NCBI RefSeq assembly: GCF_013839425.1 | Contig: NZ_JACDNP010000006.1 | Coordinates: 62,001-126,000, forward strand | Reading direction: 5' to 3' | Length of the DNA stretch: 64,000 nucleotides | Source: Halorhabdus salina | Lineage (GTDB): Archaea; Halobacteriota; Halobacteria; Halobacteriales; Haloarculaceae | Part shown: in pieces, positions 1 through 64,000 of the stretch | Numbering within the stretch: position 1 is the first letter of the stretch | Layout of the letters: each line of letters starts with the position of its first letter | The notes under the pieces: generated by a model | Seen by the model: only the letters and a program-made list of their open reading frames with translations | The model's database searches: none | What the model was told of the DNA's origin: nothing | Made by a program: the position numbers and the translations under genes

Positions 1-1016
1 CTGACGGTATAGTCCTCGATGATGAGGGGTTCGACCTCCGTCGTCCCGTTGACGTAGTTCATCGGCGCGTCGAACATGTCCATGATCTTGTCCCCACTTT
101 GCGTGTTCCCGGAAGCGATCGGGTCCAAGGAACTGAACGTGGACGAGGTGCCGTTGAGGACGTCGTCGTTCTGGAGGCTGTTGACGGAGTTGATCGCCTT
201 CGCCCGGGAGGGCCCCATCCCGCCCGGCGGGTTGTAATCGACGCGATCGTACCAGAACAGCTGGTCGACGGTGTGATAGACCGGCAACAGTGCCGCCGAG
301 TCCCACAGCGCCCGCTCGATCTTGACTGTCGCGTCGTCACGAGTACTCGTGGCCTCGTCACTCAGGCCGGGATTGTTCTGGATTCGGTCGAACTGTTCGG
401 TGACGTACTGGCGAACTTTTGGGTCGCCCTTGGTGTCTTCGGACCAGAACAGTGTCTCGCCGTTGGGTGTGTAGCTCTCGGCGTCGTAGATCGTGTTCTC
501 CGGGTCGACGAGCTGCAGGAAGTTCTGGGCGCCTGGGTAGTCGGCGACCCAACCGAGCGTGTAGGCCTCGTGGTTCCCGCTCTGGGTAGTTTCGATCAGC
601 GACCCGAAGTCCGAGTCGCTGATGTTCATGTTGATGTGTGCAGATTCCAGGCGTGCACGGATTGTGTTCGCCATCTCCTTCCATGCCGGGCTCTGGTACT
701 GTAGCCAGTCGAGATCGTAGTTGTTGTCCGGCCCGTAGCCCGCCTCTTCCATCACTCGTTTGGCTTCGCCGACTTGGGCCTCGTTGAGGCCGTAGGGGTA
801 CGAACTCGGCGGCTCGTATGCGTCACCTTCGGTTTCGGTGTCTCCACCACTGCCTTCGGTTTCGGTGTCTCCACCACTGCTTTCGGTTTCGGTGTCTCCA
901 CCACTGCTTTCGGTTTCGGTATCGCCGCCACCACAGCCGGCCAGTCCGATACTCACCGTTGCGGCTCCGGTCGCTTTGAGGAACCGCCGCCGGTTCATTT
1001 CATTGTCGTCAGACAT
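1..1016 (-). CDS. Tat lipoprotein, family 5 (peptide/oligopeptide) ABC substrate-binding protein, lobes in permuted order, partial
   Basis: Reading leftward from the ATG at 1016 the frame stays open to the window edge (338 codons). It starts with a Tat signal (RRRFLK, residues 9-14) and a lipobox (LAGC, Cys28), so it is exported folded and lipid-anchored. A four-copy Gly/Asp/Thr/Glu linker follows (30-65). Residues 66 to about 280 resemble the C-terminal lobe of SBP_bac_5 proteins (MEEAGYGPDN, EAYTLGWVADYPGAQNFLQL, GGMGPSR). From about 283 the protein reads like the mature N-terminus of the same family (SSLDPIASGN, then NGTTEVEPL). That order is reversed. It could be a circular permutation, or a duplication in which the first copy lost its N-lobe. 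Family and export are secure; whether it binds a ligand is unknown, and no permease gene is visible here. Confidence 0.8.
   Translation of the reverse strand, partial: MSDDNEMNRRRFLKATGAATVSIGLAGCGGGDTETESSGGDTETESSGGDTETEGSGGDTETEGDAYEPPSSYPYGLNEAQVGEAKRVMEEAGYGPDNNYDLDWLQYQSPAWKEMANTIRARLESAHINMNISDSDFGSLIETTQSGNHEAYTLGWVADYPGAQNFLQLVDPENTIYDAESYTPNGETLFWSEDTKGDPKVRQYVTEQFDRIQNNPGLSDEATSTRDDATVKIERALWDSAALLPVYHTVDQLFWYDRVDYNPPGGMGPSRAKAINSVNSLQNDDVLNGTSSTFSSLDPIASGNTQSGDKIMDMFDAPMNYVNGTTEVEPLIIEDYTV
826..933 (-). repeat. Four tandem 27-bp units encoding the lipoprotein linker
   Basis: Four head-to-tail 27-bp units begin at 826, 853, 880 and 907. The first three differ by a single base and the fourth has diverged. 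Each encodes nine residues of the form GGDTETESS or GGDTETEGS. The period is a multiple of three, so copy number can change without breaking the frame. This is an in-frame coding minisatellite in the flexible linker between the lipid anchor and the folded domain. Confidence 0.9.
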
Positions 1017-1499
1017 GATGTGACCACGTAACAAAGACGAACGTTTATATTTACTGGTACTGGCTACATTTCCATCTGGTTCTGAGTTCCCGACACGACG
1101 TGGCGGGCATTTGGCCATATTTGTTCCATAATATAATTATCATTCATTCACCTTTTCTCGACACTGGGCCACGGTTCGATTGAGGTCACCGACCTGTCTG
1201 TTGCCGGGCATTTTCGGGCCACTTGACCCGGTACTGATGGCGACGATGGCTTTCGGCTTCATCGAGACTCGATTCAGCTGCAGGTAGACTTACTGTGTTT
1301 GTTTTCTCTGGTCTACACCCACTTGCCACATACCTTGGCACCGCGCTTCGTTCGTTATAGTCGGCATCAGCAGGGGTGACGCGGATTTGAACCGGATGCA
1401 GACATTTTTGCTCACTCCGTTCGCTGTGCGGGCTGTGTCTGCCTGGGTTCACATCTGATTGGACCACTTGTCGCTCGCGGATTTGCTCACCGCAAAATA
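1017..1499. other. Gene-free interval with a short tRNA-like T-arm fragment
   Basis: I see no credible gene between the lipoprotein start and tRNA-Val. An AT-rich stretch at about 1120-1150 probably holds the lipoprotein promoter region. At 1380-1393 the 14 bases GCGGATTTGAACCG repeat exactly the T-arm of the tRNA-Val at 1509-1522. The flanking bases do not form a full tRNA, so this may be a decayed attachment-site copy or chance. The 116-codon reading frame across this interval runs out of the tRNA gene and is not believable. Confidence 0.5.
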
Positions 1500-1574
1500 T
1501 GGGTTGGGGCGGATTTGAACCGCCGACCTCCTCCATGTCAAGGAGGTGTCATAACCAACCTAGACTACCAACCC
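1500..1574 (-). tRNA. tRNA-Val (anticodon GAC)
   Basis: On the minus strand the acceptor stem GGGTTGG (1574-1568) pairs with CCAACCC (1507-1501), with discriminator A at 1500. The D-arm is GTC...GAC. The anticodon stem CCTCC/GGAGG encloses the loop TTGACAT, giving anticodon GAC, which reads GUC valine codons. The T-arm is GGCGG-TTCAAAT-CCGCC. No intron is seen and CCA is not encoded. All stems pair without mismatch. Confidence 0.96.
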
Positions 1575-1712
1575 GTTCGTTTCGATGTATTCCAACTTCT
1601 CTCACAGATGCAATTGAAGGTTTCGAAACGCAATCGCCCGACTCCACGACCGGGACGGTCCGCTCGTCACCGCTGTTTCACCCGGTATGGCAACTGGTAG
1701 GCCAGGATGGGA

Positions 1713-2858
1713 TCACTGGTAGGCCTGAATTCGTCGGTGGAAGAATCCGGCCGTCAACAGTGCTGCCAGTCCCGTCCCGAGTACGACGAAGATGTACATG
1801 TCCTGAACACCCACCAGATCGGCGATCCAGCCGCCGACCACCTGCCCGAACACCCGCCCCGTTCCGAGACCGAGTGCCGCAAGCAGCGCCTGGGCCGAGG
1901 CACTCATCGCTTCGGGCGCGTATTCGTGGGCGAGTGACACTGATGCAAGTGTAAAGAGGGCAAAACCAGCCCCTTGTGGAATCTGGGCCAGGAAGACGGC
2001 GGGGAGCGTTCCCGGGGTCACGTACAGGACGAAACTGAGGGCGAGGACGATCGCCCCGACGAGCAACTGCGTCCGGTGGCGCCAGCCCAGTCGAACGATC
2101 CAGATGAACACGGCCGCCTCGGCCAGCGTTCGCACGAACCAGGCTGCACCGGTCATCGTGTCGCTGGCCTCGATCGCGCGGATGTACACCGAGAAGAACG
2201 AATTTGCCGTCGTGGTTGAGGCACCGACAAGCAGGCCGACCGCGAGCAACAGTACGAACGCGGGATTCGTCAGCAGCTGCAGGCTGTCTTCGCGCAAGTC
2301 AGGTGACAGCTCGGTCGCCGACGGCTTTGGCAGGCCTCGAAGCGAGATGACGAACACGACCATCCCGACGGCGTAAACGCCGAAGATCGTGACCGTCCCG
2401 AAGGTTTCGACGAGCGGCCCTAGTGCGAGGATGCCGACCCCGAAGGCGACACTCCCGAATGCCCGGACATTTCCGTAATCGATGCCACTCGAGAGGACCA
2501 TCGAATTTGCCAGCGGCACGATCGGCGACCGGAACGCCGAGTAGATCCCGGCGGCGACGATCATCAGCACAAATGGCGACTCGATGACCATCCCAAGCGG
2601 GAACAGTAGCCCGCCGACGATCGACACCACTGCGCCGACGGCCATCGCCAGTTTCGTCCGGCCGTAGGCGTCGGCCAACATCCCCCAGATCGGCTGGGCG
2701 ACGATACCTGCACCGACGAGCACTGCCCCGATCAATCCCATCTGGGACTCCGTGAGCCCGATGTCCTCGAAGAATATGTTCCGGTACCCGGCGATACCGT
2801 TCCCGGCGGCGTACAACACAAGATAGAGCAGCTGGTAGCGCCGCTCGTCGCTCAGCAC
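1713..2858 (-). CDS. MFS transporter (MFS_1-like / PPP-NHS type)
   Basis: This 381-residue integral membrane protein has about 12 hydrophobic helices in two six-helix halves, which is the usual major facilitator length. Between helices 2 and 3 lies the family signature region (GMLADAYGRTKLAM, about residues 59-72), the MFS GxxxDxxGRR-type loop. The opening YLVLYAAGNGIAGYRNIFFE resembles the MFS_1-like group that includes nucleoside and phenylpropionate carriers. The substrate cannot be inferred. It is a single gene downstream of tRNA-Val on the same strand, ending close to the tRNA. Start ATG at 2858; a longer in-frame extension is not needed by the family. Confidence 0.85.
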   Translation of the reverse strand: MLSDERRYQLLYLVLYAAGNGIAGYRNIFFEDIGLTESQMGLIGAVLVGAGIVAQPIWGMLADAYGRTKLAMAVGAVVSIVGGLLFPLGMVIESPFVLMIVAAGIYSAFRSPIVPLANSMVLSSGIDYGNVRAFGSVAFGVGILALGPLVETFGTVTIFGVYAVGMVVFVISLRGLPKPSATELSPDLREDSLQLLTNPAFVLLLAVGLLVGASTTTANSFFSVYIRAIEASDTMTGAAWFVRTLAEAAVFIWIVRLGWRHRTQLLVGAIVLALSFVLYVTPGTLPAVFLAQIPQGAGFALFTLASVSLAHEYAPEAMSASAQALLAALGLGTGRVFGQVVGGWIADLVGVQDMYIFVVLGTGLAALLTAGFFHRRIQAYQ

Positions 2859-3010
2859 GCCTGATCACCAACCCGATCGACTTCGTCCATCTATTCCTGA
2901 TTCTACTTATGATGAAAAAAGCCTTCATATTTAATCCCGTGTGTGGTAACAGCAAGTGGCAGTTGTACGTTCCGATACAGTTAACCACGGATCGATCCAA
3001 CGACGCCGAC

Positions 3011-3550
3011 ATGCCCGGACCAGTGTTTCTGGAGGGAGAGACGGTGACGCTGCGGCCAATCGAGGACGGAGATCTCGAATTCATCCAGCGGGAACGTTCC
3101 GATGCGGGCGTCTGGCGGACGCTCGGGTGGCCGTTCCCCTCGAATAGCAAGCAACTCCAGGAGTTCTACGAGGAGACGATCTCCGACGAGGAGACCATTC
3201 ATCTTCTGATCACGGTCACGGAAGAGCCGGTCGGCATGGTGAGTTTCCACGAGGTCTCGAACGACTCCTGGCGGGGAGAACTCGGATACTGGATCGCGAC
3301 CGAGCACCACTCGAACGGATACGCGACCGACGCCGTCGGGACGCTCGTCGAGTACGGCTTTCGCGACCTCGGCTTTCACCGCATCGAGGCGAAAGTGTTC
3401 GATGGCAACGAGGCCTCGCGAACGGTCCTTGAGAACCTTGGATTCACCCACGAGGGTGTCCACCGTGAGGCCACCTTCGCCGACGGCGGATTCCGCGACG
3501 TCCACTGGTACGGAATCCTGGCCGACGAGTGGGATGTCGACGCCGAGTAA
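3011..3550 (+). CDS. GNAT-family N-acetyltransferase (RimJ/RimL type)
   Basis: A 179-residue acetyltransferase of the RimJ/RimL group, which acetylates N-terminal amines or small molecules using acetyl-CoA. The N-terminus (FLEGETVTLRPIEDGDLEFI) is the standard first strand and helix. The acetyl-CoA region appears as GELGYWIATEHHSNGYATDA (motif A) and the C-terminal motif B as FDGNEASRTVLENLGFTHEG. I chose the ATG at 3011 because it begins just before the conserved first strand; the longer frame from 2909 adds a non-conserved, differently composed leader. It converges on the ferredoxin gene, 18 nt away. The substrate is unknown. Confidence 0.88.
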   Translation: MPGPVFLEGETVTLRPIEDGDLEFIQRERSDAGVWRTLGWPFPSNSKQLQEFYEETISDEETIHLLITVTEEPVGMVSFHEVSNDSWRGELGYWIATEHHSNGYATDAVGTLVEYGFRDLGFHRIEAKVFDGNEASRTVLENLGFTHEGVHREATFADGGFRDVHWYGILADEWDVDAE

Positions 3551-3568
3551 GCGGGTGCTCCAGCGGCG

Positions 3569-3916
3569 TTACCACTCGACGGAGACGGTTCCGTCGCCGT
3601 GGGGATCGGGCGCGATCTCCTCGCCAGTCCGGCGGTCGATCACGTGGATGACCCCACGATCCTTCTTGGCTGGACAGACTTCAGCCGCGCGGACGTTCTG
3701 GGCTCGTTCGTCCTCGTCGATGAAATACTGCTTCGGGCGGGCGATGCCTGTTTCCAGGTTCAGGTCCCAGTTGTCGGCGACCTGGGCGCACTTCCCTGCG
3801 CCGATGCACTTGTTGGCCTCGAAAATGACCTTGTAAGGTTTCTCATCGATCGGCGGCGCGTCGCGTTCGCCGATCGTCGTGGGATCGATCGTTCCCTCCT
3901 TGTCGCCGTCGCTCAT
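3569..3916 (-). CDS. Small ferredoxin with a three-cysteine, [3Fe-4S]-type site
   Basis: A 115-residue soluble electron carrier. The core reads NKCIGAGKCAQVA (Cys37, Cys43) and later AAEVCPAKK (Cys81). A [4Fe-4S] site needs C-x2-C-x2-C...CP; here the second ligand position (residue 40) is Ala, leaving three cysteines as in [3Fe-4S] ferredoxins that serve P450 and related oxygenases. The acidic tails on both sides are typical of haloarchaea. It stands alone on the minus strand and the partner enzyme is not evident nearby. Cluster type is inferred from the cysteine pattern only. Confidence 0.82.
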   Translation of the reverse strand: MSDGDKEGTIDPTTIGERDAPPIDEKPYKVIFEANKCIGAGKCAQVADNWDLNLETGIARPKQYFIDEDERAQNVRAAEVCPAKKDRGVIHVIDRRTGEEIAPDPHGDGTVSVEW

Positions 3917-3958
3917 GGTCGTGTCTCGTCCGGCGACGGCTAAAGGGAACGGGTCGCG

Positions 3959-5482
3959 TCAGTTCTCTCCCGGAACGCCACGAAGCGCCTCGTAAGCCTG
4001 CCCACGGAACTGAAAGCGTCTGCTGTCGCCATCGTATCCGACGGCACGGTCGACCGCCCGTTGGTCGCTATGGACCACGACGCGGCCCACGTCCGTTCCC
4101 ATCGCGGCGAGGGCGTTCCGGAGGGCGTTCGGTCCTATCATGAAGCCGTCCGTCGACATCACTTGTTCCGCAAGGAGGCGTTCCTCGGCGGTCTCGGCCC
4201 GTTCGAGGGTGAGGACGGCGTCGTCTGGCCGCTCGCCATCACCGTATCGGTCCGTGGTGACGTCGATTGCATCGCCGTCTCGCTCCGTTTTGGCGTCGTC
4301 GGTCAAGAGGACTGGGGCCGGGTCGCCGACGAACTCGACGAGAGCCGCGCTTGCATCCGCCGGCTGGCCGTATCCCGCCACGACGGCGTACTCTCCACCG
4401 CCGAGATATCCTCGCGTGAGTCCGTCCGCACAGGAGGTTCCCGTGTCACACGGGACGGGTTCGCCGTTGAACGCCCGTAACGCCCATGCCATGCTGGCAC
4501 CAGGTTCCAACGATCGACAATCCGATAGGTGGACATTTGGGTCGACGTGATACCAGTCGCTGTCCACGAGTTTGTACAGGTTCCAGTGGCCACACTGTAC
4601 CGACTCGTGACTGTGGTTGTATATCTCGAAGTCGATCCGACCGTCAAGTTCGATCCGCTCGACGGTCGGTTCGAGGTACATCGTCGTCGATGGGCCCAAC
4701 TCGTGATACCAGGCGGTTTCGGTCTTCTCAGACACCTCGGGAACCGATCGCCCCGCGAATCGTGAGGATTGTTCGGGGCCCGGCGTGTCGGCGTCCCAGA
4801 CGTGGATCGCTACGGTGGGATCGCCCTGAAACTCGTAGGTTCCGGTCGGTCGGCCCGGCGATCCGGGTTCGCTGACGAGGGCGTATGCCAGTTCGACAAA
4901 CTCCCCCGGGTCCAGCCGACGGGTCTCGGCCATCCAGGGGCCGATGTCTGCGACCCGCCAGTAGCCGTCTTCGCCGCGGGTGGGGGTCGGCAGCTCGGTC
5001 GCGAGTTCGTTGCGTTCGGTCGGTGCCAGGTGGAGCCGTGCTTCGTGATCCTCTCCGGCAGGTTGCCAGCTCTGTGTGTGCCCGATCGCGGGGATATCCT
5101 TGATCCGGACGGTGTTCGCGAAATCGTTGTCGTTCCGGAGCCACCCGCGAATCTGCGCTGGGTGCTCAGACGTCGCCGTCCGTTCGAACCAGAGTCTAAT
5201 CGAAGTGCGATCGTCAGTCGAAAAATACAGCGGGGTTATCGAGACCGTTCGCGGGCCGGTCTCGAGGTCGATAACCGCTACGGCGTCGTCGGGGATTTCT
5301 GGCTCCTCGGGAGTGGCAGTCTCTTCCGGCGTCGGTGACTGGACCGTCGTTCCGGATCCAGACGGCGTCTCCGACCGCTGGGGGAATGGGCTCGCCGAGC
5401 CATCTCCGCTCGTACCGAGCGAGCAGCCACCCAGTCCGGCGACACCTGTCCCAAGCGCCGCGAGCAGGGTCCGTCTGTGCAT
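3959..5482 (-). CDS. Tat-exported lipoprotein of unknown function
   Basis: A 507-residue predicted surface lipoprotein. It begins MHRRTLLAALG with a twin-arginine pair, a short hydrophobic stretch and the lipobox LGGC (Cys20). Residues 21-65 are a Ser/Thr/Pro/Glu-rich spacer. The rest is acidic and hydrophilic with no further membrane segment; a middle section (FEIYNHSHESVQCGHWNLYK) may be a beta-sandwich domain. I recognise no enzymatic motif. The spacing to the ferredoxin gene is 42 nt, same strand, so co-transcription is possible but not shown. Conserved haloarchaeal hypothetical is the safest label. Confidence 0.75.
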   Translation of the reverse strand: MHRRTLLAALGTGVAGLGGCSLGTSGDGSASPFPQRSETPSGSGTTVQSPTPEETATPEEPEIPDDAVAVIDLETGPRTVSITPLYFSTDDRTSIRLWFERTATSEHPAQIRGWLRNDNDFANTVRIKDIPAIGHTQSWQPAGEDHEARLHLAPTERNELATELPTPTRGEDGYWRVADIGPWMAETRRLDPGEFVELAYALVSEPGSPGRPTGTYEFQGDPTVAIHVWDADTPGPEQSSRFAGRSVPEVSEKTETAWYHELGPSTTMYLEPTVERIELDGRIDFEIYNHSHESVQCGHWNLYKLVDSDWYHVDPNVHLSDCRSLEPGASMAWALRAFNGEPVPCDTGTSCADGLTRGYLGGGEYAVVAGYGQPADASAALVEFVGDPAPVLLTDDAKTERDGDAIDVTTDRYGDGERPDDAVLTLERAETAEERLLAEQVMSTDGFMIGPNALRNALAAMGTDVGRVVVHSDQRAVDRAVGYDGDSRRFQFRGQAYEALRGVPGEN

Positions 5483-5538
5483 ACACGACCAGAAGACAAC
5501 GAATTGAAAAAAGGGTGCCGAACGGTCAAACGCCGCTT

Positions 5539-6084
5539 TCAGTCATGGATCTCGACAGATTCGAGTCGGACGTCCTCAACCGGGCCGTCCTGGGGGTCGG
5601 TCTCGACGCTGCCGATTTCTTCGACCACGTCCATGCCATCGATCACTTCGCCAAAGACGGGGTGGTCGCCGTCGAGGTGGGGCTGAGCGTCGAGCGTGAT
5701 GAAGAACTGCGAGCCGTTCGTGTCGGGGCCGCGGTTGGCCATCGAGAGGACGCCGGGGCCGTCGTGGCCCAATTCGTCGTGGAACTCGTCGTTGAAGGTG
5801 TAGCCCGGGCCGCCCCGGCCGGTGCCCGTGGGGTCGCCCATCTGGAGCATGAAGTCCTCGATGACGCGGTGGATCTCGATGTCCTCATAGAAGGCGTCAC
5901 CGCGGGTCTCGCCGGTCTCCGGGTCCTCCCAGGTCGGCGTGTCCGGTGCGGGTTCGGCGTTTGCGGCTGGGTCGTGTGTCGCGAGATTGACGAAGTTCTC
6001 GACGGTTCGGGGGGCGCGGTCGTCGTACAGTTCAATTTCGATGTCGCCGTGTGTCGTCTGCAGCGTGGCTGTCAGGTCTCCCAT
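5539..6084 (-). CDS. Cyclophilin-type peptidyl-prolyl cis-trans isomerase
   Basis: A 181-residue cytoplasmic cyclophilin catalysing cis-trans isomerisation of Xaa-Pro bonds during folding. Recognisable blocks are TTHGDIEIELYDDRAPRTVE at the N-terminus, the catalytic-Arg region IHRVIEDFMLQMGDPTGTG, the binding-pocket strand LSMANRGPDTNGSQFFIT, and PHLDGDHPVFGEVIDGMDVV. An acidic insertion (DPAANAEPAPDTPTWEDPET) between the first strand region and the active site is common in haloarchaeal members. Length fits the family. No signal peptide. Monocistronic, 59 nt from the alcohol dehydrogenase gene on the same strand. Confidence 0.95.
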   Translation of the reverse strand: MGDLTATLQTTHGDIEIELYDDRAPRTVENFVNLATHDPAANAEPAPDTPTWEDPETGETRGDAFYEDIEIHRVIEDFMLQMGDPTGTGRGGPGYTFNDEFHDELGHDGPGVLSMANRGPDTNGSQFFITLDAQPHLDGDHPVFGEVIDGMDVVEEIGSVETDPQDGPVEDVRLESVEIHD

Positions 6085-6143
6085 AGACAGGGAGACGGGT
6101 GGGGCATGGATAACCGTGGTGATCTATCTGGTTGGTCAACTTC

Positions 6144-7184
6144 TCACAGTTTGACGAGCACTTTGATCGCCTCTCGTTCGTCCATCGCCTCATAGCCCTC
6201 CGACACCCCATCCAGATCGACGACCTTCGTGAAGATCGGTGACGGGTCCAGGGTTCCACCGAGGACGTCCGCGAGCAGTTCGTCGGCGTAGGCCCGAACC
6301 GGTGCGACGCCGCCCGAAAGCGTGATATTGTCGCCGAACAGCCCGAACATATCCAGCCCCTCGTCCTCGATCCCGTGGGGGACGCCCACGTACCCGACGG
6401 TCCCGCCCGGCCGGGCGACGGCGATCGCGGTGTCCATCGCGCTCGCGGCACCGACACATTCCATGACGTGGTTCGCGCCGCCGTGGGTGAGTTCGCGGGC
6501 GCGTTCGATTGCCTCCTCGCCGCGGGCGGCGATCGTCTCCGTTGCCCCGAACTCCTCAGCGAGTTCGAGGCGATCCTCGTGGTGGCCCATCGCGACGATA
6601 CGCTCGGCACCGAGTCGCCGGGCGGCGAGCACGCCACAGAGGCCGACCGCGCCGTCGCCCACGACCACGCAGGTCGACCCCGCTTCGACGCCAGCGCTCT
6701 TAGCCGCGTGGTGTCCGGTCCCCATCACATCCGTCAGCGGGAGGATCGACCGGAGCGTCTCTTCGTCGTCGGCGTGGCGGTCGGGCACCCGGACCAGCGT
6801 GCCATCTGCCTGTCGCGCCCGGACGTACTCGCCCTGGGCACCGCCGTTGTCGCCGCCCCAGCTGTCGCCGTTGACACAGGCGGTGTGAAGTCCCTTCCGG
6901 CAGAACTCACACTCCCCGCAACTCATGACGAACGGGGCAAAGACGCGATCGCCCGGGTCGACCGAGCGGACGTCCTCGCCCACCTCCTCGACGATCCCCA
7001 TGGGTTCGTGGCCGATCCGCGAGGGGGCCTCGCGGTCGTCAAGGCCGCGATAGGGCCAGAGGTCAGAGCCACAGATCGCGGTGTGGGTCACGCGGACGAT
7101 CGCGTCCGTCGGGGCCTCAATCTCGGGTCGGGGTACCTCCTCGATCGCGATCTCGCCGGGACCGCGGTAGATAGCTGCACGCAT
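6144..7184 (-). CDS. Zinc-dependent alcohol dehydrogenase (MDR family)
   Basis: A 346-residue medium-chain NAD(P)-dependent dehydrogenase. Catalytic zinc ligands are Cys38 (AICGSD) and His59-Glu60 (GHE). The structural zinc lobe has Cys89, Cys92, Cys95 and Cys103. The Rossmann motif is VVGDGAVGLCG. Substrate (alcohol, polyol or sugar) is not predictable. I start it at the ATG at 7184 rather than 7211: family members begin MRAA-, and a TATA-like CATAAA (complement TTTATG) at 7209-7214 is about 27 nt upstream, as expected for a leaderless haloarchaeal transcript; it would lie inside the longer version. Confidence 0.93.
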   Translation of the reverse strand: MRAAIYRGPGEIAIEEVPRPEIEAPTDAIVRVTHTAICGSDLWPYRGLDDREAPSRIGHEPMGIVEEVGEDVRSVDPGDRVFAPFVMSCGECEFCRKGLHTACVNGDSWGGDNGGAQGEYVRARQADGTLVRVPDRHADDEETLRSILPLTDVMGTGHHAAKSAGVEAGSTCVVVGDGAVGLCGVLAARRLGAERIVAMGHHEDRLELAEEFGATETIAARGEEAIERARELTHGGANHVMECVGAASAMDTAIAVARPGGTVGYVGVPHGIEDEGLDMFGLFGDNITLSGGVAPVRAYADELLADVLGGTLDPSPIFTKVVDLDGVSEGYEAMDEREAIKVLVKL

Positions 7185-7208
7185 GGCAGTATGCTGGGCG
7201 TGATCGGG

Positions 7209-7214
7209 CATAAA
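7209..7214 (-). promoter_or_regulatory. TATA box for the alcohol dehydrogenase
   Basis: The minus strand reads TTTATG, centred about 27 nt upstream of the ATG at 7184. This spacing places the transcript start on the start codon, so the mRNA is probably leaderless. It decides between the two candidate start codons. Confidence 0.5.
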
Positions 7215-7283
7215 TCAGCGGGCCGCTCGGCGCGATCCGGAGCGTGTCGCCGGCTGGGCCGCGGTGCTCAGCCGAAATTACTC

Positions 7284-7709
7284 TCACAACCCGGTGAGTG
7301 TGAGTGTGTTGAGGCCACTCACTAGCAGCGTCACCAGCGCGAATCCCATGAGGACGAGTCGCGCGGACTCGCCTTCGAGGTATCCCCAGGTGAACACCAG
7401 CACCAGCAGGGCGGCGAGTTTGAGTGCGCCGATCCCGGGCGTCCCGTAGGTGGCCATGAACGCCCGTGCGACTGCGTTCCCCTCGGGTAGGCCCGATCCG
7501 ACGCCGACGATCGTGGTTACCACGTCGAGGACGGATCCAACGATAATGACGGCCCACAGGACGGCATCGGCTTCGGGGAGCGGCCGTGGTTCGAGGAACT
7601 CTTCGAGGGCGAACAGTCCCGCCTCGAACCAGGCGGGCACGAGTCGTTCGGGGAGCGTTTTCGGGTTCATCGGAGTCTCCGGCGTTGGGGGCGAATCCGC
7701 ACCGATCAC
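7284..7709 (-). CDS. DUF5658-like small membrane protein
   Basis: A 141-residue protein with about three hydrophobic helices after a 45-residue soluble N-terminus. The pattern VLDVVTTIVGVGSGLPEGNAVARAFM, followed by a GIGALKLAALLVLV helix, matches the D-x-x-T-T...E-x-N layout of DUF5658 membrane proteins, whose function is unknown. The start ATG at 7709 overlaps the stop of the upstream zinc-ribbon gene (ATGA), which supports this start and translational coupling. An internal Met at residue 14 is an alternative start. Family assignment is from memory of the motif. Confidence 0.7.
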   Translation of the reverse strand: MIGADSPPTPETPMNPKTLPERLVPAWFEAGLFALEEFLEPRPLPEADAVLWAVIIVGSVLDVVTTIVGVGSGLPEGNAVARAFMATYGTPGIGALKLAALLVLVFTWGYLEGESARLVLMGFALVTLLVSGLNTLTLTGL

Positions 7710-8038
7710 GCCAGTCGATCGGTGTACGCGGGCGACCGGTAGAAATTGAGATAGAACGTCCGACCACAGCCGTTCTTGCCAGGGATTGGGCCGGTTGATT
7801 GACCGGTCGACGGCGTGGCAGCGTCCCTATTGGACCGGTCAGGTTGTCGTTCGGGCACGTCGACATCCCCGAGGCAGACGAACTCGATGCCGTCGGCAGT
7901 CTCGAGGTCGCCGGTCGTCGCCGCGTACTCTCGGTCCGAGTCTGGCTGGGCTCGGACCGACCCGTCCCGGAGTTCCGGGCCCCGCTCGACGCTCGTGACC
8001 GCGCCACAGTACGGGCAGTAGTAGGATACCTCGACCAT
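7706..8038 (-). CDS. Small zinc-ribbon protein
   Basis: A 110-residue soluble protein. The N-terminus MVEVSYYCPYCGAVTSVER carries a CPYC knuckle; a second site may be completed by Cys in FVCLGD and the C-terminal KNGCGRTFYLNFY. The middle is acidic and likely flexible. Such ribbons bind nucleic acid or protein partners. It is followed by the DUF5658-like gene with a 4-nt ATGA overlap, so the two form an operon and may act together. The longer upstream reading frame has no family features, so I use the ATG at 8036-8038. No specific function is known. Confidence 0.72.
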   Translation of the reverse strand: MVEVSYYCPYCGAVTSVERGPELRDGSVRAQPDSDREYAATTGDLETADGIEFVCLGDVDVPERQPDRSNRDAATPSTGQSTGPIPGKNGCGRTFYLNFYRSPAYTDRLA

Positions 8039-8090
8039 ACAGAGGATAACGGCCCGGACCACTATAGGTCCGCGGGCTCGACGTGGTGGC

Positions 8091-9152
8091 TCAAAACGAC
8101 CGCAACGCGTCCAGTTTCGCCGTCGCCGCGCCGCGTTCGAGGATCTCCCGTGCGGTATCGACGCCCGCCGCGATGTCAGGGACGTCCTCGCGGGCGTACA
8201 TGCGAAGCGCCGCGTTGAGCGCGACAGCGTCCGCGAACGCGTCGGTCCGATCGCCGGCCAGGACAGCCTCGGTGATCGCCGCCGAGTCGGCGATGACATC
8301 TCCCACCTCGAGGGCGTCCTCGCTTGCAGTCAATCCGTATTCGGCGGTCTCGATCGTCGCGTCCGCGACCCCGTCACCGCCGTCCCACTCGGCGATCGTC
8401 GTCGATCCCGGGCGGACGTCATCGTAGCCTTCCAACCCCTGGACGAACAGCGCGCGCTCAAACGTCGACTCACGGGAGCGTTCGAGCGTGCCGGCGAGTT
8501 TTTTCGCGAAGGCGAGGTGGTAGAAACTCCCCAGATGGACGGACGCACCGGCGGGATTGGCCAGCGTCTCGATGGTGTTCAGAAACGTCCGGACGCCCAT
8601 CTCCTCGCGTCGATCAGCCAGTGCAGTCACGTCGGGAGCGAATCGGGGCTGGTAGTAGAATCCGAAGCCGATGTCTTCGACCATCCGGGCGCTTGCTTTC
8701 GGGTCGAGATCGGTTCGGACGCCGAGTTCGTCCAGCACGTGCTTGTAGGCCGGCTGTTTTTGGGTCGGGACGCGATCACCGCTGTGGACGACGACGGGCG
8801 TCCCGGCTTGGGCGGCGACCAGCCCAGCGCCGACGCCGAGCAGGGCCGTCGAGCCTTTCCCGTCGTAGTTAGCCCCACAGTCGACTGGATCGACGTCAGG
8901 GGTCGCTCGCGTGACGGTTTCCGCCTTGAGAACGTCCAGAAAGGCCGCGAGTTCAGTCGGCGTATTGCGTTTCCACCGGTTAGCCAGCCAGAAGGCACCG
9001 AGTGTCGTCTCTGCCGGGTCGCGATGAAGGATCCGCGACATCGCTTGCCGGGCCTGTGCACGCGTCATGTCGTCGGCCGACTTGTGCCCGGAGCCGACAA
9101 CGTTCGTCATCAGTCGCTGGAGGGGCCACTCGCCGGCGTCGTCGTCTGTCAT
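8091..9152 (-). CDS. TrpD2-like glycosyltransferase family 3 (anthranilate phosphoribosyltransferase homologue)
   Basis: A 353-residue protein with the anthranilate phosphoribosyltransferase / nucleoside phosphorylase fold: an N-terminal helical domain (QRLMTNVVGSGHKSADDMTR) and a C-terminal phosphoribosyl-binding domain (DCGANYDGKGSTALLGVGAG, then VVVHSGDRVPTQKQPAY). The glycine-rich loop differs from canonical TrpD (GTGGD), and no trp genes lie nearby. It is therefore more like the TrpD2/YbiB group, whose E. coli member binds DNA rather than making tryptophan. ATG at 9152 chosen because the 61 preceding codons are basic and unlike the family. Confidence 0.78.
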   Translation of the reverse strand: MTDDDAGEWPLQRLMTNVVGSGHKSADDMTRAQARQAMSRILHRDPAETTLGAFWLANRWKRNTPTELAAFLDVLKAETVTRATPDVDPVDCGANYDGKGSTALLGVGAGLVAAQAGTPVVVHSGDRVPTQKQPAYKHVLDELGVRTDLDPKASARMVEDIGFGFYYQPRFAPDVTALADRREEMGVRTFLNTIETLANPAGASVHLGSFYHLAFAKKLAGTLERSRESTFERALFVQGLEGYDDVRPGSTTIAEWDGGDGVADATIETAEYGLTASEDALEVGDVIADSAAITEAVLAGDRTDAFADAVALNAALRMYAREDVPDIAAGVDTAREILERGAATAKLDALRSF

Positions 9153-9297
9153 GCTCGAACGTGGTGGCGAGTCGGGCTTAAGCCACTGGATACCGGCGAG
9201 CGTTCGCGGGCGTCGGTGACACGCTGGGGGTGTCGCTCGAGCATCCGGTATACTTCCCCGCTGAAGCGCTGACTGATCCAGTGCTGTCCGGTAGCAC

Positions 9298-9316
9298 GCC
9301 AGAAACCTTATCTGGC
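9298..9316 (+). promoter_or_regulatory. TATA region flanked by a 6-bp inverted repeat, upstream of the HalX regulator
   Basis: GCCAGA (9298-9303) and TCTGGC (9311-9316) are perfect inverted repeats bracketing AACCTTA. The CCTTAT element lies about 29 nt upstream of the ATG at 9342, at the normal distance for a leaderless transcript. A dimeric regulator bound here would block TBP/TFB, so autoregulation or repression is plausible. Confidence 0.45.
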
Positions 9317-9341
9317 GGGCCACGCCAGTATCCATCGTTAG

Positions 9342-9920
9342 ATGTCAGCTAGTGTCGCACCGATTGTGCTGGTCGTCGACGACGAGAGCGATGTCGCGGA
9401 CGCGTACGCGGCCCAACTCGAAGAGCGCTACACGGTGTTAACTGCTTACAGTGGCCAGGAGGCCTTAGAGACCGTCGACGAGACTGTCGACGTCGTCCTG
9501 CTTGACCGGCGAATGCCAGGCATCTCCGGGGACGAGGTGCTCTCGAAGGTCCGTGAGCGTGGCCTCGACTGTCGCATGGCAATGGTCACTGCTGTCGACC
9601 CCGATTTCGACGTTATCGAGATGCCTTTCGACGACTACGTCACGAAGCCAGTCTCCCGCGAGGAATTGTTCGAGACCATCGAACGACTGCTCACTTTTCG
9701 CTCTTATGAGGCCCAGTTCCAGCAGTTCTATCGCATCACGACGAAACTGGCGACACTCCGGGCAAACAAGAGCGAGGCGGAACTACAGCGCAGCGACGCG
9801 TTCCAGCAACTGGTCGACCAGCGGGACACGCTCCGAGCACAACTCGATGAGACGCTGCACTCTGTCGACGACGCGGACTTTCCGGCGATGTTCAAAGAGT
9901 TTCAAAATGGCTCTGAGTGA
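9342..9920 (+). CDS. HalX-type response regulator
   Basis: A 192-residue cytoplasmic response regulator. Receiver domain (about 7-110): acidic pocket Asp13-Asp14, phospho-acceptor Asp55 (LLDRRMPG), Thr83 (MVTA) and Lys102 (VTKPVS). The C-terminal third (about 115-185, YEAQFQQFYRITTKLATLRA onward) is a HalX domain, a helical output module found almost only in haloarchaea and lacking a known DNA-binding fold. No cognate kinase is adjacent. The inverted repeat over its TATA box suggests its own transcription is controlled. Confidence 0.93.
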   Translation: MSASVAPIVLVVDDESDVADAYAAQLEERYTVLTAYSGQEALETVDETVDVVLLDRRMPGISGDEVLSKVRERGLDCRMAMVTAVDPDFDVIEMPFDDYVTKPVSREELFETIERLLTFRSYEAQFQQFYRITTKLATLRANKSEAELQRSDAFQQLVDQRDTLRAQLDETLHSVDDADFPAMFKEFQNGSE

Positions 9921-9995
9921 CCCGTTCGACCCATTCACGCTACTACTTTTGCTGTGAGCAGAACACCCACGTACGACGACGTTATAGATTAGCAT

Positions 9996-10276
9996 ATGCC
10001 ACTCGTCTGGGGGTACATCCTGGCGTCCCTCCGAGGATTTTGCTCTTTCAGGCGTTCATGTATTGGCATCTCCAAGAGGATGGGGCGTCGCTCGACGGTC
10101 CGTCTTCGAGGCCATTCGAGGGCGAGTTCGGCGTCAGACTTGCGACAGATTCCGGCGAATCTGCGTCGACAGCGCCCGATCCCGGCGAACGGCTCCAGTG
10201 TCCCCACTGTGGGATGTCCAACAACCGTGAATCGCTCCACTCTTATTGTCGGGAGTGTCTGGGCCCCCTTCGCTGA
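9996..10276 (+). pseudogene. DUF7577-like membrane-anchored zinc-ribbon protein with an apparent 1-nt frameshift
   Basis: Two frames together make one sensible protein. Frame one from the ATG at 9996 gives MPLVWGYILASLRGF, the start of a transmembrane helix. The other frame gives LLFQAFMYWHLQEDGAS, an acidic linker, and the C-terminal zinc ribbon CPHCGMSNN...YCREC. Adding one T to the TTTT run at 10038-10041 joins them as ...RGFLLFQAFMYWH..., a normal helix followed by linker and ribbon. I read this as a 1-nt deletion, a base-call error, or less likely programmed slippage. If translated as it stands, a start at 10058 (72 residues, no anchor) is possible. The family assignment is tentative. 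Confidence 0.6.
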
Positions 10277-10344
10277 GCAGCCCTGTCTCAATATCGAGAA
10301 TGCCGAAGAAAACACCTTAGTGGCGAGGTCACGTCGATACCGGT

Positions 10345-11031
10345 ATGCGTGTCGCCAGTGGCGTCCCCGGGTTCGATGAACTCGTCGACGGCGGATTGTT
10401 GGCCGATCGCCTCTACGTTGTTAGTGGGCCGCCGGGCAGTGGCAAGACGACGTTCTCTTCGATGTTTATCACCCAGGGCGCCAAGGAGGGTGAAAACTGC
10501 CTGTACGTCACGATGCACGAGACGAAATCGGAACTGCGCGAGGACATGGCCGGCTTTGAATTCGGCTTCGATCGGGCGATCCAGTCCAATGCCGTGCAGT
10601 TTCTGAATCTCGTGACCGAACCCGGCAAACGGGCAATCTCGCAGTTCGGCAAGGAAGGCGGGCTGACCAACCGACTGGTCGCGTACATTGAATCAAACGG
10701 CGTCGATCGGGTCGTTATCGACTCGACGATGCTGCTCCAGCACTTTTTCAGTGACGTCGACGACGAGATAACTGGGTTTCTCTCGGCGCTGAAACAGACT
10801 GACGCGACGATCATCCTCATCTCGGAGATGACCGACCCCAGTGCCTACTCCGACGAGCACTATCTGGCCCACGGCGTCATCTTCTTCCACAATTTCCTGG
10901 AATCCGGCGGGATGCAACGGGGCATTCAGGTGATCAAGATGCGTGGGACCGCCATCGACTGTGATATTCGTGAGCTCGAATTCACAAACGGCGGACTCCA
11001 CGTCCACACCGACCGAAAAGTCCAGACTTGA
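10345..11031 (+). CDS. KaiC-like RecA-superfamily ATPase
   Basis: A 228-residue single-domain KaiC/RadA-type ATPase. It starts with SGVPGFDELVDGGLLADRLY, the KaiC hallmark preceding Walker A (GPPGSGKT, about 28-35). Walker B is VDRVVIDST, and the C-terminal GIQVIKMRGTAID is the usual last strand. Unlike clock KaiC it has only one ATPase domain and lacks the tandem serine/threonine phosphorylation segment, as in many archaeal signalling KaiC homologues. The next gene starts 1 nt after its stop, so the two are probably co-translated. Likely role: ATP-dependent switch in a signalling complex (inference). Confidence 0.9.
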   Translation: MRVASGVPGFDELVDGGLLADRLYVVSGPPGSGKTTFSSMFITQGAKEGENCLYVTMHETKSELREDMAGFEFGFDRAIQSNAVQFLNLVTEPGKRAISQFGKEGGLTNRLVAYIESNGVDRVVIDSTMLLQHFFSDVDDEITGFLSALKQTDATIILISEMTDPSAYSDEHYLAHGVIFFHNFLESGGMQRGIQVIKMRGTAIDCDIRELEFTNGGLHVHTDRKVQT

Positions 11032-11032
11032 G

Positions 11033-11440
11033 ATGTACGAACGCACCTACGGCACCGACTGGGAAACACTGGAGAAAGCGGCGGCCACCGAACGGGCTTT
11101 TGCACTCGGCGTCGCGGCCGTGCTGGGCAAGCCAGATCCTGACGAATACGAACGCATTCTGGAAACGGCCGCAAACTCCTATGACCGCAGCATCGTCGAA
11201 CTCGCCTTTCAAGAGGGCAAACGAAAGGCGTCGGGCCGCCGGGCAGAGGTCGACCAGGACGAGACCGTCTGGGAGTCACTCGTCGAGGACGACGGACCGA
11301 AGACGACCGTCGACGAAGACGACATACCGACGGGCGGTCGGGATGGCCTCCCGTCCGCACTGGACGATCTGGACCTGCTGGATCGGCCGCTTGACGACGA
11401 ATTCGAACGGGAGCGACTGCCGGAGTTTCTCAGAAAGTGA
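11033..11440 (+). CDS. Conserved haloarchaeal protein downstream of the KaiC-like ATPase
   Basis: A 135-residue acidic cytoplasmic protein. Residues 1-70 (MYERTYGTDWETLEKAAATE, FALGVAAVLG) look helical; the C-terminal half is a long acidic, probably disordered region ending in LPEFLRK. The ATG at 11033 follows the ATPase stop (11029-11031) with one base between, so it shares that mRNA and is a good candidate for a dedicated partner or effector of the ATPase. I recognise no catalytic motif or known domain. The upstream in-frame extension lies inside the ATPase gene and is rejected. Confidence 0.75.
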   Translation: MYERTYGTDWETLEKAAATERAFALGVAAVLGKPDPDEYERILETAANSYDRSIVELAFQEGKRKASGRRAEVDQDETVWESLVEDDGPKTTVDEDDIPTGGRDGLPSALDDLDLLDRPLDDEFERERLPEFLRK

Positions 11441-11443
11441 GTC

Positions 11444-11731
11444 TCACAGCGAGGTTTGGTCACGACCGTCCGTGCCGGGACTGAACGGATCTCTGTCGCT
11501 GTAGTGCTTCCGTCCGATGGCCATGCTGCTGACCGCCGAGTACATCGCAGCTGTCGCTTCCTCGTGGGTATCGTAGGTTTCGCTGTCGAGACGCCCCAAA
11601 ATCTCGGTCAGGGTCTCGGACCCATTCGAAAACTCGATCTCCATGTCGCCATGGGCGGCCAGCAACTCGTCTCTTGTGGCTGGATACCGGTGCGTGCCGA
11701 GTCGATCACTCGCGTCTTGGATCGTTCGCAT
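11444..11731 (-). CDS. DUF5789 / DUF2795-like small protein
   Basis: A 95-residue acidic protein: MRTIQDASDRLGTHRYPATR, then ETLTEILGRLDSETYDTHEE, AVSSMAIGRKHYSDRDP. This pattern, in which a short wHTH-like fold follows a Tyr-Pro-Ala motif, is widespread in haloarchaea as DUF5789. Molecular role unknown; the fold hints at nucleic-acid or protein binding. It is convergent with the preceding gene (stops 3 nt apart). A TATA element (complement TTTATTAG) at about 11752-11759 is 25-28 nt upstream of its ATG, suggesting a leaderless monocistronic mRNA. Confidence 0.8.
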   Translation of the reverse strand: MRTIQDASDRLGTHRYPATRDELLAAHGDMEIEFSNGSETLTEILGRLDSETYDTHEEATAAMYSAVSSMAIGRKHYSDRDPFSPGTDGRDQTSL

Positions 11732-11751
11732 ACTACGTCGAATGGCATGGA

Positions 11752-11759
11752 TGCTAATA
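11752..11759 (-). promoter_or_regulatory. TATA box of the DUF5789 gene
   Basis: The minus strand reads TTTATTAG, centred about 25 nt upstream of the ATG at 11731, in an AT-rich patch. The spacing indicates a leaderless transcript. Confidence 0.5.
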
Positions 11760-11859
11760 AACCTTCACAATTAATCATCCAAATAGTGCAAGTGACTGTC
11801 ACCTATGCGATTTTCGTCACGATCGCAACCGGAAAAGGTCGGCCGCTCGAAAACCGGCC

Positions 11860-12636
11860 ATGGTTGTCGCCGACCTGCACGTCCATACGACTCGCTCGGA
11901 CGGGCAGATATCGCCCGAGTCAGTCGCCGATGCCGCCCGACGGGCCGATCTCGATGCCGTGGCGATCACGGACCACGACCGCCTTCCGCCGTTCAGTGAG
12001 CCCTGGATCGAACGCCAGGACGTAACCGTCATTGCCGGGATCGAACTGCGGGTCCGGACCGACGACCAGTTGCTCGATTTGCTCGGCTATGGTGTCGCCC
12101 AGACCGACGCGTTGGAAACGGAACTCGAACGCCTGCAGGAAGATCGGATCGAGCGCGCCCGGGCGATCGTCGAACAGGTCGAGGCGCGTCTCGGCGTCGA
12201 TCTCGATGTCTCGTTCGAGCCGGGCGTGGGTCGGCCACATATCGCAGCGGCGATCGCCGACAGCGAGGCGCCCTACGACGTTTCGGAGACCTTCGAACAC
12301 CTCCTTGGCGACGACGGCCCATGTTATGTTGCCCGCGAGATTCCGTCCTTCCAGCGGGGCCGCGAATTGCTGGGCGAGGCAGCGCGTGTCGTCAGCCTCG
12401 CCCATCCGTTGCGATACGACGACCCGGATTCGGCACTCACACACGCTCGGGATCTCGACGCACTCGAATTGGCCTATCCGTACGACGAAGCGGTCGATCG
12501 ATCGTCGGTCGCGCGAACGATCGACGAATACGACTTGCTCGCGACCGGCGGCAGCGACGCCCACGGGACGACGCTCGGAGCGGCTGGACTCGACCGTCCG
12601 GCCTACGAGCGATTTCGCGCTCGGCTGGAGCGCTGA
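11860..12636 (+). CDS. PHP-domain phosphoesterase
   Basis: A 258-residue PHP (polymerase and histidinol phosphatase) metal-dependent hydrolase. Motif I is ADLHVHTTRSDG (His7, His9), motif II AITDHDR, then a conserved Glu in GIELR, a late HPLRYDD His and the C-terminal GSDAHG. These coordinate a di- or tri-metal centre acting on phosphate esters. Related stand-alone proteins hydrolyse nucleotides such as pAp or short oligonucleotides. It is not tied to a histidine operon here, so histidinol phosphatase is unlikely. Start ATG at 11860. Confidence 0.9.
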   Translation: MVVADLHVHTTRSDGQISPESVADAARRADLDAVAITDHDRLPPFSEPWIERQDVTVIAGIELRVRTDDQLLDLLGYGVAQTDALETELERLQEDRIERARAIVEQVEARLGVDLDVSFEPGVGRPHIAAAIADSEAPYDVSETFEHLLGDDGPCYVAREIPSFQRGRELLGEAARVVSLAHPLRYDDPDSALTHARDLDALELAYPYDEAVDRSSVARTIDEYDLLATGGSDAHGTTLGAAGLDRPAYERFRARLER

Positions 12637-12717
12637 CTGTCTGTCTCCCGTCGATCCGTCTGCTGTCCGTCAGACGACAGCGGTGCCTTCAATGTCCTCG
12701 GCCACCAACAGTCGGAT

Positions 12718-12885
12718 ATGCAGTGTCACTACTGCGACCGCGAGGCCGAGGTCGCGGTCGAGAAAGACGCCCTGAAGGTGGGGCTCTGTGAGGAGCACTT
12801 CCATAACCGGATGTCGGAACTCGCTGACGGCGACTGGCTGGAGGGTATCGACGACGACCTCGATCTCGACATCGACCGCTCTTGA
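12718..12885 (+). CDS. Tiny zinc protein, DUF6757-like
   Basis: A 55-residue protein reading MQCHYCDREAEVAVEKDALK, then VGLCEEHFHNRMSELADGDW and an acidic tail ending DIDRS. Cys3, Cys6, Cys24 and His27 form a C-x2-C...C-x2-H site for one zinc ion. The layout matches a widespread family of haloarchaeal mini-proteins (DUF6757, from memory). It is too short for a usual length cut-off, but its codon use and acidic composition match its neighbours. It starts about 80 nt downstream of the PHP gene on the same strand. Function unknown; probably a protein- or nucleic-acid-binding micro-protein. Confidence 0.75.
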   Translation: MQCHYCDREAEVAVEKDALKVGLCEEHFHNRMSELADGDWLEGIDDDLDLDIDRS

Positions 12886-13020
12886 GTCTGTCTGCCCGGT
12901 TGCGATCGGCCGCTACTCGGGTCCCAGTCACCCACATCACGCCGTTCTGGAATCTGATCGATTCGTTCAGCTCAGTCCTTCATCGATTTTGCGGGCCAGT
13001 CAAAGTTTCCGTACGCCCGA

Positions 13021-13731
13021 TCAGTCGCCCGCTGACGGCGTGACGGCAGGGGTTTCCCTGGTGCCGAACACCTGCGTCACGTTCTCGAAGACACGTTTTG
13101 CCTCGCAAGCAGCCAGGTAGTTTTCCCGCGTGATGCCCTCCAGAACCGCGGTTTTCCGTTCCTCGGCGAGTTCGTCCTTGCCGCGCGTGACCGATGCCGC
13201 AGTCGCCCGGTCGTATTCGGGATGGAACTGGACGCCGAAGACGTTTCCCGCGCGAAAGGCGTGGACGCCGTACTCGTTTTCGGCCAGGTGCGTCGCCTCC
13301 TGGGGTAGCGTGGCGACGCGATCGGAGTGAGTCGTAAAGGCCCTGAACGTGCGGTCGATCCCCGACAGCAGCGTCGAGGGGCCGGTTCGTCGGATCTCTC
13401 GATAGCCGATCTCGTAGTCGTCCATCGCCTCGACGTCGCCCCCGAGGACCTCGGCCACCAGTTGGTGACCGAAGCAAACGCCCAGTCCGCCGAGACCGCG
13501 ATCGACCGCTTCCGAGACCCACGCTTTCAGGTCCGCGATCCACGGTTCCTCCCAGTACACCGAGGCGCGCGATCCCGTCACGACGAACCCGTCGAACGCG
13601 AACGTCGACGGCAGGTCCCGCCCGGTTGCGTCGAACTCGACGAGATCGGCGTCGAGTTCTCGCCGGAAATTCCGTCGGGAGTCCGCCCCGTCGTGGGCCG
13701 CGTTGAGCAACGCGAGTCGTGGCCGTGTCAT
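13021..13731 (-). CDS. Class I glutamine amidotransferase (GMP synthase glutaminase-like)
   Basis: A 236-residue stand-alone class I amidotransferase. The catalytic triad is visible: Cys86 in GLGVCFGHQL, and His170/Glu172 in QFHPEYD. The N-terminal strands (DGFVVTGSRASVYWEEPWI) match the type-1 glutamine amidotransferase family, which includes gamma-glutamyl-polyamine hydrolases and uncharacterised GuaA-like proteins. No synthetase partner is adjacent, so it may hydrolyse gamma-glutamyl compounds rather than feed ammonia to an enzyme. Substrate unknown. Start ATG at 13731. Confidence 0.88.
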   Translation of the reverse strand: MTRPRLALLNAAHDGADSRRNFRRELDADLVEFDATGRDLPSTFAFDGFVVTGSRASVYWEEPWIADLKAWVSEAVDRGLGGLGVCFGHQLVAEVLGGDVEAMDDYEIGYREIRRTGPSTLLSGIDRTFRAFTTHSDRVATLPQEATHLAENEYGVHAFRAGNVFGVQFHPEYDRATAASVTRGKDELAEERKTAVLEGITRENYLAACEAKRVFENVTQVFGTRETPAVTPSAGD

Positions 13732-13806
13732 TGGCCGATAGAAGGGTCCAGTGAGTAAAAGCGTCTCAGTACTGGCAGCATTCGCCCCGCTCGCTGACGG
13801 TACAAG

Positions 13807-14595
13807 TCACTCCAGCCGGTTGTCCGTCTGTTCGTCCAGCCATGCCCGCAGTTCGTCGCCAACGACCTGGCTCTCGCTGACGGGAAAGAGGTGGCCCCCG
13901 TCGACCCGTCGGTGTTCACCGCGTGGCAGGTCGGCCGCCAGCCTCGCCGTCGCGTCCGGATCGACGATCCGATCGGCGTCGGCACTGACGACCAGGGCGG
14001 GCGTCGTGACCTCGTAGCGGTCCGGCAGGTCGGCCTCTATCCAGGCCGCTCGCTGGGCCGCGTGACCGTCCGGGTCGGCGTCGTCTTCGGCCCGCCAGCC
14101 GACGATGCGTTCGATCGTCTCCGGGTGCTCCTCCGGTACACCCGGCTTGAACCCCCCTGAAAGTGACTCTCGTAGTGCGTCCGGCTCGTCCAGTGGCGCG
14201 GCGAGGGCCGCCAACCGCTCGGCGTCGACGGCGTCGCCCGCTGCAGTCCCCAACAGGGCCAGCGACGCCACGTTGTCGTTGCGTCGGGCGTACTCGAAGG
14301 CGATCGCGCCACCGAGACCGGCTCCCACGAGGTGGACTCGTCGCGTGTCAACAGCGCTGATGACTGTTGCCAGGTCCTCGACGAGCGTTTCTATCGCGTA
14401 GGGACCATCCGGCGCACCGGAGTCGCCCGTCCCGCGCGGGTCCCAGACGACCGTCTCGTCGGGGCCGGCAATCGCCGGTTGCAGGTAGCTCCAGTACCAC
14501 GCCCCGAACCCGACATCGTTGACGAAGACGATAGTCGGTCCTTCGCCGGCCGTCGCGTATCTGAGCGCGACGTCGCCGTTCTGCACTGTCGGCAT
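13807..14595 (-). CDS. Alpha/beta-hydrolase-fold protein lacking the nucleophilic serine
   Basis: A 262-residue alpha/beta hydrolase of the 3-oxoadipate enol-lactonase-like group. Oxyanion region TIVFVNDVGFGAWYW, then WDPRGTGDSG, a nucleophile elbow, acid Asp208 (SADADRIVD) and His235 (DGGHLFP). At the elbow, where the family has GHSMGG, this protein has GAGLGG: Gly93 replaces the serine and Ala92 the preceding histidine. Acid and histidine remain. It may be catalytically dead or bind a small molecule without hydrolysis. I start at 14595 because the family begins there; the 50 upstream codons are non-homologous. It is divergent from the DICT gene. Confidence 0.85.
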   Translation of the reverse strand: MPTVQNGDVALRYATAGEGPTIVFVNDVGFGAWYWSYLQPAIAGPDETVVWDPRGTGDSGAPDGPYAIETLVEDLATVISAVDTRRVHLVGAGLGGAIAFEYARRNDNVASLALLGTAAGDAVDAERLAALAAPLDEPDALRESLSGGFKPGVPEEHPETIERIVGWRAEDDADPDGHAAQRAAWIEADLPDRYEVTTPALVVSADADRIVDPDATARLAADLPRGEHRRVDGGHLFPVSESQVVGDELRAWLDEQTDNRLE

Positions 14596-14729
14596 ATCCT
14601 CCAGTTGGGTCGGGGCTGGTTTAGGGCCGCCGGTCGGGCGTCGAACTCGACTCTGGCCCGGGCCGCTAACGGGCACTGGACTTGCATCGACCACTGAATC
14701 TTTAGGTCCTGCGGCCCTATATTGACGTA

Positions 14730-15482
14730 ATGGGGATTTCGGCATTTATCGACGCGTTCGACGACCGTGAGAAGACGGTGACCGTCCTCAATCGTGAGTC
14801 CGTCGACCCCCTCTATCGCATGCTGGCCGATATGTTCGATTCTGAGACGGTGTCCGTTTCCGAGTCCGAGGATCCCACTGCGCCAAGCGACGTCGTCCTG
14901 TTACAGGACGAACAGACGGGGACGCTTGCAGTCTCACGGATGAACGACGTCAGTGATACCCTCTTGCTGGTCAACTCGGACCTGTACGTCACCGGTACTG
15001 TCCCCGTCGAGGACGTCGAGACTCCGGAGGTCGTCGCCCATCTCTCTAACGTTACCTTCACCGTCGAAGACAAACAGAAGTTCCTGTTGATCCACATCTC
15101 CAGACATATCGAATCCCTCGCCCTCGAGACTGACGCCGGCGCCTTGCACTCATCGTTTCAGCAACTCTCTCGGGTTCGAGACGAACGCGGGACGGAATCG
15201 ACCTACCGAAAACTGGCCGCTTCGGGCGTAGACACACACGTCTACGGTGTGGGCGGCTGGGACTCGCCGGCCTTTGCTGACGAGTTGACCGTCCACGCCG
15301 GAGACTCAGACGAATTGCAGACCTCGTGGTTCGTCGTCCACGACGGCGACGGTGATGACGACCGCAAGGCTGCCCTCGTCGCCGAGGAGATCGGACCCAA
15401 CGAATACCGGGGCTACTGGACGTTCGAACCCCGACTCGTCGACGACATCCTAGCCCACCTCGAAACGACCTACGGGCAGTGA
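14730..15482 (+). CDS. DICT sensory domain protein
   Basis: A 250-residue protein starting MGISAFIDAFDDREKTVTVL, followed by VDPLYRMLADMFDSETVSV, VVLLQDEQTGTLAVS and LLLVNSDLYVTGT. These match DICT domains, predicted small-ligand or redox sensors associated with two-component and cyclic-nucleotide signalling. The middle (KQKFLLIHISRHIESLALE, FQQLSRVRDERGTE) is the conserved haloarchaeal extension. No output domain, so it probably modulates a partner. A TTTAGG element about 28 nt before the ATG fits a leaderless mRNA. It is transcribed away from the serine-less hydrolase, 134 nt between starts. Confidence 0.85.
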   Translation: MGISAFIDAFDDREKTVTVLNRESVDPLYRMLADMFDSETVSVSESEDPTAPSDVVLLQDEQTGTLAVSRMNDVSDTLLLVNSDLYVTGTVPVEDVETPEVVAHLSNVTFTVEDKQKFLLIHISRHIESLALETDAGALHSSFQQLSRVRDERGTESTYRKLAASGVDTHVYGVGGWDSPAFADELTVHAGDSDELQTSWFVVHDGDGDDDRKAALVAEEIGPNEYRGYWTFEPRLVDDILAHLETTYGQ

Positions 15483-15545
15483 CGCCCCGGACTGCCCCGG
15501 TCTAACGAGCGCCATGTTGATTGTACTCGACGTTGAACCTCGACT

Positions 15546-17402
15546 GTGAGCGGGACCGTCGAGATCATCCAGGTCGTCGTAACGATCGCGGGGCTGGGCG
15601 TCCTCGCCCAGATCCTTTCCGATCGGTTTCGGGTGCCGAGCGTTCTCTTCTTGCTGTTGATGGGCGTGCTCGTCGGTCCTGAAGGGGTAGGCCTGATTAC
15701 GCCGGCCGTCTTCGGGGGCGGGGACGGTGCGCTCCCAGCCATCGTCGGACTCAGCGTCGCGATCATCGTCTTCGAGGGCGCGTTCTCGCTGCAAACCGAA
15801 CGACTGCGCGAGGCCCCCCGTACGGTCGTACGACTCGTCACCGTCGGCGCGGCGATCACCCTCTTGGGGACGACCCTCGCCGTGTACGTCCTATTGAATA
15901 CGTCCTGGGCGCTCGCCCTGTTGATCGGCTCGTTGCTCGTCGCGACGGGGCCGACGGTCATCACGCCGATCATGAACGTCGTGGCTGTCCGAGAACGGGT
16001 CGCCTCGACGCTGGAGACGGAGGGTGTCATCAACGACGTGACGGCCGCGATTCTGGCGGTCGTCGTCTTCGAGTACGTCGTCTTGGAGACTCGCGGCCTG
16101 GGGATGTTTTTCCGGGAATTCGCGTACCGCCTCGGCGCTGGGGTGGCAGTCGGCGTCGGCGTCGCCGGCCTGGCGTGGCTGGTGCTGACGCGGATCGAGT
16201 CGAACGACAACGAGCCACAGAACGCCCGGTTGGTCGTCCTCGTCGCGGCGCTGGTCGCCTACGGCGGGGCCGAGTCGATCCTCTCTGAGGCAGGGATCGC
16301 CGCCGTCGCGGCCGGCGGGTTCGTTCTCGGGAACGTCGATCTCCCCTACCGGGAGACGGTCGAGCAGTTCAAGGGCGACGTGACGCTGCTGGTCAATTCC
16401 TTCGTGTTCATCACGCTGGCGTCGTTGCTCTCGCTGTCCGATCTGCAGTTCCTCGGGGTCGCTGGCGTCCTCGTGGCAGTTCTCGTCGCCGTCGTCGTCC
16501 GCCCGCTTTCGGTCATGCTCTGTACCATCGGTCGACCGTTCACGCTCCCCGAGCGGGCGTATATGAGCGCCATCGGTCCCCGCGGGATCATCCCGGCCTC
16601 GGTCGCGACGCTGTTCGCGCTCGAACTCCAGTCTCAGAACCCGACAGCTGCGACGACACTCGTCGGGACGGTCTTCCTGGTCATCTTCCTGACCGTGACG
16701 TTTGAAGGGGGTGGAGCGCGACATCTCGCACAGGCACTGAACGTGATCCCAAAACGCGTCCTCATCGTCGGCGGCGGGCGGATCGGCCGGTCGCTAGCCG
16801 ATCGCCTCGCCAACCGGGGCGAGGAAGTGGTGATCGTCGAACGAGACCCGGCTGTCGTCGAACAGTTACGTGGCGACGGCTACACCGTCAGGGAAGGCGA
16901 CGCCACCGATCGGGATGTGCTCGAAAGCGCCGGCATCGGCAACGCCCGGATCGTCGCGCTGGCGACCGCCGACGACGACGTCAATCTCCTGGTCGCCCAG
17001 CTCGCGAACAACACCTTCGGGGTCGAGACAGTCATCTCCCGAGTGAACGAACCGAGCAATATCGACGCCTTCGACGATCTGGATGTCCAGACGGTCTCGA
17101 GTTGGCGATCGATCGCCTGGTCGATGGATAACCTGCTCGAACGGCCCGCCATCGCCCGCTGGATGACCGAACTCGACGAGACGGGCGACGTCCAGGAGAT
17201 CGAAGTGACTGATGAAGCTCACGTCGGTGACACAGTTGCGGACCTCTCGGCAGCACTCCCGGAAGGTGCCCACCTCGCGATGGTCACGCGAGACGGTGAG
17301 AGTCAGATCCCCCAACCGGGCCAGCAGATCCAACGTGGTGATCACCTGACGTTCCTGGGTCGTCACGACGACGTCAGGACAGCGATCGACTACTGTGAGT
17401 AA
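15546..17402 (+). CDS. CPA-type Na+/H+ (K+/H+) antiporter with C-terminal RCK (TrkA) domains
   Basis: A 618-residue antiporter. Residues 1 to about 395 contain some 12 membrane helices of the cation:proton antiporter fold, with LLVATGPTVITPIMN (discontinuous helix) and AYMSAIGPRGIIPASVA as family landmarks. From about 400 a TrkA-N Rossmann domain begins (VLIVGGGRIGRSLADRLANR) and a TrkA-C domain occupies the last 90 residues (HVGDTVADLSAALPEGAHLA). Thus transport is probably gated by nucleotide binding. The start is GTG at 15546, since no upstream ATG is in frame nearby. It helps Na+/pH homeostasis in a halophile. Confidence 0.92.
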   Translation: MSGTVEIIQVVVTIAGLGVLAQILSDRFRVPSVLFLLLMGVLVGPEGVGLITPAVFGGGDGALPAIVGLSVAIIVFEGAFSLQTERLREAPRTVVRLVTVGAAITLLGTTLAVYVLLNTSWALALLIGSLLVATGPTVITPIMNVVAVRERVASTLETEGVINDVTAAILAVVVFEYVVLETRGLGMFFREFAYRLGAGVAVGVGVAGLAWLVLTRIESNDNEPQNARLVVLVAALVAYGGAESILSEAGIAAVAAGGFVLGNVDLPYRETVEQFKGDVTLLVNSFVFITLASLLSLSDLQFLGVAGVLVAVLVAVVVRPLSVMLCTIGRPFTLPERAYMSAIGPRGIIPASVATLFALELQSQNPTAATTLVGTVFLVIFLTVTFEGGGARHLAQALNVIPKRVLIVGGGRIGRSLADRLANRGEEVVIVERDPAVVEQLRGDGYTVREGDATDRDVLESAGIGNARIVALATADDDVNLLVAQLANNTFGVETVISRVNEPSNIDAFDDLDVQTVSSWRSIAWSMDNLLERPAIARWMTELDETGDVQEIEVTDEAHVGDTVADLSAALPEGAHLAMVTRDGESQIPQPGQQIQRGDHLTFLGRHDDVRTAIDYCE

Positions 17403-17414
17403 TTGGACTGTTTC

Positions 17415-20201
17415 TCAGGCGCTCATCACTTGCCGGAGCACGTCCGGGGCGTCGGCAAGGGCGTCTTCGAGCGCCGCCGCGTCGGGACCGCCACCCTGTG
17501 CGAAGTCAGACGGTCCGCCGCCGCCACCGCCGACTCGATCAGCGAGTTCACTCACGACCGCGCCGGCGTCGACGCCGCTTCCCTCCGGCGCAGCGACGAC
17601 GAACTGTGCGCCGTCGGCCCCTGACCCGATGACGGCGACCGAGCCGTCCTCGCTGATGGCGTTGGCCGTTGCCCGCAATTCGTTCATCTCGGCGTCGACC
17701 CGCTGGATGACGGCCGTCGTCCCGTCGAGGTCGACTTCCTCGCCGTCGCTGGCCCCAGATGCGCGTGCCTCGGCGAGTTGCTCCTGTAACTCCTCGATCT
17801 CCTTGCCCCGGTCCTTCCAGGCCTCGAAGAACCGTTCGGCCGTCTCGGGGACGTCCATCGGGTCGACGTCGAGGGCGTCACCCGCCTCGTAGAGGGCGTC
17901 TTCGGTTTCCTGGGTCGCCTCGATGGCGGCCTCGCCCGCCGCGAAACTCAACCGGACGACGCCGTCCTGGATGCGTTCCGTCGAGCGAATCTTGATCGCT
18001 CCGATATCACCGGTCCGGGAGACGTGGGTGCCACCACAGGCCTGGACGTCCTCGTCGACCGTGATGAGCCGGATCTGTTCGCCCTGGGGGATCCCGCCCT
18101 GGTAGAGGTCAAAGCCGTGTTCGGCTTCGGCCGCGTGGCGGTCGGGCCACTCCTGGGTGACCTGGCTGTTGTCCGTGACGAGATCGTTGGCGACGCGTTC
18201 GATCTCTTTGACTTCTTCGCGGGCGACCGGCTCGTAGTGCCGAACGTCTAAGCGTGCCGAGTCGGTCCGCTTCTGGGCACCGGCCTGGCGGACGTGTTCA
18301 CCCAGAACGTGCCGGGCGGCGTGACCGACGACGTGGGTCGCCGTGTGGTGTTGCATGAGGCGTCGCCGCCGGGTCCCGTCGACTTGCCCGGTGACGAAAT
18401 CACCCGTCCCCGGGTCGGCGTCGGCACGGTGGACGATCACGCCGTCGTGAACCTGGACGTCGGTCACGTCCGCGGTGACGTCCTCCGTCGAGAGCGTCCC
18501 GTGATCCGGCGGTTGGCCCCCGCCTTCGGGGTAGAACATGGTCTGATCGAGCACGACGTCGTAGTCGCCGTCTTCACGTTCAAAGACTTCCAGCACGACG
18601 GCCTCGAACTCGGTCCGATTCTGGTCCTCGTAGTAGAGCCGATCGGTCTCGGGCAGGTCGGCAATCCGGTCCGCGTAGCCGGCCGTTTCGGCCGCACTGG
18701 CGACGTCTTCTTCCTCGTGGCGCTGGGCCACCGCCGAGTAGAAGTCCTCGGGCACGTCGACGTCGACCCCGCGTTCGGCCGCGATCTCTTCGACCATGTC
18801 CGGCTGGATTCCGTGGCTGTCGTACAACTCGACGAGTTCGTCGGTCGGGATCGGGTCGCCAGTCTCGGCGTACTCCTCGGCGAGCGATTCGACTCGTCGC
18901 GAGCCCCGATCGAGGGTCTCGCGGTACTTCTCGACTTCCGTTCGGACGATGTCACGGATCGTATCGCGATTCGAATAGTCCAGCCGCTCGGCCTGCATGT
19001 CGACGAGTTCGTCCATCGGGGCGTCGACGCCCACGGTGTCGACCAGTCGCTTTGTTCGCCGGAGGACCATCCGCGCGAGATAGCCCGTCCCGACGTTGCT
19101 CGGGACGATCCCGTCGCCCAGCATGTACGCGAGCGTCCGGGAGTGGTCGGCGATCGCGTAGATGGACTCAAGCGGTTCGACGAGTTCGCGCAGTCGCTCG
19201 GTCTCGACGCCGATCTCGGCGGCGATGTCGTCCCGGGCAGCCTCGACATCTTCGGCCTCGTCGATGTCCATCCGGCCGGCGAGTTTCGCGGCCCGGTGGA
19301 CGATCTCCGCTTCCTCGTCGGTGTGATCGATGCCCGCATTCGACGTGAGAAAGTCGATCGTGTCGGGGTAGACGGCCTCGTAGACGGTGGGCGTCCCCTG
19401 AGAGACCCAGGCCCATCGCTCGAGCCCGTAGCCCGTGTCCACGATGTAGGTGTCCATCGGGCTGTAGCAGTTGCCGTCTTTCATCTCGTACTCGCCGTCG
19501 GCGTCCTGCTCGAACTGCATGAACACCAGCGTCGCCAGTTCCGCGCCTTTGTAGATAACCTCGAAGGCCGGACCGGCGTTGCCGCCGCCGACCCAGGGGT
19601 CTTCGATCAGTGTGACTTCCTGGGGGTCGGCTCCGAGTTCCTCGAACAGCTCCAGGCAGTAGGCGACCGTCTCTTCTTTCCAGTAGGCCTCGCCCTCGTA
19701 GGCGTACTGCTCTGGGTCGTCGATGTCCTCACGCGCGTTGAAGGCGTGATGGGCCATCATCTCGAAGGCCATGGTGTGTCGGCCCGTGACGCCGACGTTG
19801 TCGATGTCCTGCATCCGGATACAGGGCTGGCTGATCGTCAGCGGGTTGGCGGGCGGCGGGGTCGTCCCCGAGGTCACCAACGGCTGGAAGTCGTAAATCG
19901 AGGCCTGGGTCAACAACACGTCGTCGCGCCAGCGGTTGGCGGCAACAGGATAGGGATCGATGCGGTCGTGGTCGCGCTCCTCGAAAAAGGAGAGAAACGC
20001 CTCGCGCATCTCGCCCAGTTCGAATTCCTCGTCGAATCCGGCGTCGTCGATGAAGCTGTACTCATCACAGGGCGGTTCACCGCAGGTCTCCCGGTCAGGG
20101 TCGAGCGTCCAGAAGTGGTCCCCACACTCCGAACACTCCGTACGTCGGAATCCGTGCTCCTCGAAATAGTCGAGCCGGTATTCCTCCTCGAGATCGCTCA
20201 T
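17415..20201 (-). CDS. alaS: Alanyl-tRNA synthetase
   Basis: A 928-residue AlaS charging tRNA-Ala. The archaeal-type N-terminal extension has a Cys-rich site ([20 protein letters not shown]). Class II catalytic core: [40 protein letters not shown] and [11 protein letters not shown]. Editing domain zinc/active-site motifs are [17 protein letters not shown] and [13 protein letters not shown], so mis-charged Ser/Gly-tRNA can be cleared. The C-terminal C-Ala/DHHA1 region ends in the glycine run [15 protein letters not shown]. Full length for the family. A TATA-like ATTTACG on the minus strand about 30 nt upstream of the ATG suggests a leaderless mRNA. Confidence 0.98.
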
Positions 20202-20462
20202 TCGTTGGGTGTATTGTGGCCCATCCTGGCGTAAATCAGTTCCGAAGGGTACTTTCCGACAGATTCGCCCGGTATAGCCTGTCTAGACGGCATTTCCGTT
20301 CGAACCGCTGGCGAAGTTCGCCCGCATGGGTCTGTTGGCACGATTGCCGATTGTCGGCTGTCCGCTGTAAGGGGGTAGATCACAGTCTCAGACGCTATGG
20401 CGGTGACGAATCGCGAAATCATTTGCGTGAACTTATCCGTCTCGATCGGCTTTCATGCAAAA

Positions 20463-21770
20463 ATGACAACCGACAATTCACGCTCGCTCGCTGGAGAAAC
20501 CGACGATCCGACTGTCTGGCAAGCTATGTTCGAATCGTTACTCGATGGACTCCCGGAAGCTGCTTTCGCTGTGGATACGGAGGGGTCGATCACTCATTGG
20601 AACGACGCTGTCGCGTCGCTCATCGGTCTCCCGGCGTCGGAAGCGATCGGGATGGATGCCTACGACATTTTCGGAACCGAAGGCCACTCGGAGACGCTTG
20701 CCGAGACAGTCGTTCGGACAGGCGAGGCCGTCAGAGAATCGGAGTTTCGCTCAGCCGGGGATGCAGACGAGGAACAGGCTCATGCACGTGCGATCGGAGT
20801 CCCGATCCGATCGGCAGACGGGTCAGTTACCGGTGCCGTCGAGATCTTACTGGACGTGAGTGAGGTCGTCGAACAGCGCGAGACGCTACACGAATTACAG
20901 GTCGACCTTTCGGAGAGTGTCAAGTCTTCGGTCGACGAACTCGGGGCGTCGACAAGTGACGTTGCCCAACAGTCACGGGAGATTAGCGACCTCGCTGCCG
21001 AGCAGGCAACAGACTTGACGGAGGTCCAGTCGGAGGTCTCGGGATTCAGTGCGACCATCGAAGAGATCGCCTCCAGTGCCGAGGAAGTCAGCAATCAAAG
21101 TTCCAAGGCCACCTCACTGGCTGGAGACTCTGTCCAGACCGCGACGGACGTGAGTGAGCAAGTCGGCGATGTCGCTGCAGAATCGGCGGACGTCGCGACT
21201 AAAACTGAGCGTCTCAGCCAGCGGATCGATGAGATTCAGGAATTCGTCGCGGTCATTGACGACATCGCCGACCAGACGAACATGCTCGCGCTGAACGCAA
21301 ACATCGAGGCCGCCCGCAGCGAGGGCAACAACGACGGGTTTGCCGTTGTTGCCGACGAGATCAAGGATCTGGCTGACGAGTCGAAACAACACGCCACCGA
21401 GATCGAAACGACTGTCGAAGAGATTCGGGAAATGGCGACCGAGACGGCCGAGCGCGTCAGAGAGACTAACGGTTCGATCCAGGCTGTCGAGGCGGACATC
21501 GAGGCAATAATCGACAACCAGGAGACGATTCGAGCGGCCATTACGGAGACTGACGAGGGCGTCACTGAGATCGCGAGCGCGACGGACGATCAGGCCGCAA
21601 GCGCCGAAGAGATTGCGAGTATGATCGATGGAGTCGCCGACCGCGCCGACGACGTCGCCGACGCCGTCGAAGCGATCGCGTCCGAAACCGACACTCAAGC
21701 TCACCAGATAGACACACTCGAAGACGATGTCGATCGCGTCGAAACCCGGCTCGATACCGTTATGGATTGA
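20463..21770 (+). CDS. Soluble PAS-containing methyl-accepting chemotaxis transducer
   Basis: A 435-residue transducer with no membrane segment, so it senses inside the cell. A PAS domain covers about residues 20-135 ([20 protein letters not shown]). The rest is the long coiled-coil MCP signalling domain, with the hairpin tip [20 protein letters not shown] and [16 protein letters not shown], which binds CheA/CheW. Many Glu/Gln/Ala heptads offer methylation sites. I use the ATG at 20463: a CTTATCC element about 27 nt upstream fits a leaderless transcript, and the 22 codons before it have no family match. No che genes are adjacent, so it acts in trans. Stimulus unknown. Confidence 0.9.
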
Positions 21771-21787
21771 GTGCCCGGGATCGCCGC

Positions 21788-22762
21788 TTACTTCTCGAGG
21801 GCCAGCGACGCCAGCAACGCTTCCAGTTGAATCCGCTCGCTCGCCCCCTCCGTGATGCGGTAGTCAGCCTCACCGACTCGATCGAGAATCCGAACCGCTG
21901 CGTCGTCATCCAGCCCGAACTCCCAGACTGAACGGTGCAGCTGATCGATGATGTCGCCGCCGGCGATCCCTTCCTCGGTCAGTAGCGTATCTAGTTGTGA
22001 CCGGGCAGCGGTGAAATCCCCATCGAGGGCTCGCTCGACCATTTCGCGGATCTCTTCTGGGCGAGCAGTCGAGGTAATCTCGAAGACACCCGCTTCGTCG
22101 ACCCGATCCCCGGACATCGACGCGGCCTGGAGGCCGTTGATCGCTTTGCGCATGTCCCCGCCGGCGACGTAGACCAGTGCGTCCATGCCGTCGTCGGTCA
22201 TCTCGATACCCTCCTCCTTGGCAATCGTGCGGATCGTTTCCTCGACGGCCTCGTCGGCGAGTGGCGAGAACCGGAAGACGGCACATCGGGACTGGATCGG
22301 GTCAATTATCTGACTTGAATAATTACACGACATGATGAACCGGACGTTGTTCGAGAACTGCTCCATCGTCCGGCGAAGTGCTGACTGTGCGTCTGAGGTA
22401 AGTGCGTCGGCCTCATCAAGAAATATAATTCTGTAGTCATGTCCGCCAAACGAAGTGCGCGCGAAGGACTTCACGCGGTCCCGAACCACGTCGATCCCCC
22501 GCTCGTCGCTTGCGTTGAGTTCGAGGAAGTTCTCCTCCCAGTCGTCGCCGTACAGTTCTTTGGCGATAGCCATCGCGGCGGTCGTCTTGCCGGTCCCGGC
22601 CGGCCCGGCGAACAGCATGTGGCTGAGGTCATTGCTGTCGACGTAACTTTGGAGGCGTTCGGTGATCGCCTCGTGGCCCGCGATGTCCGCGAGAGACTGT
22701 GGGCGGTATTTTTCGATCCAGACTTCCTGGCGGCCCGCCCGGGCTGGCTCGGCCTCGCTCAT
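21788..22762 (-). CDS. rfcS: Replication factor C small subunit (clamp loader)
   Basis: A 324-residue AAA+ ATPase that with RfcL loads the PCNA sliding clamp. Landmarks: [16 protein letters not shown] (RFC box II), Walker A GPAGTGKT (53-60), Walker B FLDEAD (115-119), and SRC motif at 158-160 (IDPIQSRC) carrying the arginine finger. Sensor 2 region and the C-terminal collar helices complete a normal length. No intein interrupts it, unlike several haloarchaeal rfcS genes. It is divergent from samp2. The stop lies 17 nt from the convergent chemotaxis gene. Confidence 0.97.
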
Positions 22763-22884
22763 GGTCTGGACGTGGAGGGGAGGGGGGAAAAACCTCGCGA
22801 GTCGGTCCGCCGACAGCGTTTCCGGGTTCGAACGATGGCGGACGTCGCCGAAGAGCTCATTGCCGCGCGGGCGAACGTCCGCAC

Positions 22885-23085
22885 ATGCACGTCATGGTTG
22901 AGGTCGTCGGCGAGGACACGCGCGAGCTGGATGTCGAGTCGGGGGCGACGTATGCCGACTTGCTGGCGGCATGTGATGTCAGTCCGCACGAGGCGTCCGT
23001 CCTTGTCGACGGCCAGCCGGTGCCTGAGGATGGCGAGGTTAGCGCCGAGCGTGTCGAAGTGCTGCGGGTCGTCAAGGGTGGCTAA
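22885..23085 (+). CDS. samp2: Small archaeal ubiquitin-like modifier, SAMP2-type
   Basis: A 66-residue beta-grasp protein: [39 protein letters not shown], ending [11 protein letters not shown]. The C-terminal Gly-Gly is the adenylation/conjugation site used by the E1-like UbaA. Length and sequence closely follow Haloferax SAMP2, which is conjugated to protein lysines and also carries sulfur for tRNA thiolation. The ATG at 22885 aligns with that protein's start. The final TAA overlaps the next gene's ATG (TAATG), so it is translationally coupled to an acetyltransferase. Confidence 0.92.
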
Positions 23086-23498
23086 TGGACGTCCGCATCC
23101 GGGAGGGGACGCCTCAAGATCTGGTTTCCGTCCTCAACGTCCTCGATGGGGCAGCCCTGGAAACCGACCGCGAGCGAATTCTCGACAGGCTTCGAGCGGG
23201 GGATGTCCTCGTCGCCGTCGCTGGCACCGACGGCGAACGGGTCATCGGTGCGTGCGTCCTCGATGGCCCGGCAATCGTGTCGATCGCCGTGCGTCGACGG
23301 CGGCGCGGCCAGGGGATCGGCACGGCACTGGTTCGGACCGCCGCCAGCGAGCGCGATCGGCTGGTCGCGCGATTCGATCCCGGTGTGCGATCGTTCTACG
23401 AGGCCCTTGGTTTTGACGTGACAACTATCGATACTGAACGCTGTGAAGGGGCACTGGATCCTGCGGTGATCGACACAGCGGACCTCTCGGCCGAGTAG
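23085..23498 (+). CDS. GNAT-family acetyltransferase coupled to samp2
   Basis: A 137-residue GNAT enzyme. N-terminal strand VRIREGTPQDLVSVLNVLDG, then VAVAGTDGERVIGACVLDG, and the acetyl-CoA loop SIAVRRRRRGQGIGTALVRT with the R-x-x-G-x-G/A signature. C-terminal motif B is FDPGVRSFYEALGFDV. Its ATG overlaps the samp2 stop by one base, so both proteins come from one mRNA. A natural hypothesis is that it acts on SAMP2, its targets or ribosomal proteins, but no sequence feature proves this. Confidence 0.88.
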   Translation: MDVRIREGTPQDLVSVLNVLDGAALETDRERILDRLRAGDVLVAVAGTDGERVIGACVLDGPAIVSIAVRRRRRGQGIGTALVRTAASERDRLVARFDPGVRSFYEALGFDVTTIDTERCEGALDPAVIDTADLSAE

Positions 23499-23589
23499 CC
23501 CTGTCTGTGGCGTCCCACAGGGCTGTTCCTTGTGACCATCCCTCACGACACCGACATACTAAACCCGTTCGGCGCGCTACGAGGGGGTA

Positions 23590-24246
23590 ATGATGCTTCC
23601 CACCCATGCCCTCTGGGGCATGGCACTGGCGCTGCCGGTCGTCTGGACCGCGCCGGAGTACGCCGGGGTTGCGCTACTTGCGGGCTTTCTGGGCGGGATC
23701 GTTCCCGACCTGGACATGTACGTGGGCCACCGGAAGACGCTTCACTACCCGGTTGTCTACGCTGGACTCGTCGTTCCCGCCGTGGCGGTCGGGATCTTCT
23801 TCCCGAGCGCGCTGACGATCGCACTTGGTGTGGGCGTGAGTGCAGCAGCTCTTCACAGTCGAAGTGACGTCTACGGCGGTGGGCTGGAACTGCGACCCTG
23901 GGAGGGAACCTCCAATCGGGCGGTGTACGACCACTACCGGGGACGCTGGATCGCACCGCGTCGCTGGGTGGGTTATGACGGCTCTCCCGGCGATTTGGCG
24001 CTGTCAGTCGTCCCGGCCCTGCCGCTGCTCGTGATCGTCGATGGTGGACTCGAAGCGCTCGTCATGGCCTCGCTGGGGATCGCCGTCGTCTATACTGCCG
24101 TCCGGCGACACTTGCCGTCGATTGGACTGGCGGTGGTGACCGATCTCACAGCGGTACTGCCAAGCCCCGTCATCGATCGACTTCCCGATCGCTATCGTGA
24201 TGGCATCGACGGTGCTGCCCAAGCGACAACTGACGGCAACGCATAG
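23590..24246 (+). CDS. YdjM/DUF457-like membrane-bound metal-dependent hydrolase
   Basis: A 218-residue membrane protein with about five hydrophobic helices. The N-terminus MMLPTHALWGMALALPVVW and FLGGIVPDLDMYVGHRKTLH carry the His and Asp residues that define the LexA-regulated YdjM / DUF457 hydrolase family, predicted to be metal-dependent. A later SRSDVYGGGLELRPWEG segment is the usual third block. The active-site side and substrate are unknown. Follows the GNAT gene by about 90 nt on the same strand; co-transcription not certain. Confidence 0.78.
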   Translation: MMLPTHALWGMALALPVVWTAPEYAGVALLAGFLGGIVPDLDMYVGHRKTLHYPVVYAGLVVPAVAVGIFFPSALTIALGVGVSAAALHSRSDVYGGGLELRPWEGTSNRAVYDHYRGRWIAPRRWVGYDGSPGDLALSVVPALPLLVIVDGGLEALVMASLGIAVVYTAVRRHLPSIGLAVVTDLTAVLPSPVIDRLPDRYRDGIDGAAQATTDGNA

Positions 24247-24329
24247 GCTCTCGCCGTCCGTTCCGTGGGGCGATGACCCCAAGAATATTGACAGTCAGCA
24301 GTGATTGCTGTACACGAGGGGACTCACGT

Positions 24330-24935
24330 ATGGCCGACCCGCTCTGGCTGGTCGTGCTGGTGATGGAGACTGCGGTGGTCGGTATTTTCGGGTGGGCAAT
24401 TCGTCGGCGGGATATTGCCGTGGCGACCAACGCATTCATCGGTGCACTTCTGGTCGTGACGCCGTTCGTTGCTGCCCCGCTGCTCGACGCAATTGGCTAT
24501 CAGCGTCTCGCGATTGGGCCGTTGTTGCCGGCCTGGATCGGGGTCGCGAGTCTGTTGCACGCCATCGGCATGCTCGGTGTCTACGAGTCGACGTGGTGGT
24601 GGGACCATCTCACGCACACCGTCTCTGCAGCGCTGGTCGCGGCGCTCGTGTACGCTGGGGCCGTGGTCGTGCTCGGTGAGACGACCGGGATTACGACATT
24701 GCCGGGTGTGGTCACGGTGACGGGAACGTTGCTGGTTGGCGTCCTTTGGGAAGGACTCGAACTTCTCGCCAGGGACGTTGGCGACCGACTCGACGTCGAA
24801 CCGGTGTTAGTCCACTATGGCTGGCTCGATACCGCCCTCGATCTCGTCTTCGACGTGGTCGGTGCGGTGCTGGTGGTTGCCCTCGACGTTCGGGTGTTCG
24901 TTCCTCTCAGTGAGGCGCTGCTGGGTGTCGGCTAA
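24330..24935 (+). CDS. Membrane protein, YjdF/DUF2238-like
   Basis: A 201-residue protein with six or so hydrophobic helices. Conserved-looking signatures are STWWWDHLTHTVSAALVAAL, VGVLWEGLELLARDVGD and HYGWLDTALDLVFDVVGAVL: a D-H-x-x-H, an E and a D-T-x-x-D motif at membrane edges, as in DUF2238/YjdF proteins, suggesting a metal or lipid site. The ATG at 24330 opens directly into the first helix; the longer start (24273) adds a soluble, unlike leader. Function unknown. Confidence 0.7.
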   Translation: MADPLWLVVLVMETAVVGIFGWAIRRRDIAVATNAFIGALLVVTPFVAAPLLDAIGYQRLAIGPLLPAWIGVASLLHAIGMLGVYESTWWWDHLTHTVSAALVAALVYAGAVVVLGETTGITTLPGVVTVTGTLLVGVLWEGLELLARDVGDRLDVEPVLVHYGWLDTALDLVFDVVGAVLVVALDVRVFVPLSEALLGVG

Positions 24936-25043
24936 TCAGTCGGACGTCCAGCGGACCGCCGCCTCGATCGACTCTGTTTGGGTCGACTCTGGCGACATTT
25001 GGTCACATTGATATGGGGGCGTAGTCAACTTCGTGATGAATAG

Positions 25044-25346
25044 ATGGTCGCTAGTATTGTGCAGTACGGCCAGGCGTTTTTGGTGTTATTGCGGCTCATT
25101 CTGTTCGGGTTGACGCTGGGGATCACTGTTATCAGCTTCCAGGCCTACCAGCAACGTGAGAGCGATCGCCTCCAGTTTGCATTCATCGGGTTCGCCTTTA
25201 TCAGCATGGGTGTGGCGGTGAGCAATATCGTCACCCAGATGTTCACCGCTGAACCCAGCCCCGGGGCGCGATTGTTCTTCAACATCACCCAGGTTGTCCC
25301 GTTCATCATCGGATTTGCGATGTTATACCTCTCTTTATACCGCTGA
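25044..25346 (+). CDS. DUF7521-like small membrane protein
   Basis: A 100-residue protein with three membrane helices: LLRLILFGLTLGITVISFQA, FAFIGFAFISMGVAVSNIVT and VVPFIIGFAMLYLSLYR. This matches the haloarchaeal DUF7521 group (from memory), often found beside transcriptional regulators. Here its neighbours are an unrelated membrane protein and a helicase 65 nt downstream. No functional motif is visible. Confidence 0.75.
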   Translation: MVASIVQYGQAFLVLLRLILFGLTLGITVISFQAYQQRESDRLQFAFIGFAFISMGVAVSNIVTQMFTAEPSPGARLFFNITQVVPFIIGFAMLYLSLYR

Positions 25347-25411
25347 GTCGCATTTGCGGGTTCTGGAAAAAGTCACGACCCTTATGAGGGAGTAGCTCTA
25401 GTAATTGTGCA

Positions 25412-27253
25412 ATGAACGACGATGAGCAGGTGACGCGGCTGTTTGGCGGACCAGGGAGCGGGAAGACGACGGCCCTATTGGATCGGGTCGAGAAATTGCT
25501 TGACGAGGACGGTGTCGACGTTAGTGACATTTTGGTCGTCTCGTATACGCGGGCAGCGGCCTCAGAAGTCCGGGAACGGTTGGCCGAGCGCCTCGACATC
25601 TCGCCCCGATCATTGAAGGGTAACGTCTCGACGATGCACGCGAAAGCCTACGAGCTGTTGAATCTCTCGCGTGGCGACGTCGTCGGCGAGTCCGACAAAC
25701 AGGACTTCTGTGAACAGTTCGGCATCGAATACGAGGGCGAGTACGAAGGCTCGCGTCGTCGGTCGGCCCGGTCAACGACAATTGGGAACAAGATCATCGC
25801 CACGAACCAGTGGCTCCAGCGAACCCGCCGGGACGTGGGCGACTGGTACGATGTTCCATTCAAGTGGGACGACGAGACCGTCCGTTTGCCCCCCGAGATC
25901 GACGACGCGGCCCAGACGGGCAACAAGTACACGCCGACCTGGCCCAGCGATGACGACCGTATCGATGTCCCTGAAGTCATCCGTGCCTGGCGGTCCTACA
26001 AGGGTGAGGAAGGAATTGTCGGGTTTGCGGACATGCTCGAACGTGTTACACAGCGGTCGCTGCTACCGAACGTCGACTATCTGGCGATCGACGAGTTTCA
26101 GGACATCACAACCTTGCAGTACGATGTCTACGAGGAGTGGAAACCCCACATGGACGGCGTGTTGATCGGCGGTGACGACGACCAGGTTGTCTACGCCTGG
26201 CAGGGTGCCGACCCGCGACTGCTACTCGAAGAAGAGGGCCAAGACGTCATCCTCGATACGTCATACCGCCTGCCTTCGAAGATCCTCGAAGTGGTCCAAC
26301 AGGAGGTCAGCCACATCGATCAGCGCCAGGAGAAGAACCTCTCACCACGTAAAGAGGGCGGTCGAGTCGCAGCGGTAAAGCGACCGTCGATGCTCGACCT
26401 GGTACGCAACGTCCGGGACACCGTCGAGGAAGACGACGGGACGTTGATGATCCTCTTCCGGGCGCGCTATCAGATGTTTCAGTTTATCGATGAGTTCATC
26501 GGCGATGGGATTCCGTTCTCGGTGATGACCGACCAGCGCATGTGGACCGACCGATTGAGCGATTATGTCAGCGGGATCGAATCGGTCTCGGCTGACGAGC
26601 CACTGACCGCCCTAGAAGCCCGCCGGCTGGCTGACATGCTCGCCGATACGGCCTTCGGGACGGGCGAGCGCGACGACCTTTTCGATGCGATCGACGAGCG
26701 TTCCGAGGCCGCCGAGACCGAAGACCTCGCCGAGATCGATCTCGAACCCGATCTGGTACGTGACCACGCCCCCTTCCTGCCTGAACCACCCGCAGCGGCC
26801 GATATGGTCCGGAAAGTGACGAGCTTTCAGGAACGCACCATCGAGGCGTACTTCCGTGGCGATAACCAGGACGTCAGCCCGGATCGTATCCGAGTCGGGA
26901 CGATCCACAGCGCGAAAGGTCGTGAAGCCGACCACGTCTTCGTCACGACGGATCTCACCGAGAAGGTCGTCGAGCAAATGGCCGCGACCGCAGAGCAGGC
27001 GGGTATCGACATCCCGGGCGGCGAGGAGTTCACCAAACATACAAGCCCAGTCCCGACGCTGACCGATAACGAGCGACGGGTCTTCTACGTCGGCATGTCT
27101 CGGGCCCGGGAACGACTGGTCATCATGGAAAATCTCATCGACGGCGCGCCGACGCTGCCGATTGACGTCTTGCTCAACGACGAACCGACCGACCAAGAGC
27201 CCGCAGAGATGTTGCGTGACATCCTTGGAGAGGAAGCCACGGTCGTCCACTGA
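25412..27253 (+). CDS. UvrD/Rep-like superfamily 1A DNA helicase
   Basis: A 613-residue ATP-dependent 3'-5' DNA helicase. Motif I is GGPGSGKTT (12-20), Ia SYTRAAASEVRERL, II LAIDEFQD, III GGDDDQVVYAWQGADP, V GTIHSAKGREADHVFVTTDL and VI RVFYVGMSRARERL. Domains 1A/1B and 2A/2B are present, but no nuclease domain or C-terminal zinc cluster is appended. Motif II reads DEFQD and motif III has DDDQ, both standard for the group. It probably acts in repair or fork restart. It lies directly before the IS1341-type element, which inserted just after its stop and left it intact. Confidence 0.92.
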   Translation: MNDDEQVTRLFGGPGSGKTTALLDRVEKLLDEDGVDVSDILVVSYTRAAASEVRERLAERLDISPRSLKGNVSTMHAKAYELLNLSRGDVVGESDKQDFCEQFGIEYEGEYEGSRRRSARSTTIGNKIIATNQWLQRTRRDVGDWYDVPFKWDDETVRLPPEIDDAAQTGNKYTPTWPSDDDRIDVPEVIRAWRSYKGEEGIVGFADMLERVTQRSLLPNVDYLAIDEFQDITTLQYDVYEEWKPHMDGVLIGGDDDQVVYAWQGADPRLLLEEEGQDVILDTSYRLPSKILEVVQQEVSHIDQRQEKNLSPRKEGGRVAAVKRPSMLDLVRNVRDTVEEDDGTLMILFRARYQMFQFIDEFIGDGIPFSVMTDQRMWTDRLSDYVSGIESVSADEPLTALEARRLADMLADTAFGTGERDDLFDAIDERSEAAETEDLAEIDLEPDLVRDHAPFLPEPPAAADMVRKVTSFQERTIEAYFRGDNQDVSPDRIRVGTIHSAKGREADHVFVTTDLTEKVVEQMAATAEQAGIDIPGGEEFTKHTSPVPTLTDNERRVFYVGMSRARERLVIMENLIDGAPTLPIDVLLNDEPTDQEPAEMLRDILGEEATVVH

Positions 27254-27284
27254 ACGGCCAGAGTTCTCTCTTCTTGCAGGTGTC

Positions 27285-28700
<1,416 letters not shown>

Positions 28701-28793
28701 TACATTTGTAATTTCACACTCTTGGTTGAGTATCTGTTGGAATATCGGGCCATGCTATCGTCGGTGGTCTGTGTCGTCGTTTGTCGGATTCAT

Positions 28794-28813
28794 CCCCGTC
28801 CTGAAGGGCGGGG
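28794..28813. repeat. Left-end subterminal palindrome of the IS1341-type element
   Basis: CCCCGTCCT-GA-AGGGCGGGG can fold as a 9-bp stem with a single T:G wobble and a 2-nt loop. Such subterminal hairpins are what TnpA-type transposases recognise in single-stranded DNA. The AGGGCGGGG core also appears at the right end (27315-27323, complement). Confidence 0.7.
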
Positions 28814-28847
28814 CTTTCTCCTTGTACTTCCGTAATGGGCGACCCTG

Positions 28848-29969
28848 CTATTCGTCTCTCAATTTCCCGTCGAGGTACTCGCGGGTGTTGTCCCGAGTCG
28901 CGGCCGCGACTTTGACGAAGGTTACGATGCGTTTCCCGTCCGCGCGTGTATCCCGCTTGATTTCGAGGGAGAGACGCTGGTCGCGCAGGTGTGTGAGTAG
29001 TGCCTCGATCACGGCCGGGTCGCCACGGACCGTGTGTTCTTCGCCGACGGATTCACCCCGTTGGACCGCCCGGACGGTCTCGATGGCAGGCAGGAGAATC
29101 GACTCGCCCAGTTTCTGGGCGCGCTGGCGTGACTCGCCGGCCGTCCGGTCGCACTCGACCGCCTGGAACACTTCCCGAATAATCCGCGAGAATAGGAAGT
29201 CCCGTCCGTAGTCGAACGGCAGGGAAAAGGCGTGCTCGAGATCGGCCCGGTGGGTCGCCGAAGTGGTGTACTTCAGCTGGCGGGTGCCATCGAGGGATTG
29301 CATCACGACGCCTTCCCGGCCCTCGCGATCGAGATCGGCGATCACCTCGGCGACGGCTTCGGGAGCTGCCTCGGGGTCGTACTCGCCAAAGGAGGGGACT
29401 TCGGCGAGACCGTACTCCGCACAGATCTCGCGCCGACGGTCGACTGCAAGCGGCGTCCCGGACTCCCGGTGGCGCACGTCGAAGACCTCGATCCGTGCGG
29501 AGTCGACCTCGGGATAGTCGTGGGTCGTGTAGGGGTTCTCGGGGCCGATCAATTCGCCACACAGCATGTGGTCGGGATGGTCGTCGAAGAACGCATCTGG
29601 CTCCAGCAACTCTCGGACCGTGTTCGTGGTGTACGGACAGAGGTAGCCACTCCGGGTAAATCCGAGTACGTCCCCGTCGATTCGTGCGATTCGGACGTTG
29701 TACCCGTTGCGTTTCTCCTCGATTGTGAGGCGACCCTCGAAGTGCTTTGGAACCCCTGGATCGAGGACCAGCGTGCGCGGAATGGATGGAAACCCGCGAA
29801 CGACGACACCCTCGACGATCGCGGTCCCGCGCTCGACGCCGTGGCGGGCGTCCGAAAGATGTCGGTACGGCCGCCCCTCGAACGTCTCGTGCTGGAATTG
29901 TTCGAGCAGCGCGTCGAGTTCCCCTTCGGGTACGCCGAGCGTGGCGGCGAGTTCGCGATCGGCGTCCAT
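28848..29969 (-). CDS. ATP-dependent RNA ligase, Rnl3 (Pab1020) family
   Basis: A 373-residue nucleotidyltransferase joining RNA 5'-phosphate and 3'-hydroxyl ends. The AMP-accepting lysine is Lys86 in EEKRNGYNVRIAR (motif I). Further motifs are CGELIGPENPY (III-like), IEVFDVRHRESG (IIIa), REGVVMQS (IV) and LKYTTSA (V). A C-terminal helical domain continues to residue 373, matching the dimerisation domain of the Pyrococcus Pab1020 group, which circularises RNA in vitro. It is divergent from an RNA-ligase-partner PIN gene. ATATAG at 29993-29998 is about 27 nt upstream of its ATG, fitting a leaderless mRNA. Confidence 0.92.
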   Translation of the reverse strand: MDADRELAATLGVPEGELDALLEQFQHETFEGRPYRHLSDARHGVERGTAIVEGVVVRGFPSIPRTLVLDPGVPKHFEGRLTIEEKRNGYNVRIARIDGDVLGFTRSGYLCPYTTNTVRELLEPDAFFDDHPDHMLCGELIGPENPYTTHDYPEVDSARIEVFDVRHRESGTPLAVDRRREICAEYGLAEVPSFGEYDPEAAPEAVAEVIADLDREGREGVVMQSLDGTRQLKYTTSATHRADLEHAFSLPFDYGRDFLFSRIIREVFQAVECDRTAGESRQRAQKLGESILLPAIETVRAVQRGESVGEEHTVRGDPAVIEALLTHLRDQRLSLEIKRDTRADGKRIVTFVKVAAATRDNTREYLDGKLRDE

Positions 29970-29992
29970 ACGTCACTGTCGGTTGGCGAGCG

Positions 29993-30040
29993 ATATAGGT
30001 GTGGTGCCATACCTCACGATACATTCGCCGGAGAATCTTT
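29993..30040. promoter_or_regulatory. Divergent promoters of the RNA ligase / PIN pair
   Basis: Only 95 nt separate the two start codons. A minus-strand TATA (ATATAG, 29993-29998) is about 27 nt from the ligase ATG at 29969. A weaker plus-strand AATCTTT (30034-30040) is about 27 nt before the PIN ATG at 30065. Shared control of both genes is likely, with leaderless mRNAs in both directions. Confidence 0.5.
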
Positions 30041-30064
30041 GCCGGAGGCCCGCCAAGTGCCAAT

Positions 30065-30721
30065 ATGGCCGAGTATCCGCTGAAACAGCGGTTCGTCCTC
30101 GACACGTCGGTGTTCATTACGCCGGAAATCCGGCAAGAGGACGAAGACCTGGAGACGGCCGTACAGCGCTTGCTGGATCTCGTCGCCGAGGTGAAACTCG
30201 AACACAACATCTCCTGTTACATGCCCCCCTCGATCAACGACGAGTTGACGACGATGCTCGAAGACCGCGACGTCAGCGAGGAGACGATCGAGAAACTCGA
30301 CACCTGGGTCATCACCAAGAGCCCGGCCCAGTACGAGATCATGATCCCGGCCGAGATCGTCTACGGGTTCATCGACGAGATGAGCGATCGGGTCAACCGA
30401 GGATTGCGCGTCTCCGAGAAGGCCGTCCGGAAAGCCGATCAATCCCGCGAGGCGGGGGTCGATCACGAGCACATGAGCGAAGTGGACCAGGTCATCTCCG
30501 ACCTCCGAGACGAGTATCGTCGCGCGCTCCGACAGGGCGTCCTGGATTCCCGGGAGGACTTCGACCTGCTGCTGTTGGCACGCGAACTCGATGCCGGCGT
30601 CGTCACGGAGGATACGGGTATCATCAACTGGGCCGAGGACTTTGGCCTCCGCTATCTTCGCGGCCGGTCGTTCCCACCGCTGCTCGAAGAGTATTTGGCC
30701 GCTGGCGAACGTGTCGAGTGA
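30065..30721 (+). CDS. RNA ligase partner protein (PIN-domain nuclease)
   Basis: A 218-residue protein. [10 protein letters not shown] (Asp13) is the first PIN motif; later acidic residues occur in SINDELTTM and in [20 protein letters not shown], consistent with a Mg2+-dependent RNase active site. This is the protein family annotated as RNA ligase partner because it accompanies Rnl3-type ligases. The ATG at 30065 is preferred over the longer frame from 29999. The likely theme is RNA cleavage followed by ligation or circularisation; no substrate is known. Stop at 30721 is followed directly by a weak, AT-rich reading frame that I do not accept as a gene. Confidence 0.9.
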
Positions 30722-30916
30722 ATGCGGACGGTGTGTCGGTCGGTAGCTGCAATAATTGCCGTAACCGTTCCGCTTGGTGCAGTATTTGCGAAAGTCCTAA
30801 TACTGCCAGGCGAGTGGCTCCGCTACCTGACTGTCCATGTTACACTACGTCATTACATGTTGGAGCGGACGGCGACAGTCCCACGACGGCGACGGACTGG
30901 TATCGAGAGGTGAGAC

Positions 30917-32152
30917 ATGATCGTCGGGGCCCCGTCTGCCCCGGGCGACGAAACACGCGTTGGGATGGTGCCCGCCGTCGCGGCGGACCTGATCGACGCT
31001 GGCCACGAGGTCCACGTCGAGAGCGGGGCCGGCGACGCCGCTGGCTGGGCCGATGACGCCTACCGCGAGGTCGGTTGCAAGATCAGCGACGATCGCGGGC
31101 ACGTCATCGCAGACGCCGACGTGGTCTTCGAGGTCGCGGCACTCGGTGCCGTCGAGGAGGGAGACTCCGGGCAGTATCGTGACGACCAGGCCGTGATCGG
31201 GATGCTCGGGCCCTTCGACGCCGCCGACGAGCGGGTCGAACAGGTGGCCCAGATGGGCGTCGACGCGTTCGCACTCGAACTCGTCCCGCGAATCAGTCGG
31301 GCCCAGAGCATGGACGCCAATTCCTCGCAGGCCAACGTCGCCGGGTACAAGGCGGCCGTCCAGGCTGCCGACACACTGGGACGGATGGTTCCGATGCAGA
31401 TGACTGCGGCCGGGACCGTCCAGCCCGCCGAGGTCTTCGTCATCGGGGCTGGCGTCGCCGGTCTGCAGGCGATTTCGACGGCCGATCGCCTCGGCGCGTC
31501 GGTGAAGGCCTACGACATCCGGCCCGAAGCCCAGGAAGAAATCACGAGCGTCGGTGCCGAGTTCGTCGAACTGGACGTCCACGCCGACGAGGCCAGCGAC
31601 GAGGAGGGTCACGCCACCGAGCAAGACGAGGAATTCTACCGCAAACAGCGCGAGCAACTCGGTGACGTCGTCGCCGAATCGGACGCCGTGATTACGACCG
31701 CAGCCGTCGCGAGCGGCGAGGCCCCGCGGCTCGTCACGAGCGAGGCGATCGCCGCGATGGACGACGGCTCCGTCGTCGTGGACCTGGCCGCTGCCGGCGG
31801 CGGGAACTGTGATCCGACGGTGCCCGACGAGCGCGTCGACCACGAGGGCGTGACCGTCTTTGGCCCCACGAACCTGCCGGCGACGGTCCCGCGGACGGCG
31901 AGTCAACTGTACGCCAACAACCTGGTCAACTTCGTCGAGAACATGCTCGAAGACGGCGAACTGGTGATCGACACTGACGACGAGATCGTCGACGCTACCC
32001 TTCTCACGCACGACGGGACCGTCCGGAATCCCCACCGTGACGACGAGTCGACGGGCAGCGAGGCGGACGACGGTGACGGAGACGGAACCGAAAGCGATGG
32101 GGATGGACAACCCGATGAACCGGGCGACACCGACGGGGGTGGGGAGACGTGA
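30917..32152 (+). CDS. pntAA: NAD(P) transhydrogenase, alpha-1 (NAD-binding) subunit
   Basis: A 411-residue soluble domain-I subunit that binds NAD(H) in the proton-translocating transhydrogenase. N-terminal GDETRVGMVPAVAADLIDAG and VHVESGAGDAAGWADDAYRE are the alanine-dehydrogenase/PNT fold. The NAD site is VFVIGAGVAGLQAISTADRL, with RAQSMDANSSQANVAGYKA before it. The last 45 residues are an acidic Gly/Asp/Glu tail. A Shine-Dalgarno GAGGTGA sits 3-9 nt before the ATG, unlike the leaderless genes here. Its TGA overlaps the GTG of pntAB (GTGA), so the operon is translationally coupled. Confidence 0.94.
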   Translation: MIVGAPSAPGDETRVGMVPAVAADLIDAGHEVHVESGAGDAAGWADDAYREVGCKISDDRGHVIADADVVFEVAALGAVEEGDSGQYRDDQAVIGMLGPFDAADERVEQVAQMGVDAFALELVPRISRAQSMDANSSQANVAGYKAAVQAADTLGRMVPMQMTAAGTVQPAEVFVIGAGVAGLQAISTADRLGASVKAYDIRPEAQEEITSVGAEFVELDVHADEASDEEGHATEQDEEFYRKQREQLGDVVAESDAVITTAAVASGEAPRLVTSEAIAAMDDGSVVVDLAAAGGGNCDPTVPDERVDHEGVTVFGPTNLPATVPRTASQLYANNLVNFVENMLEDGELVIDTDDEIVDATLLTHDGTVRNPHRDDESTGSEADDGDGDGTESDGDGQPDEPGDTDGGGET

Positions 32153-32430
32153 GTCTCGTCACTAACCTCACGCTGTTCGTCCTGGCCGCGTTCTTGGGCT
32201 ATGAGATCATCACGAAGATCCCGACGAACCTCCACACGCCGCTGATGTCCGGGGCCAACGCCATCTCGGGCATCACGCTCCTGGGCTCGGTCCTCGTGGC
32301 CGGGTCCGGTGAGACCATGCTGGCGACCGTTCTCGGGGTATTGGCGGTCGTCATGGCGACGATCAACGTCGTCGGCGGGTATCTCGTGAGTCACTTCATG
32401 CTCTCGCAGTTCAACCGGGGTGGGCGCTAA
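32149..32430 (+). CDS. pntAB: NAD(P) transhydrogenase, alpha-2 (membrane) subunit
   Basis: A 93-residue membrane protein with three helices: LFVLAAFLGYEIITKIPTNL, HTPLMSGANAISGITLLGSV and a third from about 63 (VLGVLAVVMATINVVGGYLV). The conserved HTPLMSGANAISG contains the polar residues of the proton channel region. It forms domain II with PntB. GTG start overlaps the pntAA stop by 4 nt; the stop TAA directly abuts the pntB ATG. Confidence 0.94.
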   Translation: MSLVTNLTLFVLAAFLGYEIITKIPTNLHTPLMSGANAISGITLLGSVLVAGSGETMLATVLGVLAVVMATINVVGGYLVSHFMLSQFNRGGR

Positions 32431-33876
32431 ATGGCCGACGGCGTTCTCGGGCACCTGCCCCCGTCGGCGCTGGAACTCGCCTACCTGGTCGCGGCGATCT
32501 TCTTCATCCAGGGCCTGCGAGACATGACCCATCCCCGGACGGCCACGCGCGGGAATCTCATCTCCTCGGGCGGGATGTTCCTGGCCGTCCTCGCGACAGT
32601 CCTCTATTTCGAGATCCTCTCGCCGGTCCTGCTTGCGGCCTCGTTGCTGGTCGGTGGCGCGGTCGGCGCGTGGCTGGCCGTCAGTGTCGAGACGACGGAG
32701 ATGCCCCAGCTCGTCGGGTTGTTCAACGGCTTTGGCGGCGGGGCTTCCACACTGGTTGCCGGGGCGGAACTGGTCGACGCGGTCGATCCGGCAACGACTG
32801 CCAGCCTCGGCCTCGAGTTGACCACCACCGCAGCCATCGCAGGTATCGTCGGGACGGTCACGTTCTTTGGCAGTCTCGTCGCCGCGGGCAAACTCCACGG
32901 GCTCGTCGGTGACTCGCCGATTCAGGGCCGGACCAATCAGGTCATGCAGGCCCTCTTCTTCGCCGCTGCCGTCCTGGCCGGCCTTTTCTTGATCGTCCAG
33001 TCCGGCCTGCTCGGCGAGGCGCCGGTGGCCGAGTGGTTGCCCGCCTACTGGGCGCTGGTCGCCGCCGCCGCGATCTTTGGCATCCTGCTGGTCTATCCGA
33101 TCGGCGGCGCGGACATGCCGGTCGTGATCGCGTTGTTGAACTCGATGTCGGGCCTGGCCGCCGCCACGACCGGGTTCGTCCTCGATAACACGGCGCTGAT
33201 CGTCGCCGGGACGCTCGTCGGCGCGGCCGGGTTGATTCTGACGTTCATCATGTGCGATTCGATGAATCGGTCCCTGACAAATGTCCTCTTTGGCAGCATG
33301 GCCGAGGGGGGCGACGAGGACATGGAGGACATCTACGAGGGCAATATTACGGAAACGTCACCAGAAGAGGTCGAGATGATGCTCGACGCCGCAGAACGGG
33401 TCGTGATCGTCCCCGGCTACGGGATGGCCGTCGCCCAGGCCCAGCACGCCGTCGCGGAACTGGCCGACCTGCTCGAAGAGACCGGCGTCGACGTCGAGTT
33501 CGGCATCCACCCCGTCGCCGGCCGGATGCCCGGCCACATGAACGCCCTGCTGGCCGAGGCCGATGTCGACTACGAGCAGATGCGTGAACTGGAGTCAGTC
33601 AACCCCACGTTCTCCCAGACGGACGTGGTGATCGTCACCGGGGCCAACGACGTGGTCAACCCCTCGGCCAAAGAGGACGAGGGGAGTCCGATCGCCGGGA
33701 TGCCTGTCCTCGAGGTCTGGGACGCCCGGTCGGTGATCGTCAACAAGCGCAGCCTCTCGCCCGGATTTTCGGGCATCCCCAACCCGCTGTTCGCCAAGGA
33801 CAACACGAGTATGCTCTTTGGCGACGCCAAGCAGTCGATGCAAGACCTGGTCGACGCCTACAACGAGAACCACTGA
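32431..33876 (+). CDS. pntB: NAD(P) transhydrogenase, beta (membrane plus NADP-binding) subunit
   Basis: A 481-residue subunit. Residues 1 to about 285 hold eight or nine membrane helices (QLVGLFNGFGGGASTLVAGA, IGGADMPVVIALLNSMSGLA). The C-terminal domain III binds NADP(H): VVIVPGYGMAVAQAQHAVAE, FGIHPVAGRMPGHMNALLAE, VIVTGANDVVNPSAKEDEGS and KRSLSPGFSGIPNPLFAKDN. With PntAA/AB it couples hydride transfer from NADH to NADP+ to proton entry, supplying NADPH. Full length and closing gene of the operon. Confidence 0.95.
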   Translation: MADGVLGHLPPSALELAYLVAAIFFIQGLRDMTHPRTATRGNLISSGGMFLAVLATVLYFEILSPVLLAASLLVGGAVGAWLAVSVETTEMPQLVGLFNGFGGGASTLVAGAELVDAVDPATTASLGLELTTTAAIAGIVGTVTFFGSLVAAGKLHGLVGDSPIQGRTNQVMQALFFAAAVLAGLFLIVQSGLLGEAPVAEWLPAYWALVAAAAIFGILLVYPIGGADMPVVIALLNSMSGLAAATTGFVLDNTALIVAGTLVGAAGLILTFIMCDSMNRSLTNVLFGSMAEGGDEDMEDIYEGNITETSPEEVEMMLDAAERVVIVPGYGMAVAQAQHAVAELADLLEETGVDVEFGIHPVAGRMPGHMNALLAEADVDYEQMRELESVNPTFSQTDVVIVTGANDVVNPSAKEDEGSPIAGMPVLEVWDARSVIVNKRSLSPGFSGIPNPLFAKDNTSMLFGDAKQSMQDLVDAYNENH

Positions 33877-33908
33877 TCGCGGCACGCGGCACGTTTGTCC
33901 GCTCGTCA

Positions 33909-34154
33909 CTATTCGTCGTCGGCCGATTCGGTTTTCACGATAGTCCCAACTAGCCCGCCGAGGCCACGCTCTAGTAGATCTCCCAACGTGAGGACGTACC
34001 GCTCGATGGCGAAGATGAGGCCGATGATTCCAAGAAAGGCGAGTCCCCCGACGACCCGGCCGCTGGCGAGAAAGTCCAGTGCGATGACGGCGATCGGGGC
34101 GACGATCACTGCCGTTCCGGCGCGGCCGATCGTCTCCATGATTCCGGCAGCCAT
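33909..34154 (-). CDS. DUF7533-like small membrane protein
   Basis: An 81-residue protein: MAAGIMETIGRAGTAVIVAP, a first helix, then GRVVGGLAFLGIIGLIFAIE and a C-terminal amphipathic part rich in Gly-Leu. I chose the ATG at 34154 because related haloarchaeal proteins start with M-A-x-I-I-E-T-I-G. It converges on the pnt operon (32 nt between stops). Function unknown. Confidence 0.7.
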   Translation of the reverse strand: MAAGIMETIGRAGTAVIVAPIAVIALDFLASGRVVGGLAFLGIIGLIFAIERYVLTLGDLLERGLGGLVGTIVKTESADDE

Positions 34155-34200
34155 GAGGGTTACTTTCGTCCCGGTCGGCAAAAGCGTCTCGCAGTGGTCG

Positions 34201-35217
34201 TCACGGGTCGAATTCAGTCATCTCCGGGACGGGATCGGACGGCTCGCCGGCACGTGTCGCCTGATAGGCCAGCCGGTAGGCTCGAAGTTTCCCCAGCAGG
34301 TAGTATCCGAACAACCCGTCGAAAGCGAGGACGAAGATCACGATCGCCGCCAGTGGTCCGATCGGGAAGTTCCGGGCAAGTGCGAAGGGCACGACCGAAA
34401 CCAGCGCGTTGTAGGTGGCGTGGATCAGGGAGGCGACGACCAGCCCCTTGATGACGATCGGGCCGGCGTCGTCGGGATTGAACTTCGCCAGGCCGAGATA
34501 ATAGCCCGCGATCGCCGAGTAGATGACGTGTCCCGGGCCGGCCAGCGCCCGGACCGTGGCCGCCGAGCCACCGGTCGCGAGGACGGCCACTCCGCCCTCG
34601 CCCACCGTCGCGCCGGTGATGTAGATCGCGTTCTCGATCGTGGCGAAGCCGAGGCCGGCGACGGCCCCGTAGACGGCACCGTCGACGACGGCGTCGAAGC
34701 GATCGTCCCGGAACGCCCCAAGTCGGACCGCCAGGAGCTTGACGCCTTCCTCGACCGGGCCGACCACGAGATAGAACATGGCGACAAGCCCGAAGAACGG
34801 ATCACCGACCAGCGTCCCCACTGCGAGAAAGACGGGATCGAAGATGGAGTTGACAATCCCTGCAAAGCCCGCAAAGAGGACCCCAAGCAGGAACGTCCTC
34901 ACGAGCAGGCTGATTGGCTCCTGGGTGGTCACGTCGGCCCGCCAGACGTAGGCCGCAAGCACGAGTGCCGGGACGGCCGAAAGGACGGTCAACGCCCCGA
35001 CGACGGGATCGGTCACGGTCCCGAGCCCGCCTAGAAGCAGTTGGGCGGCGAGAATCGCCACTGCCAGGAGGATGACGATCGATCGGGCCAGGACGGCAAG
35101 GCGTCGATGAATCCCGATCGCGAGGTGATCGAGCCACGACCGGGGGTTCCACTCGACGACATCGTAGAGGTCGAGGGTTCCGTCGTGAGCGCGCTGGATC
35201 GGATCGCGCTTGGTCAT
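34201..35217 (-). CDS. PrsW-family intramembrane metalloprotease
   Basis: A 338-residue membrane protein. After a 45-residue cytoplasmic part come about eight helices. The PrsW/CAAX-like active-site motifs are visible: GPVEEGVKLLAVRL (Glu-Glu), then GLGFATIENAIY (Glu) and ALAGPGHVIYSAIAGYYLGL (His), with a late LIHATYNAL (His). In Bacillus PrsW cleaves an anti-sigma factor; archaeal targets are unknown. The ATG at 35217 precedes KRDPIQRAHDGTLDLYDVVE; the longer frame is not homologous. 46 nt from the DUF7533 gene, same strand. Confidence 0.88.
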   Translation of the reverse strand: MTKRDPIQRAHDGTLDLYDVVEWNPRSWLDHLAIGIHRRLAVLARSIVILLAVAILAAQLLLGGLGTVTDPVVGALTVLSAVPALVLAAYVWRADVTTQEPISLLVRTFLLGVLFAGFAGIVNSIFDPVFLAVGTLVGDPFFGLVAMFYLVVGPVEEGVKLLAVRLGAFRDDRFDAVVDGAVYGAVAGLGFATIENAIYITGATVGEGGVAVLATGGSAATVRALAGPGHVIYSAIAGYYLGLAKFNPDDAGPIVIKGLVVASLIHATYNALVSVVPFALARNFPIGPLAAIVIFVLAFDGLFGYYLLGKLRAYRLAYQATRAGEPSDPVPEMTEFDP

Positions 35218-35345
35218 GGTGGGGTCTGTGCGTGGCGTCGGGAAGTGTCTGCCGGCGGTCCCGGGCGCAGCCACGTGACCGAGGCACGTATCGTCGCCGG
35301 TTGTCGGTGTCCACTCGGCAGGAATGGACCGCCATCGCCCGTCGG

Positions 35346-35351
35346 TTTTAA
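35346..35351 (+). promoter_or_regulatory. TATA box of the FAD oxidoreductase
   Basis: TTTTAA centred about 26.5 nt upstream of the ATG at 35375 indicates a leaderless transcript and selects that ATG over an in-frame start at 35324. Confidence 0.5.
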
Positions 35352-35374
35352 CCGCTGGCGGCCGAAGCCGACGT

Positions 35375-36409
35375 ATGGATCCGTCGGTCTGTGTGATCGG
35401 CGGCGGGATCGCTGGGGCAGGGGCGGCACTCGCGCTTCCCAATACCGCCGACGTGACCGTCTTCGAATCGCGTTCAGTGGGTGGCCGGCTCGCCAGTCGT
35501 CGCCGCGAGGGATGTATCTACGACGTGGGGACCGACCACGTGCTCCTGGCCGATGCGGACCTTCGGGACCTGGTCACTGACGCTGCCGGTGACACCCTCG
35601 TCGAGATCGATCGGCCCGTCAAGCAGTTCGACGCGGACGGGACGATCAGCGAACGACCCGAGGAGTTTCCCCGCTTCAGCGGCCGGGACGGGATCGACAG
35701 TCTCGTCCGGTCGTTGCTCGATATCAGCGGCGCGCGCGTCGAGGAAGGGGCGACAGTGACGACGCTCGATCGTCGGGGCGGGCAGTGGGTCGTGACCGTC
35801 GCCGGCGAACGACGCGCCTTCGATGCGGTGGTACTCGCTGTCCCGGCCGCCGCCGCAGTCGTGCTGTTCGAGGGGGCTGACTGGGACGCTGCCGTCCGGG
35901 GCGAGCTCGCCCGAGCAGCCGACGACATTGCCCATCGGACGATCGACGTCGTGGCTCTGCACTATCCGTTCGCCTTCGAGGCCGAGTACTACGGACTCGT
36001 CAGTATCGAACGCGCCAGCGACGTCGTCTGGATGGGACGCGAGCAGTGCAAACCCGGTCACGTCCCCGACGGTGAATCCGTCCTGACGCTTCAACTGGGG
36101 TCGCTGTGGTCTGCGGCCAACGCCAACGCAACGGCCCGAGAGACGGCGATCGAGTCGGCCCACTACGTCGCGCGCCTCGTCGGTGACGACCGCCTCCGTG
36201 AACCCGATTGGTGGGATCACCACCGGTGGGGACGGGGCGTGCCGACGGCCGGGCTGGACGCTGCACTGCACAACCGAACGCTCGACGCTGCTCTCGCGAT
36301 CGCCGGTGACTGGGTGGCTGGCGTCGGGCAGGCCCACGCTGCCCTGGCGAGCGGGCTCCGGGCCGGTCGCCAGCTCGCGGATCGGCTTGGGTGTGAACCC
36401 AACGCGTAA
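35375..36409 (+). CDS. FAD-dependent amine-oxidase-like oxidoreductase (renalase-like)
   Basis: A 344-residue flavoprotein. The N-terminus has the FAD dinucleotide fold CVIGGGIAGAGAALAL, a Glu at the end of the second strand (DVTVFESRSVGGRLASRR), and the GG-doublet region VGGRLASRR typical of amine-oxidase/renalase flavoproteins. The C-terminal FAD motif is ALAIAGDWVAGVGQAHAALA. Renalase-like proteins oxidise aberrant dihydro-NAD(P)H isomers; whether this one does is unknown. Start at 35375 is set by the TATA position. Confidence 0.85.
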   Translation: MDPSVCVIGGGIAGAGAALALPNTADVTVFESRSVGGRLASRRREGCIYDVGTDHVLLADADLRDLVTDAAGDTLVEIDRPVKQFDADGTISERPEEFPRFSGRDGIDSLVRSLLDISGARVEEGATVTTLDRRGGQWVVTVAGERRAFDAVVLAVPAAAAVVLFEGADWDAAVRGELARAADDIAHRTIDVVALHYPFAFEAEYYGLVSIERASDVVWMGREQCKPGHVPDGESVLTLQLGSLWSAANANATARETAIESAHYVARLVGDDRLREPDWWDHHRWGRGVPTAGLDAALHNRTLDAALAIAGDWVAGVGQAHAALASGLRAGRQLADRLGCEPNA

Positions 36410-36445
36410 CGGGAGGGTTTTGTCCCTCGATCGGATAGCGACCGT

Positions 36446-37024
36446 ATGACTCTCCGTGCGGGTGTCCTCGCTGTCCAGGGCGACGTCAGCGAACACGCCG
36501 AGGCCGTCAAATCGGCCGCTGAGACCCACGGTGAGGGCGTCGACGTGGTCGAGATTCGGGAAGCAGGACTCGTCCCGGAGTGTGACGTCCTCTTATTGCC
36601 CGGTGGTGAATCGACGACGATCTCGCGGCTGATCCACCGTGAGGGGATCGCCCCGGAGATCCGCGAGCACGTGGCTGCGGACAACCCGGTTCTCGCCACC
36701 TGCGCTGGCTTGATCGTCGCCGCCCGCGATGCCGGCGACGAGCGCGTCGACACGCTCGACCTGCTCGATATCACCGTCGAGCGCAACGCCTTTGGTCGCC
36801 AGAAAGACAGCTTCGAAGCGCCACTGTCGGTCGACGGGCTGGACGACCCCTTCCAGGCGGTGTTCATTCGTGCGCCGGTCATCAGTTCGGTCGGTGACGC
36901 TGACGTCCTCGCCACCTGGGAGGACCGACCCGTGGCAGTCAAGGACGGGCCGGTCGTCGGAACCTCGTTCCATCCGGAACTGACCGGTGATCATCGGATT
37001 CACGATCTCGCCTTTTTCGAGTAG
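36446..37024 (+). CDS. pdxT: Pyridoxal 5'-phosphate synthase, glutaminase subunit
   Basis: A 192-residue class I amidotransferase delivering ammonia to PdxS for one-step vitamin B6 synthesis. AGVLAVQGDVSEHAEA at the start and LLPGGESTTISRL match PdxT. The triad is Cys86 (LATCAGLI), His176 and Glu178 (FHPEL). The segment RNAFGRQKDSFEAPL is the subunit-interface signature. pdxS is not in this window. 36 nt after the FAD oxidoreductase, same direction. Confidence 0.95.
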   Translation: MTLRAGVLAVQGDVSEHAEAVKSAAETHGEGVDVVEIREAGLVPECDVLLLPGGESTTISRLIHREGIAPEIREHVAADNPVLATCAGLIVAARDAGDERVDTLDLLDITVERNAFGRQKDSFEAPLSVDGLDDPFQAVFIRAPVISSVGDADVLATWEDRPVAVKDGPVVGTSFHPELTGDHRIHDLAFFE

Positions 37025-37139
37025 CGCCAGGACGGCCGCAGTACTGACGCGTTCGGACATTGTCCCTCAAAACAGCCGGTGGGTGACGCAGCCGAGCTCC
37101 TTCAGATTTTACCGCTTCAGAAAACACAGTTCGCCCAAT

Positions 37140-37180
37140 CATAAAAATATTTTCGCCTATTCCCGGCTGACGGGAGAATA
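37140..37180 (+). promoter_or_regulatory. cydAB promoter with a candidate operator over the transcript start
   Basis: An AT block (AATAAAAATATTTTC, about 37140-37154) acts as TATA box. Just downstream, TATTCCCG (37158-37165) and CGGGAGAATA (37171-37180) form an imperfect inverted repeat around GCTGA, right where transcription should begin (about 37171). A repressor or oxygen/redox regulator binding there would control the oxidase. The leader to the ATG at 37223 would be about 50 nt. Confidence 0.45.
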
Positions 37181-37222
37181 CCGCCGGCTTATCGGTTCGG
37201 TAGTTCAAACGCGGCCCAACGG

Positions 37223-38701
37223 ATGGAACCACCCAGTCAGCTATTCGATGTCGCGTTTGGGGCCGGGGCACCACTGGACGGGACGGCACTGTTCTTACCG
37301 GCAGAGTTCGCCAGCCGGGTCCAGTTCGGCTGGACGATCAGTGTCCACATTCTCTTTGCTGCCCTGTCGATCGGGCTTGCCCCGTTCATCGTCTACTTCA
37401 CGTGGAAAGCAATCAGGACCGATAGGGACCGCTACGAACGGTTGCGCTCCTTTTGGCTGAAGGTCTTTGCCGTCGGGTTCGTCATGGGAACTGTCACCGG
37501 AATCCCGATGAGCTTCCAGTTCGGGACGAACTTCCCGCAGTTCTCGGCGGTCGCCGGCGAGTTGATCGGCGGACCCTTAGCCTTCGAGGCCAAGATGGCG
37601 TTCTTCTTAGAAGCCGTCTTCCTCGGCGTGTTGCTCTTTGGCCGCGAACGGGTTAGCGACCGGACCTATTTCCTCTCGTCAGTCCTGACTGGCTTTGGCG
37701 CGTGGCTCTCTGGTTTCTGGATTCTGGTCGTCAACGCCTGGATGCAGACGCCCCAGGGCTACGAGATGATCACGCGCAACGGGATGGAGGTCGCACAACT
37801 GACCGATCCGATCGCCGCGTTCTTCACGCCACGGATGACCTGGATGTACGTCCACATGATCAACGCGTCGGTGATCGCCGTGGCGCTGCTGGTCGCGGGC
37901 GTCGCCGCCTACATCATCTGGAAGAAGCGCGATGCGAAAGCCTGGCAGACGGCCTTGAAGATCGCCGTCCTGATCCTGATCGTCGCCGCGCCGCTGCAGG
38001 CCGTCCACGGTGATGCCTACGGCCGCCACGTCGAGGACACCCAGCCTCAGAAATTCGCCGCCATGGAGGGGCACTACGAGACGGGAACAGCCGATCTGCA
38101 CCTCTTCGCGATCCCGACGAGTACCGACGCAATCATGGATCCCAGCGAGGAGAACCTCTTTGCGATCAGTCTCCCCCGCGTCGGGTCGTTCCTTGCAAGC
38201 GGTGGTGACTTCGACGCGGTCGTGAAAGGCCTCGACGAGTACGAACAAAATCCCCCAGTCCCGCTCGTATTCTGGTCGTTCCGGTTCATGGTCGGGCTGG
38301 GATTCCTGTTCATCGGGCTGGCCTTCTGGGGCGGCTATCTCATTTACCGTGACCGACTGTCCGACAGCAGCCTGTATCTAAAACTGATGATCGCCGCGTC
38401 GCCGCTGGGATACGCTGCCCTGCTCACGGGGTGGTACGTCACGGAGATCGGTCGCCAGCCGTGGGTGATCCAAGACGTCCTCAAGACGAGCGAGGCCGTC
38501 TCCTCGACGCTTTCCTCCACGGAAGCTACAGCGAGCCTGGTCGCGTTCGTGGTGATCTACATCGGCCTGGTCCTGGCCGCGCTGTACACCCTCCGGTGGC
38601 TGATCGAGGGCGAACTCCGGGAACTAGGCGTCGAGGAGTCGCCAAACGATCACTGGTACGGTCCGATTCCGGAGCTTCCGGGGGTGGGAAACGATGAGTA
38701 A
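37223..38701 (+). CDS. cydA: Cytochrome bd-type oxidase subunit I
   Basis: A 492-residue membrane subunit that oxidises quinol and reduces O2 to water. Helix 1 carries the haem ligand His in FGWTISVHILFAALS. FGTNFPQFSAVAGELIGGPL and YVHMINASVIAVALLVAGVA are conserved helices. The Q-loop region is short, followed by the signature GRQPWVIQDVLKTSEAVS. bd oxidases have high O2 affinity and do not pump protons, suiting low oxygen or stress. Stop overlaps cydB start by 8 nt. A possible operator lies upstream. Confidence 0.95.
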   Translation: MEPPSQLFDVAFGAGAPLDGTALFLPAEFASRVQFGWTISVHILFAALSIGLAPFIVYFTWKAIRTDRDRYERLRSFWLKVFAVGFVMGTVTGIPMSFQFGTNFPQFSAVAGELIGGPLAFEAKMAFFLEAVFLGVLLFGRERVSDRTYFLSSVLTGFGAWLSGFWILVVNAWMQTPQGYEMITRNGMEVAQLTDPIAAFFTPRMTWMYVHMINASVIAVALLVAGVAAYIIWKKRDAKAWQTALKIAVLILIVAAPLQAVHGDAYGRHVEDTQPQKFAAMEGHYETGTADLHLFAIPTSTDAIMDPSEENLFAISLPRVGSFLASGGDFDAVVKGLDEYEQNPPVPLVFWSFRFMVGLGFLFIGLAFWGGYLIYRDRLSDSSLYLKLMIAASPLGYAALLTGWYVTEIGRQPWVIQDVLKTSEAVSSTLSSTEATASLVAFVVIYIGLVLAALYTLRWLIEGELRELGVEESPNDHWYGPIPELPGVGNDE

Positions 38702-39710
38702 GCCGTTAGTGATCCCGGTCGATCAGTATCTCCATCCGTCGTTGCCCGACGTTTGGTTCGGGGTGGTCATGTTCGCCCTGGCGATGTATGTCGTGCTGGA
38801 CGGCTTCGACTTCGGCATTGGTATGCTGTATGCGACCCGCGAGGACGACCACGATCGGGAGACGCTCCTGGCGGCGTTCGGGCCGATCTGGGACGCCAAC
38901 GAGGTGTGGCTGATCGCTTTCGGAACGATGACGCTCGCCGCCTTCCCGGACGTCTACTCGCGGCTGCTGGCCGACAACTACCTGATCGCACTCGGCTTCG
39001 TCCTCGCGCTGCTGTTCCGTGGCGTCGGTCCGGAATTGCGCGAACAGCGCGAGGACGAGCAGTGGCAGCGGGCCTGTGACTGGTCGTTCGTCGGCGGGAG
39101 TATCCTCGCGCCGTTCCTGTTCGGCGTCCTGGCCGGCTCGTGGGTGTTCAGTGTGGGCGCGATCTCACTGCCCGCGATCCTGACCGGCGTCGGCCTGGTG
39201 GCCGTCTCGGCGGCTACCGGTGCGGCGTTCCTGGCAGCCAAGACCGGGCCTGCACTCGCCGAGGAGATGCGCGATCTCGGCATTGTCGCGACGCTCGCGT
39301 ACCTGGGCGGCGTGGTCGTCCTGCTGGCAGTCGTGATCTGGACCGACGCTGGCGGGGCCGCGAGTACGATCCTCTCGGTTCCCGGGGTCGCCATCGTCGG
39401 GCTCTCGGTCGTTGCGGGTGTCGCCGGGATCGTCCTCGCGCTCCGGGATCGCTACAGGGCGTGGCTCGGGTTCGCACTCGCCCTGCCGGTACTGTTGAGT
39501 TTGCTCGTCGCCCTCCTGCTGTACCCGGAAATCTATCCCGCGACGGCCTCGGGGACGGCGCTGACCGTCGAGATGGCCGTGGTCTCGCCGCTCGCGTTGA
39601 ACCTCACCACGATCCTCGGGTTCCCGGTACTGCTGGTCGTCCTGTGGTACTTCAAGTTCCTTTATAGCGTGTTCAGCGGGCCGATAGAGAGTGAGGGATA
39701 CGGCGCGTAG
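38694..39710 (+). CDS. cydB: Cytochrome bd-type oxidase subunit II
   Basis: A 338-residue membrane subunit with about eight helices. YVVLDGFDFGIGMLYA near the N-terminus and GPIWDANEVWLIAFGTMTLA are CydB hallmarks, followed by LALLFRGVGPELREQREDEQ. It forms the heterodimer with CydA. The ATG overlaps cydA by 8 nt, giving translational coupling. No CydX-like small subunit or cydCD genes are seen next to it; the gap to the potassium transporter is 78 nt. Confidence 0.94.
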   Translation: MSKPLVIPVDQYLHPSLPDVWFGVVMFALAMYVVLDGFDFGIGMLYATREDDHDRETLLAAFGPIWDANEVWLIAFGTMTLAAFPDVYSRLLADNYLIALGFVLALLFRGVGPELREQREDEQWQRACDWSFVGGSILAPFLFGVLAGSWVFSVGAISLPAILTGVGLVAVSAATGAAFLAAKTGPALAEEMRDLGIVATLAYLGGVVVLLAVVIWTDAGGAASTILSVPGVAIVGLSVVAGVAGIVLALRDRYRAWLGFALALPVLLSLLVALLLYPEIYPATASGTALTVEMAVVSPLALNLTTILGFPVLLVVLWYFKFLYSVFSGPIESEGYGA

Positions 39711-39788
39711 CCGGGTGGCCGTCGCAGTCGCCGAATCCCCGGGGCCGAAACGGCCATTTGTCCCCCGCCCGACGGTGTCGAACGTCCG

Positions 39789-41339
39789 ATGGTACGCGCG
39801 AGGATGGGCACGTACGTCGACTACCGGGTGAGCCTCGCCTACGTCGGGACAGTGCTGAAGTACATCGGCGTGACGCCGCTGTTCCCGCTCGTCCTATCGC
39901 TGTATTACGGCGAGGACCCACTCCCGTTCCTCGTCGCGAGTGTCGTCATGGTGTTGGGCGGCCGGGTGCTCGAAGCGGTCGACTCCGGGGACGATCTCGG
40001 CAACCGGGAGGCGTTCCTGCTCGTGAGTCTCGCGTGGCTCGTCGTGCCACTGGCGGGGACGATCCCGTATCTCGTCGCGGGGACGGGTACCGTCGCGGGT
40101 CCCGTCAATGCCCTCTTCGAGAGCATGAGTGGGTTCACCACGACCGGCGCGACCGTCCTGGGGGATATCTCGGTCGACCGGCACGGCCACGCGATGATGC
40201 TCTGGCGCCAGCTCACCCAGTGGCTCGGTGGGATGGGCATCCTCGTGTTGATGGTCGCGATCCTCCCCGAACTCTCGGTCGGCGGCGCGCAGGTCATCGA
40301 CCAGGAGGCTCCTGGGCTGTCCTTAGAGAAGCTGACGCCCCGGATCCAGGTGACAGCGCGCGTCCTCTGGGCCATCTACGCCGGGTTCACCGTCCTCGCG
40401 GCGGTGGTCTACTACGCACTCAACGTCGCCGGAATCGCGCAGAACATGGGGCTGTACAACGCCGTCGCCCACGCGCTGACGACGCTGCCCACAGGCGGCT
40501 TCTCGCCGGAAGCCCGGAGCATGAAGGCGTTTGTCCCCGCCGTCCAGTGGGTCGTGATGCCGTTCATGTTGATCGCCGGGACCAACTTCGCGCTGTTCTG
40601 GTACGTCCTCCGGGGCGATCCCCGAGAGCTGATCGACAACACCGAGTTCCGGTCGTACTTGCTCGCCGTCGCTGGGGTAGGGGCAGTCCTCTCGGCACTG
40701 TTGTTCGCCGGTGTCGGCCTGGCCGGGACGCCCGCGAACGTCGGCACGATCGTCGGGAACACCGAGAACGCCCTCCGGCAGGGGCTGTTCCAGGCGATCG
40801 CGATCGTGACGACGACCGGGTACGCGAGTATGGACGTCAATACCTGGGATCCCGTCGCCCAGACGATTCTGCTGTTCGCGTACTTCCTCGGTGGGTCGGC
40901 GGGCTCGGCCGCCGGCTCGATCAAGATCGTCCGGTGGGTGCTCGTCACGAAGGGCATCGACCGCTCGCTGTTCACGTCGATTCACCCTGACGCAGTGCGG
41001 CCGATCCGGCTGGGCAAGGAGATCGTCGACAACGAGACCGTCCGGGACGTCTTCGCGTTCGTCGCGCTCTTTCTCGTGATCTTCGTCGTCTCGACGGTCC
41101 TGCTGTACCTCGATAGTCTCCGGACGCCCGAGGTAACGCTATCCGGGCTGGACGCGATGAGTGTCGCCATCGCCACGCTTGGCAACGTCGGCCCTGGCTT
41201 TGGCGTCGTCGGGCCGATGGATAGCTTCCTGCCGTTTTCCGACCTCGGGAAGCTCTACATGACATTCCTGATGTGGATCGGCCGCCTGGAGGTGCTCTCG
41301 GTGCTGGTGATCTTCACGCCGACGTTCTGGCGGGGATGA
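39789..41339 (+). CDS. TrkH-family potassium uptake protein
   Basis: A 516-residue K+ transporter with four M-P-M repeats. Selectivity-filter regions are visible: MSGFTTTGATVL (first pore loop), HALTTLPTGGFSPEARS (second), IAIVTTTGYASMDVNTWD (third) and IATLGNVGPGFGVVGPM (fourth). Gly residues in each filter are conserved. TrkH works with a TrkA RCK subunit, not encoded next to it here. An alternative start at Met6 (39807) is equally plausible. Confidence 0.93.
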   Translation: MVRARMGTYVDYRVSLAYVGTVLKYIGVTPLFPLVLSLYYGEDPLPFLVASVVMVLGGRVLEAVDSGDDLGNREAFLLVSLAWLVVPLAGTIPYLVAGTGTVAGPVNALFESMSGFTTTGATVLGDISVDRHGHAMMLWRQLTQWLGGMGILVLMVAILPELSVGGAQVIDQEAPGLSLEKLTPRIQVTARVLWAIYAGFTVLAAVVYYALNVAGIAQNMGLYNAVAHALTTLPTGGFSPEARSMKAFVPAVQWVVMPFMLIAGTNFALFWYVLRGDPRELIDNTEFRSYLLAVAGVGAVLSALLFAGVGLAGTPANVGTIVGNTENALRQGLFQAIAIVTTTGYASMDVNTWDPVAQTILLFAYFLGGSAGSAAGSIKIVRWVLVTKGIDRSLFTSIHPDAVRPIRLGKEIVDNETVRDVFAFVALFLVIFVVSTVLLYLDSLRTPEVTLSGLDAMSVAIATLGNVGPGFGVVGPMDSFLPFSDLGKLYMTFLMWIGRLEVLSVLVIFTPTFWRG

Positions 41340-41400
41340 CCCGGGAGTGACCGCACTTTGCTTCGACGCGCTTAGGGGCCGGCCCCGCGTGGACTCGGGC

Positions 41401-41691
41401 ATGACCGACGACGCAATCCTCGATGAACTGTTCGCCGTCATCGAGGACCGCAAGGAGAAGTTGCCCGAGGATTCCTACACAGCCGACCTGTTCACCCACG
41501 AGAAGGGCGAGAACGCCGTTCTGGAGAAACTCGGCGAGGAATCGACGGAGTTGCTACTGGCGGCCAAGGACGACGATCGCGAGGAGATCGCCCACGAGAG
41601 CGCCGATATCGTCTATCATCTGCTGGTCCTGCTTGCGATGAACGATATGGATCTGAGCGATTTGCGGGCGGAGTTGCGCGAGCGACGGTAG
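41401..41691 (+). CDS. hisE: Phosphoribosyl-ATP pyrophosphohydrolase
   Basis: A 96-residue MazG-like all-alpha enzyme for the second step of histidine synthesis (PR-ATP to PR-AMP). Metal-binding acidic residues appear in EKLGEESTELLLAAKDDDRE and HESADIVYHLLVLLAMNDMD; the N-terminus DELFAVIEDRKEKLPEDSYT is typical HisE. The ATG at 41401 is chosen because it begins the family sequence. Other his genes are elsewhere. Confidence 0.95.
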   Translation: MTDDAILDELFAVIEDRKEKLPEDSYTADLFTHEKGENAVLEKLGEESTELLLAAKDDDREEIAHESADIVYHLLVLLAMNDMDLSDLRAELRERR

Positions 41692-41782
41692 CGAGGTCGG
41701 GCGAAGCGAGACCTCAAAATGAATACCGAAGGTGAGGCCTCGAAGAACGCCCTTTTACCCGGTGACAGCCTACCCAGCGTCA

Positions 41783-42751
41783 ATGAGCCATCCATTCGAG
41801 ACTCTGCCGACGACGCCCACGTCGGAGGAACTCATCGACAAAGCCTTCTCGCGGGCCGCCCGGGCGGGCCGGGCCAAACAGGGCCACGAGGCCCAGGAGT
41901 CGATGCTCCAGACGGCGTCGAACATCCTTTCGGACAATTTAGAGAACGTCGTCACGGCCTGGCCGGATTTCGACGATCTGGATCCGTTCTACCGGCAGTT
42001 GGCCGATGCCGAGAGCAGCGTCGACGACTTGCGAAAGCACCTCTCGGAGGTCACCTGGGCCAGCCGGAAAACCGACGACATCCGCGACGAGTACCAGTCT
42101 CGGCTGCGCAACGCCGACACCGACGGGGCCCGGAAACTCCGAAAGCAGGCCTTCGCGCGTCTGGCGGACGTCACCCGCGAAGTGAGCGACGACCTCGCGG
42201 CGCTCGGAGAGGCCCGAAATGCCCTTCGGGTGTTCCCGGACATCCGGCCCGACGAACCGGCGATTGTCGTCGCGGGCTACCCCAACGTCGGAAAATCGTC
42301 GTTCGTGAATCGGGTGACACGGGCCGATAACGAGATCGCTGCCTATCCGTTCACGACGACCCAGATCCACGTCGGCCACCTCGAACGCGATCACATCCGG
42401 TATCAACTGGTGGACACGCCGGGACTCCTCGATCGACCGCCCGAGGAACGCAACGATATCGAGACCCAGGCGATCAGCGCGCTCGAACACCTTGCCGATA
42501 CCGTGCTCGTCCTGGTTGATGCCAGCGGCGAGTGTGGGTTCCCGATCGATGTCCAGCTGGACCTCCGGGACGATGTCGTCGAACGTTTCCAGGACGCTCC
42601 CGTCCTGACGATCGCCAACAAGGCAGACCGATCCCGTGACGTCGAGGCCGACCACTATATGAGCGTCACTGAAGACGACAACGTCGAGGGTGTCCTCGAT
42701 GCGGCGATCGACGCCGTCGGGTACGAGCCTGAACTACCCTTCGAGGAGTGA
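41783..42751 (+). CDS. Nog1-like (Obg/DRG-group) GTPase
   Basis: A 322-residue GTPase. A long helical N-terminal region (1-150, AFSRAARAGRAKQGHEAQES) precedes the G domain: G1 GYPNVGKSS, switch I YPFTTTQIHVGH, G3 DTPGLLDRP, G4 NKAD. This is the archaeal short form of Nog1, the eukaryotic 60S ribosome assembly factor, lacking the long C-terminal extension. Probably acts in large-subunit maturation (inference from family). ATG at 41783. Confidence 0.92.
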   Translation: MSHPFETLPTTPTSEELIDKAFSRAARAGRAKQGHEAQESMLQTASNILSDNLENVVTAWPDFDDLDPFYRQLADAESSVDDLRKHLSEVTWASRKTDDIRDEYQSRLRNADTDGARKLRKQAFARLADVTREVSDDLAALGEARNALRVFPDIRPDEPAIVVAGYPNVGKSSFVNRVTRADNEIAAYPFTTTQIHVGHLERDHIRYQLVDTPGLLDRPPEERNDIETQAISALEHLADTVLVLVDASGECGFPIDVQLDLRDDVVERFQDAPVLTIANKADRSRDVEADHYMSVTEDDNVEGVLDAAIDAVGYEPELPFEE

Positions 42752-42794
42752 TGATCGGGGTGTGACGAGTTCTATTGTTTGTCTGATTGGTTCC

Positions 42795-43541
42795 TTACAC
42801 GGCAGTCGCGTTGTAGATAACTTGCACTGTTGCCGAGACGTCGACCGGTCCGCTCTCGATGGTCGTCGACGTAGCGACGTCCCCGGATTCTGTTGCCATC
42901 ATCGCCTGTTCGACGCGGTAGGGCCGGACGCTTACGTCGTCTGCACTGATCGAAGCTGCGCCTTCGATCGTTAGGTCGGCACTCCCGGCGAGCGTTTCGG
43001 CCTCGCCACGGGCCCGGCCCATCGCGTTCTCTAAGGCCTCCTGGCGGAGTTCGTGCCGGCGCTCCTCGGACAGTGTGAAGGAGACGCCCTGGACGCGATT
43101 GGCCCCGCTGTCGACGACGCCGTCGATTACCTTACCGACCCTGTCTGGATCGTCGAGCGTGATTTGAAAGGTGTGGACGGCTCGATATTCGGTGGTTCGT
43201 TTCGTTTCGGATCGTTCCCGCACCTCGCCGATGTCGTAGTGGACGGTTTCGATATTGTCGTCGCTGATTCCACGCTCGTCGAGCGTCGATCGCAGCGCGG
43301 TGACGTTCTCGGCGACTCGATCCCGGGCGGTCGTGGCGTCCTCGGCCGTCGCCACCACTCCGACACGGAGAAGCGCCTGATCGGGCTGGGCCGAGACCTC
43401 ACCCGACGCGCCGACTTCGATCTGTCGGTCTGGTTGGTCGGTCTGTGCGACTGGCGAGACAGCCGTTGCCACGCCGACCGCCGCCAGGAGCGTCACGGCG
43501 ACGATCGCTACTACGAATACTGATCTGTTCGTGCGCATCAC
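42795..43541 (-). CDS. SIMPL (DUF541) domain exported protein
   Basis: A 248-residue protein with a hydrophobic signal or anchor (VFVVAIVAVTLLAAVGVATA), then a SIMPL domain: RQIEVGASGEVSAQPDQALL, TALRSTLDERGISDDNIETV and ALENAMGRARGEAETLAGSA. Bacterial homologues form periplasmic oligomers linked to stress tolerance. No catalytic residues known. It lies outside the membrane. Head-to-tail with the DUF389 gene (60 nt). Confidence 0.9.
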   Translation of the reverse strand: MMRTNRSVFVVAIVAVTLLAAVGVATAVSPVAQTDQPDRQIEVGASGEVSAQPDQALLRVGVVATAEDATTARDRVAENVTALRSTLDERGISDDNIETVHYDIGEVRERSETKRTTEYRAVHTFQITLDDPDRVGKVIDGVVDSGANRVQGVSFTLSEERRHELRQEALENAMGRARGEAETLAGSADLTIEGAASISADDVSVRPYRVEQAMMATESGDVATSTTIESGPVDVSATVQVIYNATAV

Positions 43542-43601
43542 TACCCCCTTCGACCCGGGTCTAAAAACACCTATCTCAAGCTCAAACGGTCGTTTGAGCT
43601 A

Positions 43602-44912
43602 TCACGCCGTCTCGGTCGTCACGTACCTGACCTCGATGGTGAGATCCGTCGCGACGATGGTGTCCAGGCGCTCGTCGAGTCGATCGACCAGATCGGGGGG
43701 TCGATCGCCGGGGGACACACCGACGGTGATCTCGACGCGCTGTGGCTGCTGGAAGAACAGGCCGCTCGATCGCTCGACCGACACGTCCTGAACAGTCACC
43801 CCGGGGGTCTCGGCGACAACATCGTTGACTCCCTCGTCGATCTGACCGTCCACTGTGGCCCGCGCGTACGTATCGTACGTGACGCCGCCGAGGAACACCG
43901 ACAGGACGGCGATCGCGACAACGAGCGCCAGGACGCGCTTGAGCGTACTCGCGCGGGCGTCGTCCTCACGGAACCAGTGGGTCGGTCGGTACCCCAGGTA
44001 CCACAGCACCGCCAGTGCGGCCAGGTTGATCGAGAGGACGTTCACGAGCGTCAACACGCCCGAGCCGAGGCTGACGGTCGGCAGGCCCCAGGCGATTCCG
44101 ATGCCGACGGTCGCGGCCGGTGGGATCAACGCGACGGCGATCATCACGCCCACGAGGGCGGTCGAGACGCCCGTCGAGAGGCTAACCACGCCCGCGACGC
44201 CAGCACCCAGCGCGACCACCAGCGAGAGGAAGTCCGGCAGCAGTCGTTCACGGATCGCCGGGGTCGCCGTCACGTCGAATCCCGGCGGGATCAAGTAGAG
44301 ATTGCGCACCAGGAATGCGAAGACGGCGGCACTGAGCACCGCCAGCGCGAGGCCGGCGACCTGCAGCCCGACGCCGCGCCGGAACAGCGCCTCGTCGTCG
44401 ACAACGGTCCCGACGCTGGCTGCCATCGCCGGGCCGATCAGCGGTGCGATCACCATCGAGCCGACGATCACTGCCGGCGAGTCGAGCAAGAGCCCAGCGG
44501 TGGCGATCACCGCCGAGACAACTGTCAGGATCGCGTAACTCCAGGTCGCCGGTGCGAGATCGGCGGCCTTGGAGGTGAGTTCCTCGCGAGCGATGCGTTC
44601 CTCGTCGCGTTCCTCGGCGTAGCGGTCCTGTAACTCCTCGAAGCGTCGCGAGATGACCGTGTTTGCCTCGACGACGACGGTGTACGCTTGCTCGTCGATA
44701 CCAGCCTCCCGCAACCGTTCGAGAACGGGTTCGACGGCGTTGGTCGGCAACGGGACGTACGCGACGGCGGTGTACTCCCGCCCGCTGGTCTCGTCGGTGA
44801 GGACGTAATCGACGTCTTCATCGTCCAGAGCGCCCTCGATGGCCTCGCGTTTGCCGGCGGGGATCGTGATCTGGACGAGTCGCACACCCGGCCCGTCGGC
44901 CGGTACGCCCAT
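43602..44912 (-). CDS. DUF389 / TIGR00341 membrane protein
   Basis: A 436-residue protein. The N-terminal 85 residues form an ACT-like soluble domain (VRLVQITIPAGKREAIEGAL, AVAYVPLPTNAVEPVLERLR). Five or six helices follow, with GSMVIAPLIGPAMAASVGTV and ALIPPAATVGIGIAWGLPTV as DUF389 signatures. A 90-residue extracellular or cytoplasmic tail ends the protein. Its transport role is unproven. Full length for the haloarchaeal family. Confidence 0.9.
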   Translation of the reverse strand: MGVPADGPGVRLVQITIPAGKREAIEGALDDEDVDYVLTDETSGREYTAVAYVPLPTNAVEPVLERLREAGIDEQAYTVVVEANTVISRRFEELQDRYAEERDEERIAREELTSKAADLAPATWSYAILTVVSAVIATAGLLLDSPAVIVGSMVIAPLIGPAMAASVGTVVDDEALFRRGVGLQVAGLALAVLSAAVFAFLVRNLYLIPPGFDVTATPAIRERLLPDFLSLVVALGAGVAGVVSLSTGVSTALVGVMIAVALIPPAATVGIGIAWGLPTVSLGSGVLTLVNVLSINLAALAVLWYLGYRPTHWFREDDARASTLKRVLALVVAIAVLSVFLGGVTYDTYARATVDGQIDEGVNDVVAETPGVTVQDVSVERSSGLFFQQPQRVEITVGVSPGDRPPDLVDRLDERLDTIVATDLTIEVRYVTTETA

Positions 44913-44984
44913 ATACCTGTGGTTGCTCGCGCTGTCGAGTCAGCCGCGACGTGTGCCTACGCTTTCACCATCCGGGTGAGGAAC

Positions 44985-45143
44985 TCACCGCTCTTTGCGA
45001 GTATCACGGCGCGCCGTCCGTTCGGCCTCCTCGCGGGTCATCGTGTCCCGCTTGTCGTGTTCTCCACGAACCAGGGCGTAGAGGACGATCGGGAACGCGA
45101 CCCCGATCACGAGCACCAGGACGACGATTACGCCGGCAGCCAT
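44985..45143 (-). CDS. 52-residue single-helix membrane protein
   Basis: [21 protein letters not shown] forms one transmembrane helix, followed by a charged tail (HDKRDTMTREEAERTARRD). Its ATG shares one base with the stop of the preceding zinc-ribbon gene (TGATG), so it is translated from the same mRNA and is credible despite its size. Function unknown; a membrane anchor or accessory peptide is possible. Confidence 0.65.
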   Translation of the reverse strand: MAAGVIVVLVLVIGVAFPIVLYALVRGEHDKRDTMTREEAERTARRDTRKER

Positions 45144-45361
45144 CAGCCGAGGAACACGTCGACGATGTCGCTCGTCCCGGACGTCGTGTCCCGATAGAGC
45201 TCGGAGTACCCGCAGTTGGTACACGAGACGACCTTGAAGCTGTTCGTCTGAATGTCGAACATCTTGCTCAACCCGCCGCCGGTCGTCGAGATCTCGCCGA
45301 CGTCGGTCTCGGTGTGACCACACTTCGGACAGCCACGGTCGGAATCAGTTGCAGGGACCAT
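45143..45361 (-). CDS. Nucleic-acid-binding zinc-ribbon protein (COG3478)
   Basis: A 72-residue protein with two CxxC knuckles: [20 protein letters not shown] and [17 protein letters not shown], around a [11 protein letters not shown] turn. This exact layout is COG3478, a predicted nucleic-acid-binding zinc ribbon found across prokaryotes. The ATG at 45361 starts the family; the longer frame is composition-shifted. It is coupled to the 52-residue membrane protein and divergent from engB (88 nt). Confidence 0.85.
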
Positions 45362-45449
45362 ACCAGAACTCTGCTGGACAAGCGAGCATAAACCTTCTCC
45401 CGGCGATAGAAACCGAGGTGTCTTTCCCATCAGATCCAGTAAAGTCGAT

Positions 45450-46067
45450 ATGTTCGAGACGCGGCCGAATCGGGGGAGTGAGGTCGTCCTCGCGGGGCGA
45501 TCGAACGTGGGCAAGTCGACGCTCATGCGGGAGCTGACCGGCCACACCTTCGATACCGGCCAACGGCCCGGGGTGACCCGCGAGCCGAATCATTACGACT
45601 GGACGAGCCAGGACTTCGTCATCACGGACCTCCCCGGCTTTGGCTATATGGAGGGCGTCCCCGACGAGGCCCGCGAGCAGATCAAGACCGACGTCGTCCA
45701 CTACGTCGAGGAATATGCCGAGAACATCCTCGTGGGGATCCTCGTCGTCGACGGCAAGAGCGTCATCGACATCATCGACCGTCACTCCGGGCCAGATGAG
45801 ATCCCCCACGACGTCGAACTGTTTCACTTCCTCCGGGAAGTCGGGATTCCGACCGTCGTCGCCGTCAACAAGATGGACAAGGTCGACGATCGTGACGAGC
45901 GCCTGGACGCCCTCTGTGATCGCTTGGGCCTGCATCCTCCCTGGAAGCAGTGGCAAAACACGATCGCACCGATCACGGCCAAACGCGGTTCGATCGATAC
46001 CCTCAACGAGGCCGTCCGCCACCACCTTCACGAGGCCGAACGCGACGACCTCTTTCAGTTCTTCTAA
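45450..46067 (+). CDS. engB: EngB-family GTPase (ribosome assembly)
   Basis: A 205-residue small GTPase of the EngB/YihA group. G1 [11 protein letters not shown]2 [14 protein letters not shown]3 [11 protein letters not shown]4 NKMD and G5-like APITAKRGS. Bacterial EngB assists 50S assembly; archaeal copies are assumed to do likewise. ATG at 45450 with a short upstream gap to the divergent zinc-ribbon gene. It ends just before the hairpin-rich spacer. Confidence 0.93.
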
Positions 46068-46095
46068 GACGACCTGATTTCCACCTTTTTACTGC

Positions 46096-46433
46096 GGAGG
46101 GTCGCCGGCGGCGACCCTCCTTGCAAAAATCTGGACCAAAAATGTCCGAACTCGCGGCTTCGCCGCGAGTTCGGCGAAACGCGCCGCTCTGCGGCGCGTA
46201 TGCTCCTCGAATCGTTCGGTGAAGTGCAAATGCTCACAGGGTGTTATCGACTAATTTACACAGGAGTTTATTTCAGACGGTTTGAAATTGAATCGACTAC
46301 TCTGTATGGGTGCGAACTGATCGCGGGCATTGGCGTGAGCGGAGCGAGCGCGATTCACTGAATCCGAGCGAAGCGAGGATTCAGCTTTTTCACCCATGTT
46401 TTTGCCGCGAGCGGTTCGCGCGAAGCGCGAACC
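46096..46433. repeat. Array of perfect short-loop hairpins in a gene-free spacer
   Basis: Between engB and the flavoprotein operon (46068-46523, no gene) I count five stems. 46096-46120 has 11 bp with loop GGC. 46146-46174 has 13 bp with loop TTC. 46179-46199 has 9 bp with loop TCT. 46358-46384 has 8 bp with an 11-nt loop. 46413-46433 has 9 bp with loop GAA. The first two follow engB and could end transcription; the last two precede T- or A-runs and face the convergent operon. An AT-rich patch (46250-46300) separates the two groups. Function unproven. Confidence 0.8.
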
Positions 46434-46523
46434 CGAGCGGGAAAAAGATGGTCTGTAGTGAGCGAATCGGCTGGGTAGCGAACGGGGCTGTAAACCCTCC
46501 TAAACCGTCCCCTGACCGGCCAC

Positions 46524-46919
46524 TTACTCGACGGCTTTCGGGCCATCTTCAGCTGCCGGCAGGTCCCGGGTGGCAACAATGTCGACACCGGTGTCACAGA
46601 CGTTCTCGACGATCACGTCACCGAGTTCGACCGGGGCCTCGACCTCGACGGCCGCGATCTCGACCATCGCGTCCTCCAATTTCGGTTTGGGCATCGGCTG
46701 GGCGGACTTTACGGGCACGCGAGGGAGGACGCCGCCCGTGACTCGGGCAGTCGTCGGCAGGATCCGGGTCGGATTCCGGTATTCCTCTTTGGCGTACTCG
46801 GCCCCTCTGGGGCAGGTGTTGCCCTCGATCGATTGAATCTCGCCGTCTTCGACGTCGATGGACACGTCACAGCCGACCGGGCAAGCGATACAGGTAATCT
46901 CGACGGTTTCGGTACTCAT
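46524..46919 (-). CDS. COG3862 / DUF1667 protein with paired cysteines
   Basis: A 131-residue soluble protein: ITCIACPVGCDVSIDVEDG (C-x2-C...C) and SIEGNTCPRGAEYAKEEYRN (fourth Cys), then RVPVKSAQPMPKPKLEDAMV. DUF1667 proteins are always beside the two flavoproteins found here, in Thermotoga and many anaerobes. The Cys set probably binds an Fe-S or zinc site passing electrons. Its ATG directly abuts the stop of the upstream flavoprotein gene, so it is last in the operon. Confidence 0.88.
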   Translation of the reverse strand: MSTETVEITCIACPVGCDVSIDVEDGEIQSIEGNTCPRGAEYAKEEYRNPTRILPTTARVTGGVLPRVPVKSAQPMPKPKLEDAMVEIAAVEVEAPVELGDVIVENVCDTGVDIVATRDLPAAEDGPKAVE

Positions 46920-48260
46920 CTAGATCTCCTCCTTCGGGACGACGTCGACTGTAAGCCGATTCTCCGGGAGGTCTTCAAGCGCCTCGGTGTCGAGATCGAC
47001 GGTGATCATCTCGCCCGGCTCGGCCCGGCGCTCGAACTCGCGGGCCAGTTGCTCGTCACCGCTCTCGACCGTGACGAAAACCTCGTCCATCGGTGCGTAT
47101 ACCCGGAGATACAGCGGGAGTTCCTCTCGATCGTCGTCGACGTTGCTGATTCGTTCGGGGACGACGTAGCTCACTGCGCCGGTGGACTCGATCTCGATCG
47201 GCTCCTCGCGGACCTCGATGTCGCCTTGGAGCTGTTTGGCGACCGAGCGACCCGCGATCATGCTCTCCTCGGTCACCCAGTCGACCAGGTCGTGGACGTG
47301 CAGGACGTTCCCGCAAGCATAGATGTCGTCGACGCTGGTCTCGCGGCCGTCGTCGACGACTGGGCCACCGGTGACGGGATGCATGTCTACACCAGCGCCT
47401 TCCGAGAGTTCGTTTTCTGGGATCAACCCGACCGACAGCAAGACGGTGTCACACTCGATGTCGTACTCGGTGCCGGGGATCGGCTCGAAGTCGTCGTCGA
47501 CCTCCTGGACGGTGACGCCCTCGACGCGTTCGTCGCCGTAGATCTCCGTGATAGTCTGCTGGGTCCGCAGCGGGATGTCGAAGTCCTCCAGACACTGGAC
47601 GACGTTGCGCGTCAGCCCGCCGGTGTAGGGCAGGATCTCCAGGACGGCCTCGACGTCGGCCCCCTCAAGGTACATCCGCCGGGCCATGATGAGCCCGATG
47701 TCGCCCGAGCCGAGGATGACCGCTTTCTCGCCGGGCATCTTCCCTTCCATGTTGATGTAGCGCTGGGCGGTCCCGGCGCTGAAGACGCCTGCCGGTCGGT
47801 CACCGGGAATGTCCAGGGCCTCCCGGGTTCGCTCGCGACAGCCCATCGCCAGCACGACGGCCTCGGCGTCGATCTCCGTCAGGCCGTCGTCCTCGCTGAC
47901 GGCATACACGAGCTTTTCGTCGGTCACTTCCTCGACCATCGTGTTCAGCCGGATGTCGACGCCGCGCTCGGCGACGTTCTCGATGAACTCCTGGGCGTAT
48001 TCGGGCCCCGTCAGCTCCTCGTCGAAGTAGTGCAGGCCAAAGCCGTTGTGGATACACTGCTGGAGGATGCCCCCGAGTTCGAAGTCCCGTTCGAGGATCA
48101 CGATGTCATCGACGCCGTGGTCGTAGGCTTCCTGGGCCGCGGCCAGTCCGGCCGGGCCGCCACCGACGACCACCAGATCGTGTTCCTCCCGGCGGATCGC
48201 ACTCTCGGCCGCGGCGGCCGACTGCGTCGATTCAATGGCCTCGGCCTCGGTTTCAGTCAT
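46920..48260 (-). CDS. COG0446-type FAD/NAD(P)-dependent oxidoreductase
   Basis: A 446-residue flavoprotein with two dinucleotide folds: HDLVVVGGGPAGLAAAQEAY (FAD) and KAVILGSGDIGLIMARRMYL (NAD). LGGILQQCIHNGFGLHYFDE is the family's N-terminal signature and VVLAMGCRERTREALDIPGD follows. It likely takes electrons from the neighbouring glycerol-3-phosphate-dehydrogenase-like protein and passes them to NAD+ or an acceptor. The ATG at 48260 overlaps the preceding gene by 8 nt; the upstream frame extension lies inside that gene. Confidence 0.9.
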   Translation of the reverse strand: MTETEAEAIESTQSAAAAESAIRREEHDLVVVGGGPAGLAAAQEAYDHGVDDIVILERDFELGGILQQCIHNGFGLHYFDEELTGPEYAQEFIENVAERGVDIRLNTMVEEVTDEKLVYAVSEDDGLTEIDAEAVVLAMGCRERTREALDIPGDRPAGVFSAGTAQRYINMEGKMPGEKAVILGSGDIGLIMARRMYLEGADVEAVLEILPYTGGLTRNVVQCLEDFDIPLRTQQTITEIYGDERVEGVTVQEVDDDFEPIPGTEYDIECDTVLLSVGLIPENELSEGAGVDMHPVTGGPVVDDGRETSVDDIYACGNVLHVHDLVDWVTEESMIAGRSVAKQLQGDIEVREEPIEIESTGAVSYVVPERISNVDDDREELPLYLRVYAPMDEVFVTVESGDEQLAREFERRAEPGEMITVDLDTEALEDLPENRLTVDVVPKEEI

Positions 48261-49743
48261 CGGCGCGCACCTCCTCGCCGTTCTCGGCCAGCAGTAGCTC
48301 CTTGGTTTCACCGATCAGGACCTCCGACCCGTCGTCTTCGAGTTTGATCTCAGTCTCATCGACGCCGAGTTCCTCGGCGAGGATCTCGACGACGCGTGGT
48401 TGACAGAACCCGCCCTGACAGCGCCCGGCCCCGGGCCGGACCCGGCGCTTGATCGCGTTGATCGTTCGAGCGCCGACCGGCTGGTTGATCGCGTCACGGA
48501 TCTCGCCCTCCGTCACCGACTCACACCGACAGATGATCTGCCCGTAGTCGGGGTCCTCCTCGATCAACGCGGCGTGTTCGGCGTGGCTCAAGTGCCTGAC
48601 TTTCGGTGGCCCCGAATAGTGTGGGTCGAACGTCGGATCTTCTGTGAGGTCGCCACGGAGATCCGCAACGAGATCGGCAACGTATTCGGCGATCGCTGGC
48701 GCGGAGGCCAGTCCGGGCGACTGGATGCCGGCGGCGTTGATGAATCCAGGCTCCTCGCGTTCGATCTGAATCCGGAAGTCGCCGGTTTCCTTGATCGCCG
48801 GGCGCAGGCCAGCGAACTCTCGGATGACGTCGTCTTTCGAGAGGTCAGGGACGGTCTTCTGTGCGCCCGCGAGGACCTCGTCTAGGCCCTCCCGTGTCGT
48901 GGCCTTCTCTGTCGGATCGCCGACTTCCTCGGCGTTGGGGCCGATCATCACGTTGCCCTCGTCGGTCGGCGTCACGACGATGCCTTTGCTGACTTCCGAG
49001 GGGACAGGAAAGATCGTCCGCTGAACGTCGACATCCATCTTCTTGTCGTAGAGGTAGTACTCGCCCCGCCGTGGCGTGATCTCGAAGTCGTCGACGCCGA
49101 CCATCGCCGAAACCTCGTCGGCATAGAGCCCCGCCGCGTTGATCACGACATCGGCCTCGATGTCGCCTGTGACTGTCTCGACGCGGAAGGTGTCGCCAGT
49201 CTCCGTGATGTCGGTCACTTCGGCGTTCAGTTCGACCGACGCCCCGTTCTCGACGGCGTTGTTGGCGAAGGCGGCCGTGAGTTCGAAGGGGTTGACGAGG
49301 CCAGCCGTGGGTGCCCACAGCGCGGCGATGGCGTCGTCGTGCAGCGTCGGCTCCAGGTCCTGAAGGCGCTCGCCCTCGACGATTTCGAGGTCCTCGATGC
49401 CGTTGTCCCGCCCCTTTTCGAGCAGCGACTGGAGTTTCGGCCGCTCTGACTCCTCGGTGGCGACGACGAGCGCGCCACGCCACTCGATCGGTACGTCGAG
49501 TTCGTGCTGGATCCGCTCGTGATACAGTTCGTTACCCCTGACGTTCAGTCGCCCTTTCAGTTTCGCTGGATCTGCGTTGAATCCGGCGTGCAACAGTGCC
49601 GTGTTTGCCTTGCTCGTGCCGGTACAGACGTCCGGGGCGGCTTCAAGCAACACGACATCGACCGTATACTGGGATAGTTCGCGGGCGATAGCTGTGCCGA
49701 TGACGCCACCGCCAATGACTATCACGTCCGTTGAGGCGTTCAT
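48253..49743 (-). CDS. COG0579-type FAD oxidoreductase (glycerol-3-phosphate dehydrogenase-like) with BFD [2Fe-2S] domain
   Basis: A 496-residue flavoprotein. The N-terminus DVIVIGGGVIGTAIARELSQ binds FAD; AGLYADEVSAMVGVDDFEIT and PTDEGNVMIGPNAEEV are DAO/GlpA-family blocks. After about residue 395 a BFD-like domain carries ICRCESVTEGEI and RPGAGRCQGGFCQPR (four Cys, [2Fe-2S]). First gene of the trio. The substrate is most likely glycerol 3-phosphate, by analogy with Thermotoga neighbours of glpK; L-2-hydroxy acids are an alternative. A minus-strand TATA (complement of GTATAAAAA, about 49814-49822) gives a leader of about 45 nt. Confidence 0.88.
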   Translation of the reverse strand: MNASTDVIVIGGGVIGTAIARELSQYTVDVVLLEAAPDVCTGTSKANTALLHAGFNADPAKLKGRLNVRGNELYHERIQHELDVPIEWRGALVVATEESERPKLQSLLEKGRDNGIEDLEIVEGERLQDLEPTLHDDAIAALWAPTAGLVNPFELTAAFANNAVENGASVELNAEVTDITETGDTFRVETVTGDIEADVVINAAGLYADEVSAMVGVDDFEITPRRGEYYLYDKKMDVDVQRTIFPVPSEVSKGIVVTPTDEGNVMIGPNAEEVGDPTEKATTREGLDEVLAGAQKTVPDLSKDDVIREFAGLRPAIKETGDFRIQIEREEPGFINAAGIQSPGLASAPAIAEYVADLVADLRGDLTEDPTFDPHYSGPPKVRHLSHAEHAALIEEDPDYGQIICRCESVTEGEIRDAINQPVGARTINAIKRRVRPGAGRCQGGFCQPRVVEILAEELGVDETEIKLEDDGSEVLIGETKELLLAENGEEVRADD

Positions 49744-50032
49744 GGTGAATGTCCTGGCCCGAGTGGTGGGCTCTTGGGTCCCGGTCCGGGTGGTGACCGG
49801 TGTGTACTCTCCCGTATAAAAATCGTCCCGGCGCTATTTATTCGTTGTCAGGATTCCACGGTTCTCGGGATCGTGCCCTGGCATTTCGTCGAATCCCGCA
49901 GGGGGACGCTCTATCGGTCGCTGAAGCGCCCGTTCGACCCTGCGGCTGGCCGATATCGCCAACGACCGCTCCCAGAGACGAGCGGCTGGCCCGCCGGCGA
50001 CCGCAACCCAGAACACGCAGGCCGCGGGTCAG

Positions 50033-50326
50033 TCAGGCGACGTTGAAGCCTTTCTCACGGAGGAAATCCTCGACGCGCCCGGTGTGATTGCCCTGGAGTT
50101 CGATCTGGTCATCCTCGATAGTCCCCCCACAGGCGAACTTGGACTTGAGATCCGAGGACAGACTGTCCATGTCGACGTCGTTGGGATCGAACCCTTCGAT
50201 GATCGTTACCTCTTTCCCGTAACGGCGCTCGTCGATGTGGATGTTGATTTCCTGGGATTCTTTGGCGACGTCTTCACAGACGCAAAGTTCCTCAGGAAGC
50301 CCACACGTCGAGCAGACTTCCGACAT
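50033..50326 (-). CDS. Translation initiation factor aIF1 (SUI1)
   Basis: A 97-residue SUI1-fold protein acting on the small ribosomal subunit in start-codon selection. The N-terminus [16 protein letters not shown] is a zinc knuckle seen in archaeal aIF1. [20 protein letters not shown], then [36 protein letters not shown] form the beta-alpha core with the Gly-Gly-Thr loop. The 290-nt spacer to the flavoprotein operon holds that operon's promoter and nothing else I can identify. Confidence 0.96.
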
Positions 50327-50478
50327 TACAGTCCGAAGTTGGGAAGCTTCATATTAAACACTGTCGGGACGTACCACGGTTCTGGGCATACGCAACTGAC
50401 GCCACTCGATTATTAGCCGTCGAGATAGGATGGGAACGACGGCCGATACCGGATATCACCGATCTAGTTGGCAGTGTC

Positions 50479-52686
50479 TCACTCGTTGATGATATCGCTG
50501 ACCAGTTCGACAGCTTCCTCGGCCATCGAGTCGTCGATCTGGCCACCGTACCGTGCCCGCTCACGGATCGCTGCGACACGGTGGACGCGTTCGCCCGCGT
50601 CGATGGCATCGAGATACGCTCGAACGGTCTCTCCCGTCCGTCGCTCGCGATGGTCTCGTGCCAGCACGTACTCCAGACGCTCGAAGGCGCGTTCGACGTC
50701 GGCGGCGGGATCCGTTCGCGGCTGCCAGCGGAGCCATAGCGCCCGGTAGCCGCGCTGTGTCAACCCACTCCGCCGGGCCATCCCGACGACGCCGACCAGG
50801 GCGAGTGCGCCAAGCGCCGTCTCTTCGGCGGTGGGTATCTTGGGTGACGTCCCGGCCGCATCGTCGTTATCCTCGTCACCTGCCTGTTGGGTCCTCGACG
50901 TCTGTCGGTCTGTGGCTATCGTCGCGTTACTCTCCTGTGCCATGCCGCCTGGCGGCGTGGGAATTTCGAAATCAGGTGGGAGATTCGATTCGGTGCCGTT
51001 TTCCTCGGTCGGTGTTGGCGTCGGTGTCGGCGTTGGCGTCCACTCGCCGTCGTCGCTGCCCCCCGAATCGACGTTTGCGGCGTTTCTCTGGCGCGCTGTT
51101 TCGAGATCGCCCTGCTCGGCGTCTTCGCGTGGGCTGGCTGGTGTCGGATCGAAGCGAACCCAGCCAACATCCGGGAAGTACACTTCGGTCCAGGCGTGAG
51201 CGTCGTGGCCCCGAACGACCCACTCGTTCTGCTCGACGCGCTGGCCCGACGTGTATCCCACGACCATCCGGGCGGGGATGCCCTGGCTGCGGAGCATGGC
51301 GGCCATCGTCGTCGCGTAGTACGTACAGTAGCCCCGCTCCATCTCGAAGAGGAACGCGTCGGCGATTGAACCCGACGGCTTCGAGACGTTCAGCGAGTAC
51401 TCCCGGTTGGTTTCGAGCCACCGCTCGATCACGCGAGCCGTGTCGTAGGGGTTGTCAGCGTTCGCCGTGAGTCGATCCGTTCGTTCGGTCACCCGATCAG
51501 GCGTACTGTCCGGTAACTGGAGATACATTTCCTCGACTGTCTCCGGATACGTCTGGCCAGCCGTCCGGAGTTCTCGGAGCGTCGCGACCGGCACTTCACT
51601 CTCGACGCGGTACGTTTCGTTGGCGTCGAGCCCTCGCTCGGGCTGGAGGCCACCCAGACGCGTCACACGGGCCGCCGAGGCGGCCGGCCCGTCGACGGCC
51701 GTCGGTCGCCAGACAGCCGGCATTGCTTGTGTCTGGCTTATCACCGTGTACGCCTGGGTAACCGTTCGACTCCGGCCCGGGACGTCGCTGAGACGGCGAT
51801 CGAGCGGTCCCGTGTTCCCGCGTCTGACCCAGCCATCGCCCGTATACACGTTGAAGGCGTTGACCCGCCAGTACGCCGCGCTGGTACTGTTGACCCGGTA
51901 TCGGACCTTTGAGGACAGCTCCAGGCTGCCGGCGACCGACAACTCGTTGTCGACATTCAGGAGATTCCCTTCGAGTGTGCCAGCAGTTCCGCCCCCTCCT
52001 CCGGCAGGCCCCTGCAGCCCGGTGTCGGGCGAGAACGTGTATGCTAGCCCTGTCGGGACGACAGTGATCGTCGCCGACAGGACGATCGTCAACGCGATGA
52101 CTGTGGCGACAACGTCTGCGTCGCCGACAGTGCCGCCGAATCGATCGAGATCACCGAGACCGACCAGGGAAACGACGCCGACGACGCCAAGCAGCGTGAG
52201 CGTCGGCGCGGCGTCGCCAGTCAGGACGAAAAACGAGAGCGTCCCGCCGCCCACGACCGCGCTGGCGACGTAGCGCCGGCGAACGGCGAGATACCACGTG
52301 AGAAACACGGGCGCGGGCGTCACGGCCAGGACCCAGGCTTCGAGGTTGACGATCCCCAGCACGGACTGGCCGGTCAGCAGCGCGACTGTATAGCGGACGT
52401 GGGGCCACGGGTCAAGCGAGTCGATACCAAGCTGAGTGAGATACCAGCCCATCCCGACCGAGAACAGGGCAATCGAGAGCCAGACGGCGTGTTTGACGCG
52501 AAGGATCCGGGCCAACAGTGTTGCCCCGCCAAGTGCCAAAATAACACTTACCAGGACTGTTCCGGGATCGCTGATCACGTCGATCACGTGATAGAGCACC
52601 CCGACGAACGAACTGATGACGACGAGTCCGGCAGCGAGGGCGACCAGTCGAACCGGGGCGACACCAGTTCGTTCAGCGACCGTCAT
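50479..52686 (-). CDS. TgpA-like transglutaminase membrane protein with DUF4129-like tail
   Basis: A 735-residue protein. N-terminal six to eight helices (LVALAAGLVVISSFVGVLYH onward to about 210), an extracytoplasmic middle, then the transglutaminase core with the catalytic triad: Cys in EMERGYCTYYATTMAAMLRS, His in RGHDAHAWTEVYFPD and Asp in GWVRFDPTP. A Thr/Pro repeat spacer (TPTPTPTPTEENGT), a final membrane helix and a C-terminal DUF4129-like domain follow. TgpA-type proteins are periplasmic peptidases or cross-linkers. Its ATG overlaps the DUF58 stop (ATGA). Last of the MoxR-DUF58-TGase operon. Confidence 0.92.
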   Translation of the reverse strand: MTVAERTGVAPVRLVALAAGLVVISSFVGVLYHVIDVISDPGTVLVSVILALGGATLLARILRVKHAVWLSIALFSVGMGWYLTQLGIDSLDPWPHVRYTVALLTGQSVLGIVNLEAWVLAVTPAPVFLTWYLAVRRRYVASAVVGGGTLSFFVLTGDAAPTLTLLGVVGVVSLVGLGDLDRFGGTVGDADVVATVIALTIVLSATITVVPTGLAYTFSPDTGLQGPAGGGGGTAGTLEGNLLNVDNELSVAGSLELSSKVRYRVNSTSAAYWRVNAFNVYTGDGWVRRGNTGPLDRRLSDVPGRSRTVTQAYTVISQTQAMPAVWRPTAVDGPAASAARVTRLGGLQPERGLDANETYRVESEVPVATLRELRTAGQTYPETVEEMYLQLPDSTPDRVTERTDRLTANADNPYDTARVIERWLETNREYSLNVSKPSGSIADAFLFEMERGYCTYYATTMAAMLRSQGIPARMVVGYTSGQRVEQNEWVVRGHDAHAWTEVYFPDVGWVRFDPTPASPREDAEQGDLETARQRNAANVDSGGSDDGEWTPTPTPTPTPTEENGTESNLPPDFEIPTPPGGMAQESNATIATDRQTSRTQQAGDEDNDDAAGTSPKIPTAEETALGALALVGVVGMARRSGLTQRGYRALWLRWQPRTDPAADVERAFERLEYVLARDHRERRTGETVRAYLDAIDAGERVHRVAAIRERARYGGQIDDSMAEEAVELVSDIINE

Positions 52687-53717
52687 GCCGTCCTCACCTC
52701 CCGTTGGGCTCCGTCATCGTGATTGGTCTCCGTCCCGGGCGGGGTGGCCTGTCGATCGTCACCGCGCAACTGTCCGTAGAACATCGAGTGACCCTCGAAG
52801 CCAACACGGACGCCACGCTGCTTTCCGGCGATTTGTACGTCGGCGTGCGCCCAGGCAGTCTCCGGGACTGCACCCGGGTCGGCTTTGGCCAACGTGTGGA
52901 GCAACCGCTCACGATGGCGTGGGCCACGATTCGGTTGGAGGCGGTCACCGGGCAGTGTCAGCCCGACTTCGAGGCCGGCGTCGAGCAGGAAGACGGCGAC
53001 GCTCGCCGCCGCGCTCGCTGCCTCGTCGATCGTCGAGTCCGTCGCACTGGTCGCGATTTCGATGGCCCCTGCCGTCTCCTGGCCGGTATATTCCGTGACG
53101 ACGAAGTCGGGTAGTCGCTTGGCACTCGCCTTCCAGGCGATGTCTCGGAGTGGATCGCCGGGCACGTATTCTCGGAGGTGGTCGATCTCTTGGCGTTCCG
53201 GTGTCCGGGCCTGCTCGATGATCGCCCCCAGGGCTGTCGAACCGGCGATATCGTGGATCGTCGGGTACACTAGCAGTGGCGTTCTGTCCCCGACTTCATA
53301 CGTTTCGTTGAGCAGTCCGAACGGATCACGGACGCGCACGGTCGCTGGCCCGATCCGATGGTGGCCGCGGCGGGTTAGCGTCACCTCGTATGCTGTCTCG
53401 AAGGGGATCGCTCCAGTAGCGTCGTTGTCGGCGCTCTGGAGGCCGTCCGGCAGCGGGTCGGTTAGGTGGACGATTGTCCCCCGCGATCCAGTCACCTGGA
53501 GTGAGACCGACCGTTGGTCTCCGGGAAAGCCCGATCGCGGTTTCGAGCGGTCGACACTCGGCGGATCGGCAAGCCGGAGTTGGACGGCCCCGACGGCGAT
53601 CGTTATCACTGCCGTGACGGCAATCGCATTCAGCGACCGACTGCCAAACGCCCAGCCCATGCCGACGGCGGCAATCGCCACACCAACCGCCGCCGCGCCA
53701 CGTCGCGTCAGCTCCAT
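52683..53717 (-). CDS. DUF58 domain protein
   Basis: A 344-residue protein with two N-terminal helices (AVGVAIAAVGMGWAFGSRSL, AIAVTAVITIAVGAVQLRLA) and a DUF58 domain: LREYVPGDPLRDIAWKASAK is the family signature, preceded by RGHHRIGPATVRVRDPFGLL. The C-terminal half resembles a von Willebrand A fold. MoxR ATPases act on such partners as chaperones. The TGA overlaps the transglutaminase ATG, and the start is 3 nt after the MoxR stop, so all three are made together. Confidence 0.92.
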   Translation of the reverse strand: MELTRRGAAAVGVAIAAVGMGWAFGSRSLNAIAVTAVITIAVGAVQLRLADPPSVDRSKPRSGFPGDQRSVSLQVTGSRGTIVHLTDPLPDGLQSADNDATGAIPFETAYEVTLTRRGHHRIGPATVRVRDPFGLLNETYEVGDRTPLLVYPTIHDIAGSTALGAIIEQARTPERQEIDHLREYVPGDPLRDIAWKASAKRLPDFVVTEYTGQETAGAIEIATSATDSTIDEAASAAASVAVFLLDAGLEVGLTLPGDRLQPNRGPRHRERLLHTLAKADPGAVPETAWAHADVQIAGKQRGVRVGFEGHSMFYGQLRGDDRQATPPGTETNHDDGAQREVRTA

Positions 53718-53720
53718 CGC

Positions 53721-54683
53721 TCACTCGACGGCTACTGCGTCGAGTGTTTCTTCGAGCAATACCTCAGAGCCAGTGTCCTCGAAGCCGGTCCTGATGCGGT
53801 GGGGGAAGACGACTTCGATCTCCGTCTGGATATCGTCCGGGATGACGTACTCTCGCCCTTCCAGGACCGCCCGGCCTTGGGCAGCCCGGAGCAACAGGAG
53901 TGACGCCCGGGGGCTGGCCCCGAGATCGGCGTGCTCGCGCGTGTACCGAGACAGTCGCGTAATGTAGTCTCGGACTGGCTTCTCGACAGTAACGCTCGCT
54001 GTCACCTCTCGGGCGCGTTCGAGGTCTTCGAGCGTGGCGACCGGCTTGACGTCCTCGATCGGATGATTGCCGACCACCTGCCCGAGCATTGCACTTTCCT
54101 CGGCTTCCTCGGGGTATCCCAGCTTGAGCTTCTTCATGAACCGGTCGAGTTCGGCCATCGGGAGGTCGTAGGTCCGATCACGTTCGACGGTGTTCTGGGT
54201 CGCGATGACGGTGAATGGCTGGGGGACCGCGTGGGTCTCACCGTCGACGGTGACCTGGCCTTCCTCCATGGCTTCGAGCAGCGCGGACTGGGTTTTGGGT
54301 GGCGCACGGTTGATTTCGTCCCCCAGGACGACGTTGGCGAAGATCGGGCCCTGTCGGAATTCGAAAGACTGGGTTTGCTGGTTGTAGATGCTCGCACCCG
54401 TCACGTCGGAGGGCAGCAAGTCTGGCGTGAACTGGACGCGCTTAAACGAACTGTCGAAGGAGGCCGCGATCGCTCGCGAGAGCATCGTTTTCCCCACGCC
54501 CGGCACGTCCTCGAGCAGGACGTGCCCATGGCCGAACATAGCCGTGAGAATGTGTTCGATGACGTCCGGGTGGCCGACGATGACGTCCTCGACGCTCTCG
54601 ACGACGCGAGTCGCAATCTCACCCACTTGTTCAACATCACGATCCCGCTTTCGACTGGTGGCCGTGGGCTCTGAATCCGTCAT
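53721..54683 (-). CDS. MoxR-family AAA+ ATPase
   Basis: A 320-residue AAA+ ATPase. EDVIVGHPDVIEHILTAMFG, Walker A VPGVGKTMLS, Walker B LGDEINRAPPKTQSALLEAM, sensor 1 VIATQNTVERDRTYDLPMAE and the lid (ASPRASLLLLRAAQGRAVLE) are all MoxR hallmarks. It probably matures or remodels DUF58/transglutaminase proteins at the membrane. Heads the three-gene operon. The region upstream (54684-55079) probably holds the operon promoter. Confidence 0.95.
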   Translation of the reverse strand: MTDSEPTATSRKRDRDVEQVGEIATRVVESVEDVIVGHPDVIEHILTAMFGHGHVLLEDVPGVGKTMLSRAIAASFDSSFKRVQFTPDLLPSDVTGASIYNQQTQSFEFRQGPIFANVVLGDEINRAPPKTQSALLEAMEEGQVTVDGETHAVPQPFTVIATQNTVERDRTYDLPMAELDRFMKKLKLGYPEEAEESAMLGQVVGNHPIEDVKPVATLEDLERAREVTASVTVEKPVRDYITRLSRYTREHADLGASPRASLLLLRAAQGRAVLEGREYVIPDDIQTEIEVVFPHRIRTGFEDTGSEVLLEETLDAVAVE

Positions 54684-55079
54684 CGTCCACCCTGTCTCAG
54701 TGGCACGTCGGTCGCGTACCTGTCTCGATACGACTGCCTGGGGCCGCCCGACTGGGCAGCCCGCTCACTGTCGTCGGGGTGATCTTTCCTCGACGACGGA
54801 CTCATTTGCCGGCTGTGGACGCGTCCCATGGGTATGTACACCATCCTACGGGATTGCCGCACTTGTGGGTCACGGTCGGGGTGGGTTGAGTTCGCTGTGC
54901 CCGCCGTCACCGTCGGCGAACCGACCGGAACGACCGCTTTCCCGGCTGGCAGGTCTCGATGAGCGGTGACTTGACTCGTCGCCCTGGCGACGAGCCAGCG
55001 ACTGGCAGGTGTGGTTTTCAGCGCGAGAAATCGCGAGTGGGTATTTAACCACGTACACTGCATACCAGCGAATGCTTCG
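54684..55079. other. Gene-free spacer between MoxR operon and response regulator
   Basis: I see no certain gene. A 44-residue frame at 54828-54962 (+) has one CxxC pair (DCRTCG) but lacks family features, so I leave it out. GGGTATTTAACC at about 55038-55050 is a TATA element about 35 nt before the response-regulator ATG. The minus-strand MoxR promoter must also lie here but is not obvious. Confidence 0.4.
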
Positions 55080-55493
55080 ATGCTCGCCGACCGAACCCAA
55101 GGCGTCGATCAGCCGGACCCGCTGGTGGTGCTCGTCGTGGACGACGACCCTGCAGTCCCAGACGTCGCCGCGACGTACCTCGAACAGCGCCTCGACGCCG
55201 TCGAAACGATCGCCGAAACATCCCCCCTGACGGCACTCGATCGCGTCGAGTCTGACCCCTCGATCGACTGTCTCGTGAGTGACTATCAGATGCCCGAAAT
55301 CGACGGGCTCGAACTCCACGAGCGAGTGGCCGATCGCCGGCCTGACCTACCGTTCATCCTGTTTACGGCTACAGCCATGGCAGATCTCCAGCGCCAGGTT
55401 GCGGGCACGGGCATCGTAGCGTTCGTCCAGAAAGACGGCTCAGCGGAGACGTTCGACCAGCTCACTGCACACGTCGAACAGAGCGCGACCTGA
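55080..55493 (+). CDS. Single-domain response regulator
   Basis: A 137-residue receiver-only protein. Acid pair in LVVLVVDDDPAV, phospho-acceptor Asp in CLVSDYQMPEIDG, Thr in ILFTATAM and Lys in AFVQKDGSAETF. No output domain, so it acts as a phospho-relay or by protein contact. ATG at 55080 follows a TATA element at about 55044. No kinase is adjacent; the histidine kinase at the window's right end is 7 kb away. Confidence 0.9.
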   Translation: MLADRTQGVDQPDPLVVLVVDDDPAVPDVAATYLEQRLDAVETIAETSPLTALDRVESDPSIDCLVSDYQMPEIDGLELHERVADRRPDLPFILFTATAMADLQRQVAGTGIVAFVQKDGSAETFDQLTAHVEQSAT

Positions 55494-55610
55494 TGGGGAC
55501 CAACACGCTCCGATCACGGACCGACCGCCGTCTGGCTGGACACCAGCCGGGGCTGCCCTAGTGGCGGCAACGCCGGAGCGCATTTCTCTCTGGCTGGTGT
55601 AGATGCATGA

Positions 55611-56699
55611 GTGACTTCCCTCGACGCCCTCGAAGACTTCGCCCGCCGCGACTGGGCGGAGTACAACGGCGACGGAACCGTTCGCGTTGCCCTGGTCGGT
55701 GCTGGCTGGTTCACCCGTGAGTGGGCACTCCCCGGCTTCCAGCGGGCCGATCACACTGACCCGACGGTCGTCGTCGATACCCGCCCCGAGCGGGCAGAGC
55801 GGCTCGCCGACGAGCACGGATTGATGCCGCTCACGCCCGAGCAGTTCCACGATGGCGCCGCCAGGGACGAGTACGACGCGGTGTACGTCTGTACGCCCAA
55901 TGCCACCCACCTGCCGTACGTCGAGCGGGCGGCGGGCTTTGGCAAGGACATCCTCTGTGAGAAGCCGATGGAAGCAAGTCTCGACCGGGCGAGCGAACTC
56001 GTCGAGATTGCTGCGGACGCCGGCGTGACGCTACTGATCGGCTACCGGATGCACACCGATCCCGTCCTCCGGCGCGCGAAAGAACTGATCGAAGCGGGGA
56101 CGATCGGCGACGTCGTCCAGGTCCACGCCAATATGTCCCAGCGGATGCTCGCCGAACTCGATGGCGATCCGGCCGATCAGTGGCGACTCGACCCCGACCT
56201 GGCCGGCGGCGGCGCGATGATGGATATCGGCATCTACCCGCTGAACACGACCCGGTTCGTCCTCGGGGCCGACCCCGTGCAGGTCTCGGCCTCGACTACC
56301 GCCGTCCACGAGGAATTCGACGCCGTCGAGGAGCAAGTCGCCGTCCGGGCGACCTACGAGGGTGGCGTGCCCGTCCTCTTTACCGCCAGCCACGACGCCT
56401 ATCACGACAGTTTCCTTCGGGTGACGGGGACCGAGGGTGTGATTGTGCTCGATCCAGCGTTCTTCGAGCGAGAGGACCGGGACATGGCGATTCGGATCGA
56501 CGGCGAGCGAATCGATGTCGACGTGACCAACGTCCATCAACTGGAAGAAGAGTTCGCGTACTTCGCGGACTGTCTACTGAGCGGGCGGGAGCCGTATCCC
56601 GACGGCGAGCACGGCCTCGTCGATATGCGAGCGATCGAGGCGATCTACGAGTCGGCTGAGACGGACGAAACAGTCAGGATCGAGAACGCCGTGGTTTGA
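55611..56699 (+). CDS. gfo6: Gfo/Idh/MocA oxidoreductase, D-xylose 1-dehydrogenase (NADP+)-like
   Basis: A 362-residue NADP-dependent sugar dehydrogenase. The Rossmann start is VRVALVGAGWFTREWALPGF; YDAVYVCTPNATHLPYVERA and DILCEKPMEASLDRASELVE (with the catalytic-site E-K-P) follow. GYRMHTDPVLRRAKELIEAG and WRLDPDLAGGGAMMDIGIYP complete the family core. The overall sequence closely resembles haloarchaeal xylose dehydrogenase (XacA/Gfo6), first enzyme of the oxidative pentose pathway. Substrate is inferred. Start GTG at 55611; nearby ATGs are out of frame. Confidence 0.9.
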   Translation: MTSLDALEDFARRDWAEYNGDGTVRVALVGAGWFTREWALPGFQRADHTDPTVVVDTRPERAERLADEHGLMPLTPEQFHDGAARDEYDAVYVCTPNATHLPYVERAAGFGKDILCEKPMEASLDRASELVEIAADAGVTLLIGYRMHTDPVLRRAKELIEAGTIGDVVQVHANMSQRMLAELDGDPADQWRLDPDLAGGGAMMDIGIYPLNTTRFVLGADPVQVSASTTAVHEEFDAVEEQVAVRATYEGGVPVLFTASHDAYHDSFLRVTGTEGVIVLDPAFFEREDRDMAIRIDGERIDVDVTNVHQLEEEFAYFADCLLSGREPYPDGEHGLVDMRAIEAIYESAETDETVRIENAVV

Positions 56700-56748
56700 T
56701 TGATGGGGACGTCACCTGTCGGTCGAGGTATGTTTTGTTCATCCTCCC

Positions 56749-58506
56749 TCATTGATCCACCCCGTCTTTCGAGACATCTCGTTTATCCGATTGCCGATTC
56801 TTGTGGAGTGTTATACCGATGGATTGTCCGTGAGTGAGGTCGGCTTCGAGCGATTCGTGTTCTAAGCGAAGGAGTGTCACATCATCCCCTGCATCGACCA
56901 CCGTCGCACGGATGCGCGTTCCAGTCACTTCGTTCTCGATCCGATCCAGGCGGTCGATAATTTCATCCAATGACGTAGGATCTTGGGTCGAACTCTCCAT
57001 TTCAGGCTCTTCAATAGGTTCGGGCATACTGTCAGCACCGTCTGATTCGTCCTCGTCTACCGAATCCGACGGTTCTCCGTCCGTGATAGCAGTGTCGTCG
57101 GTTGCGTTCGTGTCGCTTTCGAAGGACCGCTGGGCCGCTGTTAGCGCACTACCGATCCTTCCGTTCTCCGCGAGCCGTTCCATGTCAATCCCTTCCGCTT
57201 CAAGATCGATTTCGTCGTGACGATCAACGGTCGGCAACGGAACGTCGGCGTTGTCGAACGATCGTCCGATGTTCGGTCCGTTGTCCCGGTACAATCTGGA
57301 TCGGACGCGTCTCCGGGTGGCATCCGTCACCCACGGCGGCCCGGACCATTCGTCCTCATCGTAGAGCGTATACTGCTTACGGTCGTCTGTCACCCAGACG
57401 AAACTATCGTACTTGTCCTTGTACCGGTCGGTACTGTGACCGCGTTGGTGGGTAACGACGACGTGGATCGGTGCGAAATCCTCGACGACCGCATCAATCG
57501 TTTCTTCGCTCGGATGATTGCTCAGCTCGTAGGCGTCGACGGTGCAGATAGCCGACCGTTCCGGTTCGAATGCACCGCTGGTCACCTGTACGAGCGTCGC
57601 GCCCTCGTCGTCCTCGATGGCCTCGAACAGTCGCTCGCTACTTCCGGATACGGGGACCTCCGGCCCGGCAATCGTGACACGTCCCGGCTCGAGGACCTCT
57701 TCGGTGTCCTCGAAGGTCGGCACGGATTCGACAGCCGGATGGTCGTACTCGAAGGCGTCCCAGAGCGTCCCAACGCGGCCCGCAACCGTGATAGGGAGGG
57801 CCGTCCCGGTATCGTCTCCGATGTGCGATAAGAGATATGCGAGGTGAACGCCTTTCGATCCACTGGCCGTGGTTAGCACTGTGGATCCAGCAGTCGCTCG
57901 CTCGATGACAGTCCTGACCACGCTGGTCAACTGGTCCCGGAAGGTCGAATTCGTCGCTGCCGTGAGGAACACTGCGTCGACGGGCAGATCGGTCTGAAGT
58001 CCCGGATACCCGGCTGCTCTGCGCCTGGTGAAATCGCCCGTTGCGAGTAGGTGATGCCGGTCGTTCCCGTCGGAAAACTGGACGACGAATCCACAGGCAC
58101 CTGGCGCGTGCCCGGCTGGCACCGGATGGAGACGGATGTCGCTTGTGATCCTCGTCCAATCCGTGATCGGTTCGAGAGCCTCCCGAACGTCGTCTGGGGC
58201 CCCGATATCGGCGTGTTCGGCCTCGGTGTCAAGCCGCGTCGTGATTGCCCGTGCCGTCTCCGGCGTGGCATAGATCGGCGCTCCGTCACGGAGATTCGAC
58301 CCCAGCGTACGATAGTGGTCGAGATGAGCGTGCGTCAAACAGATTGCAGAGAGGTACTCGTCTTCGCTGAGAAGCTCGTCCACCTCGACACTCTCGCCTG
58401 CGTCGACGAGGATGCAGTTCGTCTGACCGTGGATCGTATCGTGGAACCGGAGTAGATATGATTCGCGACCGTTGTTTGGGTTCGCGTGTTGATAGCTGAC
58501 CCGCAT
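56749..58506 (-). CDS. MBL-fold metallo-hydrolase with acidic linker and C-terminal domain
   Basis: A 585-residue protein. The zinc site is visible: AICLTHAHLDHYRTLG (H-x-H-x-D-H), HAPGACGFVV (His) and ATGDFT (Asp). A second domain follows (SGSKGVHLAYLLSHIGD) reminiscent of a beta-CASP insert but without a clear match, and VVVTHQRGHSTDRYKDKYD gives a late His. Residues about 455-515 are a long acidic linker, and the last 65 (IDRLDRIENEVTGTRIRATV) form a small separate domain. An RNase or lactamase-fold nuclease role is possible. TATATA at 58541-58546 gives a leader of about 10 nt. Confidence 0.82.
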   Translation of the reverse strand: MRVSYQHANPNNGRESYLLRFHDTIHGQTNCILVDAGESVEVDELLSEDEYLSAICLTHAHLDHYRTLGSNLRDGAPIYATPETARAITTRLDTEAEHADIGAPDDVREALEPITDWTRITSDIRLHPVPAGHAPGACGFVVQFSDGNDRHHLLATGDFTRRRAAGYPGLQTDLPVDAVFLTAATNSTFRDQLTSVVRTVIERATAGSTVLTTASGSKGVHLAYLLSHIGDDTGTALPITVAGRVGTLWDAFEYDHPAVESVPTFEDTEEVLEPGRVTIAGPEVPVSGSSERLFEAIEDDEGATLVQVTSGAFEPERSAICTVDAYELSNHPSEETIDAVVEDFAPIHVVVTHQRGHSTDRYKDKYDSFVWVTDDRKQYTLYDEDEWSGPPWVTDATRRRVRSRLYRDNGPNIGRSFDNADVPLPTVDRHDEIDLEAEGIDMERLAENGRIGSALTAAQRSFESDTNATDDTAITDGEPSDSVDEDESDGADSMPEPIEEPEMESSTQDPTSLDEIIDRLDRIENEVTGTRIRATVVDAGDDVTLLRLEHESLEADLTHGQSIGITLHKNRQSDKRDVSKDGVDQ

Positions 58507-58688
58507 TAGTTAGTCAAAGTTAATTTCGAGGGGGTAGTACTATATACCTTGTGCTCAGCCCGGCTGGGAAACTGTCTTCGTACAGATCAACGACAGGCTG
58601 GATGAACTGGTGAGTGTTGTGTGCTGCCACTTCTCCTAGCCCCGGGGACGAGCACAACCGTTAGGACGACCCGATCACAAACGAATTC

Positions 58689-61004
58689 GTGGACGACGTT
58701 CTCGACTGGCTCCGAAGTCGCCCCTACTACGAGGGACAGATCGCTCAAGAGCGGACGCTCCCAGGACACGAAGCGGTCTCCGACGATCTCGACGTGCCCG
58801 ACCGCCTCGCTTCGACCCTGGAGAAGGAGGGCATCGAGGACTTTTATCGCCACCAGACCGAGGCGATCGCGGCCGTCCGTGACGGTGACAACGTCGTCCT
58901 GGCGACGCCGACTGCGAGTGGGAAGAGCCTCGCCTACACCGTGCCGGCCTTCGAGCGGGCGATGGATCGCACGGCGACGACGCTGTATGTCGCCCCACAG
59001 GTCGCGCTCATCAACGACCAGGCCGAGACGCTTTCAGACCTCGCCCACGGCCTGGGCTTTGGCTCGCGGGTGACCGTCGATCGCTACACGGGACGGCTCT
59101 CGCGCACAGAGAAGGAGACCGTCCGGGAGCGCCAGCCGACGGTCCTGCTGACGACGCCGGACATGCTCCACTACGGGATCATGCCCCACGCCCACCGACT
59201 CTGGGAGTGGTTCTTCCAGCGTTTGGAGACAATCGTCATCGACGAAGTACACGCCTATCGTGGGGTTTTCGGCAGTCACGTCTCGCTGGTGATGCGGCGG
59301 CTCAATCGGCTCGCCGAGCGATTCGACGCAGATCCCCAATACGTCTGCTGTTCGGCGACGATCGGCAATCCCGTCGACCACGCCGCGACCGTCACGAACC
59401 AATCGCCGGCGTCGTTCCGGCTCGTCGACGAGGACGACAGCGCGACCGGGCCGCGCCACTGGGTCGTCTGGAACCCGCCGGAGAAACGCGGTGGTGGCGG
59501 GCAGGGGCGGCGCAAGTCCCATCACGTCGAGACCAAGCGACTGTTCGCCGATCTCGTCCAGCGTGGCCTCCAGACCGCTGTCTTCACCGATTCCCGACAG
59601 GTCGCCGAACGCTATGCGACCGAGAGTGAGCAAGCACTCCGCGAGCGCGGCGAGGGAAAACTGGCGACGACGATCGCCGCTTATCAGGCCGCACTGACCG
59701 ACGAGCGTCGACGCGAGCTGGAGACGGGACTGCACGACGGGTCGATCCGTGGCGTCTGGAGTACGAACGCCTTAGAACTCGGCGTTGACGTCGGCGGCCT
59801 GGACGCCGTCCTGCTCGACGGCTACCCGGGGACGCGCATGGAGACGTTCCAACGGGCGGGGCGGGCGGGCCGTGGCGAGGACCCAGCACTGGTCGGGCTC
59901 GTGACCGGCGAGGATCAACTCGACCAGTACGTCGCCCGCCATCCCGAGGCGCTGTTCGACCGCGAGCCGGAGCAGGCACTCACCAACCCCGACAACGAGC
60001 AAATTCTCCCCGATCACGTCTGCTCGGCTGCTCGCGAGAACTGGTTGTCGCCGGGCGACGATCGCCACTTCGGCGAGACCTTCCCGGACGTGGTCGCCGG
60101 TCTGGAACGGGCGGGCGATCTCGAACGCCGGGCCACCGAGGCCGGGACGCGCTGGCTCTACGACGGCGGGGCGAGTCCCCAACACGAGACGAGTCTCCGG
60201 ACGGCCGACGATCGGGAGATCCGCCTGCGCGAGCGCGGGTCGAACGACGTCATCGCGTCGCTCCCCTTCGGTGACGCGCTTCGGGACGCTCATCCGGGGG
60301 CCATCTATCACCACCAGGGCACCTCCTACGAGGTGGTCAATCTCGATCTGAACAACGACGTGGCCACGCTGTCCCGGACGTACGCCGACCAGTACACCCG
60401 TGTCCTCCACGAGAAAACGATCACCGTCGAGGAAGACCTGCGGGAGAAACCGTTTCCGGGTCGAGCGGACGTGCCCGTCCGGTTCGCAGACGTCACCATG
60501 CGCAAGCAGATTACCGGCTTCGAACGTCACGACGGCAGGTCCGGCGAGGTGATCGGTCGCGAACCCCTCTCACTGCCGGAGACGACACTCCGGACGCGGG
60601 CGCTGTACTACGCCTTGCCCCCCGACCTGGAACAGGAATTGCGGGCCGACGGGGACTTCCCCGGTGGCATCCACGCCGCCGAGCACGCGATGATCGCGAC
60701 GATGCCGCTATCCTTCCTGTGCGATCGCCGGGACATCGGCGGCCTCTCGACGCCCCATCACCCCCACACCGATCGGAGTACGATCTTCATCTACGACGGC
60801 TATCCCGGCGGTGTGGGGATTGCACAGGCTGGCTACGAGTCTATCGGGGACCTGGCGGCGACGACCCACGAACTCGTGGCCGATTGTGACTGTGACGATG
60901 GCTGTCCGGCCTGCGTCCAGTCACCCCACTGCGGGAACGCCAACGACCCGCTCGATAAGCACCTCGCGATCAAACTGCTTGGAGCACTCCGTGAAAACGG
61001 CTGA
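58689..61004 (+). CDS. DEAD/DEAH-box helicase, Hrq1/MrfA (YprA) type with DUF1998
   Basis: A 771-residue superfamily 2 helicase. Motif I ATPTASGKSLAYT (Lys79), Ia APQVALINDQAE, II VIDEVHAY, III SATIGNP, then IV-VI including STNALELGVDVGGLDAVLLD and QRAGRAGRGED. The C-terminal DUF1998 region has a four-Cys site, DCDCDDGCPACVQSPHCGNA, which binds zinc. RecQ4-like Hrq1 and bacterial MrfA remove cross-link or mitomycin damage. Start is GTG at 58689. A small Cys-rich gene starts 49 nt downstream. Confidence 0.94.
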   Translation: MDDVLDWLRSRPYYEGQIAQERTLPGHEAVSDDLDVPDRLASTLEKEGIEDFYRHQTEAIAAVRDGDNVVLATPTASGKSLAYTVPAFERAMDRTATTLYVAPQVALINDQAETLSDLAHGLGFGSRVTVDRYTGRLSRTEKETVRERQPTVLLTTPDMLHYGIMPHAHRLWEWFFQRLETIVIDEVHAYRGVFGSHVSLVMRRLNRLAERFDADPQYVCCSATIGNPVDHAATVTNQSPASFRLVDEDDSATGPRHWVVWNPPEKRGGGGQGRRKSHHVETKRLFADLVQRGLQTAVFTDSRQVAERYATESEQALRERGEGKLATTIAAYQAALTDERRRELETGLHDGSIRGVWSTNALELGVDVGGLDAVLLDGYPGTRMETFQRAGRAGRGEDPALVGLVTGEDQLDQYVARHPEALFDREPEQALTNPDNEQILPDHVCSAARENWLSPGDDRHFGETFPDVVAGLERAGDLERRATEAGTRWLYDGGASPQHETSLRTADDREIRLRERGSNDVIASLPFGDALRDAHPGAIYHHQGTSYEVVNLDLNNDVATLSRTYADQYTRVLHEKTITVEEDLREKPFPGRADVPVRFADVTMRKQITGFERHDGRSGEVIGREPLSLPETTLRTRALYYALPPDLEQELRADGDFPGGIHAAEHAMIATMPLSFLCDRRDIGGLSTPHHPHTDRSTIFIYDGYPGGVGIAQAGYESIGDLAATTHELVADCDCDDGCPACVQSPHCGNANDPLDKHLAIKLLGALRENG

Positions 61005-61053
61005 CTCTGCGGGATGCTGTACTTCCAAGTGGCTGGCGACCCAACGCGATACT

Positions 61054-61218
61054 ATGTCAACCGGTAACGCACGGAAAGACGTAGAATGTCGGTGCACCCG
61101 CTGTCAGTACAACAACAACGGCAGTTGTGGGTATCAGGGTCGCATCCTGATCAACCAGAACGGCGAGTGTGACGTGATGGAAACGGGCTTTGGCGGTGAT
61201 CGTGGGCCGTTCGGATAA
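61054..61218 (+). CDS. DUF1540-like small Cys-rich protein
   Basis: A 54-residue protein: VECRCTRCQYNNNGSCGYQ followed by GRILINQNGECDVMETGF. The C-x-C-x2-C-x4-5-G-x-C spacing and the I-x-I-x-x-x-G-x-C end are DUF1540-like, a predicted metal-binding mini-domain. The ATG at 61054 begins the acidic core. It lies 49 nt after the helicase stop, same strand, so may be co-transcribed. Function unknown. Confidence 0.72.
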   Translation: MSTGNARKDVECRCTRCQYNNNGSCGYQGRILINQNGECDVMETGFGGDRGPFG

Positions 61219-61463
61219 GCATAACAATTGGTTGAAAAGTGCCTTGGGTTACCATGCACCAATAAGTTGGCCGTATCGCACGATGCACAGATTGCTGGAG
61301 ACGTGCGTTCGAGACGGGTGTCCACCGTGACCACAAGCGGACGATCCACGCCCACCCCCCTGTGCCTGGCCACGTCCACATTGCTCTGTCCACCACTCAG
61401 ACGCTCCCCGCTGTTGTCCGTCTCCCGGCTCAGGTCTCCAGTGGTTTCACGCCGGGATCACCC

Positions 61464-62120
61464 TCACTTCTCACTCTCGACGGCCAGCAGTGTATTGGTG
61501 ACGAGCGTCGAGATGCCACGGCGGAGTCGTTCGGTAGCTGCCTGATCGGAGATGTCGAACTCCGCGGCGAGTTCTTTCGTCGAGAGGCCTCGTGGCAGTG
61601 AATAATAGCCGGATTCGACCGCATGAGTGAGTGTTTCCCGCTGTACCGCTGTCAATCCGTACCACGGCCCGGCGTCGGGTTTCGTCGGGTTGTATATCTT
61701 CTCGATGGAAACCGGCATCTCTCGATCGAGGTAGTACTCCTGAAACTCGGATAGGGCGTCGTGGGACGGGAATCTGAGTTCGATCGCCCACCGGTCGGCA
61801 CTGCCGGTCGCACCGAGCAACGCCCCGTCCATCTCCGTCACCGTCTGGAACAGCGACCCGGTGGGCGGCTCCCACTCGAGGGCGTACAGCGCCTCGGCGT
61901 CGTGCGTGCTGACCAGCTGGATGCTCTTGACGGACGGCTGCTCCCGGACCGTCTGCTCGAATGCCCCACGTACCCCATCAGTCAGCCGGACGAACGGCGT
62001 CGGCCGTCCCCCGAGTGGCACCATCGTCTCGAGGGTGACCTGGGTGTCGCCCTCGACGCTGAGGATCTGCCCCAGTTCGAAAGCGTCTGACGGGATCGTC
62101 AGCTCCACGATGACGCTCAT
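61464..62120 (-). CDS. Bat-type HTH-10 transcriptional regulator
   Basis: A 218-residue regulator. The N-terminal 150 residues form a bacterio-opsin-activator-like sensory domain (MSVIVELTIPSDAFELGQIL). The C-terminal 50 are an HTH-10: GLTAVQRETLTHAVESGYYS, PRGLSTKELAAEFDISDQAA, TERLRRGISTLVTNTLLA. No ligand or GAF/PAS module is present. Targets are unknown. Stands alone between two spacers of about 240 nt in which I see no genes. Confidence 0.93.
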   Translation of the reverse strand: MSVIVELTIPSDAFELGQILSVEGDTQVTLETMVPLGGRPTPFVRLTDGVRGAFEQTVREQPSVKSIQLVSTHDAEALYALEWEPPTGSLFQTVTEMDGALLGATGSADRWAIELRFPSHDALSEFQEYYLDREMPVSIEKIYNPTKPDAGPWYGLTAVQRETLTHAVESGYYSLPRGLSTKELAAEFDISDQAATERLRRGISTLVTNTLLAVESEK

Positions 62121-62358
62121 TGGCTGTTACTTGTTCAGCGCCGTCCCCGTTAAAGCCTCGCCGCCCCCGAATGCCGGACGGCTCCATCAGCATGATGTAC
62201 CATGCTTTCCGACACTCCTATCCCCGCCGGACCACTACTGAGGGGTACCGAGGTATTCAGTTGCGCTCCCACACTCCAACGCCTTCCAATGACGGCCCGG
62301 TCGCGTGTTCTCCGCTCCTCGAGGTCGGACGATCGGGTACGATACTCAGGTATCCAGT

Positions 62359-62550
62359 ATGACGCCGCCCTCTGCCGACGACGAGCTGACGAACGTCGAG
62401 GACTTCGAGCGTGCGCTCGGCCAGATGCTTCTTTCGGCACTCGAACGCGACGTCGATCCCCGGGGGTCGTGGGTGTACCGAACGGACGGTCTTGGCCCGG
62501 ATCTGGAAGTTATGGTCCACGAACTGGAAAGTAAGGACGCGTCGGACTGA
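62359..62550 (+). CDS. Small conserved haloarchaeal protein
   Basis: A 63-residue acidic protein: MTPPSADDELTNVEDFERAL, then LSALERDVDPRGSWVYRTDG and LGPDLEVMVHELESKDASD. It resembles short haloarchaeal proteins that combine an alpha helix with a W-x-Y/C-R strand and an acidic tail. I cannot name a family with certainty. The ATG at 62359 is preferred over 62305, whose extra codons are basic. Convergence and spacing give no functional hint. Confidence 0.6.
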   Translation: MTPPSADDELTNVEDFERALGQMLLSALERDVDPRGSWVYRTDGLGPDLEVMVHELESKDASD

Positions 62551-62682
62551 CTGCTTGAGACGCTCATCGAGGATGGGTTCACTTTGAAGCTCGGGGTACA
62601 TCGGGGGTTACTTCATTGACATGGTCTGTCAGCCCATACCAATATCCGGGTGTCAGATCGATCTTATCCCAGGGGGTTGTCT

Positions 62683-63720
62683 ATGGGAAAGGTGGCACCA
62701 TCTGATGCAGGAAGTCTGGGAGTAGAGGCCGCTCGACGGCTACTCGAAAGTATTGCTTCACATGCCGTTTTCATGCTCGACAGCGACGGGACGATAACTG
62801 AATGGCCTAGTCCAGCCGCGACACTGTACGGCTACGACGCTGCGACGATCTGTGGCGAACACGTGAGCGCGTTGTTCGCTGATCGAGACGAGACTGCGGG
62901 TGCCGACTGGGACACTGGCGTCCCTCGCGACCCGGACGAAGAGACTGTGGAAGTCGAGTGCTGGCACGAGCAGGCGGACGGATCCGTCTTTTGGGGGACG
63001 CTGACGATCTCGCCATTGTCTGGTCCGGGCGCCACCGGGTTCGCAGCAATCTCCCAGGACGAGACGACCACCAAGGAGTACGAGCGGATGCTCGAACGCC
63101 AGAACGACCGACTCAAGGAGTTTACGGACATTCTTGCCCACGATCTTCGAAACCCGATCGAAATCATCGACGGGCGATTGCGCCTCTATGCGGAAACCGG
63201 CGACGAGACTCACATCGAGACCATCAATGAGACGACCGAGCGGATGGCCCGCCTCGTCGACGACCTCCTCCGCGTGGCCCGACAGGGCGAGGTGGTCACA
63301 GACCCAGCACCGACAGATATCGAGACCGTTGTCGAGACGGCCTGGCAGGTCGTCGAGACCACGCCGACGGCGACGCTCGAATATCACGAGATCCCGCCCG
63401 TGAGTGCCGACGCCGACCGACTCGTCGAACTGTTCGAGAACCTGTTTCGCAATAGTGTCGACCACGGCCACAGTGACGTGACGATCCACGTTGGGCCGCT
63501 ACAAACGGGCTTTTACGTCGAAGACGACGGCCCTGGCATTCCGGCAGCACACCGGGACCAGGTATTCGAACACGGCTTCACCACGAGCTCCGACGGGAGC
63601 GGCTACGGCCTCTCGGTCGTCCGAACGATCGTGAACGCCCATGGCTGGGATATCGGCGTGACGGGCGGCGATAGTGGCGGCGCTCGATTCGAGATTACTG
63701 GCATCGACTTCCTGGAGTGA
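62683..63720 (+). CDS. Soluble PAS sensor histidine kinase
   Basis: A 345-residue kinase without membrane segments. PAS domain about 20-130 (LLESIASHAVFMLDSDGTIT, EWPSPAATLYGYDAATICGE). HisKA with the phospho-acceptor His153 in FTDILAHDLRNPIEII. HATPase: N-box ELFENLFRNSVDHGH, G1 VEDDGPGIP, and GSGYGLSVVRTIVNAHGWDI. It senses a cytoplasmic cue and likely phosphorylates a separate regulator. An upstream in-frame GTG at 62650 is an alternative start. Confidence 0.92.
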   Translation: MGKVAPSDAGSLGVEAARRLLESIASHAVFMLDSDGTITEWPSPAATLYGYDAATICGEHVSALFADRDETAGADWDTGVPRDPDEETVEVECWHEQADGSVFWGTLTISPLSGPGATGFAAISQDETTTKEYERMLERQNDRLKEFTDILAHDLRNPIEIIDGRLRLYAETGDETHIETINETTERMARLVDDLLRVARQGEVVTDPAPTDIETVVETAWQVVETTPTATLEYHEIPPVSADADRLVELFENLFRNSVDHGHSDVTIHVGPLQTGFYVEDDGPGIPAAHRDQVFEHGFTTSSDGSGYGLSVVRTIVNAHGWDIGVTGGDSGGARFEITGIDFLE

Positions 63721-63843
63721 GCACGAGCGGTTTTCCGATCACATGCCAGCGTATGCTCCGTCGGCGCTAATCTCCGCGGACACGAGGACGACAGCCGGTC
63801 ACTCTCTCGACGGCGGGTGTCGGCGTTCAGCGGCGGCTGGCGG

Positions 63844-63945
63844 TCAGATGTGACTGCCCTGGCACTCACTCCAACCACAGTCCGGGCAGAACGGGCACCC
63901 ACCGGACGGATGGACGCGGTCGCTGCCACACTCCGGACACGTCAC
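63844..63945 (-). CDS. Candidate 33-residue zinc micro-protein
   Basis: From a GTG at 63945 the minus strand reads MTCPECGSDRVHPSGGCPFC and then PDCGWSECQGSHI before TGA. Two CxxC pairs (Cys3/Cys6, and Cys17/Cys20 or Cys20/Cys23) could bind one zinc. The frame is closed 13 codons upstream by a stop, so no longer protein is possible. Short zinc-finger proteins of this size are common in haloarchaea. Evidence is the Cys pattern only; the start codon is a guess. Confidence 0.5.
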   Translation of the reverse strand: MTCPECGSDRVHPSGGCPFCPDCGWSECQGSHI

Positions 63946-64000
63946 ACCGATCCCTCCGTGGTCGTGATCGACACTCTTCCGTCACGGCGGCCCACCACAA

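Follow-up and report, generated by a model that had tools for sequence, protein, structure and literature searches.

A circularly permuted family 5 solute-binding protein gene of Halorhabdus salina is one of a recurrent set

A gene at the left edge of the window (the 64,000-nucleotide stretch of Halorhabdus salina DNA analyzed here) almost certainly encodes a permuted family 5 solute-binding protein (SBP) that is exported by the Tat pathway, is predicted to be anchored at Cys28, and serves the peptide-type ABC importer encoded downstream. It goes beyond a single odd gene, being one of a large set in which the same kind of rearrangement recurs. The gene is on the minus strand, and its open reading frame begins at window position 1016 and leaves the window at the left edge (1..1016, residues 1–338 of 630). 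In the adjoining genome DNA it continues for 877 bases to a stop at G000:C22:61124, giving a gene of 1,893 bases including the stop (1,016 in the window) and a protein of 630 residues. Along the chain, a Tat signal with lipobox Cys28 is followed by an acidic linker, then by the C-lobe (residues ~72–275), and finally by the N-lobe (~285–627).

The N-terminal segments, all on the minus strand, were assigned from the sequence. The Tat signal peptide and lipobox, MSDDNEMNRRRFLKATGAATVSIGLAGC, occupy 933..1016 and end at the predicted lipidation site, Cys28. The Pfam TAT_signal score is 21.4 bits, slightly under the cut-off of 22.7; the protein carries RRRFLK and LAGC motifs, the twin arginine and lipobox cysteine of haloarchaeal Tat lipoproteins, and R9, R10, G27, and C28 are invariant in 28 homologs with the same arrangement (type A, below). 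We infer Tat export and Cys28 lipidation from these features. A low-complexity acidic linker with GGDTETESS repeats follows (residues 29–66, 819..932), and residues 1–64 have pLDDT values below 50 in the predicted structure.

Both lobes were then recognized in reversed order, also on the minus strand. The SBP_bac_5 score of the protein is 190.7 bits (cut-off 32.4), with both parts of the profile present. Residues 63–170 match profile positions 242–360 (E value 2.8e-11), and phmmer aligned residues 73–207 to residues 342–479 of the solved OppA 4gl8 (E value 5.1e-9), so the first segment is the family 5 C-lobe. Its first half (C1, residues 73–190, 447..800) was delimited by Pfam, the 4gl8 alignment, and the order scan, and its second half (C2, residues 198–275, 192..425) by the order scan with segment queries and by doubled-query alignment. 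C2 ends in GGMGPSR, which the preliminary description had put at about residue 265 and which lies at residues 265–271. Residues 327–627 fit profile positions 1–261, which identifies the second segment as the N-lobe; its start (residues 290–338, 1..149) was placed by Pfam and structure, and residues 339–630 lie left of the window. Between the lobes, a junction defined by alignment with canonical relatives (residues 272–293, 138..203) connects the canonical C-terminal tail with the N-terminus of the canonical mature protein and adds hardly any linker, so the old termini would have to be close in the fold. The preliminary description had read a single frame with signal, linker, C-lobe, and then the start of an N-lobe, and the Pfam and phmmer matches uphold that reading, including the identity of its middle segment.

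Each canonical segment is present once, swapped, in a single frame, and relatives in canonical order exist. The presence of each lobe once in swapped order indicates circular permutation and not duplication. Family 5 proteins usually run N-lobe first, an order that the window protein does not have; that order is usual without being strictly defining, and homology defines membership. By its profile matches, the window protein is a permuted variant of the SBP_bac_5 (OppA/DppA) family.

Two other origins for the reversed order were weighed. A tandem duplication, with a first copy lacking its N-lobe followed by a complete second copy, would leave two C-lobes. Duplication is the usual route to permutation, and the window alone could not exclude it, and the preliminary description had proposed reading the sequence left of position 1. 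That sequence holds the N-lobe, a stop, and a permease gene: the frame ends at residue 630 right after the N-lobe, no further SBP lobe occurs in the 260 bases between the stop and the permease gene, and none of the permuted homologs listed has a second C-lobe. A complete second copy beyond the window is refuted by this sequence, and natural circular permutation, the other reading offered, is borne out. A chimera assembled from paralogous genes had also been suggested, and the genome is indeed in 25 contigs with two other SBP_bac_5 genes. Both paralogs are canonical, however, and at the threshold applied neither has a match to the permuted gene outside the signal region. The same junction recurs in many independent assemblies, including the single-contig genomes G002, G005, G008, and G018, within full-length colinear homologs at 92% to 47% identity, which excludes misassembly.

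Homologs were searched for in 59 genomes from the genus, family, and order of the window. Full-length colinear homologs were found in other members of the genus (G001–G005, 78%–92% identity) and in G008 (68%), G018 (60%), G052 (49%, from another family), and G015 (47%), and other genomes of the set have the same segments in canonical order. Named carriers of the arrangement are Halobacterium salinarum DSM 3754, Halolamina salifodinae, Halonotius pteroides, and Halosimplex carlsbadense. In comparisons with near relatives, dN/dS is 0.10–0.18 overall and similar in the two lobes, both of which are under purifying selection. The junction is the least conserved stretch, and dN/dS is highest there (0.20–0.55).

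Segment order across the haloarchaea was determined with two assays, the ordering of segments within frames and alignment to a canonical 559-residue core written twice. Three permuted arrangements were found: type A, that of the window gene, cut near core position 351 (30 loci); type B, cut near 470 (20 + 20 loci, plus L193); and type C, cut near 112 (two loci, L069 and L086). Type A spans the doubled query end to end, starting at core positions 341–354 and ending at 348–352, and for permutants in general the gap or overlap between start and end is mostly no more than a few residues, so that little is duplicated or lost. A junction profile matched 71 permuted loci over its whole length, with scores of at least 213 bits; these loci lie in 70 of the 392 genomes sampled from the order. 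Canonical proteins matched one half only, at no more than 173 bits. In the type C protein L069 (G178), TTVEQ closes the N-terminal linker and VTVEQ closes the chain, possibly a short duplication remnant at the cut or a chance resemblance.

No duplicated intermediate was found. One candidate, a 975-residue frame in G027 (L072/L162, contig G027:C1), proved instead to be a type B protein fused behind an N-terminal domain that resembles a kinase (Pkinase 24.6 bits, below the cut-off) and an internal Tat-like hydrophobic segment; its product resembles a membrane receptor whose binding domain is extracellular, and no importer genes lie beside it in the 15 kb examined. A plasmid search with query P0001 matched 1,591 records and showed no permutant. 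Nine plasmid records, all haloarchaeal, have at least 80% of P0001 covered, each in two pieces. Matches to P0001 in three non-haloarchaeal bacterial contigs (L150–L152) are in canonical order.

In a phylum-wide search, G558 was the sole genome outside the order to match across the junction. Its protein (L194:3732-5495) has a Sec signal, a C-lobe without the first helix, an N-lobe, and a PGF-CTERM anchor (19.6 bits, cut-off 18.8), so that the anchor is C-terminal in place of an N-terminal lipid. The class of G558, a second class of the phylum that may be Archaeoglobi-like, also contains canonical paralogs and a fourth arrangement, type D, in which the chain is opened behind the first helix of the C-lobe; permuted lipoproteins of this type, colinear with one another, are present in G491, G499, and G538. 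The type D genes (L223, L224, and L225) are divergent from a permease gene, unlike the canonical gene L226, which has its permease gene next on the same strand. Six more proteins of this class, with frames of 706–766 residues, have a type B-like order, to which Pfam alone is blind because the SBP_bac_5 model ends before the moved piece. Among the Chloroflexota, about 16 of 151 genomes gave a match to the full length of the junction profile, and all 15 of the matches examined are type C.

Trees were constructed from permuted sequences re-ordered to the canonical order. They support about nine independent permutations of family 5, at a few preferred loops, in archaea and Chloroflexota. This is a parsimony count with the canonical order assumed ancestral, as it is the order of solved bacterial family members; the minimum number of order changes is five for haloarchaea only, eight with the second class added, and nine with Chloroflexota. 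Type A forms one clade that extends across several families of the order. The type B protein L030 is nested among canonical proteins near L036/L037, apart from the main B clade, and the type D proteins L223–L225 are nested among canonical proteins of their own class, with L202 as sister. Constraint tests rejected a single origin of all type B proteins (P = 5e-5), a group of the two haloarchaeal type C proteins (P = 0.009), and a single clade of all haloarchaeal permutants (P = 1e-25), in quick trees with some long branches and for groups named from the same data. In two trees type A groups as sister to the main B clade, and one of them may therefore have given rise to the other. L086, L194, and the deep bacterial rows are placed with little certainty.

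The four cuts are at positions where insertions and deletions are frequent in 27 thinned canonical relatives (mean 0.45 versus 0.10 expected, P about 0.002), and sites A, D, B, and C are stretches between helices and strands when the secondary structure of the window model is transferred by alignment. The predicted structure of the window protein is of middling confidence (pLDDT 68, pTM 0.65). Structure prediction had been proposed as a check on the permutation, and it gave a partial answer: model residues 276–630, the N-lobe part, have an OppA-like fold and superpose on residues 1–335 of OppA (1b52; Z score 19.2, 3.5 Å, 313 residues), which puts cut A near OppA residue 335, while the C-lobe part, out of reach of a superposition by aligners bound to chain order, was identified from its sequence. 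The model of the type B protein L030 (pLDDT 53) was too poor for use.

Downstream of the window gene, Pfam identified an operon of permease, permease, ATPase, and ATPase genes (two BPD_transp_1 and two ABC_tran with oligo_HPY), the permease and ATPase types that characterize family 5 operons. Within the window, a tRNA-Val (gac) gene at 1500-1574 on the minus strand separates the SBP gene from a frame at 1713-2858 that was assigned by eye to an MFS-type transporter. In the model we propose, the canonical ends of the chain are joined and new ends created in a C-lobe loop near OppA residue 335, and the folded bilobed protein would be essentially unchanged by the permutation. Peptides would be captured between the lobes, closing as in OppA, and handed to the adjacent importer in the manner of OppA and DppA. 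The arrangement probably arose when the gene was duplicated in tandem and in frame and the N-lobe of the first copy and the C-lobe of the second were then lost, with the signal and linker kept.

H. salinarum has two peptide-importer operons that face each other, and its type A gene is the first gene of one of them. The location of this gene with respect to mdh, whose locus number in this species we assumed in placing the gene at dpp, points to dppA. The type A gene is thus probably dppA, with the dpp operon preferred over the app operon. In strain NRC-1, the dppA (2349) and appA (2358) clusters respond to salinity and dppA goes up in the cold (PMC1971269), and the operon headed by dppA is conditionally segmented (PMC4299497).

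The closest precedent is Tp0684 (MglB-2) of Treponema pallidum, a permuted protein of the 'Cluster Bc' clade for which glucose binding and a conformational change were reported (PMC4990184). Like the proteins described here, it is a naturally permuted binding lipoprotein that is tethered to the membrane and serves an ABC importer, and it occurs as a clade. MglB-2 is a bacterial Cluster B (Type I) sugar binder of an unrelated family with one reported cut site, whereas the present set belongs to the OppA/DppA family, occurs in archaea and Chloroflexota, and has several cuts and repeated origins; by profile and fold, the window protein is SBP_bac_5/OppA and not Cluster B. It shares the profile, the fold, and a Dpp/Opp-type operon with OppA/DppA proteins of SBP_bac_5 (PF00496) such as OppA 1b52, but has the C-lobe first. 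Canonical haloarchaeal DppA-like lipoproteins (L031 and L148, the latter from Haloferax denitrificans) have the same Tat lipobox and acidic linker, with segments at ~40%–50% identity, but are in the ordinary order and have no junction peptide. Permuted binding proteins also serve as biosensor scaffolds, but those are laboratory-made and the rearrangement in the window protein is natural. We found no report of permuted family 5, haloarchaeal, or archaeal binding proteins in the open-licence literature, which is weak evidence of absence. What sets the family 5 case apart is its recurrence and its shared sites, more than the single gene.

Two accounts of why the permutation persists are each compatible with the permutation itself. 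The one we favor, and judge somewhat the likelier to be true, is neutral drift, in which an accident was tolerated because the termini are close and the cut loops accept insertions and deletions, leaving function unaffected. The indel-rich loops at the cut sites (P about 0.002), the use of several different sites, the ordinary operon, and the ordinary selection on both lobes are all in keeping with it, although the long retention of type A across families and the repeated reuse of sites might need more than tolerance. A more tentative account is adaptive relocation of the tether, in which the anchored terminus was moved on the fold, altering presentation to the permease or export. The archaeal permutants inspected have a lipobox, the G558 protein having a C-terminal PGF-CTERM anchor beside the cut instead, and the Chloroflexota permutants inspected show a lipobox-like cysteine. 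The openings of the chain in type A and in the G558 protein flank one helix, and an anchor sits there in both, N-terminal in one and C-terminal in the other. Tethering was also proposed by the MglB-2 authors for their permutation (PMC4990184). Against this, canonical haloarchaeal relatives are anchored as well, and the cut sites lie in different lobes. It is a possibility, though a doubtful one, that recurrent permutation in tethered family 5 SBPs of archaea and bacteria repositions the anchor and changes how the protein encounters its permease.

Natural permutations have mostly been reported as single cases. In the set described here, a receptor family that is widely studied has undergone about nine permutations at a small number of loops, in archaea and Chloroflexota. 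Domain annotation misses such proteins, since in type B the Pfam model stops before the moved piece and they look normal. Close canonical and permuted versions of one gene offer a direct test of loop tolerance, tether position, and export as reasons for the origin and persistence of permutations. If the type A gene of H. salinarum is dppA, as is probable, published expression data already cover a permuted gene.
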